This document shows, one piece after another, positions 1 through 64,000 of a stretch of DNA of 64,000 nt; the stretch's first letter is position 1; every line of letters begins with the position of its first letter. The translations under genes were made by a program, and so were the position numbers. Source of the stretch: Tenggerimyces flavus (GTDB lineage Bacteria; Actinomycetota; Actinomycetes; Propionibacteriales; Actinopolymorphaceae). The stretch is from contig NZ_JAFBCM010000001.1 in assembly GCF_016907715.1 (NCBI RefSeq), positions 4,464,001 to 4,528,000 on the forward strand. Direction: 5' to 3'. The notes under the pieces are model-generated. The model was not told where the DNA came from. It searched no databases and saw only the letters and a program-made list of their open reading frames with translations.

Positions 1-20
1 TTCCGCCCCCGCTCTGCTTT

Positions 21-69
21 GAATGAAGGGCACCTTCATTCAATAGGTTCGAATGAAGGTGCCCTTCAT
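21..69. repeat. Hairpin with conserved ATAGGTTC loop, copy 1
   Basis: An inverted repeat with arms 21-41 and 51-69 (19 paired bases) encloses the 9-base loop AATAGGTTC. Each arm is itself nearly palindromic (AATGAAGG/CCTTCATT around GCA). A second hairpin at 23834-23872 has a different stem but an almost identical loop (CATAGGTTC) and the same GGGCACC/GGTGCCC core in the stem. The shared loop suggests one family of intergenic elements rather than two unrelated terminators. Function is unknown. Confidence 0.65.
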
Positions 70-131
70 GAAAACAGCGCCGGCCGCGGGCGCACTCGCA
101 GGTGTTGGGCGGCATCCCCCTCGGGGTGCCA

Positions 132-213
132 TCCCGCATCGTGACTTTGCCTACCAAAGTGCGTTCCCGACCCCCTCGAAACCGGTCCGAACGCCCCCTT
201 CATGGGCAAAGTG
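132..213 (+). repeat. Dispersed intergenic repeat of about 82 bp, copy 1
   Basis: This stretch matches 23587-23669 in inverted orientation. Shared blocks are TCCCGCATCGTGAC at one end, GCGTTCCCGACC in the middle and CCGAACGCCCCCTT with ATGGGCAAAGTG at the other end. The better-preserved second copy can fold into a hairpin (TTGCCCAT-AAAG-GGGCGTTC against GAACGCCCC-TTT-ATGGGCAA). It lies downstream of the glutamine synthetase-like gene, close to the ATAGGTTC hairpin, and the two elements also neighbour each other at the second site. No gene is seen in 1-264. Confidence 0.65.
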
Positions 214-264
214 GCTCGGTGGCCGCCGAATCGGTGGCAGGGCGGGCGGCCAGCGGCCGGTGGG

Positions 265-1623
265 CTAGTACTTCCAGCGGGTCGCGGCGACGATCTCGTC
301 CGGGGTCGCGTCGGCGAACAGTGCCGCTTCGGCGCGGTGGACGGCGAGGAAGGCCTGCAGCAATGGCTCGCCCAGGGCGGTGGTCAGCGCAGGGTCGGCC
401 TCCAACGCGGCCAGAGCTTCTGCCACGGACTGGGGCAGCCGGGCTGGCTGCTCCGACTCCGGCAGCGACGCTGGGTCGACCGTCACCTCCGAGGGCAGCG
501 TGCCCGAGGGTTCGTCGAGGCCGGCGAGGGCCGCGGCGATGACTGCGCCGACGACGAGGTACGGGTTGGCGCTGCCGTCGACGCACTTGAGCTCTGCGTT
601 CGCCGACCGTGCCTCCGTGCCGACGTTCCCCGGAACGAAGCGCAGCGCGGCCTCGCGGTTCTCTACGCCCCAGCACTGGAACGGCGCTGCCCAGGCTTGG
701 GGCACCAGCCGCAGGTAGCTCGACACCGACGGCGCCAACAGCGCGCACAGAGCGGGAAGCCGAGAGACCAACCCAGCCAACAACGCCTCACCCGGCGCTG
801 TAAGCCCGCGCGTGCCACGACCGCCGGCCAACAGGTTCGAGCCCGCGGCCCAGGGCGACAGATGGAGGTGCGCCCCGTTGCCCACCGACCCCGGCACGAC
901 CACCGGCGCGAACGACACCTGCAGCCCGTACGCCAACGAGACCGCACGGATCGTCTGCCGCACCAGCACCATCAGATCCGCCGCAGACACCGGGTCGGCG
1001 GGCGCGACCGACAGTTCCAGCTGCCCGGCCGCGTACTCCGGATGGAACTGAACGACCGGAACGCCCTGCGCTACCAGCGCATCGATCAGCGCGCGAGAGT
1101 AGGAGGACAGCTCGATGACCCGCGTCATCCCGTAAGCCGGCCCACCGCACGCCGGCTCCAGCGTCCCGTCCGGCAACGTCCGCCCCACGAACCACTCGAG
1201 CTCGAACGCCATCTGGAACGTCACCCCACGCTCCGCGGCGCGCGAGGCGAGCCGCCGGGCGAACGTGCGCGAGCACGCGTCCCAAGGCGAGCCGTCCTGC
1301 CGCAGCCGGTCCACCGGCGCCCAAGCCCAACCGGGCTGACCCTCGAGCACCCGCAGCTGCGACAGGTCCGGCACCAGCCGCAGGTCGCCCACCGGCCCGC
1401 CGATGTACTCGCTCGTCGTGATCGAGTCGTCCACGACGAACACGTCGAACACCGGCGACATCCCGATGCCCATCGTCGCCGCGTACGGCAGCCGCGCCGT
1501 CGGGACGGTCTTCACCCGGGTGATCCCCGCGTTGTCGACCCACCCCAGGGCTACCGCGCTCACGTTGCGCGCCGTCAGATCGTCGGCGAGCTGCTGGGCC
1601 CGCTCCCCACGTCCGTCCGTCAT
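265..1623 (-). CDS. Glutamine synthetase family protein
   Basis: 452 residues, the usual length for type I glutamine synthetase-like enzymes, which ligate glutamate (or a related acid) to ammonia or an amine using ATP. Visible family motifs are FELEW (metal-binding glutamates), GNGAHLHLS (the GxGxHxH segment), ENREAALRF (NR...R phosphate/substrate segment) and ELKCVDGSANPYL. In canonical enzymes the last motif reads E-x-R; here the arginine is a lysine. The sequence therefore resembles the GlnA paralogues of actinomycetes, some of which are gamma-glutamylpolyamine synthetases, more than the main nitrogen-assimilation enzyme. Substrate is not determined. The start codon lies only 27 bp from the divergent ABC gene and has no clear ribosome binding site, so the transcript may be leaderless. 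Confidence 0.85.
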   Translation of the reverse strand: MTDGRGERAQQLADDLTARNVSAVALGWVDNAGITRVKTVPTARLPYAATMGIGMSPVFDVFVVDDSITTSEYIGGPVGDLRLVPDLSQLRVLEGQPGWAWAPVDRLRQDGSPWDACSRTFARRLASRAAERGVTFQMAFELEWFVGRTLPDGTLEPACGGPAYGMTRVIELSSYSRALIDALVAQGVPVVQFHPEYAAGQLELSVAPADPVSAADLMVLVRQTIRAVSLAYGLQVSFAPVVVPGSVGNGAHLHLSPWAAGSNLLAGGRGTRGLTAPGEALLAGLVSRLPALCALLAPSVSSYLRLVPQAWAAPFQCWGVENREAALRFVPGNVGTEARSANAELKCVDGSANPYLVVGAVIAAALAGLDEPSGTLPSEVTVDPASLPESEQPARLPQSVAEALAALEADPALTTALGEPLLQAFLAVHRAEAALFADATPDEIVAATRWKY

Positions 1624-1650
1624 ACAGGAGAGTCTGATAGACACCTCGCT

Positions 1651-2394
1651 ATGAGGTTGGAGGGGGTCTTCGCCCGCTACGGCCGCCGCGATGCCTGGGT
1701 CCTCCAGAACGTCGACGGCGAGGTACGGCAAGGCGACACCATCGTGATCACCGGGCGCAACGGGGCCGGAAAATCCACGCTGCTCAGGGTCCTCGCCGGT
1801 CTGCTCCCGGTCGGCCGCGGCAAGGTACGCGACCGCCCCGACATCGTTGGCTGGGTGCCCGAACGGTTCCCGACCGCGCAGCCGTTCGCCGTTCTCGCTT
1901 ACCTGCAAGGGATCGCGCGCGTCCAAGGCCTTTCGCAAAGTCTTGCCCAAAAGACGATCGATGCCTGGGGCGAACGGTTCTTCCTCACCCCGTTCTTCGC
2001 CACGCCCCTCGAAGAGCTGTCCAAGGGCACGGCGAGAAAGGTCGGCCTCATCCAAGCCCTGCTGAACCCACCCCAGCTGCTGGTGATGGACGAGCCCTGG
2101 GAGGGCCTCGACGCGCAGAGCCAAGCCGAGCTCCCCGCCGTCGTCGAAGAGCTCACCAAGAACGGCGGCAGCTGCGTCCTCACCGACCACCGCGGACGGG
2201 CCGCCGACCTCGGCGACGTACGGCACTGGCAGGTCCACCAAGGCGTGCTGAAAGAAGAGGACGCGCCGGCACCACAGGAGGACGCCGAGCACCACGTGAT
2301 CGAGATCGTCGTCAGGACCGACGAGGTCGGGACGACCGTCGAGTGGCTTCGGGAGGCCGGGTACGACGTGCATGGAACGAGGGAGCGCCGATGA
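1651..2394 (+). CDS. ABC transporter ATP-binding protein
   Basis: 247 residues. Walker A is GRNGAGKST, the signature is the variant LSKGTARK, Walker B is LLVMDEPWEGLD, and a histidine switch follows in LTDHR, so this is a complete nucleotide-binding domain. The last 40 residues form an extra charged tail after the ATPase core. The stop overlaps the start of the next gene (ATGA), which encodes a membrane protein, so the two probably form a small two-gene exporter of the ABC-2 kind. ATG 1651 has CAGGAGAG upstream, but at long spacing. The substrate cannot be read from the sequence. Confidence 0.85.
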   Translation: MRLEGVFARYGRRDAWVLQNVDGEVRQGDTIVITGRNGAGKSTLLRVLAGLLPVGRGKVRDRPDIVGWVPERFPTAQPFAVLAYLQGIARVQGLSQSLAQKTIDAWGERFFLTPFFATPLEELSKGTARKVGLIQALLNPPQLLVMDEPWEGLDAQSQAELPAVVEELTKNGGSCVLTDHRGRAADLGDVRHWQVHQGVLKEEDAPAPQEDAEHHVIEIVVRTDEVGTTVEWLREAGYDVHGTRERR

Positions 2395-3074
2395 GAGTCC
2401 TCGCGCTCGCCTCGATGCGCGTCAACGCGTACGCCCGCAGCCAGCGCGCCCTGGGCCCCTTGCTCGGCACGCTCGTCCTCCTCGGCATCGCCCACGCGGG
2501 CGGGAAGGCGAGTCCCGCGCAGGCGTACGGGTTCTCCGCGGCGCTGCTGTTCGCGGTGTTCGCCTGGCAGACCAAGCTCATCCTCGACACGGAGCCAGAC
2601 GAGCAACGCATGATCGCCCGCGTCGGCATCGGCTCGGCGGCCAAGGAAGTCCAAGCCGGCTTGATCGCCGCCGTGGCGAGCGGAGTGCCGATCATGCTGG
2701 TCGGCATCGTCGCCCCACTGGCGCTGCGAGCCCTCGACCTCCAGCGCACCAGCCTCGCCGCGGCAATCGGGCTCGGCCTGCTGGTGCACGTTCTCGCGGT
2801 GCTCGCCGGCGCCGGCGTCGGTGCGCTGGCGAGCCGCGCCGTCGTGCCCGAGGCTGGCTGGGCCGCGCTGATCCTGGTCGGTGTGCCCGTGCTGGTCATC
2901 GTGCTCGGATCGCGAACGTCGCCGATCGCGCACCTGCTCGTTCCGCAGTTCTTCGGGCTGGCCAAACTCGGGCCGGGCGACGCCGGGGGAGCGGCGGCGC
3001 TCAGCGCGCACGCGCTCGTCTGGGCGGCCGTTCTGCTGGGTGCGTACGCATTCCTGCGCCGTACCCGTCCGTAA
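2391..3074 (+). CDS. Predicted ABC transporter membrane subunit
   Basis: 227 residues with about six hydrophobic stretches (for example around residues 18-35, 45-62, 85-110, 118-140, 150-175 and 205-220) and no recognisable enzymatic motif. The start overlaps the stop of the ATPase gene by four bases, so the two are translationally coupled. By position and topology it is the likely permease of the pair. No specific family was recognised, so the assignment rests on context. Confidence 0.7.
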   Translation: MRVLALASMRVNAYARSQRALGPLLGTLVLLGIAHAGGKASPAQAYGFSAALLFAVFAWQTKLILDTEPDEQRMIARVGIGSAAKEVQAGLIAAVASGVPIMLVGIVAPLALRALDLQRTSLAAAIGLGLLVHVLAVLAGAGVGALASRAVVPEAGWAALILVGVPVLVIVLGSRTSPIAHLLVPQFFGLAKLGPGDAGGAAALSAHALVWAAVLLGAYAFLRRTRP

Positions 3075-3119
3075 CCGGGCCGACGACCCACGTCTGCTTG
3101 ACGGGGCTAGGCTCGTAGT

Positions 3120-4565
3120 GTGCGCCGCGCGAAGATTGTCTGCACTCTGGGTCCCGCCGTCTCGACCCCCGAACGTATTCGGGCGTTGGTCGAGGCCGGC
3201 ATGGACGTTGCCCGCCTGAACCTGAGCCACGGTTCGTACGCCGACCATGAACGGGTCTACCGCATGGTCCGCGAAGCCTCCGAGGAGTCCGGCCGCGGGG
3301 TCGGCATCCTCGTCGACCTGCAGGGGCCGAAGATCCGGCTCGGCAAGTTCGCCGAGGGCTCGGCCAACCTCGTGTACGGGGACACGTTCACGATCACCAC
3401 CGACGACATCCCGGGGACGAAGGAGCGCGCGTCGACGACGTACGACGGCCTCCCACATGATGTCTCGAAGGGTGACCTGATCCTCGTCGACGATGGCCGG
3501 CTGACGCTGGAGGTCCTCGACGTGAAGGACGGCACCGATGTCGTCACGAAGGTCGTGATCGGCGGCAAGGTCTCCAACAACAAGGGCCTCAACCTGCCCG
3601 GCATCGGGCTCTCCGTGCCCGCCATGTCGGAGAAGGACCACGAGGACCTGCGCTGGGCGCTGCACCTGCGCGCGGACATGATCGCGCTCTCGTTCGTCCG
3701 GAACGCGCGCGACGTCGAGGACGTGCGCCGCGTGATGAACGAGGAGAAGGTACGGCTGCCGGTCATCGCGAAGATCGAGAAGCCGCAGGCCGTGCAGAAC
3801 CTCGAGGAGATCATCGACGCGTTCGACGCGTTCATGGTCGCGCGTGGTGACCTCGGCGTGGAGATGCCGCTGGAGACCGTTCCGCTCGTCCAGAAGCGGA
3901 TCATCGAGCTGGCCCGGACGAACGCGAAGCCGGTGATCGTCGCGACCCAGATGCTCGAGTCGATGATCAACGCGCCGCGCCCGACCCGCGCGGAGGCGTC
4001 CGACGTCGCGAACGCGGTCCTCGACGGTGCCGATGCGGTGATGCTGTCCGGCGAGACCAGCGTCGGCAACTATCCGATCGAGACCGTCACGACGATGGCG
4101 CGGATCGTGACGAACGTGGAGTCCGAGGCGCTCGACAAGATCACCAAGATCGAGTGGACGCCGCGGACCAAGGGCGGCGTGATCGCCAAGGCCGCGGCCG
4201 AGGTCGCCGAACGCCTGGGAGCACGCTTCCTGGTCGCGTTCACCCAGTCCGGCGACACCGCGCGTCGGCTCGCTCGCTATCGCTCGTTCGTACCGCTGCT
4301 CGCGTTCACGCCGGAGGACGACGTCCGCCACCAGCTATCGCTGGCGTGGGGCATCGAGACGTTCCTGGTGCCGACCGTGTCGCACACCGACGAGATGGTG
4401 AAGCAGGTCGACCGGGCATTGCTCGCCGTCGGCCGCTGCCGGCGCGGCGACAGCGTGGTGATCGTGGCGGGCAGCCCGCCGAGCATCCCCGGCTCGACGA
4501 ACGCGCTCCGCGTCCACCGGATCGGCGACGCCGTCGCCGAAGCGGCACCCGCGTACCGCCTCTAA
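3120..4565 (+). CDS. pyk: Pyruvate kinase
   Basis: 481 residues, full length for bacterial pyruvate kinase, which converts phosphoenolpyruvate and ADP to pyruvate and ATP in glycolysis. The N-terminus RRAKIVCTLGPA is typical. The catalytic barrel shows IAKIEKPQA (catalytic Lys), MVARGDLGVEMP (metal ligands) and ATQMLESM. The C-terminal regulatory domain includes FTQSGDTARRLARYR. The start is GTG; it is directly followed by RRAKIVC and no in-frame upstream alternative fits better. It stands 45 bp after the transporter pair and is likely its own transcription unit. Confidence 0.97.
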   Translation: MRRAKIVCTLGPAVSTPERIRALVEAGMDVARLNLSHGSYADHERVYRMVREASEESGRGVGILVDLQGPKIRLGKFAEGSANLVYGDTFTITTDDIPGTKERASTTYDGLPHDVSKGDLILVDDGRLTLEVLDVKDGTDVVTKVVIGGKVSNNKGLNLPGIGLSVPAMSEKDHEDLRWALHLRADMIALSFVRNARDVEDVRRVMNEEKVRLPVIAKIEKPQAVQNLEEIIDAFDAFMVARGDLGVEMPLETVPLVQKRIIELARTNAKPVIVATQMLESMINAPRPTRAEASDVANAVLDGADAVMLSGETSVGNYPIETVTTMARIVTNVESEALDKITKIEWTPRTKGGVIAKAAAEVAERLGARFLVAFTQSGDTARRLARYRSFVPLLAFTPEDDVRHQLSLAWGIETFLVPTVSHTDEMVKQVDRALLAVGRCRRGDSVVIVAGSPPSIPGSTNALRVHRIGDAVAEAAPAYRL

Positions 4566-4581
4566 ACCGCGACGGGGCCGC

Positions 4582-4974
4582 TCAGGTGGTCTCCGCGCGC
4601 GGCGGCTGTCCTTGCTCGTCGAGGAAGCGGGCGAGCAGACCGCGGATCACGGTGGCCATGGAGAAGTTGTGCTCCTTGCACCAGTCCTGCAGGCGGGCGT
4701 GCTGTTCGACCGGCATGCGTACGGGCACCATTCGCATGTCCTTGTGGGCGAACTCGCCCAGGTTCGCCAGCAGCTGCTCCTGCGCGACCGCGTACTGACC
4801 CCAGCGGCGGGCGAGGCCCTTCTGTAGCTCGGGCTTGAGGGCGCTCGCGGTCGGGATCGTGGCGTTCGGGATGCGGTCGAACAGCCACGCGAGGACCTGG
4901 TCGCGCTCGTCGGGCTTGAGCTCGTTCAGTGCCTGAACCAGCAGGCGCGCAGGGGATTCCGAGTCGTCCGGCAT
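4582..4974 (-). CDS. Ribbon-helix-helix regulator-like protein
   Basis: 130 residues. The C-terminal part (about 80-122) carries a beta strand (RMVPVRMP), two helices and the SMATVIRGLLARFLDEQ segment typical of ribbon-helix-helix DNA-binding proteins. The N-terminal 75 residues are helical, hydrophilic and of unknown function. A strong ribosome binding site (GGGAGG) precedes the ATG. A 10-bp perfect inverted repeat sits just upstream of that site, as expected for autoregulation. No toxin gene follows, so this is not an obvious toxin-antitoxin pair. It converges on pyk with a 16-bp gap. Confidence 0.75.
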   Translation of the reverse strand: MPDDSESPARLLVQALNELKPDERDQVLAWLFDRIPNATIPTASALKPELQKGLARRWGQYAVAQEQLLANLGEFAHKDMRMVPVRMPVEQHARLQDWCKEHNFSMATVIRGLLARFLDEQGQPPRAETT

Positions 4975-4991
4975 GAGTTCCCTCCCTCACC

Positions 4992-5017
4992 GTGCGATAT
5001 CGCCCATGATATCGCAC
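4992..5017 (-). promoter_or_regulatory. Palindromic operator upstream of RHH gene
   Basis: Two perfect 10-bp half-sites, GTGCGATATC and GATATCGCAC, are separated by 6 bp and lie 17 bp upstream of the start codon at 4974. Ribbon-helix-helix proteins bind such paired half-sites as dimers of dimers, so autoregulation by the adjacent gene is the natural reading (inference). Confidence 0.6.
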
Positions 5018-5156
5018 GCCGCTACCCATACATCTGGTAGCGAAGGGTCATCAACGGTGCACATGTGGTGAGCGGTATGGTCTGGGGCAAGGGGTCGGGG
5101 TCTAGAGCAGCAGCACGCGGCGGCAGCCCAGGTATGGGTGTGCCGAAGGAGCGACT

Positions 5157-6563
5157 ATGCCTGGACCCGACATGTCGCAGGACCCGGTGCCCACGCTTGC
5201 GAACGTGAGCAGGTTCTGGGGGCGTTGGTACGGACCGTCGATCGCGTTGCGCGCGACTCGGCCGGGCCGGTGGTCCGAGCTGACCTACGCCGAGCTCGCC
5301 GAGGCGGTGGACGACGTCGGTCGCGGGCTGATCGGGCTCGACGTCGGCCCGGGAGACCGGGTGGCGATCCTGGCCGCCAACCGCCCGGAGTGGACCATCG
5401 TCGACCTCGCCGTGCTCGCGGCAGGGGCGGTGACCGTACCCCTCGACCCGGCTGCCGACGCCGAGGAGTGGGTCGCGCGGCTCGCTGACTCCGGCGCTCG
5501 CGTGCTGGTCTGCGAGAACGTCGAGCAGCTCGCCCGCCTCGGCGCGCGGCGCTCGCTGGTGCCGCGGCTGGCGACGACGGTCGTCATGGACGCCGACGGC
5601 CGGGCGGACGTCGTGGGGCTGGCTGAGCTCGCCGACCGCGGCCGTACCCTCGACCCGCTCGTGCTGCAGGACCGGTCGGCGGCGGTGCATGGCGGCGAGG
5701 TCGCGAGCATCACGTACGAGGACGGGCCTGTCCGGGGCTGCGTGCTGACGCAGGACAACTGGCGGGCGGCGCTGGACGGGATGTGGTCGGCGCTGCCGGT
5801 CCAGTCGGCCGACACGGTGTTCCTGCAGCTGCCGCTGCACGGGGCACTGGGGCGGCTGGTCCAGTACGACGCGCTCGGGCGGGGGGCGACGCTCCGGCTC
5901 TGTGCGGGCGGGTCGCGGACCGCGGTGACGGAGCTCGGTCAGGTGCGGCCGGAGTACCTCGTCGCGACGCCGGAGGTGTACGAGCAGGTGCACGCTCAGG
6001 CGGCGGACCTGCTCGACCGGGTGCCCGCGGCCGACCGGCACGCCTTCCAACGGGCCGTGACCCTCGGACGCGAGGTGCGCGGCGCCGACGAGCACGGCCT
6101 GACCGTGCCGTCCGACCGGCGGCGCGACTTCGCGGTCGCGGACACCCGCTGGCTCGCCCGCGTCCGCGAGGTCTTCGGCGGCCGCCTCCGCGGCGCCCTG
6201 TCGGGCGGTGGCGGGATGACGTACGAGGCGCTGGACTTCCTCTGGGCGTGCGGGGTCTCGGTGGACGAGGTGTACGGGTCACCGACGATGACCGGGATCG
6301 CGACGCTGAACGCCCCCGGCCTCCGCCGCCTCGGCACCTTCGGCCGCCCCATCGGCGGCGTCGAGGTCCGCATCGCCCACGACGGCGAGATCCTTGTGCA
6401 GGGCGGAACGGTCTTCCTCGGCTACTACCGCAACCCCGCGGCCACCCGCGAAGCGTTGGTCGACGGCTGGCTCCGCACCGGCGACCGCGGCGAGCTCGAC
6501 GCCGAGGGCTACCTGCGCGTGACCGGCCGTCGGGAGGGCAACAACCACCACCACGCCGCCTAG
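5157..6563 (+). CDS. Degenerate, C-terminally truncated AMP-dependent acyl-CoA ligase homologue
   Basis: 468 residues of the long-chain acyl-CoA synthetase family, which normally has about 600. The adenylation core is recognisable: LAANRPEWTIVDLAVLAAG, GGGGMTYEALDF, VYGSPTMTG in place of the usual YG-TE motif, GEILVQGGTVFLGYYRNP and WLRTGDRGELDAEGYLRVTGR. Two key parts are missing. The ATP-binding TSGTTGxPKG loop is reduced to TYEDGPVRG, and the protein stops just after the hinge, so the C-terminal domain with the catalytic lysine is absent. The last residues (GNNHHHAA) have no counterpart in the family. Either this is a non-catalytic relative or a decaying gene. Its 3' end overlaps the convergent endonuclease-like gene by a few bases. 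Confidence 0.7.
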   Translation: MPGPDMSQDPVPTLANVSRFWGRWYGPSIALRATRPGRWSELTYAELAEAVDDVGRGLIGLDVGPGDRVAILAANRPEWTIVDLAVLAAGAVTVPLDPAADAEEWVARLADSGARVLVCENVEQLARLGARRSLVPRLATTVVMDADGRADVVGLAELADRGRTLDPLVLQDRSAAVHGGEVASITYEDGPVRGCVLTQDNWRAALDGMWSALPVQSADTVFLQLPLHGALGRLVQYDALGRGATLRLCAGGSRTAVTELGQVRPEYLVATPEVYEQVHAQAADLLDRVPAADRHAFQRAVTLGREVRGADEHGLTVPSDRRRDFAVADTRWLARVREVFGGRLRGALSGGGGMTYEALDFLWACGVSVDEVYGSPTMTGIATLNAPGLRRLGTFGRPIGGVEVRIAHDGEILVQGGTVFLGYYRNPAATREALVDGWLRTGDRGELDAEGYLRVTGRREGNNHHHAA

Positions 6564-7336
6564 CTCTTCGGCCCGACATGCAGATCGAGCGCGGCCACAG
6601 CCTCCCGCCGCGCCACGGACACGTGCTGAGGGTTGGTCCGCCGCCATGCGATGTCGAGCAGGTCGAGAGCCCAGGTGCAGAGGTTGATGATGTCCTCGGA
6701 CTTGTTCGAGAAGAAATAGCGCGGATACTCATAGCGCCTCGGCCCAGAGCGAAGATGCCGGACCGTCCAATTCGTTATGCGGCAGCCGTCGGAATGGAAG
6801 AGGCCGCGCACGAACCGATGCGGAAATCGTTTGACAACCTGGCGTTGCCATTCTTCGAGAACGATAGGCCGGGTGTGTTTCATGCCCGGACCTGCCTGCG
6901 GAAACACGCAGGCCCAATGCTTCCAGTAGAGCTTGGTCTCGATGCAGCCCGGATGGCTCCGGCGGGTCACGCGCCCGGCACCTTTCACCGCGACCAGGGT
7001 GGCGGCGATCTCGTCGTTGAGCTCGACGTAGTCGACGTCGTTGTAGATCGACAACGACCACACGTCGTTCCGGCCGCGCACCAGGTGCCCGTCGCCGAGA
7101 TACCAGCCCAGCAACAACGCATAGGCGGCTTCGTCCAGCGGCGCACCCTCACATCGTGGGCACGGTGCGCTGGTGGGCGAGCCGCGAGGGAGTCCGCGTC
7201 GTCGATAGAGTCGACGCCACCTTCTGATGGTCTTGACCGCGACACCACAATGCGCCGCGTTGTCGCGATCGGTCATACCAGCGTCAGTGAGAGCGAAGCT
7301 CTCCGAAACCGTTTCCCAGGGGCGAATGTGAGTCAT
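6560..7336 (-). CDS. HTH protein with LAGLIDADG-like endonuclease domain
   Basis: 258 residues. Residues about 12-50 form a helix-turn-helix (TDRDNAAHCGVAVKTIRRW), followed by a single CPRC knuckle at 59-62. From residue 74 on there are two LAGLIDADG-type repeats: LLLGWYLGDGHL and, around 185, RFVRGLFHSDGCRI. Each supplies one acidic residue, as in monomeric homing endonucleases. The gene starts 43 bp from the tRNA-Leu gene on the same strand and ends inside the last codons of the truncated acyl-CoA ligase. In actinomycetes such proteins are often annotated only as transcriptional regulators. DNA cleavage is inferred from the repeats, not shown. Confidence 0.65.
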   Translation of the reverse strand: MTHIRPWETVSESFALTDAGMTDRDNAAHCGVAVKTIRRWRRLYRRRGLPRGSPTSAPCPRCEGAPLDEAAYALLLGWYLGDGHLVRGRNDVWSLSIYNDVDYVELNDEIAATLVAVKGAGRVTRRSHPGCIETKLYWKHWACVFPQAGPGMKHTRPIVLEEWQRQVVKRFPHRFVRGLFHSDGCRITNWTVRHLRSGPRRYEYPRYFFSNKSEDIINLCTWALDLLDIAWRRTNPQHVSVARREAVAALDLHVGPKS

Positions 7337-7378
7337 CGAGTAATGGTCTCAGTGACCACCGACAATGCCTTGTTTCGG

Positions 7379-7462
7379 TGCCGGGTGTGGGACTCGAACC
7401 CACACGCCCTTTCGAGCAATGGCTTTTGAGGCCATCATGTCTACCGATTCCATCAACCCGGC
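7379..7462 (-). tRNA. tRNA-Leu (CAA anticodon)
   Basis: On the minus strand the sequence folds as an 84-nt class II tRNA. The acceptor stem is GCCGGGT/ACCCGGC with discriminator A. The anticodon stem ATGGC/GCCAT holds the loop CTCAAAA (anticodon CAA, T33 present). A long variable arm and the T-loop TTCGAGT follow. The terminal CCA is not encoded. It reads UUG leucine codons. Confidence 0.95.
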
Positions 7463-7571
7463 AATTCGGCCCGACCAACCATATCATCGAGCACCGACAA
7501 GATAGCAGACCTTACCGAGACCGGTACGCTGGCCAGCGGAGTTGGACCAAGGCGGCAGTGAAGGGTGTCAC

Positions 7572-8222
7572 GTGAGCGAGCAGAAGGTACGCCGGGTCGT
7601 ACTGGCTGAGGATGAGGCGTTGATCAGGCTCGACCTGGCCGAGATGCTCGGCGAGGAGGGGTACGACGTCGTCGGGCAGGCGGGCGATGGCGAGGCGGCG
7701 ATCGCGCTCGTCAAGGAGCTGGCCCCCGACCTGGCCATCCTCGACATCAAGATGCCCAAGCTCGACGGCATCAGCGTCGCCGAGCAGATCGCCAAGGACA
7801 AGCTGTGCGCGGTCGTGATCCTCACCGCGTTCAGCCAGCGCGAGCTGGTCGAGCGCGCACGCGACGCCGGGGCGATGGCGTATCTCGTCAAGCCGTTCAC
7901 CAAGGCCGACCTCGTCCCGGCGATCGAGATCGCCGTCTCGCGGTTCACCGAGCAGGCGGAGCTGGAACGGGAGAACGCCGACCTCACCGACCGGCTGGAG
8001 ACCCGCAAGCTCGTCGACCGGGCCAAGTCGATCCTGCAGACGAAGTTCGGCCTCACCGAGCCCGACGCGTTCCGCTGGATCCAGAAGACCGCGATGGACA
8101 AGCGCGTCAGCATGCGCCGCGTCGCGCAGCTGGTGGTCGACGAGGGTGACGAGTTGAAGGCCGAAGCCCCCGGTGCCCATGAAGCAGAAGAGGCGCAAGC
8201 GGAGTCGACTACGGAGGGTTGA
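7572..8222 (+). CDS. pdtaR: ANTAR-domain response regulator (PdtaR-like)
   Basis: 216 residues. The receiver domain (about 5-120) has the acidic pocket AEDEA, the phosphoacceptor Asp58 in LAILDIKMPKLDG and the conserved Lys in YLVKPF. It is followed by a coiled-coil linker and an ANTAR RNA-binding domain (about 140-195, LETRKLVDRAKSIL...DAFRWIQ). ANTAR regulators bind paired RNA hairpins and act as antiterminators; the actinobacterial member PdtaR is phosphorylated by the sensor kinase PdtaS. No kinase gene is nearby. GTG 7572 is chosen because GAAGGG precedes it; an upstream TTG would add ten unconserved residues. The C-terminal tail is acidic and rich in Ala and Glu. Confidence 0.88.
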   Translation: MSEQKVRRVVLAEDEALIRLDLAEMLGEEGYDVVGQAGDGEAAIALVKELAPDLAILDIKMPKLDGISVAEQIAKDKLCAVVILTAFSQRELVERARDAGAMAYLVKPFTKADLVPAIEIAVSRFTEQAELERENADLTDRLETRKLVDRAKSILQTKFGLTEPDAFRWIQKTAMDKRVSMRRVAQLVVDEGDELKAEAPGAHEAEEAQAESTTEG

Positions 8223-8273
8223 TCCGTGGGGGTTTCCCCGATTCCCGCACGCTGAACGATTCCTAGGCTCGCA

Positions 8274-8297
8274 GCAGGCGCCGAAACCGGCGCCTGC
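8274..8297 (+). other. GC-rich hairpin before first livJ
   Basis: A 9-bp perfect stem, GCAGGCGCC/GGCGCCTGC, with a 6-base loop lies 22 bp upstream of the livJ start and 52 bp after the response-regulator stop. No T-run follows. It could be a terminator for the upstream gene or a structured leader for livJ; the sequence does not decide. Confidence 0.4.
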
Positions 8298-8318
8298 AAA
8301 GCGTTCCAGGAGGAAATC

Positions 8319-9566
8319 GTGCGTCAGCGGTCCGCCATCCGCATCGGATTGGCCCTCGTCGCAGCTTCTCTGGCTCTCAGCGCGTGCGGCAGTAGAGGCG
8401 CCACGACGGATCCTGAGAGTGACCCGAGCAGCGGCAACCCCACCACCCAGCAGCAGAAGGTCGTCAAGATCGGCGTGATCGCGCCGTTCTCCGGGGAGAA
8501 CTCCGCGTTCGGCCTCGGCATCCGCAACGGTGCCGACCTCGCCATCAAGCAGGCGAACGAGCAGAACGCCATCCCCGGTTGGAAGATCGAGCTCGCGGCC
8601 GAGGACGACGAGGGTCAGCCCGACGTCGGCAAGAACGCCGCGACGAAGGTCGCCGGCGACGACGAGGTCGGCGCGGTGGTCGGTACGTTCAACTCCGGCG
8701 TCGCCCAGCAGACCGCGCCCGTGCTCAACAGCGCCAACATCGCGCAGGTCAGCCCCGCGAACACCAACGACACGCTGACCCGCGGCAACGACTTCGAAGC
8801 CAACCCGCAGCGGCTCTACCCGAACTACTTCCGCCTGTGCGCCACCGACGGCATCCAGGGCCCGTTCGGCGCGCAGTACCTCTACAACGACCTGAAGATC
8901 ACCGAGGTCGCGACGATCCACGACAAGAAGACGTACGGCCAGGGCATCGTCGAGGCGTTCACCAAGGAGTTCGAGAAGCTGGGCGGCACGATCGTCGCGG
9001 CCGAGACGGTCGACGCCAAGGAGAAGGACCTCGGCGCGGTCATCTCCAAGATCCAGTCGAAGAACCCGAAGGCCGTCTACTACGGCGGTGAGTACGGTCA
9101 GGCCGGCCCGCTCGCCGCGCAGCTCGAGTCCGCGGGGCTCGACGTGCCGCTGATGGGCGGCGACGGTATCAAGTCCGACGAGTTCATCAAGCTCGCCCAG
9201 GACTCGGCCAGCGGCAACTACGGCTCCTCGGTCGGCGCGCCTACCAACGAGCTCCCGACGGCCTCGAAGTTCGTCGCCGACTACGAGAAGGCCGGCTACT
9301 CCGAGCCCATGGAGGCGTTCGGCGCCTACTCCTTCGACTCCACGAACGCCGTGATCAAGGCGCTCGCCGTGGCCCTGAAGGACGCGACGGACGTGAAGTC
9401 CGCGCGGCCGAAGGTGATCGAGGCACTCGCCGTCACCGATTTCGAGGGCGTGACGGGCAAGGTCGGGTTCGACGAGTTCGGCGACCCGGTCAACAAGGTC
9501 CTCACGATGTACGAGGTCGAGGGCGGCAAGTGGGTCAAGGCGAAGACCGAGGCCTTCAACAAGTGA
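8319..9566 (+). CDS. livJ: Branched-chain amino-acid ABC transporter substrate-binding lipoprotein (copy 1)
   Basis: 415 residues. The N-terminus is a lipoprotein signal peptide with lipobox LSAC at about residues 20-23, so the mature protein is anchored outside the membrane. The body is a periplasmic-binding fold type I (KIGVIAPFSGENSAFG, VVGTFNSGVAQQ, PANTNDTL, VYYGGEYGQAGP). GTG 8319 follows a strong AGGAGGA site. It captures branched-chain amino acids or a related ligand for the LivHMGF permease encoded downstream. It closely resembles the next gene, from the signal peptide (QRSAIRIG-ALVAASLA) to the end, indicating tandem duplication. Confidence 0.92.
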   Translation: MRQRSAIRIGLALVAASLALSACGSRGATTDPESDPSSGNPTTQQQKVVKIGVIAPFSGENSAFGLGIRNGADLAIKQANEQNAIPGWKIELAAEDDEGQPDVGKNAATKVAGDDEVGAVVGTFNSGVAQQTAPVLNSANIAQVSPANTNDTLTRGNDFEANPQRLYPNYFRLCATDGIQGPFGAQYLYNDLKITEVATIHDKKTYGQGIVEAFTKEFEKLGGTIVAAETVDAKEKDLGAVISKIQSKNPKAVYYGGEYGQAGPLAAQLESAGLDVPLMGGDGIKSDEFIKLAQDSASGNYGSSVGAPTNELPTASKFVADYEKAGYSEPMEAFGAYSFDSTNAVIKALAVALKDATDVKSARPKVIEALAVTDFEGVTGKVGFDEFGDPVNKVLTMYEVEGGKWVKAKTEAFNK

Positions 9567-9582
9567 CGCCAGCAATCGGCGC

Positions 9583-9609
9583 GGAGGGGGTGGAATCCCC
9601 ACCCCTTCC
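9583..9609 (+). terminator. Probable terminator after first livJ
   Basis: An 11-bp stem (GGAGGGGGTGG against CCACCCCTTCC, with one G-T pair) and a 5-base loop lie 16 bp after the stop codon. It separates the first binding-protein gene from the second, which has its own leader of about 215 bp. Confidence 0.55.
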
Positions 9610-9825
9610 GAACCGATTCCGAACCGATTTGGCCTAGATCACCCACCAGTGCACGAATCGTCGCACACGGTAGTCCTCCCGATGTGCCTGAAGTTACGAC
9701 ACGGTAAGAGGGTGGGGGAGTCCATTCACTGAGACGGGTCGGGAGGCTAGTCTCTCCACACCCGCGGTCCACGCGGGTGGCCGGCGCATATGGCGCGTCG
9801 GGTTCCATCGGGCACAGGAGGAAAC

Positions 9826-11064
9826 GTGGGTCAGCGTTCCGCCATCCGGATCGGAGTGGCGCTGGTCGCCGCATCCTTGGCGTTCGCCGCCGCTGGTTGC
9901 GGCAACCGCGGCGGTGAGACTGGGAGCCAGGGAGGCGAGGGCGACGCCCCCACCAAGACCGCGAAGATCGGCGTGATCTCGCCGACCTCTGGCGGCCTGA
10001 GCGCGCTGGGCATCGGCATCAAGAACTCCGTCGACCTCGCGATCAAGCAGGCGAACGAGACGAAGGCCATCCCTGGTTGGACGTTGGAGCTCGCCGCGGA
10101 GGACGACGCGGAGAACCCCGACACCGGCAAGAACGCGGCGACGAAGCTCGCCGCGGACGACGAGGTCGTCGGTGTCGTCGGCACGCTCCAGTCGAGCATC
10201 GCCCAGCAGGTGCAGCCGGTTCTCGCTTCGGCGAACATCGTCCAGGTGTCTCCGGCGAACACCAACGACACCCTGACGAAGGGTGCGAAGTTCGAGACCG
10301 CACCCGAGCGTCCCTACCCGACGTACTTCCGCGTCTGCGCGGTGGACTCGCTGCAGGGTCCGTACGCGGCGCAGTACGTCTACAACACGCTGAAGTTCAC
10401 CAAGGTCGCCACGATCCACGACAAGCTCACCTACGGGCAGGGCCTGGTCGAGGCGTTCACCAAGGAGTACACGAAGCTCGGCGGCACGGTCGTCGCGGCG
10501 GAGACCGTTCAGAAGGACGAGACGGACTTCGGCGCGGTCATCTCCAAGATCGCTCCCAAGGCGCCGCAGCTCGTCTACTACGGCGGTCAGTACCCGCAGT
10601 CCGGTCCGCTGTCCAACCAGATGAAGTCCGGTGGCCTGAAGGTTCCGGTCATGGGTGGCGACGGCATGCAGGCCGGCGACTACATCAAGCTGGCCGGTGC
10701 GGCCTCCGAGGGCGACTTCGCCACCTCGGTCGGCGCGCCGACCGACGCGCTCGAGTCGGCGAAGAAGTACGTCGACGACTACGGCAAGGCCGGCTACAAG
10801 GACCCGTACGAGACCTACGGCGGTTACTCCTACGACGCCGCGAACTCGATCATCGAGGCCCTCAAGGTCGCCCTGAAGGACGCGACGGACGCCAAGTCCG
10901 CGCGGGCGAAGGTCGTCGAGGCGATGGCGAACGTGAGCTTCGACGGCGTCACCGGCAAGGTCGGCTTCGACGAGTTCGGTGACACGACGACGAAGATCCT
11001 GACCATGTACAAGGTCGAGAGCGGCAAGTGGGCCGCAGCCAGCACGGACGACCTTGGCCAGTAG
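9826..11064 (+). CDS. livJ: Branched-chain amino-acid ABC transporter substrate-binding lipoprotein (copy 2)
   Basis: 412 residues, a close paralogue of the preceding gene, with lipobox AAGC at about residues 22-25 and the same type I binding-protein landmarks (KIGVISPTSGGLSALG, VVGTLQSSIAQQ, PANTNDTL, LVYYGGQYPQSGP). GTG 9826 has a strong AGGAGGA site, and the family signal peptide begins right after it; an ATG 36 bp upstream would add unconserved residues. Divergence between the copies lies mainly in the ligand-cleft loops, so the two probably differ in ligand or affinity (inference). It leads the livHMGF genes but is separated from them by a strong hairpin. Confidence 0.92.
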   Translation: MGQRSAIRIGVALVAASLAFAAAGCGNRGGETGSQGGEGDAPTKTAKIGVISPTSGGLSALGIGIKNSVDLAIKQANETKAIPGWTLELAAEDDAENPDTGKNAATKLAADDEVVGVVGTLQSSIAQQVQPVLASANIVQVSPANTNDTLTKGAKFETAPERPYPTYFRVCAVDSLQGPYAAQYVYNTLKFTKVATIHDKLTYGQGLVEAFTKEYTKLGGTVVAAETVQKDETDFGAVISKIAPKAPQLVYYGGQYPQSGPLSNQMKSGGLKVPVMGGDGMQAGDYIKLAGAASEGDFATSVGAPTDALESAKKYVDDYGKAGYKDPYETYGGYSYDAANSIIEALKVALKDATDAKSARAKVVEAMANVSFDGVTGKVGFDEFGDTTTKILTMYKVESGKWAAASTDDLGQ

Positions 11065-11077
11065 CAGTTGAGCCATG

Positions 11078-11105
11078 GGGGGCGGGCGACGAGCCCGCCC
11101 CCTTT
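11078..11105 (+). terminator. Hairpin/attenuator between livJ and livH
   Basis: A 10-bp perfect GC stem, GGGGGCGGGC/GCCCGCCCCC, with a 5-base loop is followed by TTT. It lies 13 bp after the livJ stop and 67 bp before livH. Such a partial terminator is commonly used to keep binding protein in excess over the permease. Confidence 0.7.
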
Positions 11106-11171
11106 GGCGTTCTCCACTGAGTCAGAACTAGCAGGCTTTCGGCACTCGTACCTCGGTCAGGGAGGTGGTGT

Positions 11172-12116
11172 GTGGACCAGTTTCTCCAGCAGCTCATCAA
11201 CGGGCTGTCGCTCGGTTCGCTGTACGCGTTGATCGCGGTTGGATACACCGTCGTCTACGGGATCATCCAGCTGATCAACTTCGCCCACGGTGAAGTGTTC
11301 ATGATCGGGGCGTTCGGCGCACTGACGGTCCACACGGTGGCGTTCGACGAGGACATGCGGTCCCTCTGGGTCCTTCCTGTCATGGTGATCGGCGCGATGG
11401 CGGCCTCCGTCGGCGTGGTCATCCTGATGGAACGGTTCGCCTACCGACCACTCCGCAACGCACCACGATTAGCACCCCTGATCACGGCGATCGGGGTCTC
11501 GATCTTCCTGCAGGAAGCGGTTCGCCTGTTCTACGGGCGGATTCCCGGCTTCGACGACGCCAAGCGCGCGATCCCGTTCCCGCAGATCGAGTTCGTCACC
11601 GGCGAGCCGATCGCGATGGGGGGAGTGGTGATCCAGCGGGCCGCGGCGTTCACGATCGTCGCGCTGATCTTCTGCACCGTGCTGCTGTGGTTCTTCGTCA
11701 ACCGGACCCGTACGGGCCGCGCGATGCAGGCCACCTCGCAGGACCCCGACACCGCCCGGCTGATGGGCATCAACGTCGACCGCATCATCGTGATCGCGTT
11801 CTGCGTCGGCGCCGCACTCGCGGCGATCGCCGGTGTCGCGCACGGGCTGCGGTACACGCAGATCGACTTCCGGATGGGCTTCCTCGCCGGGCTGAAGGCG
11901 TTCACCGCCGCGGTCCTCGGCGGCATCGGCAACATCTACGGCGCCGTCGTCGGCGGCCTGGTCCTCGGGCTGGCCGAGGCGATGGCGATCCAGTACGTGC
12001 CTGGCCAGTTCGGCGGAACGGCCTGGAAGGACGTCTGGGCCTTCGTCCTGTTGATCCTGGTCCTGGTCTTCCGGCCGCAGGGCCTGCTGGGTGCGAGGGT
12101 GGTGGACCGCGCATGA
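11172..12116 (+). CDS. livH: Branched-chain amino-acid ABC permease LivH
   Basis: 314 residues with about eight membrane segments. The N-terminus (LINGLSLGSLYALIAVGYT, then LINFAHGEVFMIGA) and the C-terminal GGLVLGLAEAM are the hallmarks of LivH, one of the two inner-membrane subunits of branched-chain amino-acid importers. The coupling segment with DPDTARLMGINVDRII contacts the ATPases. GTG 11172 follows GGGAGGTGG. The stop overlaps the livM start. Confidence 0.93.
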   Translation: MDQFLQQLINGLSLGSLYALIAVGYTVVYGIIQLINFAHGEVFMIGAFGALTVHTVAFDEDMRSLWVLPVMVIGAMAASVGVVILMERFAYRPLRNAPRLAPLITAIGVSIFLQEAVRLFYGRIPGFDDAKRAIPFPQIEFVTGEPIAMGGVVIQRAAAFTIVALIFCTVLLWFFVNRTRTGRAMQATSQDPDTARLMGINVDRIIVIAFCVGAALAAIAGVAHGLRYTQIDFRMGFLAGLKAFTAAVLGGIGNIYGAVVGGLVLGLAEAMAIQYVPGQFGGTAWKDVWAFVLLILVLVFRPQGLLGARVVDRA

Positions 12117-13813
12117 GGCTCGTCATGAGAATCGACGCGCTGCTCGAGCGGCTGCTCGGCAACGCGGCCTGGCTGGTGGCACTGATCGGCGCCGCGCTGA
12201 CCACCGTCGGCACGCTGCTGCCGTGGACGTACGACCGCAGCATCCTGCACGACCTGACGGTCTACTTCTATCCCGCCGGCGCGCAGGTCTACACAATCAT
12301 CCTCGGCGGGCTTGCGTTGGTGTATCTGCTCGCGCAGCGCGGACCGCTGGCGGGTCTGCTCGGCGTGCTGTTCCGCGGTGGCTCCGGACCCGTCCGCATG
12401 GCCGGGATCTTCGCGACCGTGGTCGTGTGGCTGACGCTGATCGCGATCGCCGCCGCGCTCGGTGGCATGGTGAACGTCGATCCCGGCGGCTTCGTCTCCG
12501 GCGCCGGTGCGCTGATCCTGCTGGTCGGCTCCCGCGCTATGCCGGTCGAAGAGACGCCGGAGCTGAACGGCGAGCTGCACGACATCATCGAGATCCTCAT
12601 CATCGCCGCGGTTCTCGGTGGTCTGCTGCTCACTGCCGCGTACGCGCTCAACACCGACCAGGCGTGGATCTTCGTCCTCGTGCTGATCATGGTCGGCGGC
12701 GTCGCGGCGATCCTGCAGAAGGGCGGCCTGCTCGGCTGGTTCACCCGCATGGCCGGCCGGCATCGCCGGGTCACGCTGCTCGCGGCGTTCGTGGTCGCGT
12801 TCCTGTTCCCGCTGACTCAGGGCGACAGCGACGCGAACATGTCGATCGCGACCCAGATCCTCATCTTCGCCGCGACCGCGATCGGCCTGAACATCGTGGT
12901 GGGCTTGGCCGGACTGCTGGACCTCGGGTACGTCGCGTTCCTCGGCTCCGGTGCGTACGTCGGGGCGATGCTGTCGGCGTCGACGTTCGCCAACATCGGC
13001 TGGACGCCGCCGTTCCCGCTGGTGCTGTTGATCGGCGCGCTCGTCGCCGGCTTCCTCGGCATCATCATCGGCAGTCCGACGTTGCGGGTCAGCGGCGACT
13101 ACCTCGCGATCGTGACACTCGCGTTCGGCGAGATCTTCCGGCTGACGGTCAACAACCTCGACGGAACGAACGGGCCGGACCTCACCAACGGTCCGAACGG
13201 CATCCCGGCGATCCCCGACCTGGAGCTGTTCGGGTTCAACTTCGGCGACCAGCACACGATCTTCGGCGTCACCATGGGGCGATTCGCCAACTACTACTTC
13301 GTGTTGCTGATCCTCATCGCGTTCGTCATCACCGTGTTCGCCCGGTTGAACAACTCCCGGATCGGGCGTGGCTGGATCGCGATCCGCGAGGACGAGCGGG
13401 CCGCCGAGGCGATGGGCGTCAACACGTTCGGCCTGAAGCTGCTGGCGTTCGCCGGCGGCGCGATGCTCGCCGGCCTCGCCGGCACGATCAAGGCGCACCA
13501 CGACGTCTCGGTGACACCGGACCAGTACGTCTTCCTCGAGTCCGCGTTCCTCGTCGCCGCGATCGTGCTCGGTGGAATGGGAACGGTGGCGGGCGTGCTG
13601 CTCGGCGCGACGATCCTCAAGCTGCTGCCGGAGAAGCTGCGCTTCTTCTCCGAGTACCGGCTGCTGTTCTTCGGTGCCGTGCTCATCCTGATGATGCGGT
13701 TCCGGCCGGAGGGCCTCGTGGCCAGTAGGCGAAGACAGCTGGAGTTCCACGAAGAGGACGAGGCGCTCGCCGAACGCGTGGAGGACGATGTCGCGGAGGT
13801 GACGGCACGATGA
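12113..13813 (+). CDS. livM: Branched-chain amino-acid ABC permease LivM, N-terminally extended
   Basis: 566 residues; the core LivM domain occupies roughly residues 220-550 (GLNIVVGLAGLLDLGYVAF, SPTLRVSGDYLAIVTLAFGEI, SRIGRGWIAIREDERAAEAMG). The first 220 residues contain about five extra membrane segments, including a conserved-looking LPWTYDRS near the start. LivM without such an extension is about 300-420 residues, so this is a long variant. ATG 12113 overlaps the livH stop (ATGA), supporting the long form. The C-terminus ends in a charged cytoplasmic tail. It forms the channel with LivH. Confidence 0.92.
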   Translation: MRLVMRIDALLERLLGNAAWLVALIGAALTTVGTLLPWTYDRSILHDLTVYFYPAGAQVYTIILGGLALVYLLAQRGPLAGLLGVLFRGGSGPVRMAGIFATVVVWLTLIAIAAALGGMVNVDPGGFVSGAGALILLVGSRAMPVEETPELNGELHDIIEILIIAAVLGGLLLTAAYALNTDQAWIFVLVLIMVGGVAAILQKGGLLGWFTRMAGRHRRVTLLAAFVVAFLFPLTQGDSDANMSIATQILIFAATAIGLNIVVGLAGLLDLGYVAFLGSGAYVGAMLSASTFANIGWTPPFPLVLLIGALVAGFLGIIIGSPTLRVSGDYLAIVTLAFGEIFRLTVNNLDGTNGPDLTNGPNGIPAIPDLELFGFNFGDQHTIFGVTMGRFANYYFVLLILIAFVITVFARLNNSRIGRGWIAIREDERAAEAMGVNTFGLKLLAFAGGAMLAGLAGTIKAHHDVSVTPDQYVFLESAFLVAAIVLGGMGTVAGVLLGATILKLLPEKLRFFSEYRLLFFGAVLILMMRFRPEGLVASRRRQLEFHEEDEALAERVEDDVAEVTAR

Positions 13814-14631
13814 CCGTCGAGCAAGCCGCTCCAGCGCCGGGCCGGCACGCCGCCGCCGGGCTGCTGTCCGCCCGCGGCGTCACGATGCGGTTCGGCGGCC
13901 TGGTGGCCGTCAACAACGTCGACTACGACGTGTACGAGGGCGAGATCGTCGGGCTGATCGGGCCGAACGGGGCCGGCAAGACGACGTTCTTCAACTGCCT
14001 CACCGGCATGTACAAGCCGACCTCAGGCACGGTCTCGTTCCGCGGCCGCCCGCTCCGGCCGCGGCCGCAAGCGGTGACCAAAGCCGGCGTCGCACGGACG
14101 TTCCAGAACATCCGGCTGTTCGCCAACATGACCGCGCTGGAGAACGTCATGGTCGGCCGGTACTGCCGCACCACGACCGGCCCGATCTCGGCGATTCTGC
14201 ACGGGCCGAAGTACCGGCGCGAGGAACGCGAGACGCGCGAACGGGCGCTCGAGCTGCTGCGGTTCGTCGGGCTCGAGCGGAGCGCGGACCACCTGGCCCG
14301 CAACCTGCCGTACGGCGACCAGCGGCGGCTCGAGATCGCCCGCGCCCTGGCGACCGACCCGGGGCTGCTGCTGCTCGACGAGCCGACCGCGGGCATGAAC
14401 CCGCAGGAGACCCGCGGCGCGATGGAGCTGATCTTCCGGATCCGGGAGCAGGGCCTCGCGGTCGTGGTGATCGAGCACGACATGCGGTTCATCTTCAACC
14501 TGTGCGACCGGGTGACCTGCCTGGTCCGCGGCGAGAAGCTCTGCGAGGGCACCCCGGAGTCGGTCCAGTCCAACCCGCGGGTGATCGAGGCGTACATCGG
14601 CACCGGACCCGAGGCTGCGGAGGGCGCCTGA
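13810..14631 (+). CDS. livG: Branched-chain amino-acid ABC ATPase LivG
   Basis: 273 residues. Walker A is GPNGAGKTT, the Q-loop region is VARTFQNIRLF, the signature is LPYGDQRRLEIARAL, Walker B is LLLLDEPTAGMNPQE and the switch is VIEHDM. LPYGDQ and AGMNPQE are specific to LivG. It energises import through LivH/LivM together with LivF. The start overlaps livM by four bases. The first 18 residues are a short Ala/Pro-rich extension before the ATPase domain. Confidence 0.95.
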   Translation: MTVEQAAPAPGRHAAAGLLSARGVTMRFGGLVAVNNVDYDVYEGEIVGLIGPNGAGKTTFFNCLTGMYKPTSGTVSFRGRPLRPRPQAVTKAGVARTFQNIRLFANMTALENVMVGRYCRTTTGPISAILHGPKYRREERETRERALELLRFVGLERSADHLARNLPYGDQRRLEIARALATDPGLLLLDEPTAGMNPQETRGAMELIFRIREQGLAVVVIEHDMRFIFNLCDRVTCLVRGEKLCEGTPESVQSNPRVIEAYIGTGPEAAEGA

Positions 14632-15344
14632 TGACAACGATCCTCGAGGTCAAGGACCTGGTCGTCGCGTACGGCAAGGTCCGCGCGGTCAAGGGCATCA
14701 GCTTCACGGTCAGCGAGGGCGAGGTCGTCACGCTGATCGGGACGAACGGTGCCGGCAAGACCACGACGCTGCGGACGATCTCCGGCCTGCTGCCGTTGAC
14801 GGGCGGCTCGATCACCTTCCAGGGTGAGCGCATCGACGGCATGCCCGCGCACCGCATCGTCGAGCAGGGGCTGGCGCACGCGCCGGAGGGGCGGCGGATC
14901 TTTCCGCGGATGACCGTGGAGGAGAACCTCCGGCTCGGTGCGTACGCCCGTCGCGACACGGGGGTGGCGGCGGACCTGAAGCGGGTGTTCGAGCTGTTCC
15001 CGGTGCTGGAGGAACGTCGTCGCCAGGCCGCGGGCACGTTCTCCGGCGGTGAGCAGCAGATGCTCGCGATCGGCCGGTCGCTGATGTCGCGGCCGAAGCT
15101 GCTGATGCTGGACGAGCCGTCCATGGGCCTGTCGCCGTTGATGATGCAGCGGATCATGTCGACGATCCGCGAGCTGGTGACGGACGGGACGACGATCCTG
15201 CTCGTCGAGCAGAACGCCCAGGCGGCGCTGGAGCTCGCGCACCGCGGCTACGTCCTCGAGGTCGGCCGGATCGTGCTGTCGGACACCGGCCAGCAGCTGC
15301 TTGGCAACGAACAAGTCCGCAAGGCCTACCTCGGCGAAGACTAG
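14631..15344 (+). CDS. livF: Branched-chain amino-acid ABC ATPase LivF
   Basis: 237 residues, the usual LivF length. Walker A is GTNGAGKTT, the signature is FSGGEQQMLAIGRSL, Walker B is LLMLDEPSMGLSPLM, and LAHAPEGRRIFPRMTVEENL is diagnostic of LivF. ATG 14631 shares one base with the livG stop (TGATG), so the two ATPases are translationally coupled. It is the last gene of the importer operon; about 210 bp without a gene follow. Confidence 0.96.
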   Translation: MTTILEVKDLVVAYGKVRAVKGISFTVSEGEVVTLIGTNGAGKTTTLRTISGLLPLTGGSITFQGERIDGMPAHRIVEQGLAHAPEGRRIFPRMTVEENLRLGAYARRDTGVAADLKRVFELFPVLEERRRQAAGTFSGGEQQMLAIGRSLMSRPKLLMLDEPSMGLSPLMMQRIMSTIRELVTDGTTILLVEQNAQAALELAHRGYVLEVGRIVLSDTGQQLLGNEQVRKAYLGED

Positions 15345-15558
15345 TCGCGATCTTTCGTCCTGTGGTCGGGTTCGACCGGTCTGGCCCCTTTACGCCGGGC
15401 GGATGCCAGGTAGAGGGGCCACTGGCCGGGTGAGGCGACCACCTGCCAGACGCGGCGGTCCACGCGCTCCGTTACCCGGAGACGGCCTGGCACGTTCTAG
15501 CCTGTAGACGACAGGGTCTCCGTCCGGCCCGCCGAGGTTCCCGCGGGAGGTGCCGAGC

Positions 15559-17355
15559 ATGCGCGTACAGACTGCTCGGCTGCTGATCCGCGACCTGCGG
15601 GAGGACGACCGCGAGTCCGTACGGCAGTGGCGGCACGACCCTGACGTCACCCGCTACCTGGACAACCCCACCGGGGCGGACGCCGACCACTGGTTCGACG
15701 CCGCGCTCCGCGCCAACGCGACAAGGCCGCGGCACTCGCACGACTGCGCGATCGTGCTGCTGCGCTCCGGCGAGGTCATCGGCTGGCTGCGGATCGGCAG
15801 CTCGATCGACACCCGGGCGGGGGAGTACGTAGCGTCGTACGCGCTGCGCCCGGAGTACTGGAACCAGGGCTACCTCTCCGAGGCCCTCAAGGCCGCTCTC
15901 GACGTCAGCTTCTCCGAGCTCGGCGCGCTGCGCGTCTACGCCCAGGCGTACCGGGCGAACGGCGCGTCGACGCGCGTGATGGAGAAGGCGGGCATGCGGT
16001 TCGCCGGCGCCGCGCCGTCCGCGGCACCCCTGCTCGGCGACAGCGTCCGGTACGTCGCCGAACGCGACACGAGGCGCCCCGGTTTCCTCACCAGGCTCGG
16101 GCTGCGCGGCGGTCAGCGCAGGCGGGTCGGGCTGGTCGTCGTTCTCGGCCTGGTCCTGCTGCTCGCCGCCCCCGTCGCCGTCAGCGCGACCCTGGACTGG
16201 CTGGACAAACCGACCGCGCCGGAGGACGCCCGGCTGCTGCGCTGGCAGCCGCGCGGCGAGCTCACCGACGACCGCGGGACGGTGAACGAGGCGAGCGACG
16301 CCTGGCGCGCGTACCAGGGCCAACGCCCCGGGCGCGAGATCTACGTCGTGTGGGCCGGGCGGATCGCCGCCGGCCGCCTTGTGCTGCTGCAGTCCGTCGG
16401 GCCCGACGACGTCCCGTACCTCGCGCAGGTCTCCGAGCGCGGCGAGCCGGCCAAGTGGGTCGTCGACCGGGTCGAGCAGCTCGACGAGCAGCCGCTGGGG
16501 ATCGTGGTCAGGTACGACGGCAACCTGAACATGCCGATGACGCAGACCGGCACGGGTGCCTCGCTGGTGCAGCTCCTGCTCGCACCGCCGCACGCGCTGC
16601 GCCACGTCGGGACCCCGCGGCTGCTGCGGCGGACGCGGGAGCGCCCGAACGACCAGCCGAGCTGGGAGCCGCTGGTCGTCGACGACCGGGGGATGAGCAA
16701 AACCTGGCTGCACATCGACCGGCTGTCGCCCGACGGCACGGTGATCGCGATGGTGTGGCCCTCGTCCCGTGGCCGGGACTCCGTCCGTACGATCGCCGCG
16801 TCGCCGGAGGCGCTGCTCACCCGGCAGCCGACGATCCAGCTGGCCGACCCGACGTGGGGGCCGATGACGCCGTTCGACGAGCTCGTGTACGACGACGCCC
16901 GCGCGGCTGGAACGGTGCTCGGGCCGGACCACGTCGAGGGCGATGTCGCCCTGCTCGCGGCGCGGACGACCGACACCCGGACCTCCATCCTCGAGACCCG
17001 CAGGCAAGGCGTGTCGACCGCGGTGCTGGTCGTCTGGGGGCGGAACCGGGTGGAGTGCGTCGGCGACGCCATCTATCCGGACCTGGCGGACCGGTCGTTC
17101 GTCGCCATCGGCTGTGCGGACGCGACGCTGGACAAGACGATCCTGGCGGTGGTGGCGAAGCCGGGGACGGCGCGGTTCCAGGTGTCGGACGGGCGGGGTC
17201 GGCGGGTCGTGGAGTCGGCCGCCGCGCAGCCGCAGGTGCTGGTGATCGGGCCGGGGGCGCCGACGTACCAGCCGTACCTGGTGACCGCGTACGACGCGAA
17301 GGGTGTCGCGATCGACCGGGACACGATCGAGATGAACGGGACGTTGCCGCGGTAG
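15559..17355 (+). CDS. GNAT acetyltransferase fused to membrane segment and extracytoplasmic domain
   Basis: 598 residues in three parts. Residues 1-172 are a GNAT acetyltransferase of the RimJ type (TARLLIRDLREDDRESV, YALRPEYWNQGYLSEALKA, NGASTRVMEKAGMRF). Residues about 187-208 are one hydrophobic membrane-spanning segment (VGLVVVLGLVLLLAAPVAVS) after an arginine-rich cytoplasmic stretch. The remaining 390 residues, predicted outside the cell, contain no motif I recognise; they are rich in beta-type strands. The ATG is chosen because GGGAGG lies 7 bp upstream. The reading frame is continuous across the junction with steady high-GC codon use, so the fusion looks real. The acetylation substrate is unknown. 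Confidence 0.8.
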   Translation: MRVQTARLLIRDLREDDRESVRQWRHDPDVTRYLDNPTGADADHWFDAALRANATRPRHSHDCAIVLLRSGEVIGWLRIGSSIDTRAGEYVASYALRPEYWNQGYLSEALKAALDVSFSELGALRVYAQAYRANGASTRVMEKAGMRFAGAAPSAAPLLGDSVRYVAERDTRRPGFLTRLGLRGGQRRRVGLVVVLGLVLLLAAPVAVSATLDWLDKPTAPEDARLLRWQPRGELTDDRGTVNEASDAWRAYQGQRPGREIYVVWAGRIAAGRLVLLQSVGPDDVPYLAQVSERGEPAKWVVDRVEQLDEQPLGIVVRYDGNLNMPMTQTGTGASLVQLLLAPPHALRHVGTPRLLRRTRERPNDQPSWEPLVVDDRGMSKTWLHIDRLSPDGTVIAMVWPSSRGRDSVRTIAASPEALLTRQPTIQLADPTWGPMTPFDELVYDDARAAGTVLGPDHVEGDVALLAARTTDTRTSILETRRQGVSTAVLVVWGRNRVECVGDAIYPDLADRSFVAIGCADATLDKTILAVVAKPGTARFQVSDGRGRRVVESAAAQPQVLVIGPGAPTYQPYLVTAYDAKGVAIDRDTIEMNGTLPR

Positions 17356-17363
17356 CTCCCGCT

Positions 17364-18110
17364 TCAGCGGAAGGCTGCCACCGCCAAGGTGAGCAGCGGC
17401 GCCGCGACCAGCGCCGGCAGCAGGTCGCCGACTGGGAGCTGCTTGATCCGCAGCAGCCGCAGCCCGACGCCGAACAGCAACAGCCCGCCGGTCGCGGTGA
17501 GCGCGGAGATCTGCCCCTCGGACAGGAACTCGCCGAGTGCCAGGCCGACGAGCGTCAGGGTGCCCTGGACGACGAGCACGGCGAGGCCCGCGGCGGCGAC
17601 ACCCCAGCCGAAGCTCGCGGCGAACGCGATGGCGGCGAACCCGTCCAGCGTCGCCTTCAGCACGAGCTGCTCGCTGCCGCGCCCGAGCCCGTCCGAGATC
17701 GAGCCGAGCACCGTGAGCGGACCGACGCAGAACACCAATGAGGCCGCGACGAACCCCTCGACGTAGCGCCGGCGTTCCTCCGACTCCGAACCCTTGGACA
17801 GCCGGCGTTGGAGCGCGCCGCCGATGCCCTCGAGCCGGTTCTCCAGCCGCAGCAGCGATCCCACGACGCCGCCGATCACCAGCGCGGCCAGCACGACGAG
17901 GATCGTGGCGGCGTCGCCGACGTCGCGGACGAACGGCGCGTCCCGTACGGCGACCGCGGAGAACGCGGCGATGAGGATCGTCACCAGCCCCAGCGCGTCG
18001 GTGACGACGTCGCGTGTACGTTGCGGAAGCCGGTGGCCGAGCAGGACACCCAAACCGGTGCCCAGTAGGACGGTGGCGACGTTCAGTAGGGTCCCGAATC
18101 CGCGAAACAC
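17364..18110 (-). CDS. DUF554 family membrane protein
   Basis: 248 residues with seven or so hydrophobic segments. The pattern FGTLLNVATVLLGTGLGVLLGHRLP at the N-terminus, FCVGPLTVLGSISDGL in the middle and TATGGLLLFGVGLRLL near the end is typical of DUF554 (YdfK-like) inner-membrane proteins, whose function is unknown. The start is GTG 18110. It converges on the acetyltransferase fusion with an 8-bp gap and diverges from the ROK regulator. Confidence 0.82.
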   Translation of the reverse strand: MFRGFGTLLNVATVLLGTGLGVLLGHRLPQRTRDVVTDALGLVTILIAAFSAVAVRDAPFVRDVGDAATILVVLAALVIGGVVGSLLRLENRLEGIGGALQRRLSKGSESEERRRYVEGFVAASLVFCVGPLTVLGSISDGLGRGSEQLVLKATLDGFAAIAFAASFGWGVAAAGLAVLVVQGTLTLVGLALGEFLSEGQISALTATGGLLLFGVGLRLLRIKQLPVGDLLPALVAAPLLTLAVAAFR

Positions 18111-18116
18111 GCGTGG

Positions 18117-18157
18117 AGCTTAGCGGTTGCAATATTGACGGCTTCCATCGTTAAGCT
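18117..18157. promoter_or_regulatory. Possible operator between DUF554 and ROK genes
   Basis: AGCTTAGCG and CGTTAAGCT form an imperfect inverted repeat (8 of 9 bases) with a 23-bp spacer, and the palindrome CAATATTG lies between them. The 55-bp gap between the two divergent start codons must hold both promoters. ROK regulators bind such repeats, but the match is short. Confidence 0.3.
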
Positions 18158-18165
18158 GGCGGGTC

Positions 18166-19329
18166 ATGACGACCGACGGCGCGGACCTGGCTCGGCTGCG
18201 GCGGTTCAACGAGCTCGCGGTGCTGGCGACCGTGCGCGCGGGCGGCGAGCTGCGGCTCGCCCAGATCGCCGAACGCACCGGGCTCGCTCGTGCGTCTGTG
18301 GGCGAGGTCGTGCGCGGCCTGGTCGGCAACGGCTGGCTGGAGGAGAAGGCGCCCGTCGTCGCCGGTCGCGGTCGGCCGGCGCACCGGTACGCGTTCCGCG
18401 CCGACGCCGGCCGGGTGCTGGGCCTCGACATCGGCGCGCACAACGTGCGCGTCCAGCTGGCCGATCTCGAGGGCACCGTGCTCGCCTCGCTACGGCATCG
18501 GACCGAGCCGGAGCTGCCACGCACCAAGCGACTTCAGGCGATCGAGCGGGCGATCCGTGACTGCCTGAAACAGGGTTCGGTCTCGTCCGATCAGGTGTGG
18601 GCGACCGTCGCCGGCAGTACGGGATGGGTGGACGGCGACGGACAGATCCTGCTGTCCGCGTCCATCCCCGACTGGGCGGGCGTCGATCTGGCCGGCAAGC
18701 TGCGCACGATCGTCGACGGGCCGATCGTGGTCGACAACGACAGCCGGCTCGCCGCATTGGCCGAGCAACGCCGCGGTGCCGGTGTCGGCGTCGCCGACCT
18801 GGTGCTGCTGCAGGCCGGGCGGCGTACCGGCCTCGGCCTCGTGATCGGTGGGCGGCCCCATCGCGGCTTCGGCTCGGCCGCCGGCGACCTGTCCATGCAC
18901 CGGGTACTGAAGTGGGAGTCGGCGATCGAGTATCTCCTGCTCTGCAAGGCCGAACCGGCCTCCGGGCCGACCGACGACCACGTCGCGGACGTGCTCGTCG
19001 CGGCGGCCGAGGGCGATGCCGAGGCGCTCGTGGCGGTACGGCGGTACGTGCGCGAGCTGGGGGTCGCCGCGGCGGCAGCGGCGTCGATGATCGACCCCGA
19101 AGTGGTCGTTCTCGGTGGCTCGATGTCGGCGCACACCGAGCTGTTGTTGCCCTTGCTGGAAAGGGAGTTGGAGCTTCTTTGCCTGCGGCCGCCGACCGTA
19201 CGCGGCTCCACGTTGGGCGCCGACTCCGCAGCGCTTGGCGCGGTCTGCCTCGCGCTCGAACGGCTCGACACCGCCCTGCTCGCCACCGGCGCCGGTCCGC
19301 TCGGTCCGCTCGCCCGACCCGCGAGCTAG
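18166..19329 (+). CDS. ROK family transcriptional regulator
   Basis: 387 residues. An N-terminal winged helix (about 12-75, LAQIAERTGLARASVGEVVRGL, then GRGRPAHRY) is followed by a ROK kinase-fold domain (LGLDIGAHNVRVQLADLEG, WVDGDGQILLSASIPDW, VDNDSRLAALAEQRRGAG). Such proteins are usually repressors of sugar uptake or catabolic genes and respond to a sugar or its phosphate. The usual ROK zinc cluster CxCGxxGC is not visible, as is common in regulator members of the family. No sugar operon is adjacent. Confidence 0.88.
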   Translation: MTTDGADLARLRRFNELAVLATVRAGGELRLAQIAERTGLARASVGEVVRGLVGNGWLEEKAPVVAGRGRPAHRYAFRADAGRVLGLDIGAHNVRVQLADLEGTVLASLRHRTEPELPRTKRLQAIERAIRDCLKQGSVSSDQVWATVAGSTGWVDGDGQILLSASIPDWAGVDLAGKLRTIVDGPIVVDNDSRLAALAEQRRGAGVGVADLVLLQAGRRTGLGLVIGGRPHRGFGSAAGDLSMHRVLKWESAIEYLLLCKAEPASGPTDDHVADVLVAAAEGDAEALVAVRRYVRELGVAAAAAASMIDPEVVVLGGSMSAHTELLLPLLERELELLCLRPPTVRGSTLGADSAALGAVCLALERLDTALLATGAGPLGPLARPAS

Positions 19330-19901
19330 GCGGCGAGGCTCCGCCTGGCCTTCGCCAAGGCCAGCAGCCCGTACGCGGCGAGCAGCGGCTTGAGCGGAGC
19401 CCACTCGCCGAGCCGGTAGTCGGCGGATCGCACCAGCCGAGAGGCGAGGTCGGGCCGCTGGCGCTGGACGTAGAGCCGGGCCTTGAGCGCGTGCAACGGC
19501 TGGGAGACGATCTTGATCCGGTCGGCGTCCTCGACGAACGGGATCGAGAACTCGACGTTCTGCCACGTGCTGCGCGACTTCGTCTCCACGACGACCTCGC
19601 CGGCGTAGCCGCGTTGGCCGGTCGCGTAGCGCGCCATCAGCTCCGCCTCGTGCGGTCCACCGCTGAACACGAGGCGGGTCGACGGCGCGCTCGGATCGAT
19701 CGACCGCAGGGCGGCGCGAACTCGCCAGCGGTTGACGACGTTCAACCGGTCCGGCCGAGGATTGCGAAAGCCGAGGACGACGACGGCCTCGCTCCCGCCC
19801 CGGTCGGGGTGCGTCAACTGCCGGGACGCTCGTCCGTTGACGACCTCCGCCCACCCGACGACGAGCAGCAGCACGCCGACGACGCTGGCCAGGACGATCA
19901 C
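19326..19901 (-). CDS. YdcF/DUF218-like membrane-anchored protein
   Basis: 191 residues. One N-terminal membrane segment (about 2-20) precedes a DUF218 domain with VVVLGFRNP, LVFSGGPHEAELMARYA, VVETKSRSTWQN and the C-terminal KIVSQPLHALKARLY. DUF218 proteins bind S-adenosylmethionine in the one studied case (E. coli YdcF); some are linked to envelope polysaccharide. The start is GTG 19901. Its stop overlaps the convergent ROK gene by four bases. Confidence 0.8.
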   Translation of the reverse strand: MIVLASVVGVLLLVVGWAEVVNGRASRQLTHPDRGGSEAVVVLGFRNPRPDRLNVVNRWRVRAALRSIDPSAPSTRLVFSGGPHEAELMARYATGQRGYAGEVVVETKSRSTWQNVEFSIPFVEDADRIKIVSQPLHALKARLYVQRQRPDLASRLVRSADYRLGEWAPLKPLLAAYGLLALAKARRSLAA

Positions 19902-19928
19902 CGTGCAGATCCTGGCACGCTCGACCGA

Positions 19929-22900
19929 TTACCGCTCGCGAGCGACCTCCACCGCCAGCTCGTCCCCTTCGGCCAGCTCCAGCGAGGTCGCCAGCGTCTC
20001 GCGGGTGACGAGGTCGCGGTTCGCGTCGACCGCGGCCACGGTCTCGTCCGGCGCGGTCACGCGGAGCGCGATCCGGTCGGACACGTCGAGCGACGCGTCG
20101 CGCCGGGCTTGCTGCACGGCGCGGATCACGTCCCGCGCCACGCCTTCCGCCTCGAGCTCCGGCGTCAGCTTCGTGTCGAGCAGCACGACGCCCGCGTTGC
20201 CGGGCAGCGCGACGGCCGACTCCGAGGTCAGCGGTACGAGGCGCAGCTCGTACTCGCCATGTCGCAAGGAGACTCCGCCCGCCACCACGCCGTCGTCCGA
20301 CACCGACCAGTCACCGGCCCGGACGGCCTTGATCACCCGCTGCACCTCGGCGCCGAGCCGCGGCCCCAGCGCTCGCGGCACGACCGCAAGCTCACGTTGA
20401 CAGTGGGCGGTGACGTCGACGTCGAGCACCACCGACTTCACGTTCACCTCGTCGCGCAACAGTTCGACGAACGGCTCCAACGCCGCGGCGTCGGGCGACG
20501 CGACCGTCAGCGAGGCCAGCGGTTGCCGGACCCGCAGCGACGACGCCTTCCGCAACGACAGCGCGGCCGAGCACACCGTCCGCACCGCGTCCATCGACGC
20601 CACCAGCGCGGGATCGTCCGGCAGCTCGTCGGCCGACGGCCAGTCCGTCAGGTGCACCGAACGGGAGCCAGTCAGCCCGCGCCACACCTCCTCCGTCACC
20701 ATCGGCAGCAGCGGCGCCGCCACCCGGCAGAGCACCTCGAGCACCGTGTAGAGCGTGTCGAACGCGTCGGAATCGCCTGCCCAGAAGCGAGAACGCGACC
20801 TCCGGACGTACCAGTTCGTGAGCACGTCGAGGAACGACCGCACCTCACCGCACGCCGCGAGGATGTCGTGCGCATCCAGCGCCGCGGTCATCGCGGTGAC
20901 GGTCGAACGCAGCTTGGCCAGAACGTACCGGTCGAGCACGTGCGGCGAGTCCGTGCGCCAAGTCGCTGTCGCGGTCTCCGCGTTCGTGTAGAGCGCGAAG
21001 AACGAGTACGCGTTCCACAACGGGTTGATCGCCTGCCGCACCGCGTCGCGGATCCACAGCTCGCCGACCGCGCCCTCGCCGCCGCGTACCAATGGCGACG
21101 ACATCAGCGACCAGCGCACCGCGTCCGCGCCGTACTGGTCGAACATCAGCTCCGGGTCGGGGAAGTTCCGCCGCGACTTGCTCGCCTTCCGGCCGTCGTC
21201 ACCGAGCACGATGCCGTGCGTGACCGCCGTACGGAATGCCGGCCGGTCGAACAGAGCCGTCGACAGCACGTGCAGGTTGTAGAACCAGGCCCGCGTCTGC
21301 CCGATGTACTCGACGATGAAGTCGCCCGGGAAGTGGTGCTCGAACCAGTCCGCGTTCTCGAACGGGTAGTGCACCTGCGCGAACGGCATCGCGCCGGCCT
21401 CGAACCAGCAGTCCAGCACCTCCGGCACGCGCCGCATCGTCGACTTCCCGGCGGGGTCGTCGGGGTTCGGCCGGGTCAGGTCGTCGATCCCTGGACGGTG
21501 CAGATCATCGACGGGTACGCCGAAATCGCGCTCGAGGTCGGCGAGCGACCCGTACACGTCGACGCGTGGGTACGCGGGATCGTCCGACTTCCAGACCGGG
21601 ATCGGCGAACCCCAGAAGCGGTTCCGGCTGATCGACCAGTCGCGCGCGTTCTCCAGCCACTTGCCGAACGAGCCGTCCTGCACGTGCTCGGGCACCCAGG
21701 TGACGTCGCGGTTGAGTTCGAGCATGCGTGCCTTGAGCTTCGTCACCTCGACGAACCAGCTCGCGACCGCCTTGTAGACGATCGGGGTGTCGCAGCGCCA
21801 GCAGTGCGGGTACGCGTGCGTGTAGCTGTCCTGGCGGACCAGCTGACCGCGTGCGGCGAGGTCGCGCAGGATCTGCTTGTTGGCTTCGAAGACCTGCTGT
21901 CCCTCGTACGGCGGCGCGACCGCGGTGAAGCGTGCCTGGTCGTCGACGGTCAGCACGGTCGGGATGCCGGCGGCCGTGCAGACGTCGAAGTCCTCCTCGC
22001 CGTGTGCGGGCGCGACCTGGACGATGCCGGTGCCGTCCTCGGTCGAGACGAAGTCGCCGGCCAGGACGGTGAACGCGTTGGGGGAGTCCGCCAGCTGGGT
22101 GGTGAGGAAGTCGAACATCGGCTTGTAACGGCGGCCTACGATGGTGTGGCCGGGGACGGTGTCGACGAGAACCGCGTCGCCGAACTCGCGTTCGTACGCT
22201 GCGAGCCTTGCCTCCGCGAGCACGTACCGGTGGCCGTCCTTCTCCACCACGGCGTAGTCGACGTCGGGGTTGACGACCAGCGCGACGTTCGGCACGAGCG
22301 TCCAGGGCATCGTGGTCCAGGCCAGCGCGCGTTCGCCGGTCTCGAGCTCGAACCAGACCGTCGACGCCGGGTCGGTGCGGTCGCGGTAGGCGTCGTCGAC
22401 GCGGATCTCGGAGTTCGAGAGCGGCGTCTCGCAGCGCCAGCAGTACGGCAGGACGCGGAAGCCCTCATAGACGAGGCCCTTCTCGTGGAGTTGCTGGAAC
22501 GCCCACATGACGCTTTCCATGTAGGTCACGTCGAGCGTCTTGTAGTCGTTGTCGAAGTCGACCCAGCGGGCCTGCCGGTTGACGTACCGGTGCCACTCGT
22601 TGGTGTAGCGCAGGACCGAGCTGCGGCAGACGTGGTTGAACTTGCCGACGCCGTACTCGACGATCTCGCGCTTGGAACTGAAGCCGAGCTCCTTCTCCGC
22701 GTACACCTCCGCCGGCAGGCCGTGGCAGTCCCAGCCGAACCGGCGCTCGACCCGATGGCCGCGCATGGTCTGGTAGCGGGGGACGATGTCCTTGATGTAG
22801 CCGACCATCAGGTGGCCGTAGTGGGGGAGCCCGTTGGCGAACGGTGGGCCGTCGTAGAAGACGAACTCGTTGCTGCCGTCTTGTCCGGCCTCGCGTTGGT

Positions 22901-23018
22901 CGATGCTGGCTTGGAACGTGTGGTCTTCCTGCCAGTACGCGAGGACGTCGCGCTCGACGTCAGGGAACGACGGACTCGCGGTGACGTGGTCGTCGTCTCG
23001 GTGTCGCGGATAACTCAT
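19929..23018 (-). CDS. ileS: Isoleucyl-tRNA synthetase
   Basis: 1029 residues, the length of the eukaryote-like (type 2) isoleucyl-tRNA synthetase found in many actinomycetes. Class I motifs are [14 protein letters not shown] (HIGH-type) and [10 protein letters not shown] (KMSKS-type). The editing domain has [13 protein letters not shown]. Two cysteine pairs occur near [11 protein letters not shown] and HCWRCDTPI. It charges tRNA-Ile. ATG 23018 is chosen because the conserved N-terminus begins there and the T-box leader lies immediately upstream; the frame stays open further upstream only through the riboswitch. Regulation is by the T-box. Confidence 0.95.
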
Positions 23019-23023
23019 CGGTC

Positions 23024-23240
23024 TTCTGCCTCTGTCCGTCTGCCCGTTCGTGCCTTGGGCGAGGACGAGCCGGAGCCCGCGGTACCACCTCGCTTGCCCC
23101 CGCTTGCTGCTCGTGCGGGGGCCGCTCGTGTCGGCTGTGACGGGCCGTACCCGTCCGGTTCTACTGAGCGCCTCTTGGCGCCGTTCTTCCGGAGGCTCAC
23201 CGGTGATAGCCGGGTCGAAGCCTGTACCCCCACGATAGCG
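23024..23240 (-). promoter_or_regulatory. T-box riboswitch of ileS (isoleucine specifier)
   Basis: On the minus strand upstream of ileS the T-box bulge AGGTGGTACCGCGG is present (plus-strand 23078-23091). Upstream, the stem I specifier loop shows GCTATCACCGGTGAGCC, placing an ATC isoleucine codon at 23207-23209. Several GC-rich helices fill the region between. Actinobacterial ileS T-boxes of this kind regulate translation initiation: uncharged tRNA-Ile pairs with the specifier and the T-box bulge and frees the ribosome binding site. Outer boundaries are approximate. Confidence 0.88.
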
Positions 23241-23331
23241 ACCACGGTCCAGTCGATTTGCACCCTGCCGCGTTCTACGGCGCGCTCTCTGGGGCGTGGG
23301 TGCTCCGCCTCGCCATCTCGTCCGCCCGTGT

Positions 23332-23461
23332 CCGGTCGCGGCGGAGCGAGTCAAGGGCGCCTCTCTAGGCGGCGCTTCGCGCGGGAGAGAGGCGTCGCTT
23401 CGCGCGGGAGAGAGGCGTCGCTTCGCGATCTTCGACCCTTGACTAGCTCCGCCGCGACCGG
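23332..23461. repeat. 26-bp inverted repeat enclosing 23-bp tandem repeats
   Basis: Left arm 23332-23357 and right arm 23436-23461 are inverted copies with one mismatch in 26 bases (CCGGTCGCGGCGGAGC plus AGTCAAGGG in each). The 78 bp between them contains about 2.3 units of the 23-bp direct repeat GCTTCGCGCGGGAGAGAGGC plus GTC (23374-23427). The whole lies upstream of the ileS T-box. Terminal inverted repeats of this quality suggest a small mobile (MITE-like) or strongly structured element; no open reading frame is supported inside. Confidence 0.65.
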
Positions 23462-23586
23462 AAAGGCGCATGGACGAGATCGACGTGGCGCCTGATCGAC
23501 TCCCTGCCAGTTCCCCTGCCCATCACCCCCCGTCGATCAGCTCACGCCCGCTCTCGCCGCGCCCCTCCCTCGCGGCCGAGCTCCTG

Positions 23587-23669
23587 CACTTTGCCCATAA
23601 AGGGGGCGTTCGGAGGGTGCTCGCTGTGGTCGGGAACGCCCCTTTGATGGGCAATGTCACGATGCGGGA
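23587..23669 (-). repeat. Dispersed intergenic repeat of about 82 bp, copy 2
   Basis: Inverted relative to the copy at 132-213. It can form an imperfect hairpin between TTTGCCCATAAAGGGGGCGTTC and GAACGCCCCTTTGATGGGCAA. The short reading frame crossing this area (23470-23853) is built from repeats and is not treated as a gene. No gene is supported from 23019 to 23934. Confidence 0.65.
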
Positions 23670-23743
23670 CGCGTCTGGGCGTTTCGATGGGGGCGTCCCA
23701 CTATCGGAGAGGCCGATCCATCCGCCAGGTGCGCTCGACGCCC

Positions 23744-23808
23744 GTGATCATGAAGCCGAACTGGTCATATACGGCGGGTTTGCCTTCATGATCACGTTCA
23801 TGATCATG
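23744..23808 (-). repeat. TGATCATG hairpin element, copy 1
   Basis: Read on the minus strand it is TGATCATGAACG, then TGATCATGAAGGCAAACC, a centre with GTATATGACCAGT, then GGCTTCATGATCAC. It is nearly identical to copy 3 (37090-37165) but lacks the outermost right half-unit. It lies downstream of the small lipoprotein gene that ends at 23935. Confidence 0.8.
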
Positions 23809-23833
23809 GACGGATGGTCGACGGTTGGGGTGA

Positions 23834-23872
23834 GGGGCACCCTGGTCCCATAGGTTCGGACCAGGGTGCCCC
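23834..23872. repeat. Hairpin with conserved ATAGGTTC loop, copy 2
   Basis: A perfect 15-bp stem, GGGGCACCCTGGTCC against GGACCAGGGTGCCCC, carries the 9-base loop CATAGGTTC. Loop size and sequence match the hairpin at 21-69 (8 of 9 bases), although the stems differ apart from the GGGCACC/GGTGCCC core. It is 62 bp downstream of the lipoprotein gene on the minus strand and may also serve as its terminator. Confidence 0.65.
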
Positions 23873-23934
23873 CGACCCAGCCAAAACCCTGCGGCGCGAT
23901 CGTTCCCGTCCGCCTCACCTGGCGGGGTTGACGT

Positions 23935-24330
23935 TCAGCGGAGGGTCACCGAGTGCGGCACTCCGTGACCCTTGCCGCGGAAGTCGACTGTCAGTGGTGG
24001 TGCCGAGATCTCGGCGGGCAGGCGGATCACGCTGGTCGTCGGGACCAGGTCCGCGGTGCAGACTGCCCCGTTACTCGGCTCATCGGGTCGGACGGTGACC
24101 ACGAGGTGGTGCGGATCCAGCGGTTCCACCTCGACCGGTTCGGTGGGGCACCCGCTGCTCCCGGCGACGACCACGGCGAGGTGCCCGTCGTCGGTGATCC
24201 ACGCGGCAGGCCGCCAGTCTCCGCCCAGTCGTCCGCCCTCGGCTTGTTCGACGACGATGCCTGGCGAACACGACACGGCGAACGCCAGGGCAGCGAGCAG
24301 GCACCCGCCGCGCCAACGGGCAGGGCTCAT
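23935..24330 (-). CDS. Small hypothetical lipoprotein
   Basis: 131 residues. The N-terminal signal (ARWRGGCLLAALAFAVSC) ends in a lipobox AVSC at about 18-21, so the mature part is probably lipid-anchored at the cell surface. The rest is a small beta-rich domain (WRPAAWITDDGHLAVVVAGSSGCP, VCTADLVPTTSVIRLP) with two further cysteines. No family was recognised. It is followed by the ATAGGTTC and TGATCATG hairpins. Confidence 0.7.
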   Translation of the reverse strand: MSPARWRGGCLLAALAFAVSCSPGIVVEQAEGGRLGGDWRPAAWITDDGHLAVVVAGSSGCPTEPVEVEPLDPHHLVVTVRPDEPSNGAVCTADLVPTTSVIRLPAEISAPPLTVDFRGKGHGVPHSVTLR

Positions 24331-24416
24331 GGCCGCACCGTCCCAGGTCGGGGCCGCCCACTCCTGGCAACGGCGGCCTTCTCCCTCACGACGCTCGAGG
24401 TGCCCGACCGGTTGGC

Positions 24417-25625
24417 TTACCAGCGGGGGATCCAGATGTCCTGGCGGACGAGGTGGTGGTCGGACGTGTCGTTCAGCCTCGCCAGCGGGGAGCTCGCCAC
24501 TGGCCAGAAGACCGCGCCGTCCAGCGGATACAGGCCGGTCGACGGGACCACGTAGTCCACGCGCAGGTTGCCGGGCGCGTTGTCGGTGAAGTCGCCGGTG
24601 TCGAACTTCGGGTCGGTCTTGTGCCCCACGTTCGCCCCGCCCTGCAGCGCGGCGGCTTCGGTGCCGCCGGCGGACGAGGGCTTGGGGTCCTGGACGCGCG
24701 GCGCGTCGAGCAGTTGCTGGATCGCGCCCGGGATGCTGTCGCCGTCGAACGGGTCGGAGTTGTTGTCACCGGCGACGACGAACTTCGCTCCGCGCTTCAG
24801 TCCGCCGCGGTGGCCCTTGTCGTCGTAGATGTAGGAGCCGCGGCCCGGCGTCACGTAGTCCGCCATCAGCCGGATCTCGTCGGCGTTGCGCGTCCCGTTC
24901 CGGTCCTCCGGTCCGTCAAACACCGGCGGCGTCGGGTGGCTGACCAGGAAGTGCACGGTCTTGTCGCGGATCTCGATCGGCACGTCCCAGTGCGACTTCG
25001 ACGACAGCCGGAAGATCTTCAGCACCTCGGGGGAGTAGTAGTCGCCCTTCGCCGGCGTGGCCGGGTCGTCGGGGAGCAACGCGCCGGGCATGTCCTTCCA
25101 GCGGAACTTCTGGAACGTTCGTACGTCCCGCTTGTCGATCGGGTACTTCGACAGCACGAGCATCCCGTACTGGCCGGGGAAGAAGCCGAAGCCGTACGCG
25201 TCGTCCGGCCCGTTCGGGTTGCCGTCCCGGTTCAGGTCAAGACCCGTCGGCACGCCGGTGTTGACCGGCGCGGTGTACGCGTACTTGTACCGGATCGCCT
25301 TGGCGCCGTTCTGCGAACGCTCGAGGTAATTCTTCCGGAACAGGTCGGCGGCGACGTTCTTCGCGACGTAGTCGAACTCGTTGATCAGCAGGACGTCCGG
25401 CCGGTTCAGCTGCACGACCTCGGCGACCTTCTTCGCCTGCGCGTTGTCCGGGGTCGACAGGTCGGACACCAACTGGCCGGCGGCGGCACGGTTCAGCGAG
25501 GCGTTGAACGTCGCGAACCGGACCTTCGTCCCGAACCAACCGCTCGACGCCTCGGCGGGCGCGGCCAGGAGGGTGCCGCCGAGAGCGGCGATCGCGGTCG
25601 CGGCGACGAGATGACGGATCTTCAT
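24417..25625 (-). CDS. Secreted endonuclease/exonuclease/phosphatase family protein
   Basis: 402 residues. A Sec signal peptide (KIRHLVAATAIAALGG...APAEA) is followed by an EEP-fold domain: VRFATFNASLN, DVLLINEFDY (metal-binding Glu), HFLVSHPTPP, VVAGDNNSDP (GDxN) and the C-terminal TSDHHLVRQD (SDH catalytic motif). The family comprises DNases, sphingomyelinases and phosphatases; the extracellular location suggests nutrient phosphate scavenging or DNA degradation, but the substrate is not readable. ATG 25625 starts the signal peptide; an in-frame GTG 18 bp upstream is possible. Confidence 0.85.
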   Translation of the reverse strand: MKIRHLVAATAIAALGGTLLAAPAEASSGWFGTKVRFATFNASLNRAAAGQLVSDLSTPDNAQAKKVAEVVQLNRPDVLLINEFDYVAKNVAADLFRKNYLERSQNGAKAIRYKYAYTAPVNTGVPTGLDLNRDGNPNGPDDAYGFGFFPGQYGMLVLSKYPIDKRDVRTFQKFRWKDMPGALLPDDPATPAKGDYYSPEVLKIFRLSSKSHWDVPIEIRDKTVHFLVSHPTPPVFDGPEDRNGTRNADEIRLMADYVTPGRGSYIYDDKGHRGGLKRGAKFVVAGDNNSDPFDGDSIPGAIQQLLDAPRVQDPKPSSAGGTEAAALQGGANVGHKTDPKFDTGDFTDNAPGNLRVDYVVPSTGLYPLDGAVFWPVASSPLARLNDTSDHHLVRQDIWIPRW

Positions 25626-25679
25626 GGCGAGCCAGGCTGCCACGTCCGGGCGAAGCTCGGGTGAGGAACGTGTGAACGA

Positions 25680-26696
25680 CTAGCTCTGTGGCGCCGTTGC
25701 CGGCAGTCCGAACAACGCGAAGTGCTCGGCGCCGATGAACGAGGTGACCTCCGCGATCTTGTCGTCCCGCAGCGTGAGCACGTCGATCGACCAGGCGCGG
25801 TGTGGGCCTTCCTCGCCGATCGGCAGCAGGTAGCAGGCGATGGCGGGTTGGCCGTTCGCGCTGACGATCGTGTGCCGCCACGAGCCGCAGACGAACGGGA
25901 TCTTCGTCGCGAACTCCAGCACGGCGTCGATGCCCTGGTACCAACAGCTCAGCGGCGGCATCGACCAGGTGACGTCCTGCCTGACCAGCGCGACGAACGC
26001 CTCGGCGTCGCCGCGTTCGAGCGCTGCCGAGAAGCCGTTCACGATCTCCTTCAGACGCGCGTCGTCGAGCCGGCGGACCGTCTGCTGCTGGCTCCTGGTC
26101 GGCACCTTCTCGGCGAGGATCTTGCGTGCGCGTTGCAGCGCGGAGTTCACCGAGGCGGTGCTCGTGTCCATGACGTCGGCGATCTCGGCGGCGGAGAAGT
26201 TCAGCACCTCGAACAGCAGCAGCGCGGCGCGCTGGTTGCCCGGCAGGTGCTGCAGCGCGGCGATGAACGCGAGCTCGACGCCTTCGCGTTGCTCGATGCT
26301 CTCGTCGAGTCCGACGTCCGGGTACGGGCCGAGCCAGGCGACCTCGGTGTTGGGCTTGTCGTCGAGGACGGCCACGGAGCTCGACGGGCCGAGGTCCATC
26401 GGCAGCGCGCGGCGCTCGCGTCGTTCGACGGCGTCGAGGCACGTCCGCGTCGCGACCGTGTAGAGCCAGGACCGCAACGTGCCGCGGCCCTCGAACCGGT
26501 CCAGCTTCCGCCAGGCGCGGATCAGCGCATCCTGCAGCGCGTCGTCGGCGTCGTGAACCGAACCGAGCATCCGGTAGCAGTGCGCGTGCAGCTCGCGACG
26601 CAGCGGCGCCACCAGGCGGTCGAACGCCTCGTCGTCGCCGGATCTGGCGCTGGCGAGGTCGGGATCCGCGGTTTGCTCGAAGAAAGTTTCGCCCAC
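25680..26696 (-). CDS. ECF RNA polymerase sigma factor with SnoaL-like C-terminal domain
   Basis: 338 residues, longer than a typical ECF factor (about 190). Region 2 is LVAPLRRELHAHCYRMLGSVHDADDALQDALIRAWRKL territory; region 4 is LPGNQRAALLLFEVLNFSAAEIADVMDTS. After residue about 210 comes a SnoaL/NTF2-like domain (VNGFSAALERGDAEAFVALV, MPPLSCWYQGIDAVLEF), as in the SigG/SigX5-type ECF groups, where this domain replaces a separate anti-sigma factor. GTG 26696 is preferred; an ATG at 26729 is the alternative. It diverges from the hydrolase gene, 82 bp away, a plausible target. Confidence 0.88.
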   Translation of the reverse strand: MGETFFEQTADPDLASARSGDDEAFDRLVAPLRRELHAHCYRMLGSVHDADDALQDALIRAWRKLDRFEGRGTLRSWLYTVATRTCLDAVERRERRALPMDLGPSSSVAVLDDKPNTEVAWLGPYPDVGLDESIEQREGVELAFIAALQHLPGNQRAALLLFEVLNFSAAEIADVMDTSTASVNSALQRARKILAEKVPTRSQQQTVRRLDDARLKEIVNGFSAALERGDAEAFVALVRQDVTWSMPPLSCWYQGIDAVLEFATKIPFVCGSWRHTIVSANGQPAIACYLLPIGEEGPHRAWSIDVLTLRDDKIAEVTSFIGAEHFALFGLPATAPQS

Positions 26697-26778
26697 GCGA
26701 TGATTCTGCCTTGCCGGCGGCGGTCCCATCTTTCGAGAGGGCAGGATCGCCCTCGAGCAGCTACGAAGGAGACCTCCG

Positions 26779-27600
26779 ATGAACGACTCGATTCGTACCG
26801 GCACCATCCCCGTCGCGGGCGGCACGCAGTACTACGAGGTGCGGGGCAGCGGGCCGCTGCTGGCGCTCGTGGCAGCGCCGATGGATGCCGCGGCGTTCGC
26901 TCCGCTGGCGGACGACCTGGCCGCGGACTTCACGGTGCTGACGATCGACCCGCGGGGCATCGGCCGGAGCCCGTTGGACGACCCGTCGCAGGACTCGACG
27001 CCGGAGGACCGAGCCGACGACATGGTGGCCCTGGTCGCGCACCTGGACCTGGGGCCGGCGACAGTGTTCGGCTCGAGCGGCGGCGCGGTGACCACGCTCG
27101 CGCTGGCCGCGCGGCACCCTTCGGCCGTGCACACGGTGATCGCGCACGAGCCGCCGTTGAACGAGCTGCTGCCGGATCGCGAGACGCTGCACGAGAAGAC
27201 CGAGGAGATGATCGCGCTCTATGGGTCGGGCGACCCGGTGGGTGCGTGGCGGCTGTTCATGAAGGTGGGGAACCTGAACCTGCCGGACGAGATCTTCGAG
27301 ATGATCTTCGGCGGCGAGCGGGACGCGGCACGCGCGGAGGAGGAGCGGCGGTTCTTCCTGCACGAGCTGCGCGCGACCACGCACTTCGCGCCGGATCTTG
27401 GCGCCCTGCGGTCCGGCCCGGCGCGGCTGGTGATCGGGATCGGCGAGGAGTCGACGGACCAGCAGTGCGACCGTACGTCGCGCGCGCTCGGCGCCGAGCT
27501 GGGCATCGAGCCGACCCTGTTCCCGGGCGACCACACCGGCTTCGTCGACAACCCGGCCCCGTTCGCGAAGAAGCTGCGCGAGGTCCTTCGCCAGCCCTGA
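26779..27600 (+). CDS. Alpha/beta hydrolase
   Basis: 273 residues. The fold is shown by LTIDPRGIGRSP, the nucleophile elbow GSSGG (Ser100) and the C-terminal FPGDHTGFVDNP (His252). An oxyanion-hole segment comparable to HG appears as VAAPMDAAAF. A clear AAGGAGACC site precedes ATG. The substrate is unknown; relatives include esterases and haloperoxidase-like enzymes. It diverges from the sigma factor gene and converges on dinB across a TGATCATG hairpin. Confidence 0.85.
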   Translation: MNDSIRTGTIPVAGGTQYYEVRGSGPLLALVAAPMDAAAFAPLADDLAADFTVLTIDPRGIGRSPLDDPSQDSTPEDRADDMVALVAHLDLGPATVFGSSGGAVTTLALAARHPSAVHTVIAHEPPLNELLPDRETLHEKTEEMIALYGSGDPVGAWRLFMKVGNLNLPDEIFEMIFGGERDAARAEEERRFFLHELRATTHFAPDLGALRSGPARLVIGIGEESTDQQCDRTSRALGAELGIEPTLFPGDHTGFVDNPAPFAKKLREVLRQP

Positions 27601-27608
27601 CCCAGCCC

Positions 27609-27683
27609 GTGATCATGTACGTGATCATGAAGGCAAACCGGCGCATACGACGGCTAAGCCTTCATGATCACGAACATGATCAC
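27609..27683 (+). repeat. TGATCATG hairpin element, copy 2
   Basis: Left arm GTGATCATGTAC-GTGATCATGAAGGC, centre AAACCGGCGCATACGACG, right arm GCCTTCATGATCAC-GAACATGATCAC. The two half-units on each side repeat every 12 bases. It begins 9 bp after the hydrolase stop and ends 10 bp before the dinB stop, so it sits exactly between two convergent genes and could end transcription from both sides. Confidence 0.85.
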
Positions 27684-27692
27684 CGCGTCAGC

Positions 27693-28889
27693 TCAGTCGG
27701 GGAGGAGCGGCACGGTTTGGTGCTGGTCGTGGCCGAGGTGGACGGCCCGGGTGAGCGCCGACGTGCCGTACTTCTCGTGGACGTCGTCGATCGCCACGTC
27801 CAGCGCCGAGAGGTTGGCGTGGTCGAACGGCAGCTCCAGCTGGACGGTCGCGTCGTCGTCGAGGTTCTGCAAGGCCACCCCCACCAACGTGATGCCCTGG
27901 CGTTCGATGATCGGCATCGCGAGCTCGAGCAGGCCGCGGGCGGTGTGCAGGATCTTCTCGGTCTGCTGCGTCGGCCGCGACAGCGTGTGTGAACGGGTGG
28001 CGCGGGAGAAGTCGTCGAAGCGCAGCCGCAGGGTGATCGTTCGGCACAGCCGGCTCGCCTTCCGCAGCCGGCGGGTCACCCGGTCGACGAGCCCGACCAG
28101 CGCCGCCTCCACCGCACCGGGTGGCTTTCGCCGAGTACCCAGTGCCCGTTGCGCGCCGATCGAACGACGACGTACGCCCACCGTCACGGGCCGCGGGTCG
28201 CGGTTGTTGGCGAGCGCGAACAGGTGGTGCCCGACCGCCTTGCCCAGCATCGACGTCAGCCCGCGCTCGGCCAGCAGCGCGACGTCGCCGACCGTCACGA
28301 TCCCGCGCTGGTACAGCTTCTCCGCGGTGACGGCGCCGACGCCCCACAGCTTCTGCACCGGCAACGGATGCAGGAACGCGAGCTCCTCCTCCGGCTCGAC
28401 CACCAACAGCCCGTCCGGCTTCGCCACCCCGGACGCGACCTTCGCCAGGAACTTCGTCCGCGCCACCCCGACCGTGATCGGCAACCCCACCTCGGCGAAC
28501 ACGTCCCGCCGCAGCTTCGCCGCGATCTCCCGCGGCGAGCCGGCGATCCGCCACAGCCCGCCGACGTCGAGGAACGCCTCGTCGATCGACAGCCCCTCGA
28601 CCAACGGCGTGGTGTTGCGAAAGATCTCGAACACCTCGTCGCTCGCCTTGGAGTACGCGTCGAACCGGCACGGCACCGTGATCGCGTCCGGGCACAGCTC
28701 ACGCGCCTGCCGCCCGGTCATCGCGGTCTTGACCCCGAACGCCTTCGCCTCGTAGCTCGCCGCCAACACCACGCCGCCGCCGACCAGCACCGGCTTCCCG
28801 CGAAGGCGCGGGTCGTCACGCTGCTCGACCGACGCGTAGAACGAGTCGAGGTCAGCGTGCAGGATCGTCGCCTTCCCGGTCACGAACAC
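27693..28889 (-). CDS. dinB: DNA polymerase IV (Y-family)
   Basis: 398 residues. Y-family motifs are ILHADLDSFYASVEQ (metal-binding Asp), VLAASYEAKAFGV, and GLSIDEAFLDV (catalytic Asp-Glu), followed by helix-hairpin-helix and little-finger domains. Near the C-terminus VQLELPF is a good beta-clamp binding motif. It performs translesion synthesis. A LexA-type box overlaps the start region. GTG 28889 is the listed start, with GTG 28883 equally possible. Confidence 0.95.
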   Translation of the reverse strand: MFVTGKATILHADLDSFYASVEQRDDPRLRGKPVLVGGGVVLAASYEAKAFGVKTAMTGRQARELCPDAITVPCRFDAYSKASDEVFEIFRNTTPLVEGLSIDEAFLDVGGLWRIAGSPREIAAKLRRDVFAEVGLPITVGVARTKFLAKVASGVAKPDGLLVVEPEEELAFLHPLPVQKLWGVGAVTAEKLYQRGIVTVGDVALLAERGLTSMLGKAVGHHLFALANNRDPRPVTVGVRRRSIGAQRALGTRRKPPGAVEAALVGLVDRVTRRLRKASRLCRTITLRLRFDDFSRATRSHTLSRPTQQTEKILHTARGLLELAMPIIERQGITLVGVALQNLDDDATVQLELPFDHANLSALDVAIDDVHEKYGTSALTRAVHLGHDQHQTVPLLPD

Positions 28890-28896
28890 ATGTTCG
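28883..28896 (-). promoter_or_regulatory. LexA (SOS) box at dinB start
   Basis: CGAAC-ACAT-GTTCG is a perfect 5-4-5 palindrome matching the actinobacterial LexA consensus (CGAAC-N4-GTTCG). It overlaps the proposed dinB start codon, which implies either a leaderless transcript or a start slightly downstream. DNA-damage induction of dinB is inferred. Confidence 0.75.
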
Positions 28897-28924
28897 CATC
28901 GACCACCGACAATCCGCGAGCCCC

Positions 28925-29623
28925 TCAGTCGAGACGAACGCTCAGATAGTCGCTGAGCCGAGCCGAGGCGGTCAGCATCGCCAACCCCCGCTCGGTGAGC
29001 TTGTGCTGCCAGCCCGTCAACGCGGCGGCCAGCGAGTCGGTCCCGCCCGCCGTACGGACCTGCTGAACGACGGACGCGATGTGCTCCAGCAGATACCCGC
29101 CCCGCCGCAGCAGGTGCGCGAGCTCGGCGTCGCGGACGTCGCTCGCCCCGTACGTGCGATACCCGGTCGCCGGATCGCGAACAGGTACGAGGATGCCGAC
29201 GCTCTCCCAGGCGCGCAGCGTCGCCGGCGTCACGCCGAGCCGGTGCGCGAGCTCGCCGATCGTCCGCTCACCCGCGGGCGCCGCGGGGGAGGTGTCGGTC
29301 AGCTGCTCGATCGCCGCCCGGACCGAGGCCAGGGTCTCCCGGTCGCGGAGGAGCTGACCGTGGCCGCGGTCGATGACCAACAAGGCGTGGTCGAGCTCGG
29401 AACGGTGGACCGCCGCCATGATCTGCCCGCTGGCCGCGTGGCCGTACGCGGGAATGAGCGCGAGGTAGGCACGGAGCGCTGCCGCGTGCACTCTGGTGTA
29501 GACGCGGTAGCCGCTCGCGGTGCGCTCGGCCGGCGGGAGGAAGCCGCTCCGCTCGTAGTTGCGGACCGCCTGGGTGGAAATCCCGTGCTCCCGGGCCAGG
29601 TCCGTAGGTCTCAGGGTGGGCAC
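28925..29623 (-). CDS. MerR-family regulator with two MerR DNA-binding domains
   Basis: 232 residues. Residues about 3-70 form a MerR winged helix (RPTDLAREHGISTQAVRNYE, SGYRVYTRVHAAALRA). Residues about 118-188 form a second one (TIGELAHRLGVTPATLRAWE, GYRTYGASDVRDAELAHLLR). Classical MerR proteins have one such domain followed by a dimerising helix and ligand domain. This layout, with helices between and after the two domains, matches TioE-type regulators. It is transcribed divergently from an erythromycin-esterase operon and probably controls it. Confidence 0.85.
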   Translation of the reverse strand: MPTLRPTDLAREHGISTQAVRNYERSGFLPPAERTASGYRVYTRVHAAALRAYLALIPAYGHAASGQIMAAVHRSELDHALLVIDRGHGQLLRDRETLASVRAAIEQLTDTSPAAPAGERTIGELAHRLGVTPATLRAWESVGILVPVRDPATGYRTYGASDVRDAELAHLLRRGGYLLEHIASVVQQVRTAGGTDSLAAALTGWQHKLTERGLAMLTASARLSDYLSVRLD

Positions 29624-29626
29624 TAG

Positions 29627-29676
29627 TTGGAGACTTTATCGCACCGGTGCCGGCCAGAGGTCGGAGAAAGTCTCAA
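29627..29676. promoter_or_regulatory. Inverted repeat between MerR and esterase genes
   Basis: TTGGAGACTTT (29627-29637) and AAAGTCTCAA (29667-29676) are inverted copies with one extra G. The left arm abuts the regulator's start codon. The right arm covers the likely -35 position of the esterase promoter, whose -10 may be TACGAT at 29692-29697, only 8 bp before ATG 29706 (leaderless). Two separated sites suit a regulator with two DNA-binding domains. Confidence 0.5.
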
Positions 29677-29705
29677 CCGTCTGCTCAACGATACGATCTA
29701 GGCAT

Positions 29706-30815
29706 ATGAGCCAGGACATCCGGGAGTTCCTCCCATCCTCATTCGACGTGTTGGCCCTCGGCGAACCCACCCACCTGGAGCCCGTCTTCGGCCGGATCCG
29801 CAACGACCTCCTCACCCACCTCGTCGACCAGGGCGTGAGGTCGATCGCCATCGAATCGGACCGCATCGCCGCGCTCGTCGTCGACGACTTCGTCCGCGAG
29901 GGCGTCGGCAGCCTGGACGAGGCGATGAGCGCGGGCTTCTCGCACAATCTCGGCACGTTCGACACCTACCGCCAGCTCGTCGCCTGGCTGCGCGAGTACA
30001 ACCAAAGCCGACCGGTCGCGGAACGGGTGGCGTTCCACGGCTTCGACGCACCCACCGAGAACATGTCCGCACCCAGCCCCCTCGCGTACCTCGAGAAGGC
30101 TCGCGACTACCTGAAGCTGGACCACGACCTCGCCAGCCTCGTCGGCGACGACGAACGCTGGAGCCGCACGGAGGCGATCCTGGATCCCGCCGCCTCGCCG
30201 GGCGCGACCCAGGACGCCGAGCAGCTCCGCGCGATCGGCGAGGAGATGCTCCGCCAGCTCGACGACGCTCCCGCCGACACCGTCGAGTGGCGCCGCGCCA
30301 GGATCCACCTCACCGCCGGCCTCGGCCTGCTCCGCTACCACAAGCAGTCCGCCCGGCCAGAAGAGCAGGCCGCACGGATCTACCGCCTGCTCTCCTTGAG
30401 AGACGGGCTGATGGCCCAGAACCTGATCGAGATCCGCCAAGTCGAAGCCCGCCGCGGCCGAACGGTGTTGTTCGCCCACAACACCCATCTGCAGAAGCAC
30501 TACGCCGCCTGGCGGCTCGGGGAGATGGACCTCGGCTGGATCGGTGCCGGAGCGATCGTCGCCGCACTCTGGGGCGACAAGTACGTCTTCGTCGCCGGCA
30601 GCCTGGGCCGCAGCGAGCACCTCGGACTGGGAGAGCCGGAGTCCGACACCCACGAGGGACTGCTCCAGAAGGAGTTCACGACCTGGGGTCTGACCGCGAC
30701 TGACGTGAGGTCCGGTCGCGTCCGCACCGACCACGATCCGAGGACGGGGCTCATCCCGCTCAACCCCGCCACGCTGGACGGGGCCGACGCGATCCTGCAC
30801 ATCGCGGACGCATGA
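29706..30815 (+). CDS. Erythromycin esterase family protein
   Basis: 369 residues. The family's active-site segments are visible: LALGEPTHLEPVFGRIRND near the N-terminus (Glu20 and His23), RSIAIESDR, ERVAFHGFDAP, and VLFAHNTHLQKH at about residues 255-265. Members hydrolyse the lactone of 14-membered macrolides, but many relatives act on other substrates, so resistance is a possibility only. ATG 29706 is chosen; the open frame upstream crosses the regulator promoter. The stop overlaps the next start (ATGA). Confidence 0.85.
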   Translation: MSQDIREFLPSSFDVLALGEPTHLEPVFGRIRNDLLTHLVDQGVRSIAIESDRIAALVVDDFVREGVGSLDEAMSAGFSHNLGTFDTYRQLVAWLREYNQSRPVAERVAFHGFDAPTENMSAPSPLAYLEKARDYLKLDHDLASLVGDDERWSRTEAILDPAASPGATQDAEQLRAIGEEMLRQLDDAPADTVEWRRARIHLTAGLGLLRYHKQSARPEEQAARIYRLLSLRDGLMAQNLIEIRQVEARRGRTVLFAHNTHLQKHYAAWRLGEMDLGWIGAGAIVAALWGDKYVFVAGSLGRSEHLGLGEPESDTHEGLLQKEFTTWGLTATDVRSGRVRTDHDPRTGLIPLNPATLDGADAILHIADA

Positions 30816-31315
30816 CCGACTTCGAGCTGAGCCAGGACGAGCTCCGCGCGGTGACCGCCTTCGCGGCGGCCTGCGCGGAGGACGTCCTGGACGTCTTCGC
30901 GCAGGCGCACCCCGACGACCCCCGTCCGAGGGAAGCGATCGAGGCGGCGTGGGCGTTCGCTCGCGGCGGCAAGCGGACCAAGGCGATCCGTGACGCCGCC
31001 TGGGCGGCCATGCGGGCAGCGAGCGAAGCCGACACCGAAGTCGCGCGCGAAGCTGCCCGGGCCGCCCTCGCTGCCGCAGGAGCGGCGTACCTGCATCCGC
31101 TCGCGAAGGCCACCCAGGTCAAGCACCTCCTCGGGTCGGCGGCGTACGCGGCGCGCGTCGCCGAGCTGACGACTGGAGAGGCGCGGCTCGAGCGCGCAAC
31201 GCAGCGCGCGACGCCCACCGTCGTCGAAGTGCTCGAGCGCTATCCCTCGGCACCACCGGGCGGAGGTCGCGTCGGCGAGCTCATCCGCGAGCTCGACGCC
31301 ACCCTCCGGAGCTAG
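30812..31315 (+). CDS. Imm-5-like putative immunity protein
   Basis: 167 residues, all-helical and alanine-rich. The pattern ELSQDELRAVTAFAAACAED, DPRPREAIEAAWAFARGG, AAWAAMRAA and AYLHPLAKATQVKHLLGSA is that of a small actinobacterial family labelled putative immunity protein (Imm-5-like) in domain collections, as I recall it. No toxin gene is adjacent. It is translationally coupled to the erythromycin-esterase gene, so it may belong to the same resistance module. Function is unproven. Confidence 0.6.
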   Translation: MTDFELSQDELRAVTAFAAACAEDVLDVFAQAHPDDPRPREAIEAAWAFARGGKRTKAIRDAAWAAMRAASEADTEVAREAARAALAAAGAAYLHPLAKATQVKHLLGSAAYAARVAELTTGEARLERATQRATPTVVEVLERYPSAPPGGGRVGELIRELDATLRS

Positions 31316-32049
31316 GAGGCGGCGATGCCGTCCAGCAACGCATGGAGGCCGAACGTGAAGCTGCGTTCGGTCTCCGCCTCGACGTACTCCAGGTACGTCT
31401 GCCCAGGCGCGAAGGCCGCGCCCGACTGCAGTCCCATGGCGCGCGGGAAGCGCGCGGTGAAGTCCGGCGCGACCTCGTCCAGCAGCGAGGCGCGCGAGCT
31501 CCACCACTCCTCGTCCGACACCCCCGTCGCCAAGGCCGCCTGCCGCGAGTCGACCACCGAGGAGGCGTTGCCCCGGACGAAGTGCATGACGATCGCGAAC
31601 ACTCGCCGCTGCTCGTCCGCGGGCAGCCCGGTCCGTTCCAACACCCCGGCGGCCGCGTCGGTCGAGGCGAACTCGCCCGGCCCGAGCACCGGCCGCGCCT
31701 GCGAGATCTGGAGCACCCACGGATGCCGCAGATAGAACGCACGCCAGTCCGTCGCCCACGCGGTGACGGCCTCCCGCCAGGGCAACGCGGCGTCGTACGT
31801 CGACGGCAGCTCGCCCAGCAGGTGGTCGTACATCAGGTCGAGCAGCTCCCGCTTGCTCGGCACGTACGTGTAGAGCGCCATCGCCGTCCGGCCGAGCCGC
31901 TCGCCGACCGTACGCATCGACAGCGCGGCCATGCCTTCGCTGTCGGCGATGTCGGTGGCCACCCGGATGATGTCGTCGATGGAGAGCGCTGGCTTGGGTC
32001 CGGGACTCGTGCGAGGCTCGGGCGCACCCGCACGCCAGAGCAACCGCAT
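31312..32049 (-). CDS. TetR-family transcriptional regulator
   Basis: About 245 residues from ATG 32049; a GTG at 32088 would add 13. The N-terminal TetR helix-turn-helix is clear (IIRVATDIADSEGMAALSMR, LGRTAMALYTYVPSKREL), followed by a C-terminal TetR_C-like ligand and dimer domain (WREAVTAWATDWRAFYLRHPW). It is divergent from the UvrA-like gene with a 13-bp palindrome between them, so it probably represses that gene and itself. The 3' end overlaps the preceding convergent gene by four bases. Confidence 0.88.
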   Translation of the reverse strand: MRLLWRAGAPEPRTSPGPKPALSIDDIIRVATDIADSEGMAALSMRTVGERLGRTAMALYTYVPSKRELLDLMYDHLLGELPSTYDAALPWREAVTAWATDWRAFYLRHPWVLQISQARPVLGPGEFASTDAAAGVLERTGLPADEQRRVFAIVMHFVRGNASSVVDSRQAALATGVSDEEWWSSRASLLDEVAPDFTARFPRAMGLQSGAAFAPGQTYLEYVEAETERSFTFGLHALLDGIAAS

Positions 32050-32100
32050 CGACCGCTCCGCCTCGCCCTGGCCCGCGAAAACCACCACCCGAACGAACTC

Positions 32101-32113
32101 CTTACGTTGTAAG
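32101..32113. promoter_or_regulatory. TetR operator candidate
   Basis: CTTAC-GTT-GTAAG is a perfect inverted repeat in the gap between the divergent TetR and UvrA-like genes. TATAAG at 32115-32120 right next to it is a plausible -10 element for the UvrA-like gene, so binding would block that promoter. The regulator-target link is inferred from position. Confidence 0.6.
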
Positions 32114-32148
32114 CTATAAGGCCCGTGACTCTAGCTGCTAAGGAAACG

Positions 32149-34410
<2,262 letters not shown>

Positions 34411-34521
34411 AGGCGTGTCGCGGAAGTTTCGGTAGGGTCCGGACCTCGTTCCAAGATCCGCGGACACCGTCCCTCGGCGCGTGCAACGCTGAAACCCATC
34501 GACCTTTGGGGGGCCAAGGCC

Positions 34522-35844
34522 GTGGGCATGCGTGCGAGATTCCTCGCGGCTTCGGCCGTGGTCGGCGCGGCGATACTGCTGACGCCGACCGCGGCGAGCG
34601 CCGCCATCTCGTTGGACTCGACCTTCGGAACCGGCGGCGCCGTGCTGACCGACCTCGGCGGGGCGGACAGCGTGGACGCCGCCAACGACGTGCTCGTCCA
34701 GCCGGACGGCGCCATCGGCGCCGCGGGCTGGTCGACGCCGTCGGGTGGCACCGGTGACTTCGCGCTGGTCCGCTACCTGGCGAACGGAGCGCTGGACCCG
34801 TCGTTCGGTACGGGCGGCAAGGTGACGACCGACTTTGGCGGGCAGGACGACATCGCGACCGCGCTGGTGCGGCAGCCCGACGGCAAGCTCGTGGTCGTCG
34901 GACTTTCCGGAACCGGCTGGAACTATCGCTTCGCCGCCGCCCGGTATCTCGCGAACGGGACGCTGGACTCGACGTTCGGCACCGGCGGCAAGGTGCTGAC
35001 CAACCTGTACAGCAGCGCGATCGGCGGCGCGCGTGCCGTCGCGCTGCAGTCGAACGGCCGGATCGTGGTCGCCGGCGGGGCGTACTCGACGGCGGTCGGC
35101 TGGCAGTTCGCGACCGTTCGGTATCTCGCGAACGGGACCCTCGACTCGGCGTTCGGCACCGGCGGGATCGCGCTCACGTCGGTCAGCGTGCCGGACGTGA
35201 GCAGCCGGCCGTTCGACCTCGCGTACGCCGTCGCCATCCAGTCCAACGGCCGGATCGTCGTCGCCGGCAACGCGGGGCGGGACTACGGGCGGGGCGGGAT
35301 CGGCTGGGAGTTCGGGCTCGTCCGTCTCACCGCGGCTGGTGCGCTCGACACCTCGTTCGGCAGCGGCGGGAAGACGGTCACGAACGTGTCGACCGGCCGG
35401 TCGCGGGTGCACGACCTCGCGGTCCGATCCGACGGCCGGATCGTCGTCGCGGGCGAGGCGGGCGCGTCCCTCACTGGCGGCAACAACGACCTCACGTTGG
35501 CGCGGTACAAGGCGAACGGCACGCTCGACACCGCGTTCGGCACCGGCGGGGTCGTCCAGACCGACGTCAACGGCGCCGGCAGTCACGACAGCGCGTCGGA
35601 TCTCGCGCTCCGTTCGGACAACGGGGTGCTGGTCGCCGGCTCGACGTCGGTGAACGGTCAGCTCGTCTTCGCGGTCGCTCGTTACGGCGCGAACGGCGCG
35701 CTCGCGGAGCTCGTCCCCACCGCTGTGGGGGACTACGACTACGGGTACGGGATGGCGGTGCAGACGAACGGGCGGCTTGTCGTCGGCGGCCAGTCGTACG
35801 GAGCGAGTGGGAGCGACTTCGCGGTGGCGAGGAACCTCCCTTAG
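34522..35844 (+). CDS. Secreted delta-60 repeat protein
   Basis: 440 residues. A Sec signal peptide (ARFLAASAVVGAAILLTPTAASA) precedes about seven repeats of 50-60 residues, each with the pattern ALDPSFGTGGKV...DGKLVVVG...FAAARYLANG. These are delta-60 repeats, a beta-propeller-like module of secreted bacterial proteins; no enzymatic function is known. The GTG 34522 start has GGGGGG 8 bp upstream; ATG 34528 is an alternative. It begins 111 bp after the UvrA-like gene and ends 28 bp before the PLP enzyme. Confidence 0.82.
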   Translation: MGMRARFLAASAVVGAAILLTPTAASAAISLDSTFGTGGAVLTDLGGADSVDAANDVLVQPDGAIGAAGWSTPSGGTGDFALVRYLANGALDPSFGTGGKVTTDFGGQDDIATALVRQPDGKLVVVGLSGTGWNYRFAAARYLANGTLDSTFGTGGKVLTNLYSSAIGGARAVALQSNGRIVVAGGAYSTAVGWQFATVRYLANGTLDSAFGTGGIALTSVSVPDVSSRPFDLAYAVAIQSNGRIVVAGNAGRDYGRGGIGWEFGLVRLTAAGALDTSFGSGGKTVTNVSTGRSRVHDLAVRSDGRIVVAGEAGASLTGGNNDLTLARYKANGTLDTAFGTGGVVQTDVNGAGSHDSASDLALRSDNGVLVAGSTSVNGQLVFAVARYGANGALAELVPTAVGDYDYGYGMAVQTNGRLVVGGQSYGASGSDFAVARNLP

Positions 35845-35872
35845 CCCAGGTCGGCCGTTAGGGTCGTCGGCC

Positions 35873-37078
35873 ATGACCGCATCGCTCGCCCGCGTGCAAC
35901 GGTCGCTCGGCGACCCCGACCTGACCTATCCGCTCTTTCCTCCGCTGACGGCGGGGTGTCCGGGGACCAGTACCGACGAGCTCGCGTACCCGCTCGAGGT
36001 GGACTACGCGTACGACGAGCTGTCCGCTGGGTTTATCAATCCTGCAAGGGGATCTGGGCTCGACCGGTGGGCGGCACTGCTGCCGCCGCTCGCCGCGCCG
36101 GGCCTGGAGGAGGGTGCGACGCCGCTCGTCGAGGCGGGCGACGGCTTGTGGATCAAGGACGAGTCGCGTAATCCGACCTGGAGCCACAAGGACCGCCTCA
36201 ACCGCTGCACGGTCAGCGCCGCGGTGCACATCGGCGCGCCGGGCATTGTCGTGGCGTCGTCCGGCAACCACGGCGCGTCGGCGGCCGCGTACGCCGCCCG
36301 GGCGGGGCTGCCGTGCGTCGTGTTCGCGTCCGCCGGGATGCCGCCGGCGGTGTCCTCGTTCCTGCAGGCGTATGGCGCGGTGGTGCTCCCGGTACCGGCC
36401 GCCGCACGGTGGCCGTTGATGCGGCGGGTGGTCGAGGAGTTCGGGCTGCACCCGGTGAGCAACCTGACCGTCACGCACACCGGGCACCCGTTCGGGCCGG
36501 AGGGGTACAAGACGATCGCGTACGAGATCGTCTCGGACCTGGGCTCCGTGCCGGCGGCGGTGTTCGTGCCGACGGGGTATGGCGAGTTGCTCTATGGGGT
36601 GTGGAAGGGCTTCGTCGAGCTGCGGCGGCTCGGTGTCGTGTCGCGCGCGCCGCGGATGTTCTCGTGCGAGTCCCGTGCGGGCGCGCCCTTGGCGGCGGCG
36701 TTCGCGGCGGGCACGCCGACCGGTCGGGTCGAGGTGGCGCCGAACGACGCGTACTCGATCGCCTCGCCCGTCAGCGGCTACCGCGCGCGTGTCGCCGTCC
36801 GCGACAGCGGCGGCGCACCCCTGACCTCGACCGACGCCGAGCTGCGCGCGGCGGCGGAGACCCTCGCCCACGCCGGCCTCTGGTACGAGCTGTCCAGTGC
36901 CGCTGGCCTCGCTGGCTACCGTACGGTCGCCGACGAGCTGGGGGAGGGACCGGTCGTCTGCATCGCGACCTCGAGCGGCTTCAAGGACCGCTCAGTCGGC
37001 CTCCACCCCGCCGCCGAGCTCGCCCCGGACTGGCCCGCCATCCGCGACCAGCTCCGAGCCGCCGGCCTACAGACCTGA
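35873..37078 (+). CDS. PLP-dependent lyase, threonine synthase/diaminopropionate ammonia-lyase type
   Basis: 401 residues of the fold-type II PLP family. The PLP lysine is Lys106 in WSHKDR, followed by SSGNHGASAAAYAARAGLPC (phosphate and substrate binding), VFVPTGYGELLYGVWKGF and the C-terminal IATSSGFKD. Unlike true threonine synthase it lacks a long N-terminal domain, and no other threonine-pathway genes are near. Beta-elimination or threonine synthase-like activity is likely; the substrate is unknown. It converges on the thioesterase across a TGATCATG hairpin. Confidence 0.82.
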   Translation: MTASLARVQRSLGDPDLTYPLFPPLTAGCPGTSTDELAYPLEVDYAYDELSAGFINPARGSGLDRWAALLPPLAAPGLEEGATPLVEAGDGLWIKDESRNPTWSHKDRLNRCTVSAAVHIGAPGIVVASSGNHGASAAAYAARAGLPCVVFASAGMPPAVSSFLQAYGAVVLPVPAAARWPLMRRVVEEFGLHPVSNLTVTHTGHPFGPEGYKTIAYEIVSDLGSVPAAVFVPTGYGELLYGVWKGFVELRRLGVVSRAPRMFSCESRAGAPLAAAFAAGTPTGRVEVAPNDAYSIASPVSGYRARVAVRDSGGAPLTSTDAELRAAAETLAHAGLWYELSSAAGLAGYRTVADELGEGPVVCIATSSGFKDRSVGLHPAAELAPDWPAIRDQLRAAGLQT

Positions 37079-37089
37079 CCGCCCTCGCC

Positions 37090-37165
37090 GTGATCATGTA
37101 CGTGATCATGAAGGCAAACCCGGCGTATACGACCAGTCCGGCTTCATGATCACGTACATGATCAC
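37090..37165 (+). repeat. TGATCATG hairpin element, copy 3
   Basis: Left arm GTGATCATGTAC-GTGATCATGAAGGC, centre AAACCCGGCGTATACGACC, right arm GGCTTCATGATCAC-GTACATGATCAC. The outer arms are perfectly complementary. It lies between the PLP lyase stop and the thioesterase stop, both convergent on it. Confidence 0.85.
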
Positions 37166-37246
37166 CAGTTCGTCACGCCAGCGTCAGGGTCCAGGTCGCG
37201 AAGACCCGGACCCATGACGCGGCGGACTACCTGTTCCTGGACGAGC

Positions 37247-37663
37247 TCACTGCGGCTTGGGCGCCGGGCGCAGGAAGCAGGTGAGGCGGGCCGTGCACAC
37301 CGGGCGGCCCTCCTCGTCGGTGATCGCGATCTCGTAGCTCGCGACGCTCCTGCCGAGGTGCAGTGGCGTGGCGACGCCCATCACCTTGCCCGACGAGACG
37401 GCGCGGTGGTGGGTGGCGTTGATGTCGACGCCCAGGGCGATCCGTTCGGGCCAGCCGTGGATCGCGGAGGCGATCGACCCCAGCGTCTCGGCGAGGACAC
37501 AGTTGGCGCCCCCGTGCAGGACCCCGTACGGCTGGGTGTTGCCCTCGACGGGCATCGTCCCGACGGTACGTTCGGCGGTGGCCTCGGTGATCTCGATCCC
37601 CATCCGGTCCGCCAACGTCGACTTGAACGTCGACAGGTCCAGCTGCTCCAGCTGTTCAGCCAT
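37247..37663 (-). CDS. Hotdog-fold thioesterase (PaaI-like)
   Basis: 138 residues. GVLHGGANCVLAETLGS is the PaaI/DUF4442-type active-site helix, and the C-terminal SYEIAITDEEGRPVCTARLTCFLRP completes the hotdog fold. It hydrolyses an acyl-CoA or aryl-acyl-CoA thioester; the precise substrate is not known. ATG 37663 has GGAG at good spacing. It is divergent from polA with 84 bp between. Confidence 0.88.
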   Translation of the reverse strand: MAEQLEQLDLSTFKSTLADRMGIEITEATAERTVGTMPVEGNTQPYGVLHGGANCVLAETLGSIASAIHGWPERIALGVDINATHHRAVSSGKVMGVATPLHLGRSVASYEIAITDEEGRPVCTARLTCFLRPAPKPQ

Positions 37664-37747
37664 GCATGTCTCCAAGGAATTCGATTCACCAACCGCTGGA
37701 CCAACGTACCTGCCGAGGCTGTCGGTGGCCCCGACTAGAGTCACACC

Positions 37748-40444
37748 GTGGCTGCTACCGACACCCCCACGACCGGGTCCCGCCTGCTCCTGCTCGACGG
37801 CCATTCGCTGGCCTATCGGGCCTGGTACGCCCTGCCACCGGAGAACTTCTCCACCAAGACGGGGCAGACCACGAACGCGGTGTACGGCTTCACCTCGATG
37901 TTGATCAACATGATCCGCGACGAGCAGCCGACGCACATCGCGGTGGCCTTCGACGTCGGCAAGAAGACGTTCCGCAGCGACGTCTACACCGAGTACAAGG
38001 CGAACAGGGCGAAGACGCCCGACGAGTTCCGCAGCCAGCTGTCGTTGATCAAGGACGTGCTGGACGCGTTGAACATCGTGCACGTCGAGCTCGAGGGCTA
38101 CGAGGCCGACGACGTCATCGCCACGCTCGGTAAGCAGGGTCTCGAGGCGGGCTTCGAGGTGCTCGTCGTGTCCGGCGACCGCGACACGTTCCAGCTCGTC
38201 ACCGACCAGCTCACGGTGATCTACCCGACCCGCGGCGTCTCCGAGGTCGCGCGGATCACGCCGGAGGAGGTCGTCCGGCGCTACACGATCCCGCCGGAGC
38301 GCTATCCCGACCTCGCCGCGCTCGTCGGCGAGTCCAGCGACAACCTGCCGGGCGTGCCCGGCGTGGGCGCCAAGACCGCGGCGAAGTGGATCAACCAGTA
38401 CGGCTCGCTGGACGACATCGTCACCAACGTCGAGTCGATCAAGGGCAAGGTCGGCGACTCGCTGCGCGAGCACCTCGGCCAGGTGCTGCAGAACAGGCAG
38501 CTGAACGGTTTGGTCGAGGACCTCGTGCTGCCGTACCAGCCGAGCGAGCTCAACCTGCAGCCGTGGGACCGCGACCAGATCCACCAGCTGTTCGACTCGC
38601 TGGAGTTCCGGGTGCTGCGCGACCGGCTGTTCCAGACGCTCGCCACGCCGGAGCCGGAGGCCGACGAGGGCTTCGAGGTCGTCGGCACCAAGCTCGCGCC
38701 CGGGGCGGTCGCCGAGTGGTTGTCGTCGCACGCGATGGGTGACGTCCGCACCGGCCTGCACGTGCAGGGCGCGTGGGGGAGCGGCACCGGGCGCGTCGAC
38801 GGCGTGGCGCTCGCGTCGTCGGACGGCACCGCGGCGTGGGTCGACCCGGCCGAGGTGTCGCCGGAGGACGAGAACGCGCTGAAGGCGTGGCTCGAGGACG
38901 CCGACCACGAGAAGGCGCTACACGACGCGAAGGGGCCGATGCTCGCGTTGGCCGCGCACGGTTGGCGCATCGCGGGCGTGACCAGTGACACCGCGCTGTC
39001 GGCGTACCTCGTGCGGCCGGACCAGCGGTCGTACGACCTCGCCGACCTGGTGCTGCGGTATCTGCGGCGGGAGCTGCGTTCGGAGGACCCGGCGGACGGT
39101 CAACTCAGCCTTGACGGGGTTGCCGAGGAGACCGGCGTTCCGGAGGTCGCGATGGTGCGGGCTCGCGCGGTGATCGACCTCGCGGAGGCGTTGGACACCG
39201 AGCTGGAGAACAGCGGCGGCTCGCCGTTGCTGCGCGATGTCGAGCTGCCGTTGGAGAAGGTGCTCGCCCGGATGGAGCAGGTCGGCGTCGCCGCCGACGT
39301 CGAGTTGCTGACCGACCTCGAGGCACGCTTCGCCGGGCAGGTGAAGCAGGCGGCGGACGACGCGTACCGCGTGATCGGCAAGGAGATCAACCTGGGTTCG
39401 CCGAAGCAGCTGCAGGTGGTGCTGTTCGACGAGCTCGAGATGCCGAAGACGAAGCGGACGAAGACCGGGTACACGACGGATGCGGACGCGCTGCAGGCGC
39501 TGTACGTCCAGACCGAGCACCCGTTCCTCGCCCACCTGCTGGCACACCGGGACGCGTCGCGGCTGCGGCAGACGGTCGAGGGACTGTTGAAGACGGTCGC
39601 CTCGGACGCGCGGATCCACACGACGTTCAACCAGACGATCGCGGCGACCGGGCGGCTGTCATCGACCGAGCCCAACCTGCAGAACATCCCGATCCGCACC
39701 GAGGAGGGGCGCCGGATCCGCGAGGCGTTCGTCGTCGGGCCTGGGTACGAGAGCCTGCTGACCGCGGACTACAGCCAGATCGAGATGCGGATCATGGCGC
39801 ACCTGTCCGAGGACGCGGGGATCATCGAGTCGTTCCGTTCCGGGATGGACTTCCACGCGGCGACAGCTTCGCGGGTCTTCGGAGTCGATGCCTCGGAGGT
39901 CACGACGGAGATGCGGGCGAAGATCAAGGCGATGAACTACGGCTTGGCGTACGGGCTGTCGTCGTACGGCCTGTCGGCGCAGCTGAACATCCCGGTCGCC
40001 GAGGCACGCGAGCTGATGGACGAGTACTTCGAACGCTTCGGCGGCGTACGCGACTACCTGCAGGGGATCGTGGCGGAGGCGCGCAAGACCGGCTACACCG
40101 AAACCATTCTCGGCCGCCGGCGCTACCTGCCCGACCTGCTGAGCGACAACCGCCAGCGCCGCGAGATGGCCGAGCGGATGGCGTTGAACGCGCCGATCCA
40201 GGGTTCGGCCGCGGACATCATCAAGGTCGCGATGCTGAACGTCGACCGGGCGTTGCGCCAAGCCGGCTTGAAGTCTCGGATGCTGCTGCAGGTGCACGAC
40301 GAGCTCGTGTTCGAGGTGGCGGCGGGGGAGCGGGACGAGCTGGAGAAGCACGTCCGCGACCATATGGGCGCCGCGGCCGAGCTGACGGTCGCGCTGGACG
40401 TCTCTGTCGGCGAGGGCCGCACCTGGCACGAAGCGGGCCACTGA
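37748..40444 (+). CDS. polA: DNA polymerase I
   Basis: 898 residues. The N-terminal 5'-3' exonuclease (about 10-300) shows LLLDGHSLAYRAWYAL, YEADDVIATL, VSGDRDTFQLV and SDNLPGVPGVGAKTA. The central 3'-5' exonuclease region lacks the DxE metal ligands, so proofreading is probably absent, as in mycobacterial PolA. The polymerase domain has SSTEPNLQNIPIRTEEG, LLTADYSQIEMRI, AMNYGLAYGLSSYGLS and LLQVHDELVFEV. GTG 37748 is the start. It fills repair gaps and removes RNA primers. Confidence 0.97.
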   Translation: MAATDTPTTGSRLLLLDGHSLAYRAWYALPPENFSTKTGQTTNAVYGFTSMLINMIRDEQPTHIAVAFDVGKKTFRSDVYTEYKANRAKTPDEFRSQLSLIKDVLDALNIVHVELEGYEADDVIATLGKQGLEAGFEVLVVSGDRDTFQLVTDQLTVIYPTRGVSEVARITPEEVVRRYTIPPERYPDLAALVGESSDNLPGVPGVGAKTAAKWINQYGSLDDIVTNVESIKGKVGDSLREHLGQVLQNRQLNGLVEDLVLPYQPSELNLQPWDRDQIHQLFDSLEFRVLRDRLFQTLATPEPEADEGFEVVGTKLAPGAVAEWLSSHAMGDVRTGLHVQGAWGSGTGRVDGVALASSDGTAAWVDPAEVSPEDENALKAWLEDADHEKALHDAKGPMLALAAHGWRIAGVTSDTALSAYLVRPDQRSYDLADLVLRYLRRELRSEDPADGQLSLDGVAEETGVPEVAMVRARAVIDLAEALDTELENSGGSPLLRDVELPLEKVLARMEQVGVAADVELLTDLEARFAGQVKQAADDAYRVIGKEINLGSPKQLQVVLFDELEMPKTKRTKTGYTTDADALQALYVQTEHPFLAHLLAHRDASRLRQTVEGLLKTVASDARIHTTFNQTIAATGRLSSTEPNLQNIPIRTEEGRRIREAFVVGPGYESLLTADYSQIEMRIMAHLSEDAGIIESFRSGMDFHAATASRVFGVDASEVTTEMRAKIKAMNYGLAYGLSSYGLSAQLNIPVAEARELMDEYFERFGGVRDYLQGIVAEARKTGYTETILGRRRYLPDLLSDNRQRREMAERMALNAPIQGSAADIIKVAMLNVDRALRQAGLKSRMLLQVHDELVFEVAAGERDELEKHVRDHMGAAAELTVALDVSVGEGRTWHEAGH

Positions 40445-40470
40445 CCCGGTTTCGTCCACAGCCGTGCGGG

Positions 40471-40913
40471 TCGCCGAGCTTTCCACAGGCGACGAAGCAT
40501 CAGCAGGTCCTGGTTCGACTGTGGATGGAGCTCCACCAACGCAAGGCCAAGGACCTCAAGGTCGTGCAGGCGTGAACCTTCGGCTGCGCCCGATGCGGAT
40601 CCTGGTCCCCGACATCGTCGTGCTCCGCCGGACCGAAGAGGTTGTCAACCGCGCGGCGGACACCGCAATGGCGGTGGAGATCGTGTCGCGCTCGGGCAAG
40701 TTCCGCGATCGCAAGGTCAAGCCGATGCAGTACAGCGAGGCGGGCATCCCCTGGTATCTGCGCGTCGAGCTCGAGCCCCGGCTGGAGTTGTTCCTCTACC
40801 GCCGCGAGGGTGCGGACTACGTCGAGGACGCCCGCGCCGGTCTGGGCGAACGGCTGGAGATCGCGGACCTCGGCATGTCGATCGAGGTCGACGCACTTCT
40901 GCGCGACCTGTGA
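40471..40913 (+). pseudogene. Frameshifted Uma2-family endonuclease remnant
   Basis: Two reading frames together give a Uma2 (DUF820) protein. The first (from about 40471) reads SPSFPQATKHQQVLVRLW and continues to LKVVQA before a stop at about 40573. The second, one base shifted (40572-40913), reads VNLRLRPMRILVPDIVVLRR and then AVEIVSRSGKFRDRKVKP, MQYSEAGIPWYLRVE. One missing base near 40571 would join them. The N-terminal 40-50 residues of the family and a start codon are absent, so both ends argue for a decayed gene. An intact short protein from the downstream frame is possible but would lack half the domain. Confidence 0.7.
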
Positions 40914-40968
40914 CGCGCCACCCGGGCCCACTCGTGGTCGGCCCGGGTGATCGCCTCCTCGACGTTGC

Positions 40969-41292
40969 TCACTGGAACGGTCGTACCTCGATCTTCCGAT
41001 CGCAGATCTTCGACGCCTCGGTGGCGAGCTTGAGCGCCACGTCCAGGTCGGGGGCTTCCCACACCCAGACGCCGGCGAGGTACTCCTTGGACTCCACGAA
41101 CGGTCCGTCGCTGATCACCGCCTGCTCGCCGCGGTTGTCGATGACTGTGGCCGCGGCGGTGTCGGCTAGCCCGCCCGCGAAGACCCAGTAGCCCTCGGCG
41201 ATCAGGCGTTCGTTGAACGCGCTGATGGCAGGCTGCCTGTCCCCACTGCCGGGATTGCTCTTGTCGTCGATCACCGAAACCAGATATTTCAT
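40969..41292 (-). CDS. YCII/DGPF-domain protein
   Basis: 107 residues. KYLVSVIDDKSNPGSG at the start and ISDGPFVESKEYLAGVWVWE in the middle are the marks of the YCII-related (DGPF) superfamily, small ferredoxin-fold proteins of mostly unknown function. It lies 22 bp downstream of the reductase-like gene on the same strand and is probably co-transcribed. Confidence 0.85.
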   Translation of the reverse strand: MKYLVSVIDDKSNPGSGDRQPAISAFNERLIAEGYWVFAGGLADTAAATVIDNRGEQAVISDGPFVESKEYLAGVWVWEAPDLDVALKLATEASKICDRKIEVRPFQ

Positions 41293-41314
41293 CTGAGGAT
41301 CATCTCCTGTGGCC

Positions 41315-41932
41315 TCAGGCCGCATACTGCGGGCGCCCCGCCGGACGGAAGACCTGGATCGTCACGCCCTTCGAATCGACGCGCGACTCGACCAGGTCGA
41401 GCGCGAGATCCGGGCCGGCGTCCGGGAACAGTCTCTCGCCCTGGCCGAGGATCACCGGGAACACGACCAGGGTCAGCTCGTCGATGAGCTCGTTCTCCAG
41501 CAGCCACCGGATCAGGACGCCACTGCCGTGCACCTGCAGCTCACGCCCGGGCTTGGACTTCAGGTCCGCGATGGCGGTCGCAAGGTCGTCGGACAGCACG
41601 GTGGTACCGGCCCACTCGGGATCGGCGAGCGTGCTCGACACCACGTACTTGGGCTGGTTGTTCAACGCCCGCATGACGGGCTCCCAGCCAGGGACATCCT
41701 GCTCGGTCAACGTCCCCCACGAACCAGCGAAGATCTCAAAGGTCCGCCGGCCGAACAGGAACGCGTCGGCGCGCTGGAAGGTTTGGTTGAGGTACGCGAC
41801 GGTCTCGGCGTCACCCTTCCCCCGAGCCCAGCCGCCGCGCACGAATCCGTTCTTGCGGTCCTCCTCGAACGAGTGGCCGTTCCCCTGCATCACGCCGTCG
41901 ATGGTGAGCTGGGTCATGGTCGTCAGCTTCAT
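41315..41932 (-). CDS. Dihydrofolate reductase/RibD C-terminal domain protein
   Basis: 205 residues. LTTMTQLTIDGVMQGNG, DAFLFGRRTFEIFAGSWG, YVVSSTLADPEW, LQVHGSGVLIRWLLENELIDEL and FPVILGQGERLFP follow the RibD-C pattern. These proteins bind NADPH and reduce pterin or related substrates; the physiological substrate here is unknown. The ATG at 41932 begins the conserved N-terminus. It leads a two-gene unit with the DGPF protein. Confidence 0.85.
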   Translation of the reverse strand: MKLTTMTQLTIDGVMQGNGHSFEEDRKNGFVRGGWARGKGDAETVAYLNQTFQRADAFLFGRRTFEIFAGSWGTLTEQDVPGWEPVMRALNNQPKYVVSSTLADPEWAGTTVLSDDLATAIADLKSKPGRELQVHGSGVLIRWLLENELIDELTLVVFPVILGQGERLFPDAGPDLALDLVESRVDSKGVTIQVFRPAGRPQYAA

Positions 41933-42082
41933 GTTCGCGCTTCCTTCACGTCGGTGCCGGCCCCTTGTGGGCTGCCTCACCCCCGCTACGAACGCCACCG
42001 CCCCGATCCGACACCGCCGCACGGAGATCTTCCAGCAGATGCTGGGGCGCCGGTCGTCGACGACGTGCCACACTGGCCGACG

Positions 42083-43264
42083 ATGCGCACGATCGACGTG
42101 GCCGAGCGGCGGGCTCGGGTGGCGAAGCGGCAGCGGATCGCGGCGCCGTTCCGGACCGACGACGTGGCCGAGGCGGCGCGTTCGGTCGTCGCGCTGCACG
42201 GCACCGATCCCGCGACCGTCTACCTGTCCGCCTGGGCGCGGCTGAAAAAGCCGACCGTCGAGCAGATCGAGCAGGCGTTGTACGTCGACCGCACGCTCGT
42301 CCGGCTGCTCGGCATGCGTCGCACGATGTTCGTGCCGCCGCGCGAGCTCGCGCCGGTCATCCAGGCGTCGTCCGCGCGAGCGATCGCGGTCGAGCAGCGC
42401 AAGCTGCTGATCAGGCACCTCGGCGTGGGCAGCGACATCGAGGACGCGGCCACGTTCCTCGACGACGTCGCCGCCAGTACGGTCCGGGCGCTCGAGGTAC
42501 GCAAGGAAGCGTTCGCCCAGGAGCTCTCCACCGACGAGCCGCGCCTGAAGACCAAGCTGCGGATGGCCCAGGGCAAGAGCTATGAGGCCGAGGTCAACAT
42601 CACCACCCGCGTCCTGTTCCTGCTGTCCGCCGAAGGCAAGATCATCCGTGGCCGCCCGCGCGGCACCTGGCTCAGCAGCCAGTACCGCTGGACGACGCCC
42701 GAGGTCTGGCTCGGCGAGCACCTCGACACGATGACCACCGAAGAGGCGAAGGTCGAGCTCGTCCGCGCCTGGTTGAGCGCGTTCGGCCCGGGAACGATCG
42801 CCGACCTCCGCTGGTGGACGAAGTGGACCGCCGCGGACGTTAAGAGGGCGCTCGCCACCCTCGAGCCGACCGAGGTGGACCTCGGCAACGGCACCATCGG
42901 CCTCGTCCTGAACGGTGACGACGCGCCTACCAAGCCAGCTGTCAAGCCGTGGTTGACGTTCCTCCCCGCGCTTGATCCGACCACGATGGGTTGGCAGCAG
43001 CGGGAGTGGTACCTGGGCGAGCACGGCAAGCGGCTGTTCGACACCAACGGCAACGCCGGCCCCACCATCTGGGCCGACGGCCGCGTCGTCGGCGGCTGGG
43101 CCCAACGCAAGAGCGGCGAGGTCGTCTACCAGTTCCTCGAGGACGTCGGCAGCGAGCACGAGTGGCGAGCCGAACAAGAAGCCGAACGTCTCACTCGTTG
43201 GCTCGGCGACGTCTGCGTCATCCCCCGCTTCCGCACGCCACTAGAACGTGAGCTGTCCGCTTAG
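42083..43264 (+). CDS. Winged-helix DNA-binding domain protein (AlkZ/HTH_42 type)
   Basis: 393 residues. The sequence runs through the three winged-helix repeats of this family: VVALHGTDPATVYLSAWARL, RTLVRLLGMRRTMFVPP, AEGKIIRGRPRGTWLSSQYRW and FGPGTIADLRWWTKWTA. The C-terminal LPALDPTTMGWQQREWYLGEH and the PTIWADGRVVGGW segment are also conserved. Relatives include AlkZ, a glycosylase that unhooks interstrand crosslinks; its QxQ catalytic pair is not obvious here, so DNA repair activity is only a possibility. The start at 42083 begins the conserved region. Confidence 0.8.
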   Translation: MRTIDVAERRARVAKRQRIAAPFRTDDVAEAARSVVALHGTDPATVYLSAWARLKKPTVEQIEQALYVDRTLVRLLGMRRTMFVPPRELAPVIQASSARAIAVEQRKLLIRHLGVGSDIEDAATFLDDVAASTVRALEVRKEAFAQELSTDEPRLKTKLRMAQGKSYEAEVNITTRVLFLLSAEGKIIRGRPRGTWLSSQYRWTTPEVWLGEHLDTMTTEEAKVELVRAWLSAFGPGTIADLRWWTKWTAADVKRALATLEPTEVDLGNGTIGLVLNGDDAPTKPAVKPWLTFLPALDPTTMGWQQREWYLGEHGKRLFDTNGNAGPTIWADGRVVGGWAQRKSGEVVYQFLEDVGSEHEWRAEQEAERLTRWLGDVCVIPRFRTPLERELSA

Positions 43265-43602
43265 GCCACGCAGAACTCGTTGCCCTCCGGGTCCTGCAGC
43301 ACAGTCCACCGGTGGCCCCATTCGTCCTTCTCCGTGACCACCGTCGCTCCGAGCTCGAGCAGCCGCGCCACCTCCGCCTCGCGGGCGCCGCCGGTGTCGA
43401 GGTCGAGGTGCAGCCGGTTCTTCGCGCCCTTCTGCTCCGGAACGCGGATGAAGAAGAAGTCTCCGCTCGCTGCCGTCTTCATCCCCAGAAACGCGTTCGG
43501 GACCCGCGTCTCGACCGTGCCGTCGAGCACCGCCGCCCAGAACTCCGCGACGAGGCCGGGGTTGTCGCAGTCGAAGGTGACGTTGCTGACACGAATTCCC
43601 AT
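43261..43602 (-). CDS. VOC family (glyoxalase-like) protein
   Basis: 113 residues forming one vicinal-oxygen-chelate fold: IRVSNVTFDCDNPGLVAEFW, NRLHLDLDTGG and WTVLQDPEGNEFCV. Candidate metal ligands are the His in LHLDLD and the Glu in EGNEF. Such proteins include bleomycin-type sequestering proteins and small lyases. It lies 14 bp downstream of the MerR gene on the same strand and is probably in its operon. The 3' end overlaps the convergent winged-helix gene by four bases. Confidence 0.85.
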   Translation of the reverse strand: MGIRVSNVTFDCDNPGLVAEFWAAVLDGTVETRVPNAFLGMKTAASGDFFFIRVPEQKGAKNRLHLDLDTGGAREAEVARLLELGATVVTEKDEWGHRWTVLQDPEGNEFCVA

Positions 43603-43616
43603 GGAAACAAGGCCTT

Positions 43617-44441
43617 TCAGGACACCTGGCCGACGATCGGCCAGAGGATCTCGGTACGGAAGTCCGCTGGATCGGCGGTCTCCGTGTAGCTGATCAGGTA
43701 CGACTCCCGCACCGGCAGCTCGCTCCAGGACGCGTGCTGCGCCACCCACGCCCCGAGCGCGCGGTAGGTCTCGGTGATCGACTCGTACGAGCCGGCATGA
43801 ACGAGCACCGCCACCCGCATCGCGGGTAGCTCGCTCAACACGACCGGCCCGGGCGGGGGAGTGACCGGAGCGGCGATCGGCTGGTACGCCTCGATCGGCT
43901 CGGCCTCCTCGTCCTGCAGGACCGCCGAATAGAGCGCGCCCACCGGCCCGGACGGCGTCGCCGAAGCGGAACGCACCGCGTCGGCGATGGACGGGTAGGC
44001 GTCGCCGAGGAACGTGGCGAACTGCCGTTCGGGCACGGTCCCGCGCACCGCCAACGTGTGCGCGGCAGGCTCGTCCCGCACGTGCACCGGCGTGTGCATC
44101 GACGGCTGCTCGACGCTCGCCTGCAGCTCGGTGACGATCCGCTGCGCCTGCTCTAACCGTTCCCGCATCGCCGCCTGATGAGTCGCGAGGATGCGCTGGG
44201 TGACGGCCGGATCCCGCGCCAGCAGGATCTGCTTCGCCGCCTCGAGCGGCAGGTCGAGCTCGCGCAGCCGCCGCAGTACCGCGCCGTCGGTGAGCTGGGA
44301 CAACGCGTACGCCCGGTAGCCCGTCTGCGGATCCACCGACGCCGGCACGAGGATGCCCGCCTCGTGGTAGTTGCGCAGCGCCTTCACCGACAGCAGCGTC
44401 GCTCGGGAGAACGCGCCAATCGGCAGCAGCGGCTCGGTCAT
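43617..44441 (-). CDS. MerR-family regulator with GyrI-like effector domain
   Basis: 274 residues. An N-terminal MerR winged helix (IGAFSRATLLSVKALRNYHEAGIL, GYRAYALSQLTDGAVLRRL) is followed by a coiled coil and a GyrI-like effector-binding domain (VLVHAGSYESITETYRALGAWV, RESYLISYTE), the layout of multidrug-sensing BmrR-type activators. It is likely to bind a hydrophobic drug-like ligand and to control itself with the downstream VOC gene. A palindromic site lies 14 bp upstream. Confidence 0.9.
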   Translation of the reverse strand: MTEPLLPIGAFSRATLLSVKALRNYHEAGILVPASVDPQTGYRAYALSQLTDGAVLRRLRELDLPLEAAKQILLARDPAVTQRILATHQAAMRERLEQAQRIVTELQASVEQPSMHTPVHVRDEPAAHTLAVRGTVPERQFATFLGDAYPSIADAVRSASATPSGPVGALYSAVLQDEEAEPIEAYQPIAAPVTPPPGPVVLSELPAMRVAVLVHAGSYESITETYRALGAWVAQHASWSELPVRESYLISYTETADPADFRTEILWPIVGQVS

Positions 44442-44454
44442 GGGGGACACAGTG

Positions 44455-44477
44455 GAGTCTCCTCCCGGGGGAGAGTC
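44455..44477 (-). promoter_or_regulatory. MerR-type operator candidate
   Basis: On the minus strand GACTCTCCCCCGGGAGGAGA followed by CTC is a near-palindrome starting right after TTGACT-like sequence (TTGACTCTCC). MerR activators bind such CTCC/GGAG palindromes inside an elongated promoter spacer. It also lies 17 bp before the divergent FAD oxidase start, so both genes may be affected. Confidence 0.5.
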
Positions 44478-44493
44478 AAGCAAGAATGCTCGG

Positions 44494-46035
44494 ATGGCGA
44501 AGCGTTGCTGGTGGGGCTGGGGCTACGAGCATGCCGCAGTGGCGGGCGCTGAGCGCGAAGCGCTCATGGCCCGTGTCGCCGCGCTGCTCCCCGGCCACGA
44601 CCTCACCGACCACCCGCCTCCCGATGCCCGCACCCTGGCACTGCCGAAGCCGCGGATCAGCCGGCCACCGTTCAGCGACGACCCGGAGGACCGCGTCGCC
44701 CACAGCCACGGCAAGGCGTTCCGCGACATCGCCCGCAACCTCGAAGGCAACGTCGAGAGCGTCCCCGACCTGATCGCGCGCCCGCGCACCGAGCAGGACG
44801 TGGTCGACATCCTCGACTGGTGCACGCGCGAGGGCGTCGCGGTCATCCCGTACGGCGGCGGCTCATCCGTCGTCGGCGGCGTAGAGCCACGCTGCGCGGC
44901 CGACTATCCGGGCGTCGTCTCGCTCGACCTTTCGGCCATGGACAAAGTCCTCGAGGTCGACCCCATGAGCCGAGCGGCGAGGATCCAGGCCGGCACGTTC
45001 GGCCCGAACCTCGAAGAGCAGCTCAAGAAGCACGACCTCACGCTGCGGCACTACCCGCAGTCGTTCGAGTTCTCCACGCTCGGCGGCTGGCTCGCCACCA
45101 GAGCCGGCGGGCACTTCGCCACGCTCGCCACGCACATCGACGACCTGGTCGAGTCGATCCGTACGGTCACCCCGGTCGGCATCAGCGAGTCGCTGCGCGT
45201 CCCGGCCTCCGGTGCCGGACCCTCGCCGGATCGGCTCTTCCTCGGCTCCGAGGGCACCCTCGGCGTGATCACCGAGGCCTGGATGCGCCTCCAGGCGAGG
45301 CCGACCTGGCGCGCCTCCGCCTCCATCGCGTTCGACGACTACGCCGCCGCGGTCACCGCGACAAGGCTGGTCGCGCAGTCCGGGCTGCATCCCGCGAACT
45401 GCCGGCTGCTCGACGCCGCCGAGGCGTTCCTCAACGCGGGCGTCAGTGTCAACGGCGGCTTGCTGCTGCTGGCCTGGGAGTCCGCCGACCACCCGGTCGA
45501 CGCCGCGTTGGAACGAGGACTCGAGATCTGCCGCGACCACGGCGGCCGCCCAGAGGAACGCAAGGACGCGGCAGGTAGCTGGCGGGAGGCGTTCCTCCGG
45601 ATGCCGTACCAGCGCGACGCCTTGGTGCGTTCGAGCCTGATCGTGGAGACGTTCGAGACCGCGTGCACCTGGAGCGCGTTCGGCGACCTGCACGCCGCGG
45701 TCACCACCGCGGCGCACGACGCGATCAAGCAGGTCGCCGGCCGCGGAATCGTGACCTGCAGGTTCACCCACGTCTACCCGGACGGTCCGGCGCCGTACTT
45801 CGGCATCTACGCCACCGGCCGCTGGGGGAGCCTGGTCCAGCAGTGGGACGAGCTGAAGGTCGCGGTCTCCGACGCTCTCGCCGCACATGGCGGAACGATC
45901 ACGCATCACCACGCCGTGGGGCGCGATCATCAGCCCTGGTACGCGAAACAGCGCCCCGAGCCGTTCGCCATGGCTTTCCGTGCGGCCAAGCAGGCGCTCG
46001 ACCCCGCCGGAATCCTCAACCCTGGCGTGTTTTGA
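44494..46035 (+). CDS. FAD-binding oxidase, alkyldihydroxyacetonephosphate synthase type
   Basis: 513 residues. The start KRCWWGWGYEH matches the KWWGWG opening of alkyldihydroxyacetonephosphate synthase-like enzymes. The FAD-binding PCMH domain shows VIPYGGGSSVVGGVEP, PQSFEFSTLGGWLATRAGG and FLGSEGTLGVITEAWM. The C-terminal cap has ITHHHAVGRDHQPW, a family motif near the active site. In eukaryotes this enzyme makes ether-lipid precursors; bacterial homologues are mostly uncharacterised FAD-linked oxidases. No clear ribosome binding site precedes ATG 44494. Confidence 0.85.
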   Translation: MAKRCWWGWGYEHAAVAGAEREALMARVAALLPGHDLTDHPPPDARTLALPKPRISRPPFSDDPEDRVAHSHGKAFRDIARNLEGNVESVPDLIARPRTEQDVVDILDWCTREGVAVIPYGGGSSVVGGVEPRCAADYPGVVSLDLSAMDKVLEVDPMSRAARIQAGTFGPNLEEQLKKHDLTLRHYPQSFEFSTLGGWLATRAGGHFATLATHIDDLVESIRTVTPVGISESLRVPASGAGPSPDRLFLGSEGTLGVITEAWMRLQARPTWRASASIAFDDYAAAVTATRLVAQSGLHPANCRLLDAAEAFLNAGVSVNGGLLLLAWESADHPVDAALERGLEICRDHGGRPEERKDAAGSWREAFLRMPYQRDALVRSSLIVETFETACTWSAFGDLHAAVTTAAHDAIKQVAGRGIVTCRFTHVYPDGPAPYFGIYATGRWGSLVQQWDELKVAVSDALAAHGGTITHHHAVGRDHQPWYAKQRPEPFAMAFRAAKQALDPAGILNPGVF

Positions 46036-46813
46036 CGCAGCAGAAGATCGCCGTTCCGGGAATGAGCTGGCCGCGCAACGGGCTCCAGCCGTCCCAGGTC
46101 TGGCGGTTGCCGTCGGGCCACTCCGGCTCGACGAGGTCGCGCAATGCGAAGCCCGCTTCGGCGATCAGCCTGACCCAGTCGCCGATCGTGCGGTGGTGCT
46201 CGGCGTAGCTCGGCCGGCCGGACTCGTCGTGCTCGACGTACGGCGTGCGGTCGAAGTACGACTGGTTCACGACCAACCCGCGGTGCGACGGGTCGTCGAG
46301 GAACGCCCAGCGGATCGGATGCGTGACGCTGAACACGAACGCCCCACCCGGCCGGAGCGCCCGTCGCACCTCGCGCAGCACCAGGCCGGCGTCGGCCACG
46401 AACGGCAGCGCCCCGTACGCCGAGCACGCCGCGTCGAACACACCGTCGGAGAACGGGAGCCGACCGGCGTCCGCGCACACCACGGGTACGTCCAGGCCGG
46501 TCTGCTCCGAGATCCGCCGGGAGTGCTGCAGCTGTCGCAAGGCCAGGTCGAGGCCAACCGGCGACGCGCCGGAAGAGCGCAGCCAGCGCGCGCACTGGGC
46601 CGCCCCGCAGCCGACCTCGAGCACCCGCCTGCCGGCGACGTCGCCCAGCAACCGCGCCGACGACTCGTCCAGTCCCTCCGGTCCCCACACGAAGCCGGTG
46701 TCGCGGAGGAATGTCCCGTGCTCCGCCTGGTACTCGTCGGCGTTCGCGTCCCACCAGCTCCGGTTGGCGCGCACCGACGCGGCGTTGTCCAGATTCGCTC
46801 CCACGCCGCTCAT
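46016..46813 (-). CDS. Class I SAM-dependent methyltransferase
   Basis: 265 residues. Motif I is VLEVGCGAAQCARWL; further motifs are PVGLDLALRQLQHSR, CADAGRLPFSDGVFD and LREVRRALRPGGAFVFS. The C-terminal part (HPIRWAFLDDPSHRGL, EHHRTIGDWVRLIAEAGF) resembles methyltransferases of unknown small-molecule substrate. It overlaps the convergent FAD oxidase by 20 bp and is divergent from the aminopeptidase gene with a 29-bp gap. Confidence 0.9.
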   Translation of the reverse strand: MSGVGANLDNAASVRANRSWWDANADEYQAEHGTFLRDTGFVWGPEGLDESSARLLGDVAGRRVLEVGCGAAQCARWLRSSGASPVGLDLALRQLQHSRRISEQTGLDVPVVCADAGRLPFSDGVFDAACSAYGALPFVADAGLVLREVRRALRPGGAFVFSVTHPIRWAFLDDPSHRGLVVNQSYFDRTPYVEHDESGRPSYAEHHRTIGDWVRLIAEAGFALRDLVEPEWPDGNRQTWDGWSPLRGQLIPGTAIFCCVKTRQG

Positions 46814-46842
46814 TCTGGCGGCCGAATGGCAGGATCGTTGTC

Positions 46843-48213
46843 ATGGCATCCGCTGCGGGCTTCTTCGCCGACTTCACCACTCCGGGCCCTTCGACCGGTG
46901 AGGCCGGCGCCAGTACCCATCCCAGCCGTTCGACTGGGGAGGCCGACGGCATGTGCGCGTTCATCGACGCGTCGCCGTCGCCGTTCCACGCCGCCGACGA
47001 GGCCGCGTTGCGGCTGAGCCGGCAGGGGTTCCTGGAGCTGGAGGAGACCGCGCGCTGGCCCCGCGAGAACGGGCGGTTCTTCGTCCGCCGCGGCGGCAGC
47101 CTCATCGCGTGGAGCACCGAGCACAACGGTGACGTCGGCACGCCGTTCCGCATCGTCGGCGCCCACACCGACAGCCCCAACCTGCGGATCAAGCCGCACC
47201 CCGACGTGAGCCGCGCGGGGTGGCAGCTGCTCGCCGCCGAACCGTACGGCGGCCCGCTGTTCAACACCTGGCTCGGCCGCGACCTCGGCCTGTCCGGGCG
47301 GGTCAGCGTCCGAACGGCGAACGGGCCCGCGCTCCAGCTACTCAAGGTCGACCGGCCGATCCTGCATCTCCCGCAGCTCGCGCCGCACCTGGACCGCGGC
47401 GTCAACGCCGACGGCGTGAAGCTCAACCCGCAGCAGCACCTGAACCCGATCTGGGGCGTCGGCACCGATCTCGCCGACTTCCACGGGTTCCTCGCCAAGG
47501 AGCTCGGTGTCGAGGCGGCAGACATCCTCGGCTGGGAGCTGATGACGCACGACCTCGCGCCCAGCCAGCGGATCGGTCGCGAGGGCGACCTCGTCAGCGC
47601 GCCACGGCTGGACAACCTCGGCACGACGTACGCCGGCCTGCGCGCGATGCTCGACGCGGCCGACGCGCCCGCCAGCGACCAGATCCCGGTGCTCGCGCTG
47701 TTCGACCACGAGGAGGTCGGCAGCGTGTCCGAGCGCGGCGCCGGCTCGACGCTGCTGCCGGTCGTGCTCGAACGTGTCGTCGCCAGCAGCGGCGGCGACC
47801 GCGAGGACCTGCTCCGCGCACTGGCCGGCTCGATCTGCGCGTCCGGCGACATGGCGCACGCCACGCACCCGAACTACGCCGAGCGGCACGAGCCGTCGCA
47901 CCCGATCCAGATCAACGGGGGACCGGTCCTCAAGCAGAACACCAACCTCCGCTACGCGACCGACGCTCGCGGCACCGGAGCGTTCGCCCTGGCGTGTGAG
48001 CAGGCCGGCGTCCCGATGCAGCGCTTCACCAACCGTTCCGACCTGCCCTGCGGCACCACGGTCGGCCCGATGACGGCGGCGGGGATCGGCGTCACGACGG
48101 TCGACGTCGGCGCTCCGCAGCTCGCCATGCACTCCGCGCGCGAGCTGTGCGGCGCGTACGACCCGGCCATGTACGTCGCCGCGCTGACCGCGTTCCTCAC
48201 GCCAGCCGCATGA
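46843..48213 (+). CDS. M18 family aminopeptidase
   Basis: 456 residues from ATG 46843. Zinc-ligand and catalytic motifs of the M18 family are GAHTDSPNLRIKPH, LDNLGTTYAGLRAM, LFDHEEVGS and AMHSARELCG near the end. The enzyme removes N-terminal, preferentially acidic, residues from peptides. The first 36 residues precede the family core and contain a near-duplicate PSTGEAG / RSTGEAD. A second ATG at 46951 has a perfect GGGGAGG 8 bp upstream and begins directly with CAFIDASPSPFHA, so it is a serious alternative start. Confidence 0.92.
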   Translation: MASAAGFFADFTTPGPSTGEAGASTHPSRSTGEADGMCAFIDASPSPFHAADEAALRLSRQGFLELEETARWPRENGRFFVRRGGSLIAWSTEHNGDVGTPFRIVGAHTDSPNLRIKPHPDVSRAGWQLLAAEPYGGPLFNTWLGRDLGLSGRVSVRTANGPALQLLKVDRPILHLPQLAPHLDRGVNADGVKLNPQQHLNPIWGVGTDLADFHGFLAKELGVEAADILGWELMTHDLAPSQRIGREGDLVSAPRLDNLGTTYAGLRAMLDAADAPASDQIPVLALFDHEEVGSVSERGAGSTLLPVVLERVVASSGGDREDLLRALAGSICASGDMAHATHPNYAERHEPSHPIQINGGPVLKQNTNLRYATDARGTGAFALACEQAGVPMQRFTNRSDLPCGTTVGPMTAAGIGVTTVDVGAPQLAMHSARELCGAYDPAMYVAALTAFLTPAA

Positions 48214-49289
48214 GCGAGCTCGCCGACGCCGCACGGGAGCTGCTCGGCGCCGACGTCCGGCCGCTGGCCGGCGGCTACAGCGGCGAGACGTTCCTCGTCG
48301 GCGCCGCGGGGGAGGAAGCCGTGCTCCGGCTCTACCTGCGCGACCCGGAGCGGGCCGAGGTCGATGCCGCGCTGCTGGAGTTCGTCCGCGGCATCGTTCC
48401 CGTGCCGCGGGTGCTCGACCAGCGGAAGGCCGACCTCGACGGGCCTGCCCACCTGCTGCTCGAGCTGCTGCCCGGCATCCGGCTCGACGAGCTGCTCCCC
48501 GAGGCCGACGACGCGACGAAGCGGACTGCCGGCCACAGCCTCGGTCGGGAGCTCGCCCGGCTCGCCGGCATCCCGTTCCTGCGGGCGGGCGCGTTCGCCG
48601 GCGCCGACCTCGCCGTACGGCCGTGGCCGCCCGAGGGCGGCGGGCTGCGGCCGTGGGTGGAGAGCCACCGCGACGTCGGCGCGTTCGCGCACTGGACGGC
48701 GGAGGAGTTCGACGCGCTCCTCGAGGTCGCCGACGATGCCCAGCTGCTGCTCGACAGACCAGATTCTGATGGTCGCAGCCCCGGCTCGCTCAGTTTCGCC
48801 GCACGCCACCCCCTGTCAGGCGACATCCGACGTGCTGTCGGGGCTTCCTCGACGAGCCGGACTGCGACGAGGCGGATCAGCCTGTGCCACAGCGACCTCA
48901 ATCCGAAGAACGTGCTGGTCGACGCGACGACCGGCGAGGTCACCGGGCTGATCGACTGGGAGTTCGCGCACGCCGGTACGCCGTACACCGACCTCGGCAA
49001 CCTGCTCCGGCTGGAGTCCGACGAGGCGTTTTGCGTGGCTGTGGTCCAGGCGTTCGTCGCGTACGCGCCGCCTGTGGACGAGGGATTTATGGACCTGGCG
49101 CGGGCCGTCGACCTGTACGCGATGGTCGACCTCGTCGCCCGCCGAACCGGCTTTGAGCTGGTCGAACGCGTCCACGAGCTGGTGCGGGCGACCGCTCGTA
49201 CCGGCACGTTGGCCGCGGGACGTCCGGATTGGGTCGCGCTGGCCGATGTGACCACGGCCACGAGCCGAGGCCCAAGAAAGATCGTATAA
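48210..49289 (+). CDS. Aminoglycoside phosphotransferase-like kinase
   Basis: 359 residues. The kinase-like fold is shown by LAGGYSGETFLV (nucleotide loop), HSDLNPKNVLVD (catalytic Asp) and GLIDWEFAHAGTPYTDLGNLL (metal-binding Asp). APH-family proteins phosphorylate aminoglycosides, homoserine, choline or other alcohols; nothing here fixes the substrate. The start overlaps the aminopeptidase stop (ATGA). The C-terminal codons overlap a good -10-like TATAAT (49285-49290). Confidence 0.85.
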   Translation: MSELADAARELLGADVRPLAGGYSGETFLVGAAGEEAVLRLYLRDPERAEVDAALLEFVRGIVPVPRVLDQRKADLDGPAHLLLELLPGIRLDELLPEADDATKRTAGHSLGRELARLAGIPFLRAGAFAGADLAVRPWPPEGGGLRPWVESHRDVGAFAHWTAEEFDALLEVADDAQLLLDRPDSDGRSPGSLSFAARHPLSGDIRRAVGASSTSRTATRRISLCHSDLNPKNVLVDATTGEVTGLIDWEFAHAGTPYTDLGNLLRLESDEAFCVAVVQAFVAYAPPVDEGFMDLARAVDLYAMVDLVARRTGFELVERVHELVRATARTGTLAAGRPDWVALADVTTATSRGPRKIV

Positions 49290-49301
49290 TCCTGGCCCGC
49301 G

Positions 49302-49331
49302 TTGACCCTGATCAACAGCCCCCCGTATCCT
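49302..49331 (+). promoter_or_regulatory. Probable rpsA promoter
   Basis: TTGACC (49302-49307) and TATCCT (49326-49331) are separated by 18 bp and lie about 170 bp before the rpsA start. A long untranslated leader is usual for rpsA. TATAAT at 49285 is another -10 candidate but has no good partner upstream. Confidence 0.4.
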
Positions 49332-49499
49332 GGGAAGAGCGTTGTGGGCCTGTGCGACCTCGGACGGAGCAGGCTCGCGCTCTCATCGGTGGATTTTCCG
49401 GTCTCGTCAGCACATCGGACCGGGCTCTCTCGGCGGTGCGAACAAAAGGCCATGACGCGTGCCGTACGACGACCAGTCCATATCGGAGCCACCAACCAG

Positions 49500-51005
49500 A
49501 TGACGAGCAGCATCGAGGCCCCGCTGTCCACAGCACCGGCCCAGCAGGAGACGCCGCAGGTAGCGGTGAACGACGTGGGTTCGGAAGAGGATTTCCTCGC
49601 CGCGATCGACGAGACGATCAAGTACTTCAATGACGGTGACATTGTCGAGGGCACCGTCGTCAAGGTCGACAGGGACGAGGTCCTGCTCGACATTGGTTAC
49701 AAGACCGAGGGCGTGATCCCGGCTCGCGAGCTGTCGATCAAGCACGACGTCGATCCGAGCGATGTGGTCAAGGTCGGCGATCCGATCGAGGCCCTGGTTC
49801 TCCAGAAGGAGGACAAGGAAGGTCGGCTCATCCTCTCCAAGAAGCGCGCGCAGTACGAGCGCGCCTGGGGAACGATCGAGCAGATCAAGGACGAGGACGG
49901 CGTCGTCACCGGCACGGTCATCGAGGTGGTCAAGGGCGGCCTGATCCTCGACATCGGCCTGCGTGGCTTCCTGCCCGCGTCGCTGGTCGAGATGCGCCGC
50001 GTGCGCGACCTGCAGCCGTACGTCGGCCGCGAGCTCGAGGCGAAGATCATCGAGCTGGACAAGAACCGCAACAACGTGGTCCTGTCCCGCCGCGCCTGGC
50101 TCGAGCAGACGCAGTCGGAGGTTCGGCAGAACTTCCTCAACCAGCTGCAGAAGGGCCAGATCCGCAAGGGCGTCGTGTCGTCGATCGTCAACTTCGGTGC
50201 GTTCGTCGACCTCGGTGGCGTCGACGGTCTGGTGCACGTGTCCGAGCTGTCCTGGAAGCACATCGACCACCCGTCCGAGGTCGTCGAGGTCGGCCAGGAG
50301 GTCACGGTCGAGGTGCTCGATGTCGACCTGGACCGCGAGCGCGTCTCGCTGTCGCTCAAGTCGACGCAGGAGGACCCGTGGCAGCAGTTCGCCCGGATCC
50401 ACCAGATCGGGCAGATCGTGCCGGGCAAGGTCACCAAGCTGGTTCCGTTCGGTGCGTTCGTCCGGGTGGACGACGGCATCGAGGGTCTGGTGCACATCTC
50501 CGAGCTGGCCGAGCGCCACGTGGAGATCCCGGAGCAGGTCGTTCAGGTCGGCAACGATGTGATGGTCAAGATCATCGACATCGACCTGGAGCGCCGCCGG
50601 ATCTCGCTGTCGCTGAAGCAGGCGAACGAGGGTGCCGACACGGTGTCGGAGCACTTCGACCCCACGCTGTACGGCATGGCGGCGGAGTACGACGACCAGG
50701 GCAACTACAAGTACCCCGAGGGATTCGACCCGGAGACGGGCGAGTGGCTCGAGGGCTTCGAGACCCAGCAGGCGCAGTGGGAGAAGGAGTACGCCGAGGC
50801 CCACACCCGCTGGGAGGCGCACAAGTCGCAGGTCGAGGCGGCCCGCAAGGCAGAAGCCGAAGAGGGCCCCACTGCCGGCGACGCGGGAGCGGGAGCTCCG
50901 TCGACGTACACCTCCACCGTGGACGAGTCCGCACCGGCCGAGGGCACGCTCGCCTCGGACGAGGCGCTCGCCGCGCTGCGGGAGAAGCTCACCGGCAACA
51001 CGTGA
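49500..51005 (+). CDS. rpsA: 30S ribosomal protein S1
   Basis: 501 residues, typical for actinobacterial S1. Four S1 RNA-binding domains follow one another: GDIVEGTVVKVDRDEVLLDI, GVVTGTVIEVVKGGLILDI, KGVVSSIVNFGAFVDLGGVDG and PGKVTKLVPFGAFVRVDDGIEG. An acidic C-terminal tail follows. S1 helps ribosomes bind mRNA. ATG 49500 is chosen because the acidic family N-terminus (VGSEEDFLAAIDETIKYFNDG) follows at the usual distance; the upstream open frame is leader. A strong terminator and a TGATCATG hairpin follow. Confidence 0.97.
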   Translation: MTSSIEAPLSTAPAQQETPQVAVNDVGSEEDFLAAIDETIKYFNDGDIVEGTVVKVDRDEVLLDIGYKTEGVIPARELSIKHDVDPSDVVKVGDPIEALVLQKEDKEGRLILSKKRAQYERAWGTIEQIKDEDGVVTGTVIEVVKGGLILDIGLRGFLPASLVEMRRVRDLQPYVGRELEAKIIELDKNRNNVVLSRRAWLEQTQSEVRQNFLNQLQKGQIRKGVVSSIVNFGAFVDLGGVDGLVHVSELSWKHIDHPSEVVEVGQEVTVEVLDVDLDRERVSLSLKSTQEDPWQQFARIHQIGQIVPGKVTKLVPFGAFVRVDDGIEGLVHISELAERHVEIPEQVVQVGNDVMVKIIDIDLERRRISLSLKQANEGADTVSEHFDPTLYGMAAEYDDQGNYKYPEGFDPETGEWLEGFETQQAQWEKEYAEAHTRWEAHKSQVEAARKAEAEEGPTAGDAGAGAPSTYTSTVDESAPAEGTLASDEALAALREKLTGNT

Positions 51006-51027
51006 GCACCTGATACACAGCACTGTT

Positions 51028-51060
51028 GAAGGCCTCGGTCCCACGTGGACCGGGGCCTTC
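51028..51060 (+). terminator. rpsA terminator
   Basis: A 14-bp stem with one T-G pair, GAAGGCCTCGGTCC/GGACCGGGGCCTTC, and a 5-base loop lies 22 bp after the rpsA stop. The purine-start and pyrimidine-end composition suits an intrinsic terminator. Confidence 0.8.
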
Positions 51061-51075
51061 GCCCTTGTGCGCCCG

Positions 51076-51162
51076 GTGATCATGAACGTGATCATGAACG
51101 TGATCATGAAGGCGGAGCATGGCTATACGCCGGAATGCCTTCATGATCACGGACATGATCAC
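51076..51162 (+). repeat. TGATCATG hairpin element, copy 4
   Basis: The left arm carries three 12-base half-units (GTGATCATGAAC twice, then GTGATCATGAAG), the centre is GCGGAGCATGGCTATACGCCGG, and the right arm is GCCTTCATGATCAC-GGACATGATCAC. It lies between the rpsA terminator and the terminator of the convergent membrane-protein gene. The extra left unit shows that unit number varies between copies. Confidence 0.85.
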
Positions 51163-51189
51163 GGCCACGTCGGAGTTGGGACGCGCGAA

Positions 51190-51222
51190 ACGGCCCCCGG
51201 TCCGCCAAGGACCGAGGGCCGT
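51190..51222 (-). terminator. Terminator of the 51243-51596 gene
   Basis: ACGGCCCCCGGTCC/GGACCGAGGGCCGT form a long stem with one mismatch and the 5-base loop GCCAA. On the minus strand it follows the stop by 20 bp and is followed by TTT. Confidence 0.7.
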
Positions 51223-51242
51223 CTCTTGGTGCCGGCCCGCCT

Positions 51243-51596
51243 CTAGCGGCGGTTGCCGAGCGCGTAGGCCACGTTGATGGCCACCAGGCCGACCCAGACC
51301 AGGACCACCGCGAGGAAGCCGACCATCGCGGCCGAGATCGCGGTCAGCGGAACCGCCAGCACGATCGTCACGATGCCGAGCGCCAGCGAGCGGTCGGCGT
51401 GGTCCTTGCGGGACAGGTCGTTCGTCACCGGCGCGCGCCGCTGCAGCTCGGCTGCCACGCGCGCCTCGATGGCCGAGTCGATGCGTTCCACCAGCGAGTC
51501 CACGATGGCCGGCTCGTAGTCCGCTCCCAGCTCGCGCCGGGTGTGCAGAGCGGCCTCGACGTCTTCGCGGGGGATCTCCGACTGCGCCATGGTCAC
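51243..51596 (-). CDS. Small two-TM membrane protein, paralogue of its neighbour (downstream copy)
   Basis: 117 residues. The soluble N-terminal half contains IPREDVEAALHTRRELGADY and EPAIVDSLVERIDSAI; two membrane segments follow (about 70-90 and 93-112). The family is common in actinomycetes without assigned function, in my recollection. GTG 51596 is chosen because GGAGG lies 7 bp upstream; the ATG two codons later lacks a site. It is 14 bp after the paralogue and co-transcribed. Confidence 0.75.
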   Translation of the reverse strand: MTMAQSEIPREDVEAALHTRRELGADYEPAIVDSLVERIDSAIEARVAAELQRRAPVTNDLSRKDHADRSLALGIVTIVLAVPLTAISAAMVGFLAVVLVWVGLVAINVAYALGNRR

Positions 51597-51610
51597 CGTT
51601 ATACCTCCGC

Positions 51611-51985
51611 TCATCGGCGCGGACCACCGTTCACGTACACCACGTTGATCATCAGCACGAACCCGAGGATGGCGATCGCGAAGAGCCACCCGATGCCGTC
51701 GACCGACGCGGCCGCCGCGGACACGGGGACCGCCACCAGCACGCTGGTGATCGCGAGCGCGAGCGACCGGTTCGAGTGCCCGTTGCGCGACGGCGTCGGC
51801 TCCGGCTCGGGTGCGGGCGCCGGCGGGCGGCGCTGCTGCAGCTCTTGCTGGACCCGGTACGCGACCGCCTGGTCGATCCGTTCCACCAGCGAGTCCACGA
51901 TCGCCGGCTCGTAGTCCGGCCCCAGCTCGCGCCGGGTGAGCAGCGCGGCTTCTACCTCGTCGCGAGGAACGTTCGTCTGGGTCAT
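51611..51985 (-). CDS. Small two-TM membrane protein, paralogue of its neighbour (upstream copy)
   Basis: 124 residues with the same plan: VPRDEVEAALLTRRELGPDY and EPAIVDSLVERIDQAV, a Gln/Pro-rich linker (QQELQQRRPPAPAPEPEPTP), then two membrane segments. The shared 40-residue cytoplasmic motif is much more conserved than the membrane part, which suggests that it is the functional contact surface. ATG 51985 is the first plausible start. It is divergent from the 52107 gene. Confidence 0.75.
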   Translation of the reverse strand: MTQTNVPRDEVEAALLTRRELGPDYEPAIVDSLVERIDQAVAYRVQQELQQRRPPAPAPEPEPTPSRNGHSNRSLALAITSVLVAVPVSAAAASVDGIGWLFAIAILGFVLMINVVYVNGGPRR

Positions 51986-52106
51986 GCCCTCGTTATAGAC
52001 CGGTACAGGCGTACGTAGAAGCGTGTTCAGGGGGAACTCCGGGACATCTCCGGTACATCCCCGGCAGAGGCTGTGCACGGGCTCCACAACCAGCAACACT
52101 GGGAAG

Positions 52107-52676
52107 GTGCACGAGCTCGGGTGGCAGCCGGCGGGAGTCGGCCTCTTCGTTCCAGGGCGTCGCGACGACGCTCTGGTCTCGGAGGTGCGCGAGGTCGTGA
52201 CCCGCCTCGGTGGGCTGGCCGACCCGGTCGTACGCCGCTGCTCGCCGATGACCTCGCTCGCCCTGCTGGACGCCGACCCGATCGAGGTCGTGGTGGACGG
52301 CTCGGCGTTGGAACGCCCGTACACCGACGAGAAGGCCGCCTACAAGCTCGGCGACCAGCTCCGTGAGGTGCTGGTCGCGCTCGCGATGACGTTGCGGCCG
52401 CTGTACGCCTCGATCGTGCTCGAGGCGCCGTTCCTGTCGCCGAAGGACCTGCTGGTCACGCCCGAGCCGGACCTGTTCCTGGACGCCTGGTTCGACCTGA
52501 CCCGCCTGCACGTCGGCATCGCCCAGGCGTACGCGGGCGCGCACGTCGAGCAGGTGGCGAACGGGCTGTACGTGTCCACGCGGGCGCCGTTCAACCCGTC
52601 CCGCTTCGACGAGCCGCTGTCCGGCAGCCTCGAACGCGCCCGCCGTGCCATGGCCCAGGTCGTCGCGCACGGCTGA
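52107..52676 (+). CDS. Hypothetical protein
   Basis: 189 residues from GTG 52107, preceded by GGGAA. No family was recognised. The protein looks soluble and alpha/beta: GVGLFVPGRRDDALVSEVREVV, SPMTSLALLDADPIEVVVDGSALERPY, a helical middle, and YVSTRAPFNPSRFDEPLSGS at the end. Codon use is normal for the window. It lies between the paired membrane proteins and coaE. Confidence 0.6.
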   Translation: MHELGWQPAGVGLFVPGRRDDALVSEVREVVTRLGGLADPVVRRCSPMTSLALLDADPIEVVVDGSALERPYTDEKAAYKLGDQLREVLVALAMTLRPLYASIVLEAPFLSPKDLLVTPEPDLFLDAWFDLTRLHVGIAQAYAGAHVEQVANGLYVSTRAPFNPSRFDEPLSGSLERARRAMAQVVAHG

Positions 52677-52870
52677 GCTCATGGCGACCGCTCGCACCGC
52701 TCGGCCGTGGCCGGCCTCACGGGCATCGGGTCGCGGTGCTCGGCGGCTTCGGGTGACCCTGCGGCGATAAGACGGCGGCCTTCGGCCGGAGGGATCGTCC
52801 TCGGCCCCCGGAAGCCGAACCCGCCGAGTGTGGTGGATCTGTCTCCCGTAGACAGCGGTAGATTCCGCGC

Positions 52871-53479
52871 ATGCTCCGCATCGGACTCACCGGCGGTATC
52901 GCGTCCGGGAAGAGCGAGGTCACCCGACTGCTCGCCCAGCTCGGCGCGGTCGTGATCGACGCCGACCTGCTGGCGCGGGAGGTCGTCGCGCCGGGAACGG
53001 ACGGGCTCACCGAGGTCACCGCCGTCTTCGGGCCTGGCGTCCTCGGCCCGGACGGCGCGCTCGACCGTCCGGCGCTGGGCCGGGTCGTGTTCGGCGACGA
53101 GGCCGCGCGGCGCAAGCTGGAGGCGATCGTCCATCCGCGGGTCCGGGCGCGGGCGGCGGCGCTCGAGGCCGACGCGCCGCCGGACGCGGTCGTCGTGCAC
53201 TCGATCCCGCTGCTCGTCGAGACGGGTCAGGCGCGGAACTTCGACCAGCTCGTGATCGTGGACGTCCCCGAGGACGTGCAGATCGAGCGGCTCGAACGTA
53301 CCCGCGGCATGTCCGAGGCCGAGGCGCGGTCACGGATCGCGGCGCAGGCCAGCAGGGACGACCGCCGAGCCGCCGCGGACGTCGTGCTGGACAACTCCGG
53401 GACGCTCGCCGACCTGGAACGCCAGGTCCGCGAGCTGTGGGATCGGCTTCAGTCGACCCAGCCGAGGGCGGCGCAATAG
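52871..53479 (+). CDS. coaE: Dephospho-CoA kinase
   Basis: 202 residues, full length. The P-loop is GLTGGIASGKS at residues 5-15; the substrate-binding VVIDADLLAREVVAPG and the lid region IERLERTRGMSEAEARSRIAAQ are typical. It phosphorylates dephospho-CoA, the last step of coenzyme A synthesis. The 3' end overlaps the convergent methyltransferase gene by 31 bp. Confidence 0.95.
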   Translation: MLRIGLTGGIASGKSEVTRLLAQLGAVVIDADLLAREVVAPGTDGLTEVTAVFGPGVLGPDGALDRPALGRVVFGDEAARRKLEAIVHPRVRARAAALEADAPPDAVVVHSIPLLVETGQARNFDQLVIVDVPEDVQIERLERTRGMSEAEARSRIAAQASRDDRRAAADVVLDNSGTLADLERQVRELWDRLQSTQPRAAQ

Positions 53480-54252
53480 AGCCAGGTCAGGAACGCGTCG
53501 GGCAGCTCCGCCCACGCGTCGAGTGAGGCGAGCAGCCGGTCCAGCTCCTCCCGCGACGCCCAGCCCTCGGCAACGACCAGGTCGGCCATGGTCGGGGCGC
53601 CGAACAGGCCGATCGCGAAGTCGGCCATCCAACGCGTCGCCTTGGCGTCCCCGTACACCTCGGGCGTGAGCGCGTGGCCCTGGGTCCGTGCGAACCCGGC
53701 CTCGAGCATGAGCCTGCGCAGGTGCCGCGAGTAGCTCGTGTTGCCGCCCTGATGCGCGACGGCCTTGGAGAACAGCCCCGGCGCGAGGTCCAGACCGGCG
53801 TCCGCCGGCGAGAACACGATCGTGGAGATGTCGTCGTCGGACACAGCCGCGACCCCACCGGGGCGCAGCACGCGACGCATCTCAGCGAGCGCCTTCACCG
53901 GCTCGCGGAGGTAGAGCAGGACGGCGTTGGAGTACACGACGTCGAAGGTCGCGTCCTCGAACGGCAGCGCGTACGCCGACCCGACCTCGAACTCCGCCGC
54001 GAGCCCGCGTTGCTCGGCCGTCGTCCGCGCCGTCTTCACCTGCTCCACGTCGACGTCGATGCCGACGATGCGGCCGGGCTGGACGGTCGCCGCGAGGTCG
54101 AGCGTGATCGCGCCGACGCCGCAGCCCGCGTCCAGGATGTGCAGCCCTGGGCGCAGGTGGGGGAGCAGGAACGGCATGAACGTACGGGCGTCTCGGGTCG
54201 CGACGTACCCCGGCTGCACGGCGGGGTCGATGATGTAGCGCTCAGGTTCCAC
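53449..54252 (-). CDS. Class I SAM-dependent methyltransferase
   Basis: 267 residues from GTG 54252. Motif I is ILDAGCGVGAITLDLA, followed by IVGIDVDVEQV, ALPFEDATFDVVYSNAVLLYL and EMRRVLRPGGVAAVSDDD. It resembles small-molecule methyltransferases of the UbiE/arsenite type; no substrate can be named. The GTG is chosen because conserved sequence (EPERYIIDPAVQPGYV) begins there; upstream codons look non-coding. Its stop lies inside the coaE reading frame. Confidence 0.88.
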   Translation of the reverse strand: MEPERYIIDPAVQPGYVATRDARTFMPFLLPHLRPGLHILDAGCGVGAITLDLAATVQPGRIVGIDVDVEQVKTARTTAEQRGLAAEFEVGSAYALPFEDATFDVVYSNAVLLYLREPVKALAEMRRVLRPGGVAAVSDDDISTIVFSPADAGLDLAPGLFSKAVAHQGGNTSYSRHLRRLMLEAGFARTQGHALTPEVYGDAKATRWMADFAIGLFGAPTMADLVVAEGWASREELDRLLASLDAWAELPDAFLTWLYCAALGWVD

Positions 54253-54313
54253 CTGGCCGAGGGTAGCCGGGCTCCACTGACTCGTGTTGTCAGCTATCTC
54301 AGCTTTGCGATGG

Positions 54314-55588
54314 CTATCGGACCAACCGCCCCCACTTCCGGAGCTCGTCGACGAACAGGGCGGGCTGCTCGAACGCGGCGAAGTGGCCACCGGCCGGGAG
54401 CTTGTTGAAGTAGACGAGCTTGTCGCCGTACGCCCGCTCCGCCCAGACCTTCGGTGTCGGGACGACCTCGCCCGGGAACACGCTGAACCCGAGCGGCACC
54501 TGGACCGGACCGAACGTCACCGGGCCGCGGTTGGCCTCCCAGTAGAACCGCGCCGAGGACGTCGCGGTGGCCGGCACCCAGTAGGCCATGATCGCGTCGA
54601 GCATCTGGTCGTACCCGAGCACGCTCTCGGGGTCGCCGTCGCTGTCGGTCCAGGCCGTGAACTTCTCGTAGATCCAGGACGCCTGGCCGACGGGCGAGTC
54701 GGTGAGCCCGTACCCAATGGTCTGCGGCCGGGTGCCCTGCTCGGCGAAGTAGCCGAACTCCTGGGTGCTGAAGTACTCCAGCTTCTTCAGCGCCTCCTGC
54801 TCCTCCGGCGTGGGCGGGTCGCCGACCGGCGGCTCGAACTCCGGGAAGAAGTTCAGGTGGATGCTGGCGAGGCCGGGCGGTCCGAGCCGCGCCAGCTCCG
54901 CCGTGATCATCGCGCCCCAGTCGCCGCCCTGGGCGACGTAGCGGTCGTAGCCGAGCCGGTGCATGAGCGTGTCCCAGGCCTTCGCGGTCCGCTGGATGCC
55001 CCAGCCCGGGGCGCTCGGGCGATCGGAGAAGCCGTACCCGGGAAGGGACGGGACGACGACGTGGAACGCGTCGCTCGCCTTGCCGCCGTGCGCGGTCGGG
55101 TCGGTCAGTGGGGCGATCGTGCGCAGGAACTCGACCACCGAGCCCGGCCAGCCGTGCGTGAGGATCAGCGGCAGGGCGTTCGCGTGCTTGGACCGGACGT
55201 GCAGGAAGTGGAAGCCCAGGCCGTCGAGCTTGGTGCGGAACTGCGGGAACCTGTTCAGCCGCGACTCCAGCCGGCGTCCGTCGTAGTGCTTCTGCCAATA
55301 GCGAACAAGCTTTCGAACGCGCGCGAGCTGGGCGCCCTGGCTCCGGTCGGGAACGGTCTCCTGCTCGGGCCAGCGGGTGGCCGCGAGCCGGCGCCCGAGG
55401 TCGCGCAGCAGGCCTTCCGGCACCTTGAGCCGGAACGGTGTGACGGCCTCGGTGGCCGGTGGTAGGCGCAGCTGCGGGACGTCCGAGTCGGCCTCGGCCG
55501 TACCCGCGAACCCCAGCGCGCTGACAGGCGCGGCCGCGCCGGCTACCGCGGCCGTTCGCAGCATTCCTCTTCGTGACACTCGTTGCAT
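54314..55588 (-). CDS. Tat-exported epoxide hydrolase (EHN family)
   Basis: 424 residues. The N-terminus [18 protein letters not shown] is a twin-arginine signal, so the folded enzyme is exported. An N-terminal epoxide-hydrolase lid domain ([38 protein letters not shown]) is followed by an alpha/beta hydrolase core with HGWPGS (oxyanion hole), GGDWGAMI (nucleophile Asp) and [10 protein letters not shown] (catalytic His). It opens epoxides to diols; the natural substrate is unknown. ATG 55588 follows GGGGAG. Confidence 0.9.
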
Positions 55589-55731
55589 GGCGGTCTCCCC
55601 TCCGCGTCGATCGGTGCTGGGGAGGATGGTGCCAGGTTTCTCGGACAACCGAATCCGGTCCTCCACAGGCCCGGGCGCGACGCCTGAGCCGTCCCAGACG
55701 CGTTGTCGGTGGGGCCGCGTACCTTGGTGGC

Positions 55732-57840
<2,109 letters not shown>

Positions 57841-57841
57841 C

Positions 57842-58762
57842 CTAGACGGTCAGCCGATCAAGGGCGTAGACCGGCCTGCTCGGCCAAGGAACTCCCTTGC
57901 CATGCAGGCGAAACTTAACCCTGCTGTGCCCGTTGCGGGTCTGCGCGACACCTTCGCTCAGCTGCTGGTAGGTGAGCGGACGGGAGATCCCGGGGAGAAA
58001 GACCGTCCATTCGCCGAGAGTGACAGCCAGGGATCGCAGCTCGTCGGGCTGCTCGACCAGCAGCATCCTTCGTTTGTTAGGCGGAGCATCGGGGTCGCGC
58101 AGCATGTTCGTAGGAAGAATGCGCTCGTCGGACCGCATAAGCTGGTCCCTGATTGGCTGCATCACGTCACGCAGGACGTAGCTCCATCCCAGCGCGGCGA
58201 ACGCCACCAGGTATGCCGATCTCACCCATGACAGCCGGACGTGCACCTCCTCGAAGTGCATGTCGGTGGTGATCACGACGCTCGGGTTCGGAGTACCTCG
58301 TTCAACGAAAGCGTCGAGAGTTCGGAGGTGTTCAGCCTGCTCCATCGGGTTGTTCCGCTGGGGCACGCCGAAGATCTCCAGGCCCCGGTCTGACCATCGT
58401 GCTTCGCCGCGAAGCGGCACGCCATCAGCATGGATCGTGACCGAAACCATGGCGCTCGCCATGCCACGAGCGAAGTCGACCACCTCCCGCTGACGCGCTG
58501 CCTGTGCATCGATCTTGGAGCCGGCGGAGTTGTTGCAGTCGCAGCAGGTCAGCAGCAAGCCGCGTCCGTCAAGGCTCTTCGGCGGCACGTGCTCCTCGGT
58601 CAGCTCACCGTCGATCGCCGCTTGACGCGTGAAGACGCGAAGGCACAAGGGGCAGGCGTTGCAATCCTCGTCAGCTGAAAGGCTGCCATCGAGGCCAAGC
58701 CGGAAAGCGACTAGCCGCAGCATCGGCGCGCTGTCATCGAACCACCGCAACCGCTTGTTCAT
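57842..58762 (-). CDS. HNH endonuclease-like protein
   Basis: 306 residues. Residues 37-78 form a zinc-bound HNH module: CPLC (37-40), EEHVPPKSL with His58, and CCDCNN (73-78), followed by a Ser-Lys. The remaining 220 residues are alpha/beta with no recognised motif and may recognise the target. Two tRNA-like genes lie directly upstream on the same strand (84 bp), so the three are probably co-transcribed. HNH nucleases occur in defence systems, homing elements and restriction; which applies here is unknown. It converges on uvrB with a 1-bp gap. Confidence 0.72.
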   Translation of the reverse strand: MNKRLRWFDDSAPMLRLVAFRLGLDGSLSADEDCNACPLCLRVFTRQAAIDGELTEEHVPPKSLDGRGLLLTCCDCNNSAGSKIDAQAARQREVVDFARGMASAMVSVTIHADGVPLRGEARWSDRGLEIFGVPQRNNPMEQAEHLRTLDAFVERGTPNPSVVITTDMHFEEVHVRLSWVRSAYLVAFAALGWSYVLRDVMQPIRDQLMRSDERILPTNMLRDPDAPPNKRRMLLVEQPDELRSLAVTLGEWTVFLPGISRPLTYQQLSEGVAQTRNGHSRVKFRLHGKGVPWPSRPVYALDRLTV

Positions 58763-58845
58763 GGATCGACGTTCTTTGTCCTGACACTCGCCGTCACCTC
58801 CCTTCCAGGTAGGAAGAATCTCACCTTGAACCGGCAGTGGCTGCG

Positions 58846-58918
58846 TGCCCCCGGCAGGATTTGAACCTGCAACGTGCAGCACCTCATGCTGCCGCCTCTT
58901 CCGTTGGGCTACGGGGGC
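58846..58918 (-). tRNA. tRNA-like gene, class I body with GAG anticodon
   Basis: 73 nt folding as a full cloverleaf: acceptor GCCCCCG/CGGGGGC with discriminator A, D-arm with GG in the loop, anticodon stem GCAGC/GCTGC with loop ATGAGGT (anticodon GAG), a 5-base variable loop, and T-arm GCAGG-TTCAAAT-CCTGC. GAG would read leucine CUC/CUU codons, but leucine tRNAs normally have a long variable arm, which is absent. It may be a non-canonical or mobile-element tRNA. Amino-acid identity is uncertain. CCA is not encoded. Confidence 0.7.
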
Positions 58919-58922
58919 GTCG

Positions 58923-58996
58923 TGCGGCTCCCGGGATTCGAACCCGGATCATCCAGTTCCTGGGACTGGCCTCTCTACCGATTGGAGTAGAGCCGC
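58923..58996 (-). tRNA. tRNA-like gene, class I body, probable CAG anticodon
   Basis: 74 nt: acceptor GCGGCTC/GAGCCGC with discriminator A, D-arm with GG in its loop, anticodon stem CCAGT/ACTGG with loop CCCAGGA, a 5-base variable loop, and T-arm CCGGG-TTCGAAT-CCCGG. By position the anticodon is CAG (leucine CUG), but base 33 is C rather than the near-universal T and the variable loop is short. Only 4 bp separate it from the second tRNA-like gene, so both come from one transcript. Confidence 0.65.
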
Positions 58997-59139
58997 AGAC
59001 GAAGCGGCGTCACTCGCGGCGGGAGGGCTGGTCAGGCGCGCGGTCGACCGGCCCGGGCGAGGGACGCCTCGGGCAGTCGGTCGAGTCGGATGGCCATGCC
59101 CGCAAGTGTTTCAGTGCGTACGGGCCGGCCGCCAGCGGT

Positions 59140-59883
59140 TTACGGGGTGAGCAGCTCGGCGATGATCTCGCCGCGCAGGGATTGGAGGTCCGGGCGGCCG
59201 GGCTCCCACGTACAGGCGATGTGGAGGCCTTCGACGCGGCCGGTGGCCAGGATGGTGCGGACCGCCGAGACCAGCGTGGCCACGGAGGGTCCGCCCGGCG
59301 CCACGTAACGGGCACCGGGGAGGGCTGAGGGGGCGAGCACGTCGAGGTCGACGTTCACCAGGAGCTGCCCCTCCGGTAGCGACGAGGGGAGCGATGAGAG
59401 CGGCACGCGGCGGACGGCCGACGAGGCGAGGAACTCCACCTCCGGCGGGTCGAGGTCGCGGGCGTCCACCAGCAGCACCCGGTCCGAAGCGAACGGAGCG
59501 ACCCCGAGCCGGTCGAGCACGGCCTCGCGCCGGTAGCCGAGGAGGAGGCGCAACGCCGTTCCGCCGACGTAGCCCGACGCACTCGTCTCCAACGTCTGCA
59601 CGTCGCCGTGCGCGTCGATCCAGACCACCGACGGATCGAGCCCCGCGCGCAGCATGCCGGCTGCCATGGCGAGCGTCACCGTGCAGTCGCCCGACACCAC
59701 AGGCGTCTCCGGCGAGGCGGCAACGGCACCCGCCACTGCCGAGTACAACGGCACCAATCGGGCGAAGACGTCGCCCGCGGGCAGCTCCACCGTGATCTCG
59801 GTCACGTCCGCCCCGGCCGGCAACGGGACCGCCAGGTCGGGATGGTGCTGGTCCAGGTGGTACGGGACGTAAGTGAGCTGCAC
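59140..59883 (-). CDS. Ureohydrolase (arginase/agmatinase) family protein
   Basis: 247 residues, shorter than typical arginases (about 300). Family motifs are SGDCTVTLAMAAG (in place of GGDHS), WIDAHGDVQT and VNVDLDVLAPS. The metal-ligand His of the first motif is Cys, a replacement also found in other actinobacterial members of the family. It may hydrolyse a guanidino compound, or the altered metal site may reflect another activity. GTG 59883 starts the conserved N-terminus (QLTYVPYHLDQHHPDL). It diverges from typA with 46 bp between. Confidence 0.78.
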   Translation of the reverse strand: MQLTYVPYHLDQHHPDLAVPLPAGADVTEITVELPAGDVFARLVPLYSAVAGAVAASPETPVVSGDCTVTLAMAAGMLRAGLDPSVVWIDAHGDVQTLETSASGYVGGTALRLLLGYRREAVLDRLGVAPFASDRVLLVDARDLDPPEVEFLASSAVRRVPLSSLPSSLPEGQLLVNVDLDVLAPSALPGARYVAPGGPSVATLVSAVRTILATGRVEGLHIACTWEPGRPDLQSLRGEIIAELLTP

Positions 59884-59929
59884 GACCGCGATGGTAGCCG
59901 CGCGCGACGCGTCAGAGAGAATGGTGCAT

Positions 59930-61795
<1,866 letters not shown>

Positions 61796-61808
61796 GCCCG
61801 GGAGCGGC

Positions 61809-63203
61809 CTACCCGAGCAGGATCTCGTCGGGCCGGCGATACGTGATGGCGATGTCGTAGTCGGCGATGACAGACGCGAGGAGTGCGTCGAGATCGTCGT
61901 CGTAGTCGGCAGCTGCCATCTGATGGACCTGCTCGGCGAGGGTCTTGCCGTCCACGAGGACGAGCGGGTACTGGTCGTCTATCACCTCGACCTGTGCCTG
62001 CCGGCTGAACGTTCCGGTCGTCACGAAGACGCCGATCCATCCACGCCGTAGCCGCGCCACAACACGAGCGACCTGATCGGGTCCGATCGAGGAGGTGGGT
62101 TTCACACACTTGGCTTGGCCTAGCACAACGAGAGGCGTGTTGTTGGCGGCAGTACCGACGTCGAGCCGACCGACGAAGTCCACTCCGCCGTCGCCGCCCG
62201 GCCGAGTGAGCCAGCCGTCCCGATACCGCGCACCAGAGCGACCGAGGATCTGCGCGCTGACCCTCGCGGCGAGCAGTTCGAAGGCGTGTTTGCGTCCGTC
62301 GAAGAAGGTGTAGAGCCGTTGCAGGACGCTCTCCTCGTCGGACCCCACGGTGGGAAGCTGGTCGGTTGTGGAGCGAACACGAGAGGACAGAACGCGCCGG
62401 CGCATGCGGGGAATGGCCGCGCGGCCGTCCCTGACCCATCGCATCCAGGACTCTGGTGCGTGGCGTGCCGCCTGCTCGGCATCAAGCGTGGGATCACGCC
62501 GATCGTCGATCCAGCGCATGTCCAGAGCGTCACCGGTCGCGGTGAGATCGATGACGGCCAGATCCAGTACCAGATTGGGAAAGCTGCGTCCTGTCCCCGG
62601 GTCGCGCTGCACCACATGCTCGAGCCGTTCGATGATGGCTGCTCCGCAGAACTCGACGTGTCCCTTGACCAGGATCTGTCTGTCGCGGACCACGGAGACG
62701 GAACGGTAGATCAGAAGCGGCGGAGCTTGAAGGCGCTCGGCTGGCGCAGTGGCGGCATGGAGTGCCCAGGCGTCGAGCAGCGCTCGGTTCCCGGTAGTCG
62801 CACCAGGGAGTCCAACGGTGGTGGGCTTGTGGTCGCCGTAGTAGCGGACGTGCCCATGGTCGAGATCGAACTCGTCGTGCCACGGGTTTGAAGCCTGGCC
62901 AGCGTTCCATGGACTTGATCGCAGACTGATCACGGGTCGGCGTTGACGATCTGGCGCCGCCACCGGGGCCGCAAGGTTGATCCCAGCCATGAGCATCAGC
63001 TTGGGTACGTCACTGTTCTCGGGTGGGCTCGTGACGAAGTGGTAGTTGAGGTACCCGTCGAGCTCGATCACGACCCGATTGGACTTGGTCGCATAGCGCA
63101 GGACCTCGAGCACCGAAACCTGCCGGTCATGGCTCACGCGTACATGATCCAGTATCCGAGCGGTCGGATCAGGAGAATTCGACCTTCCTCCACCGTCGCT
63201 CAT
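61809..63203 (-). CDS. Type IV restriction endonuclease, AspBHI/Mrr-like
   Basis: 464 residues. The C-terminal catalytic domain has the Mrr-type PD-(D/E)xK core: GGDGGVDFVG with Asp342, then LGQAK (Gln363, Lys365). The N-terminal half (SSPWNAGQASNPWHDEFDLD, HVRYYGDHKP) resembles the AspBHI recognition domain, which binds modified cytosine. AspBHI-type enzymes cut DNA containing 5-methylcytosine and thus block modified foreign DNA. No methyltransferase gene is adjacent, as expected. It converges on typA with a 13-bp gap. The ATG start is the first in frame. Confidence 0.82.
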   Translation of the reverse strand: MSDGGGRSNSPDPTARILDHVRVSHDRQVSVLEVLRYATKSNRVVIELDGYLNYHFVTSPPENSDVPKLMLMAGINLAAPVAAPDRQRRPVISLRSSPWNAGQASNPWHDEFDLDHGHVRYYGDHKPTTVGLPGATTGNRALLDAWALHAATAPAERLQAPPLLIYRSVSVVRDRQILVKGHVEFCGAAIIERLEHVVQRDPGTGRSFPNLVLDLAVIDLTATGDALDMRWIDDRRDPTLDAEQAARHAPESWMRWVRDGRAAIPRMRRRVLSSRVRSTTDQLPTVGSDEESVLQRLYTFFDGRKHAFELLAARVSAQILGRSGARYRDGWLTRPGGDGGVDFVGRLDVGTAANNTPLVVLGQAKCVKPTSSIGPDQVARVVARLRRGWIGVFVTTGTFSRQAQVEVIDDQYPLVLVDGKTLAEQVHQMAAADYDDDLDALLASVIADYDIAITYRRPDEILLG

Positions 63204-63344
63204 GTCGCGGACCTACGCGAGGAGCGCGCGGGCAGCGGTCGTCAGGCGGGCGTGACCGCGATGCGGTTCGCCGGGGGAGTACCGTCGCAGGTGGTGGGTG
63301 ACAAAAGAGGATGCCCATGGCCTTCGAATGAGAGGCGGCACCCT

Positions 63345-63644
63345 GTGAGCACCTATGGCGAGAATCTGCGGGCGAAGACGGCTGATCGGGATCGGAGCTC
63401 GCGGGCTGCGACGAGGGCGCTCGATGTGTGCGTGAACGGCGGTAGGCATCACTGGAACGCCGAGGCCGCGCACGACGAGGCGAATCTGCAGATCGCCGAG
63501 CCGGAGCGCAAGCTGCGGATCCGGCTCGGCACCTGCCTGCGCTGCAGCGACGTCGTTCTCTCGATCACCGCGCAGGACGACGAGAACTGGAAGCTGCACC
63601 AGCAGCTGGTCAGCGTCAGCGACCCGCGCGCCACGATCCGTTAG
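63345..63644 (+). CDS. Small hypothetical protein with CxxC motif
   Basis: 99 residues from GTG 63345, preceded by AGAGG. It is highly charged, with one upstream Cys (ALDVCVNGGRHHW) and LGTCLRCSDV near the middle; with the adjacent histidines these could bind a metal. No family was recognised. It lies between the restriction enzyme (divergent) and the rhamnosidase gene, which converges on it with a 4-bp overlap. Confidence 0.55.
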   Translation: MSTYGENLRAKTADRDRSSRAATRALDVCVNGGRHHWNAEAAHDEANLQIAEPERKLRIRLGTCLRCSDVVLSITAQDDENWKLHQQLVSVSDPRATIR

Positions 63645-64000
63645 CCGAAGCTGGACGGACCGGAAGCGAGCTCCCGGTCCGGCGATCCCTCCAGCGACAG
63701 CACGCCGGTGACGCCCTCGGGCAGCGAGGCCTCCACCGCGAGACGGCCGCCGTCGTCGACACGCCAGCTGACCTGGACCAGGCCGTGCGGTGTCTCGAGG
63801 CTGGTCTTGGCCCAGGTGAGGCCGCCACCCGGGCGCGGCGCGATCCGCACCCGGGAGTAGCCCGGCTCGAGCGGCGCGATGCCGCCGACCACGCGGTGCA
63901 TCCAGTCCGCGACCGCTCCCAGCGCGTAGTGGTTGAAGCTGGTCATCTGGCCGGGGTTGATCGACCCATCGGGCAGCATCGAGTCCCAGCGTTCCCAGAC
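63641..64000 (-). CDS. Alpha-L-rhamnosidase (GH78), C-terminal end only
   Basis: 119 residues visible; the gene continues beyond the window edge. VWERWDSMLPDGSINPG and MTSFNHYALGAVADWMHR are the end of the GH78 (alpha/alpha)6 catalytic barrel; the glutamate in WERWDS belongs to the family's active-site region. The final beta-sandwich domain follows (ETPHGLVQVSWRVDDGGRL, LPEGVTGVLSLEG). The enzyme releases terminal rhamnose from plant or microbial glycosides. Confidence 0.9.
   Translation of the reverse strand, partial: VWERWDSMLPDGSINPGQMTSFNHYALGAVADWMHRVVGGIAPLEPGYSRVRIAPRPGGGLTWAKTSLETPHGLVQVSWRVDDGGRLAVEASLPEGVTGVLSLEGSPDRELASGPSSFG

Follow-up and report, generated by a model that had tools for sequence, protein, structure and literature searches.

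The window, a stretch of 64,000 nucleotides (positions 4,464,001-4,528,000 of the 8.52-Mb single-contig source genome, G000), carries two adjacent tRNA genes with leucine anticodons and short variable loops (Table 1). We consider it likely that they belong, as two isoacceptors, to a naturally occurring family of leucine tRNAs which lack the long variable arm, and that they represent accessory leucine tRNAs, probably from a mobile set. The fold of the pair, its identity bases, its likeness to this family and its redundancy with long-arm GAG and CAG tRNAs are direct observations; its leucine identity, as judged from the sequences, is well supported. The short-arm leucine tRNA family is a grouping made in this analysis, for which 380 distinct tRNAs were parsed, the window pair counted.

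Table 1 Features of the window discussed in the text, with positions counted from its first letter.
Feature	Position	Strand	Properties
Canonical long-arm tRNA-Leu CAA	7379..7462	-	ARAGORN and Rfam; three leucine tRNAs of this type in the genome
HNH-like protein, 306 aa	57842..58762	-	directly downstream of the pair; Pfam HNH_5 25.0 bits, under the 27.5 cut-off
Short-variable-arm tRNA-Leu, predicted	58846..58918	-	anticodon GAG; T33, G37, A73; 5-nt variable loop; CCA not encoded
Short-variable-arm tRNA-Leu, predicted	58923..58996	-	anticodon CAG; C33, G37, A73; 5-nt variable loop; CCA not encoded

Sequence and fold of the tRNA pair

Both genes were called by ARAGORN as well as by Rfam (RF00005, 53.9 bits for GAG and 53.3 bits for CAG at a gathering score of 29), on the minus strand, a detail which the preliminary description had left out. 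In agreement with the preliminary description, they form two tandem cloverleafs 4 bp apart (spacer 58919-58922, transcription order CAG, then GAG), the anticodons read GAG and CAG in the parsed genes, and all stems are intact: acceptor GCCCCCG/CGGGGGC, GCAGC/GCTGC and GCAGG/CCTGC with a 3-bp D stem GCC/GGC in the GAG gene, and acceptor GCGGCTC/GAGCCGC, CCAGT/ACTGG and CCGGG/CCCGG with a 3-bp D stem CTC/GAG in the CAG gene. The same description had also correctly given the discriminator A of both genes, the loss of T33 from the second one and the absence of a long variable arm. The variable loops are ACGTT (GAG) and ATGAT (CAG), and thus neither gene has the variable arm of at least 10 nt by which class II tRNAs were recognized; the anticodon loops are ATGAGGT and CCCAGGA, respectively. 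The folding energies correspond to z = -2.86 (GAG) and -2.17 (CAG), with 3 and 6 of 200 shuffles being as stable or better.

Both genes share the traits by which the short-arm family was delimited, namely a leucine anticodon, a 3-bp D stem with C13.A22, a variable loop of 4-7 nt, A15-U48 and A73. The D-arm motif GCCCAA...AGGC is present in the GAG gene, the CAG gene having CTCCAA...AGAG (paired) at this place; the motif is absent from 46 of the 380 different short leucine tRNAs that were parsed with the window pair among them. The idea that the D arm of the CAG gene is decaying was considered and dropped, as parsing gave the pairs C10-G25, U11-A24 and C12-G23, the first two of which are double changes with respect to the family's usual G10-C25 and C11-G24. 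Around the pair (58600-59300) no sigma-70-like promoter and no terminator were found.

Leucine identity features

The preliminary description had assumed that leucine tRNAs require the long variable arm, which is indeed given as a rule for cytosolic tRNA-Leu in excerpts of PMC7609411, PMC8450103 and PMC9976931. The excerpted text of PMC9976931 nevertheless describes leucylation by the E. coli enzyme without the arm: A73 is crucial in E. coli tRNA-Leu, the anticodon and the long variable arm being dispensable, A15-U48, G18G19 and A20a are essential for LeuRS, and variants without anticodon arm and variable arm are still active. For the E. coli enzyme, the assumed requirement does not hold.

Six features (U8:A14, A15-U48, G18G19, A20a, A73 and an unpaired 13.22) were scored for the distinct tRNAs of all loci fetched, and both window genes carry all six. 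The complete set was found in 347 of 386 short leucine tRNAs, many of them gathered by a pattern which fixes bases 13-15 and 22 and leaves 8, 48, 18-19, 20a and 73 free, and in 34 of 45 long ones (381/431 together), compared with 13 of 1,621 tRNAs of other isotypes. The CAG window gene lies outside that collection pattern (no match). This result argues against the earlier suggestion that the pair is charged by another synthetase with a different amino acid. In the first parse, which allowed variable loops of up to 12 nt, 47 leucine tRNAs failed; the second parse left 40 tRNAs unparsed, 3 of them leucine.

When the 13.22 mismatch was dropped, the remaining five features were found in 352 short and 36 long leucine tRNAs and in 94 of the 1,621 non-leucine tRNAs (28 of these 94 Lys, 16 Ala). 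With 94 instead of 13 non-leucine tRNAs, the mismatch evidently carries much of the specificity of the set; since so many other tRNAs share them, A73, A15-U48, G18G19, A20a and U8:A14, all present in the pair, are not proof of leucine identity alone. Among the 48 parsed tRNAs of the source genome the six-feature set occurs only in leucine tRNAs: the window pair, L028, L032, L033 and the CAA tRNA. Its tRNA-Ala(UGC) and three tRNA-Lys have the other five features without the 13.22 mismatch, and its own UAA leucine tRNA lacks A20a.

Leucine tRNA set and codon usage

All 48 RF00005 matches of the source genome were typed by ARAGORN. The comparison with the genome's own tRNA-Leu set, as proposed at the outset, yielded seven leucine tRNAs, three with a long arm (CAG, L032; GAG, L033; CAA, in the window) and four with short variable loops (UAG, L028; UAA, L030; the window GAG and CAG). 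The pair is redundant in that its anticodons are also borne by L032 and L033. As the typing was complete and gave no long-arm UAA or UAG tRNA, the short-arm forms are the only UUA and CUA readers of this genome. ARAGORN further reported a tRNA-Val(AAC) of 99 nt at 16286-16384 of the window (plus strand), which Rfam did not match and which, being called by ARAGORN alone, was treated as probably false. For comparison, G024, a one-contig genome of the same order whose whole set was typed (46 RF00005 matches), has long-arm CAA, UAG, CAG and GAG leucine tRNAs together with a short-arm UAA tRNA, the only UAA tRNA it contains.

In the uvrB alignment of 30 chosen genomes, TTA fell in columns with at least 80% leucine 14 out of 14 times (11 distinct columns), these sites coming from seven genomes which all match the short-arm UAA pattern and are known by pattern alone. 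CTA fell in such columns 44 out of 49 times; the CTA of the source genome's uvrB lies in a mixed column, and in the same genome CTA encodes residue 220 of TypA and residue 394 of PolA, two positions at which homologues of solved structure have leucine. The LeuRS1 alignment of 30 genomes contained too few UUA sites, both TTA and four of the seven CTA codons being located in a badly conserved upstream stretch and three of the seven CTA in leucine columns. The codon result for the short-arm UAA tRNA provides indirect support for leucine charging of short-arm leucine tRNAs as far as can be read from alignments. CTG and CTC sites were mostly in leucine columns in both alignments. CUG and CUC are the commonest leucine codons in uvrB of the 30 genomes (55 and 30 per 1000), and it is at these codons that the pair would compete.

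Distribution in Actinomycetota

The preliminary description knew of no described type to match the pair; short-arm leucine tRNAs do exist in Actinomycetota, phages and tRNA arrays. In a search with a D-arm and anticodon pattern, 117 of the 147 order genomes gave a match (15 with the reversed control). A stricter pattern with fixed variable-loop length was present in 83 of the 298 phylum genomes, its control remaining without a match; the search patterns fixed bases 13-15 and 22 and required T33. A long-arm UAA/UAG pattern, for which the counts per genome were complete, was found in 127 of the same 147 order genomes; the order-wide short- and long-arm numbers are pattern matches, with variable loops inspected singly in a minority of genomes. 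A search of related genomes for the same pair, likewise suggested earlier, covered 57 genomes and yielded no second tandem locus that matched both genes and had these anticodons.

Outside family f3, the short-arm UAG pattern was present in 17 of 109 order genomes (two scans compared by hand). Sixteen of these were devoid of a long-arm UAG match; the 17th is the source genome, whose single long-arm match is not a tRNA, since Rfam gave no match there. Four other genomes outside f3 showed neither a short-arm nor a long-arm UAG match. The relatives G001-G007 have short-arm UAA and long-arm UAG matches, and as they keep the long-arm UAG tRNA, that of the source genome appears to have been replaced by the short-arm form. 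The UAA tRNAs of G001-G007 (L069-L074, L076) have a somewhat longer variable loop with genes of 78-82 nt, as if between the two forms. Within f3, at least two long-arm matches were found in 37 of 38 genomes; the short-arm UAG/CAG tRNAs of this family seem to be extra copies, and those fetched are located in small tRNA islands.

Short-arm leucine tRNAs in arrays and phages

The scan of named genomes for short-arm GAG/CAG tRNAs gave at least 118 stretches, 80 of which were taken as loci; like the viral scan, it gives presence and not frequency. Among the matches listed, the match lay inside an ARAGORN tRNA at 66 of the 80 loci, the other 14 being left out of the array counts. Further tRNAs were found at 61 of these 66 loci and none at 5; in total, 41 loci hold four or more tRNAs and 16 ten or more, with a maximum of 34, again among the matches listed, which include arrays of Asanoa, Frankia, Plantactinospora and a Myxococcales MAG. 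Of the leucine tRNAs at the 66 loci, which were chosen for short GAG/CAG, 105 of 106 among the matches listed are short by gene length (82 nt), including 19 of 19 with CAA, UAA or UAG. Among the matches listed, Lentzea, Micromonospora sicca and Actinosynnema have short CAG and GAG genes in a tandem arrangement comparable to that of the window pair.

In viral contigs the match was inside an ARAGORN tRNA at 80 of 80 loci among the matches listed. With the same length limit, the short to long ratios of the leucine tRNAs at these viral loci, among the matches listed, were 46:5 for UAA, 29:6 for UAG, 22:5 for CAA, 4:2 for CAG, 4:1 for AAG and 5:6 for GAG, and the serine tRNAs listed there were all long (36/36).

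Among the matches listed, the window GAG tRNA is most closely related to a GAG tRNA of Micromonospora sicca that has a short CAG tRNA next to it, and the window CAG tRNA to the UAG/CAG tRNA of the f3 islands, which has an identical acceptor stem. C33, which could weaken decoding by the CAG gene, was found in 22 short leucine tRNAs out of 380; 19 of these belong to the 58 short GAG tRNAs. Among the short CAG tRNAs it is restricted to the window gene (n = 100 distinct, 94 of which were gathered by a pattern requiring T33). C33 was also seen in the fetched array (L166-L245) and phage (L284-L363) tRNAs with some G34 anticodons, i.e. in Val-GAC (10/20), Gly-GCC (13/44), Ala-GGC (7/19) and short Leu-GAG (19/58), counts which are biased because the loci were chosen for short-arm leucine tRNAs, mostly by the pattern requiring T33.

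With chances that we put slightly below even, the cytosolic arm-less leucine tRNAs may constitute a coherent natural family of phages and arrays which has repeatedly displaced long-arm UAA/UAG tRNAs in Actinomycetota chromosomes, whereby arm loss may be an escape from enzymes recognizing class II leucine tRNAs and the pair a recent landing in a genome already converted for UAA/UAG. Given that no published description was found, this wider short-arm pattern is of more interest than the pair itself: in the two bacterial genomes that were typed completely, UUA is read by a short-arm tRNA alone, as is CUA in one of them. It would then be a mistake of annotation rules to flag short-arm leucine tRNAs as suspect, and arm-independent leucylation, which is known from laboratory constructs and mitochondria, could be tested in nature. 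A preference of phages and arrays for leucine tRNAs devoid of the arm, if it exists, points to enzymes which recognize the arm.

Probable origin, possible role and genomic neighbourhood of the pair

The two genes would be transcribed together from the minus strand and their tRNAs completed with CCA by the CCA-adding enzyme. Leucine would then be charged by the genome's LeuRS via A73 and the A15-U48/G18G19/A20a hinge. From the anticodons, the GAG tRNA is expected to read CUC/CUU and the CAG tRNA CUG, presumably as leucine. The pair probably derives from a phage-type tRNA set or a mobile tRNA array, and its probable role is that of a reserve of leucine tRNAs, of advantage where the standard leucine tRNAs have been cut or become limiting.

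A more specific purpose, compatible with the accessory leucine tRNAs preferred here, would be that of spares or decoys against tRNA-cutting defences, for which a missing arm and C33 would make poor targets, so that translation survives. Loop changes are predicted to let phage tRNAs escape anticodon nucleases (excerpt of PMC10264068), array units are regarded as putative antidefence systems (excerpt of PMC12803027), C33 is frequent in the G34 tRNAs mentioned above and a methyl-directed restriction enzyme is encoded nearby. We infer that the missing arm or C33 might serve nuclease evasion. However, this analysis identified neither a nuclease that singles out long-arm leucine tRNAs nor a nuclease cleavage site to go with C33, the C33 counts carry the selection bias already described, and the window CAG gene has C34 and not G34; we regard this purpose as possible but doubtful. 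The restriction enzyme is a strong match to a methyl-directed Type II enzyme at 61809-63203 of the window (minus strand; PADLOC mREase_II, 621.7 bits), about 2.8 kb from the pair.

Alternatively, the pair might be a remnant of a larger mobile tRNA array, being silent or in the process of losing its function, the CAG gene earlier than the GAG gene. CoaE and UvrB remain together in both G001 and G002. Neither a tRNA nor an HNH gene was found in the uvrB regions fetched from these two relatives and from G017; TypA and the other genes on the far side of the pair could not be located in these regions either, so that only one flank can be compared with the relatives. The absence of a tRNA near uvrB in three relatives would fit relics, as would anticodons redundant with L032 and L033, C33 together with the unusual D arm of the CAG gene, and the lack of a promoter-like site at 58600-59300. 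On the other hand, all stems are intact, the CAG D stem has changed by two paired double changes, and C33 is present in a total of 22 among the 380 short leucine tRNAs (19 with GAG), which makes relics unlikely. The earlier proposal of decaying mobile-element tRNAs hence survives in its mobile part, as the nearest relatives are array or island tRNAs and no tRNA was found beside uvrB in the three relatives, and is weakened in its decay part by the intact stems and the paired D-stem changes. Conservation of the pair near uvrB was rejected, on the evidence of the three relatives and of the 57 genomes with no second tandem match.

Homologues of the HNH-like gene are rare, being present in 2 plasmid records out of 72,556 and, with the source genome counted, in 4 out of 296 genomes of the class. 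No tRNA was found beside the homologues in four other loci (L501, L503-L505), and none of the phage records or viral contigs searched yielded a homologue. A general link of this gene to tRNAs is therefore unsupported.

The source genome has two adjacent leucyl-tRNA synthetase genes (G000:C1:6269160-6274029; L109, L110, L114). LeuRS1 has the editing domain, and LeuRS2 (716 aa) is without a PF13603 match, its best PDB relative being 3ziu (637 aa). A second LeuRS devoid of editing could alter charging, and its position beside LeuRS1 together with the missing editing domain might suggest that LeuRS2 forms a private pair with short-arm tRNAs and charges them, possibly with leucine-like amino acids. 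The distribution makes this very improbable and does not support LeuRS2 as the cause of short-arm tRNAs: all six g3 relatives have a matched LeuRS2-like gene but a short-arm match only with UAA, and short-arm matches also occur in genomes with no matched gene of this kind, namely in G001 and in the majority of the other relatives. Finally, it is hardly credible that another synthetase charges the pair and inserts a different amino acid at CUN codons, which only the non-standard body and C33 might suggest, as none of the tools gave any indication of another amino acid, both genes carry all six leucine features, CTG and CTC sites are mostly in leucine columns of uvrB and LeuRS1 (identity bases and codon columns being the grounds on which an altered code was rejected), and mass mistranslation at the commonest leucine codons would presumably be costly.

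Relation to known tRNAs

In the literature searched, outside of which most subscription-journal papers fell, no description of short-arm cytosolic bacterial tRNA-Leu as a class was found, and the excerpts of PMC11555353 and PMC12482277 contain nothing on the leucine variable arm. With class II tRNA-Leu, represented by L032, L033 and the CAA tRNA of this genome, the pair has in common the leucine anticodons, A73, A15-U48, G18G19, A20a and the 13.22 mismatch; the long variable arm is present there and missing here. Human mitochondrial tRNA-Leu(UUR) is recognized by LeuRS without a long arm, essentially via A73 and A14 (excerpt of PMC9976931), but it is organellar with a partly unfolded anticodon branch, whereas the pair is cytosolic, bacterial and has full stems. 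The truncated E. coli tRNA-Leu variants (Larkin 2002, ref. 53 in the excerpted PMC9976931) are leucylated without the variable arm as well; they are laboratory constructs in which the anticodon arm is also missing, whereas the pair is natural and complete.

The tRNA array units of mycobacteria, plasmids and phages, as described in excerpts of PMC5966550 and PMC12803027, likewise consist of accessory tRNAs redundant with chromosomal anticodons, which like the pair differ in D, anticodon and variable arms and have an HNH gene nearby, HNH endonucleases being the most widespread gene of array units (excerpt of PMC5966550). In contrast to these units, defined in the excerpted wording of PMC5966550 by at least 20 clustered tRNA genes, only two genes are present at the site, and the HNH-like gene is a candidate and not an established array endonuclease. 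The allo-tRNAs (Mukai 2017, via an excerpt of PMC7609411) are also non-standard bacterial tRNAs, some with leucine anticodons, but they have 8/4 or 9/3 structures, whereas both genes of the pair have the standard 7-bp acceptor and 5-bp T stem. One further published tRNA with a leucine anticodon on a short-arm body is close to a Met tRNA with changed anticodon, whereas the pair has leucine-type identity bases.
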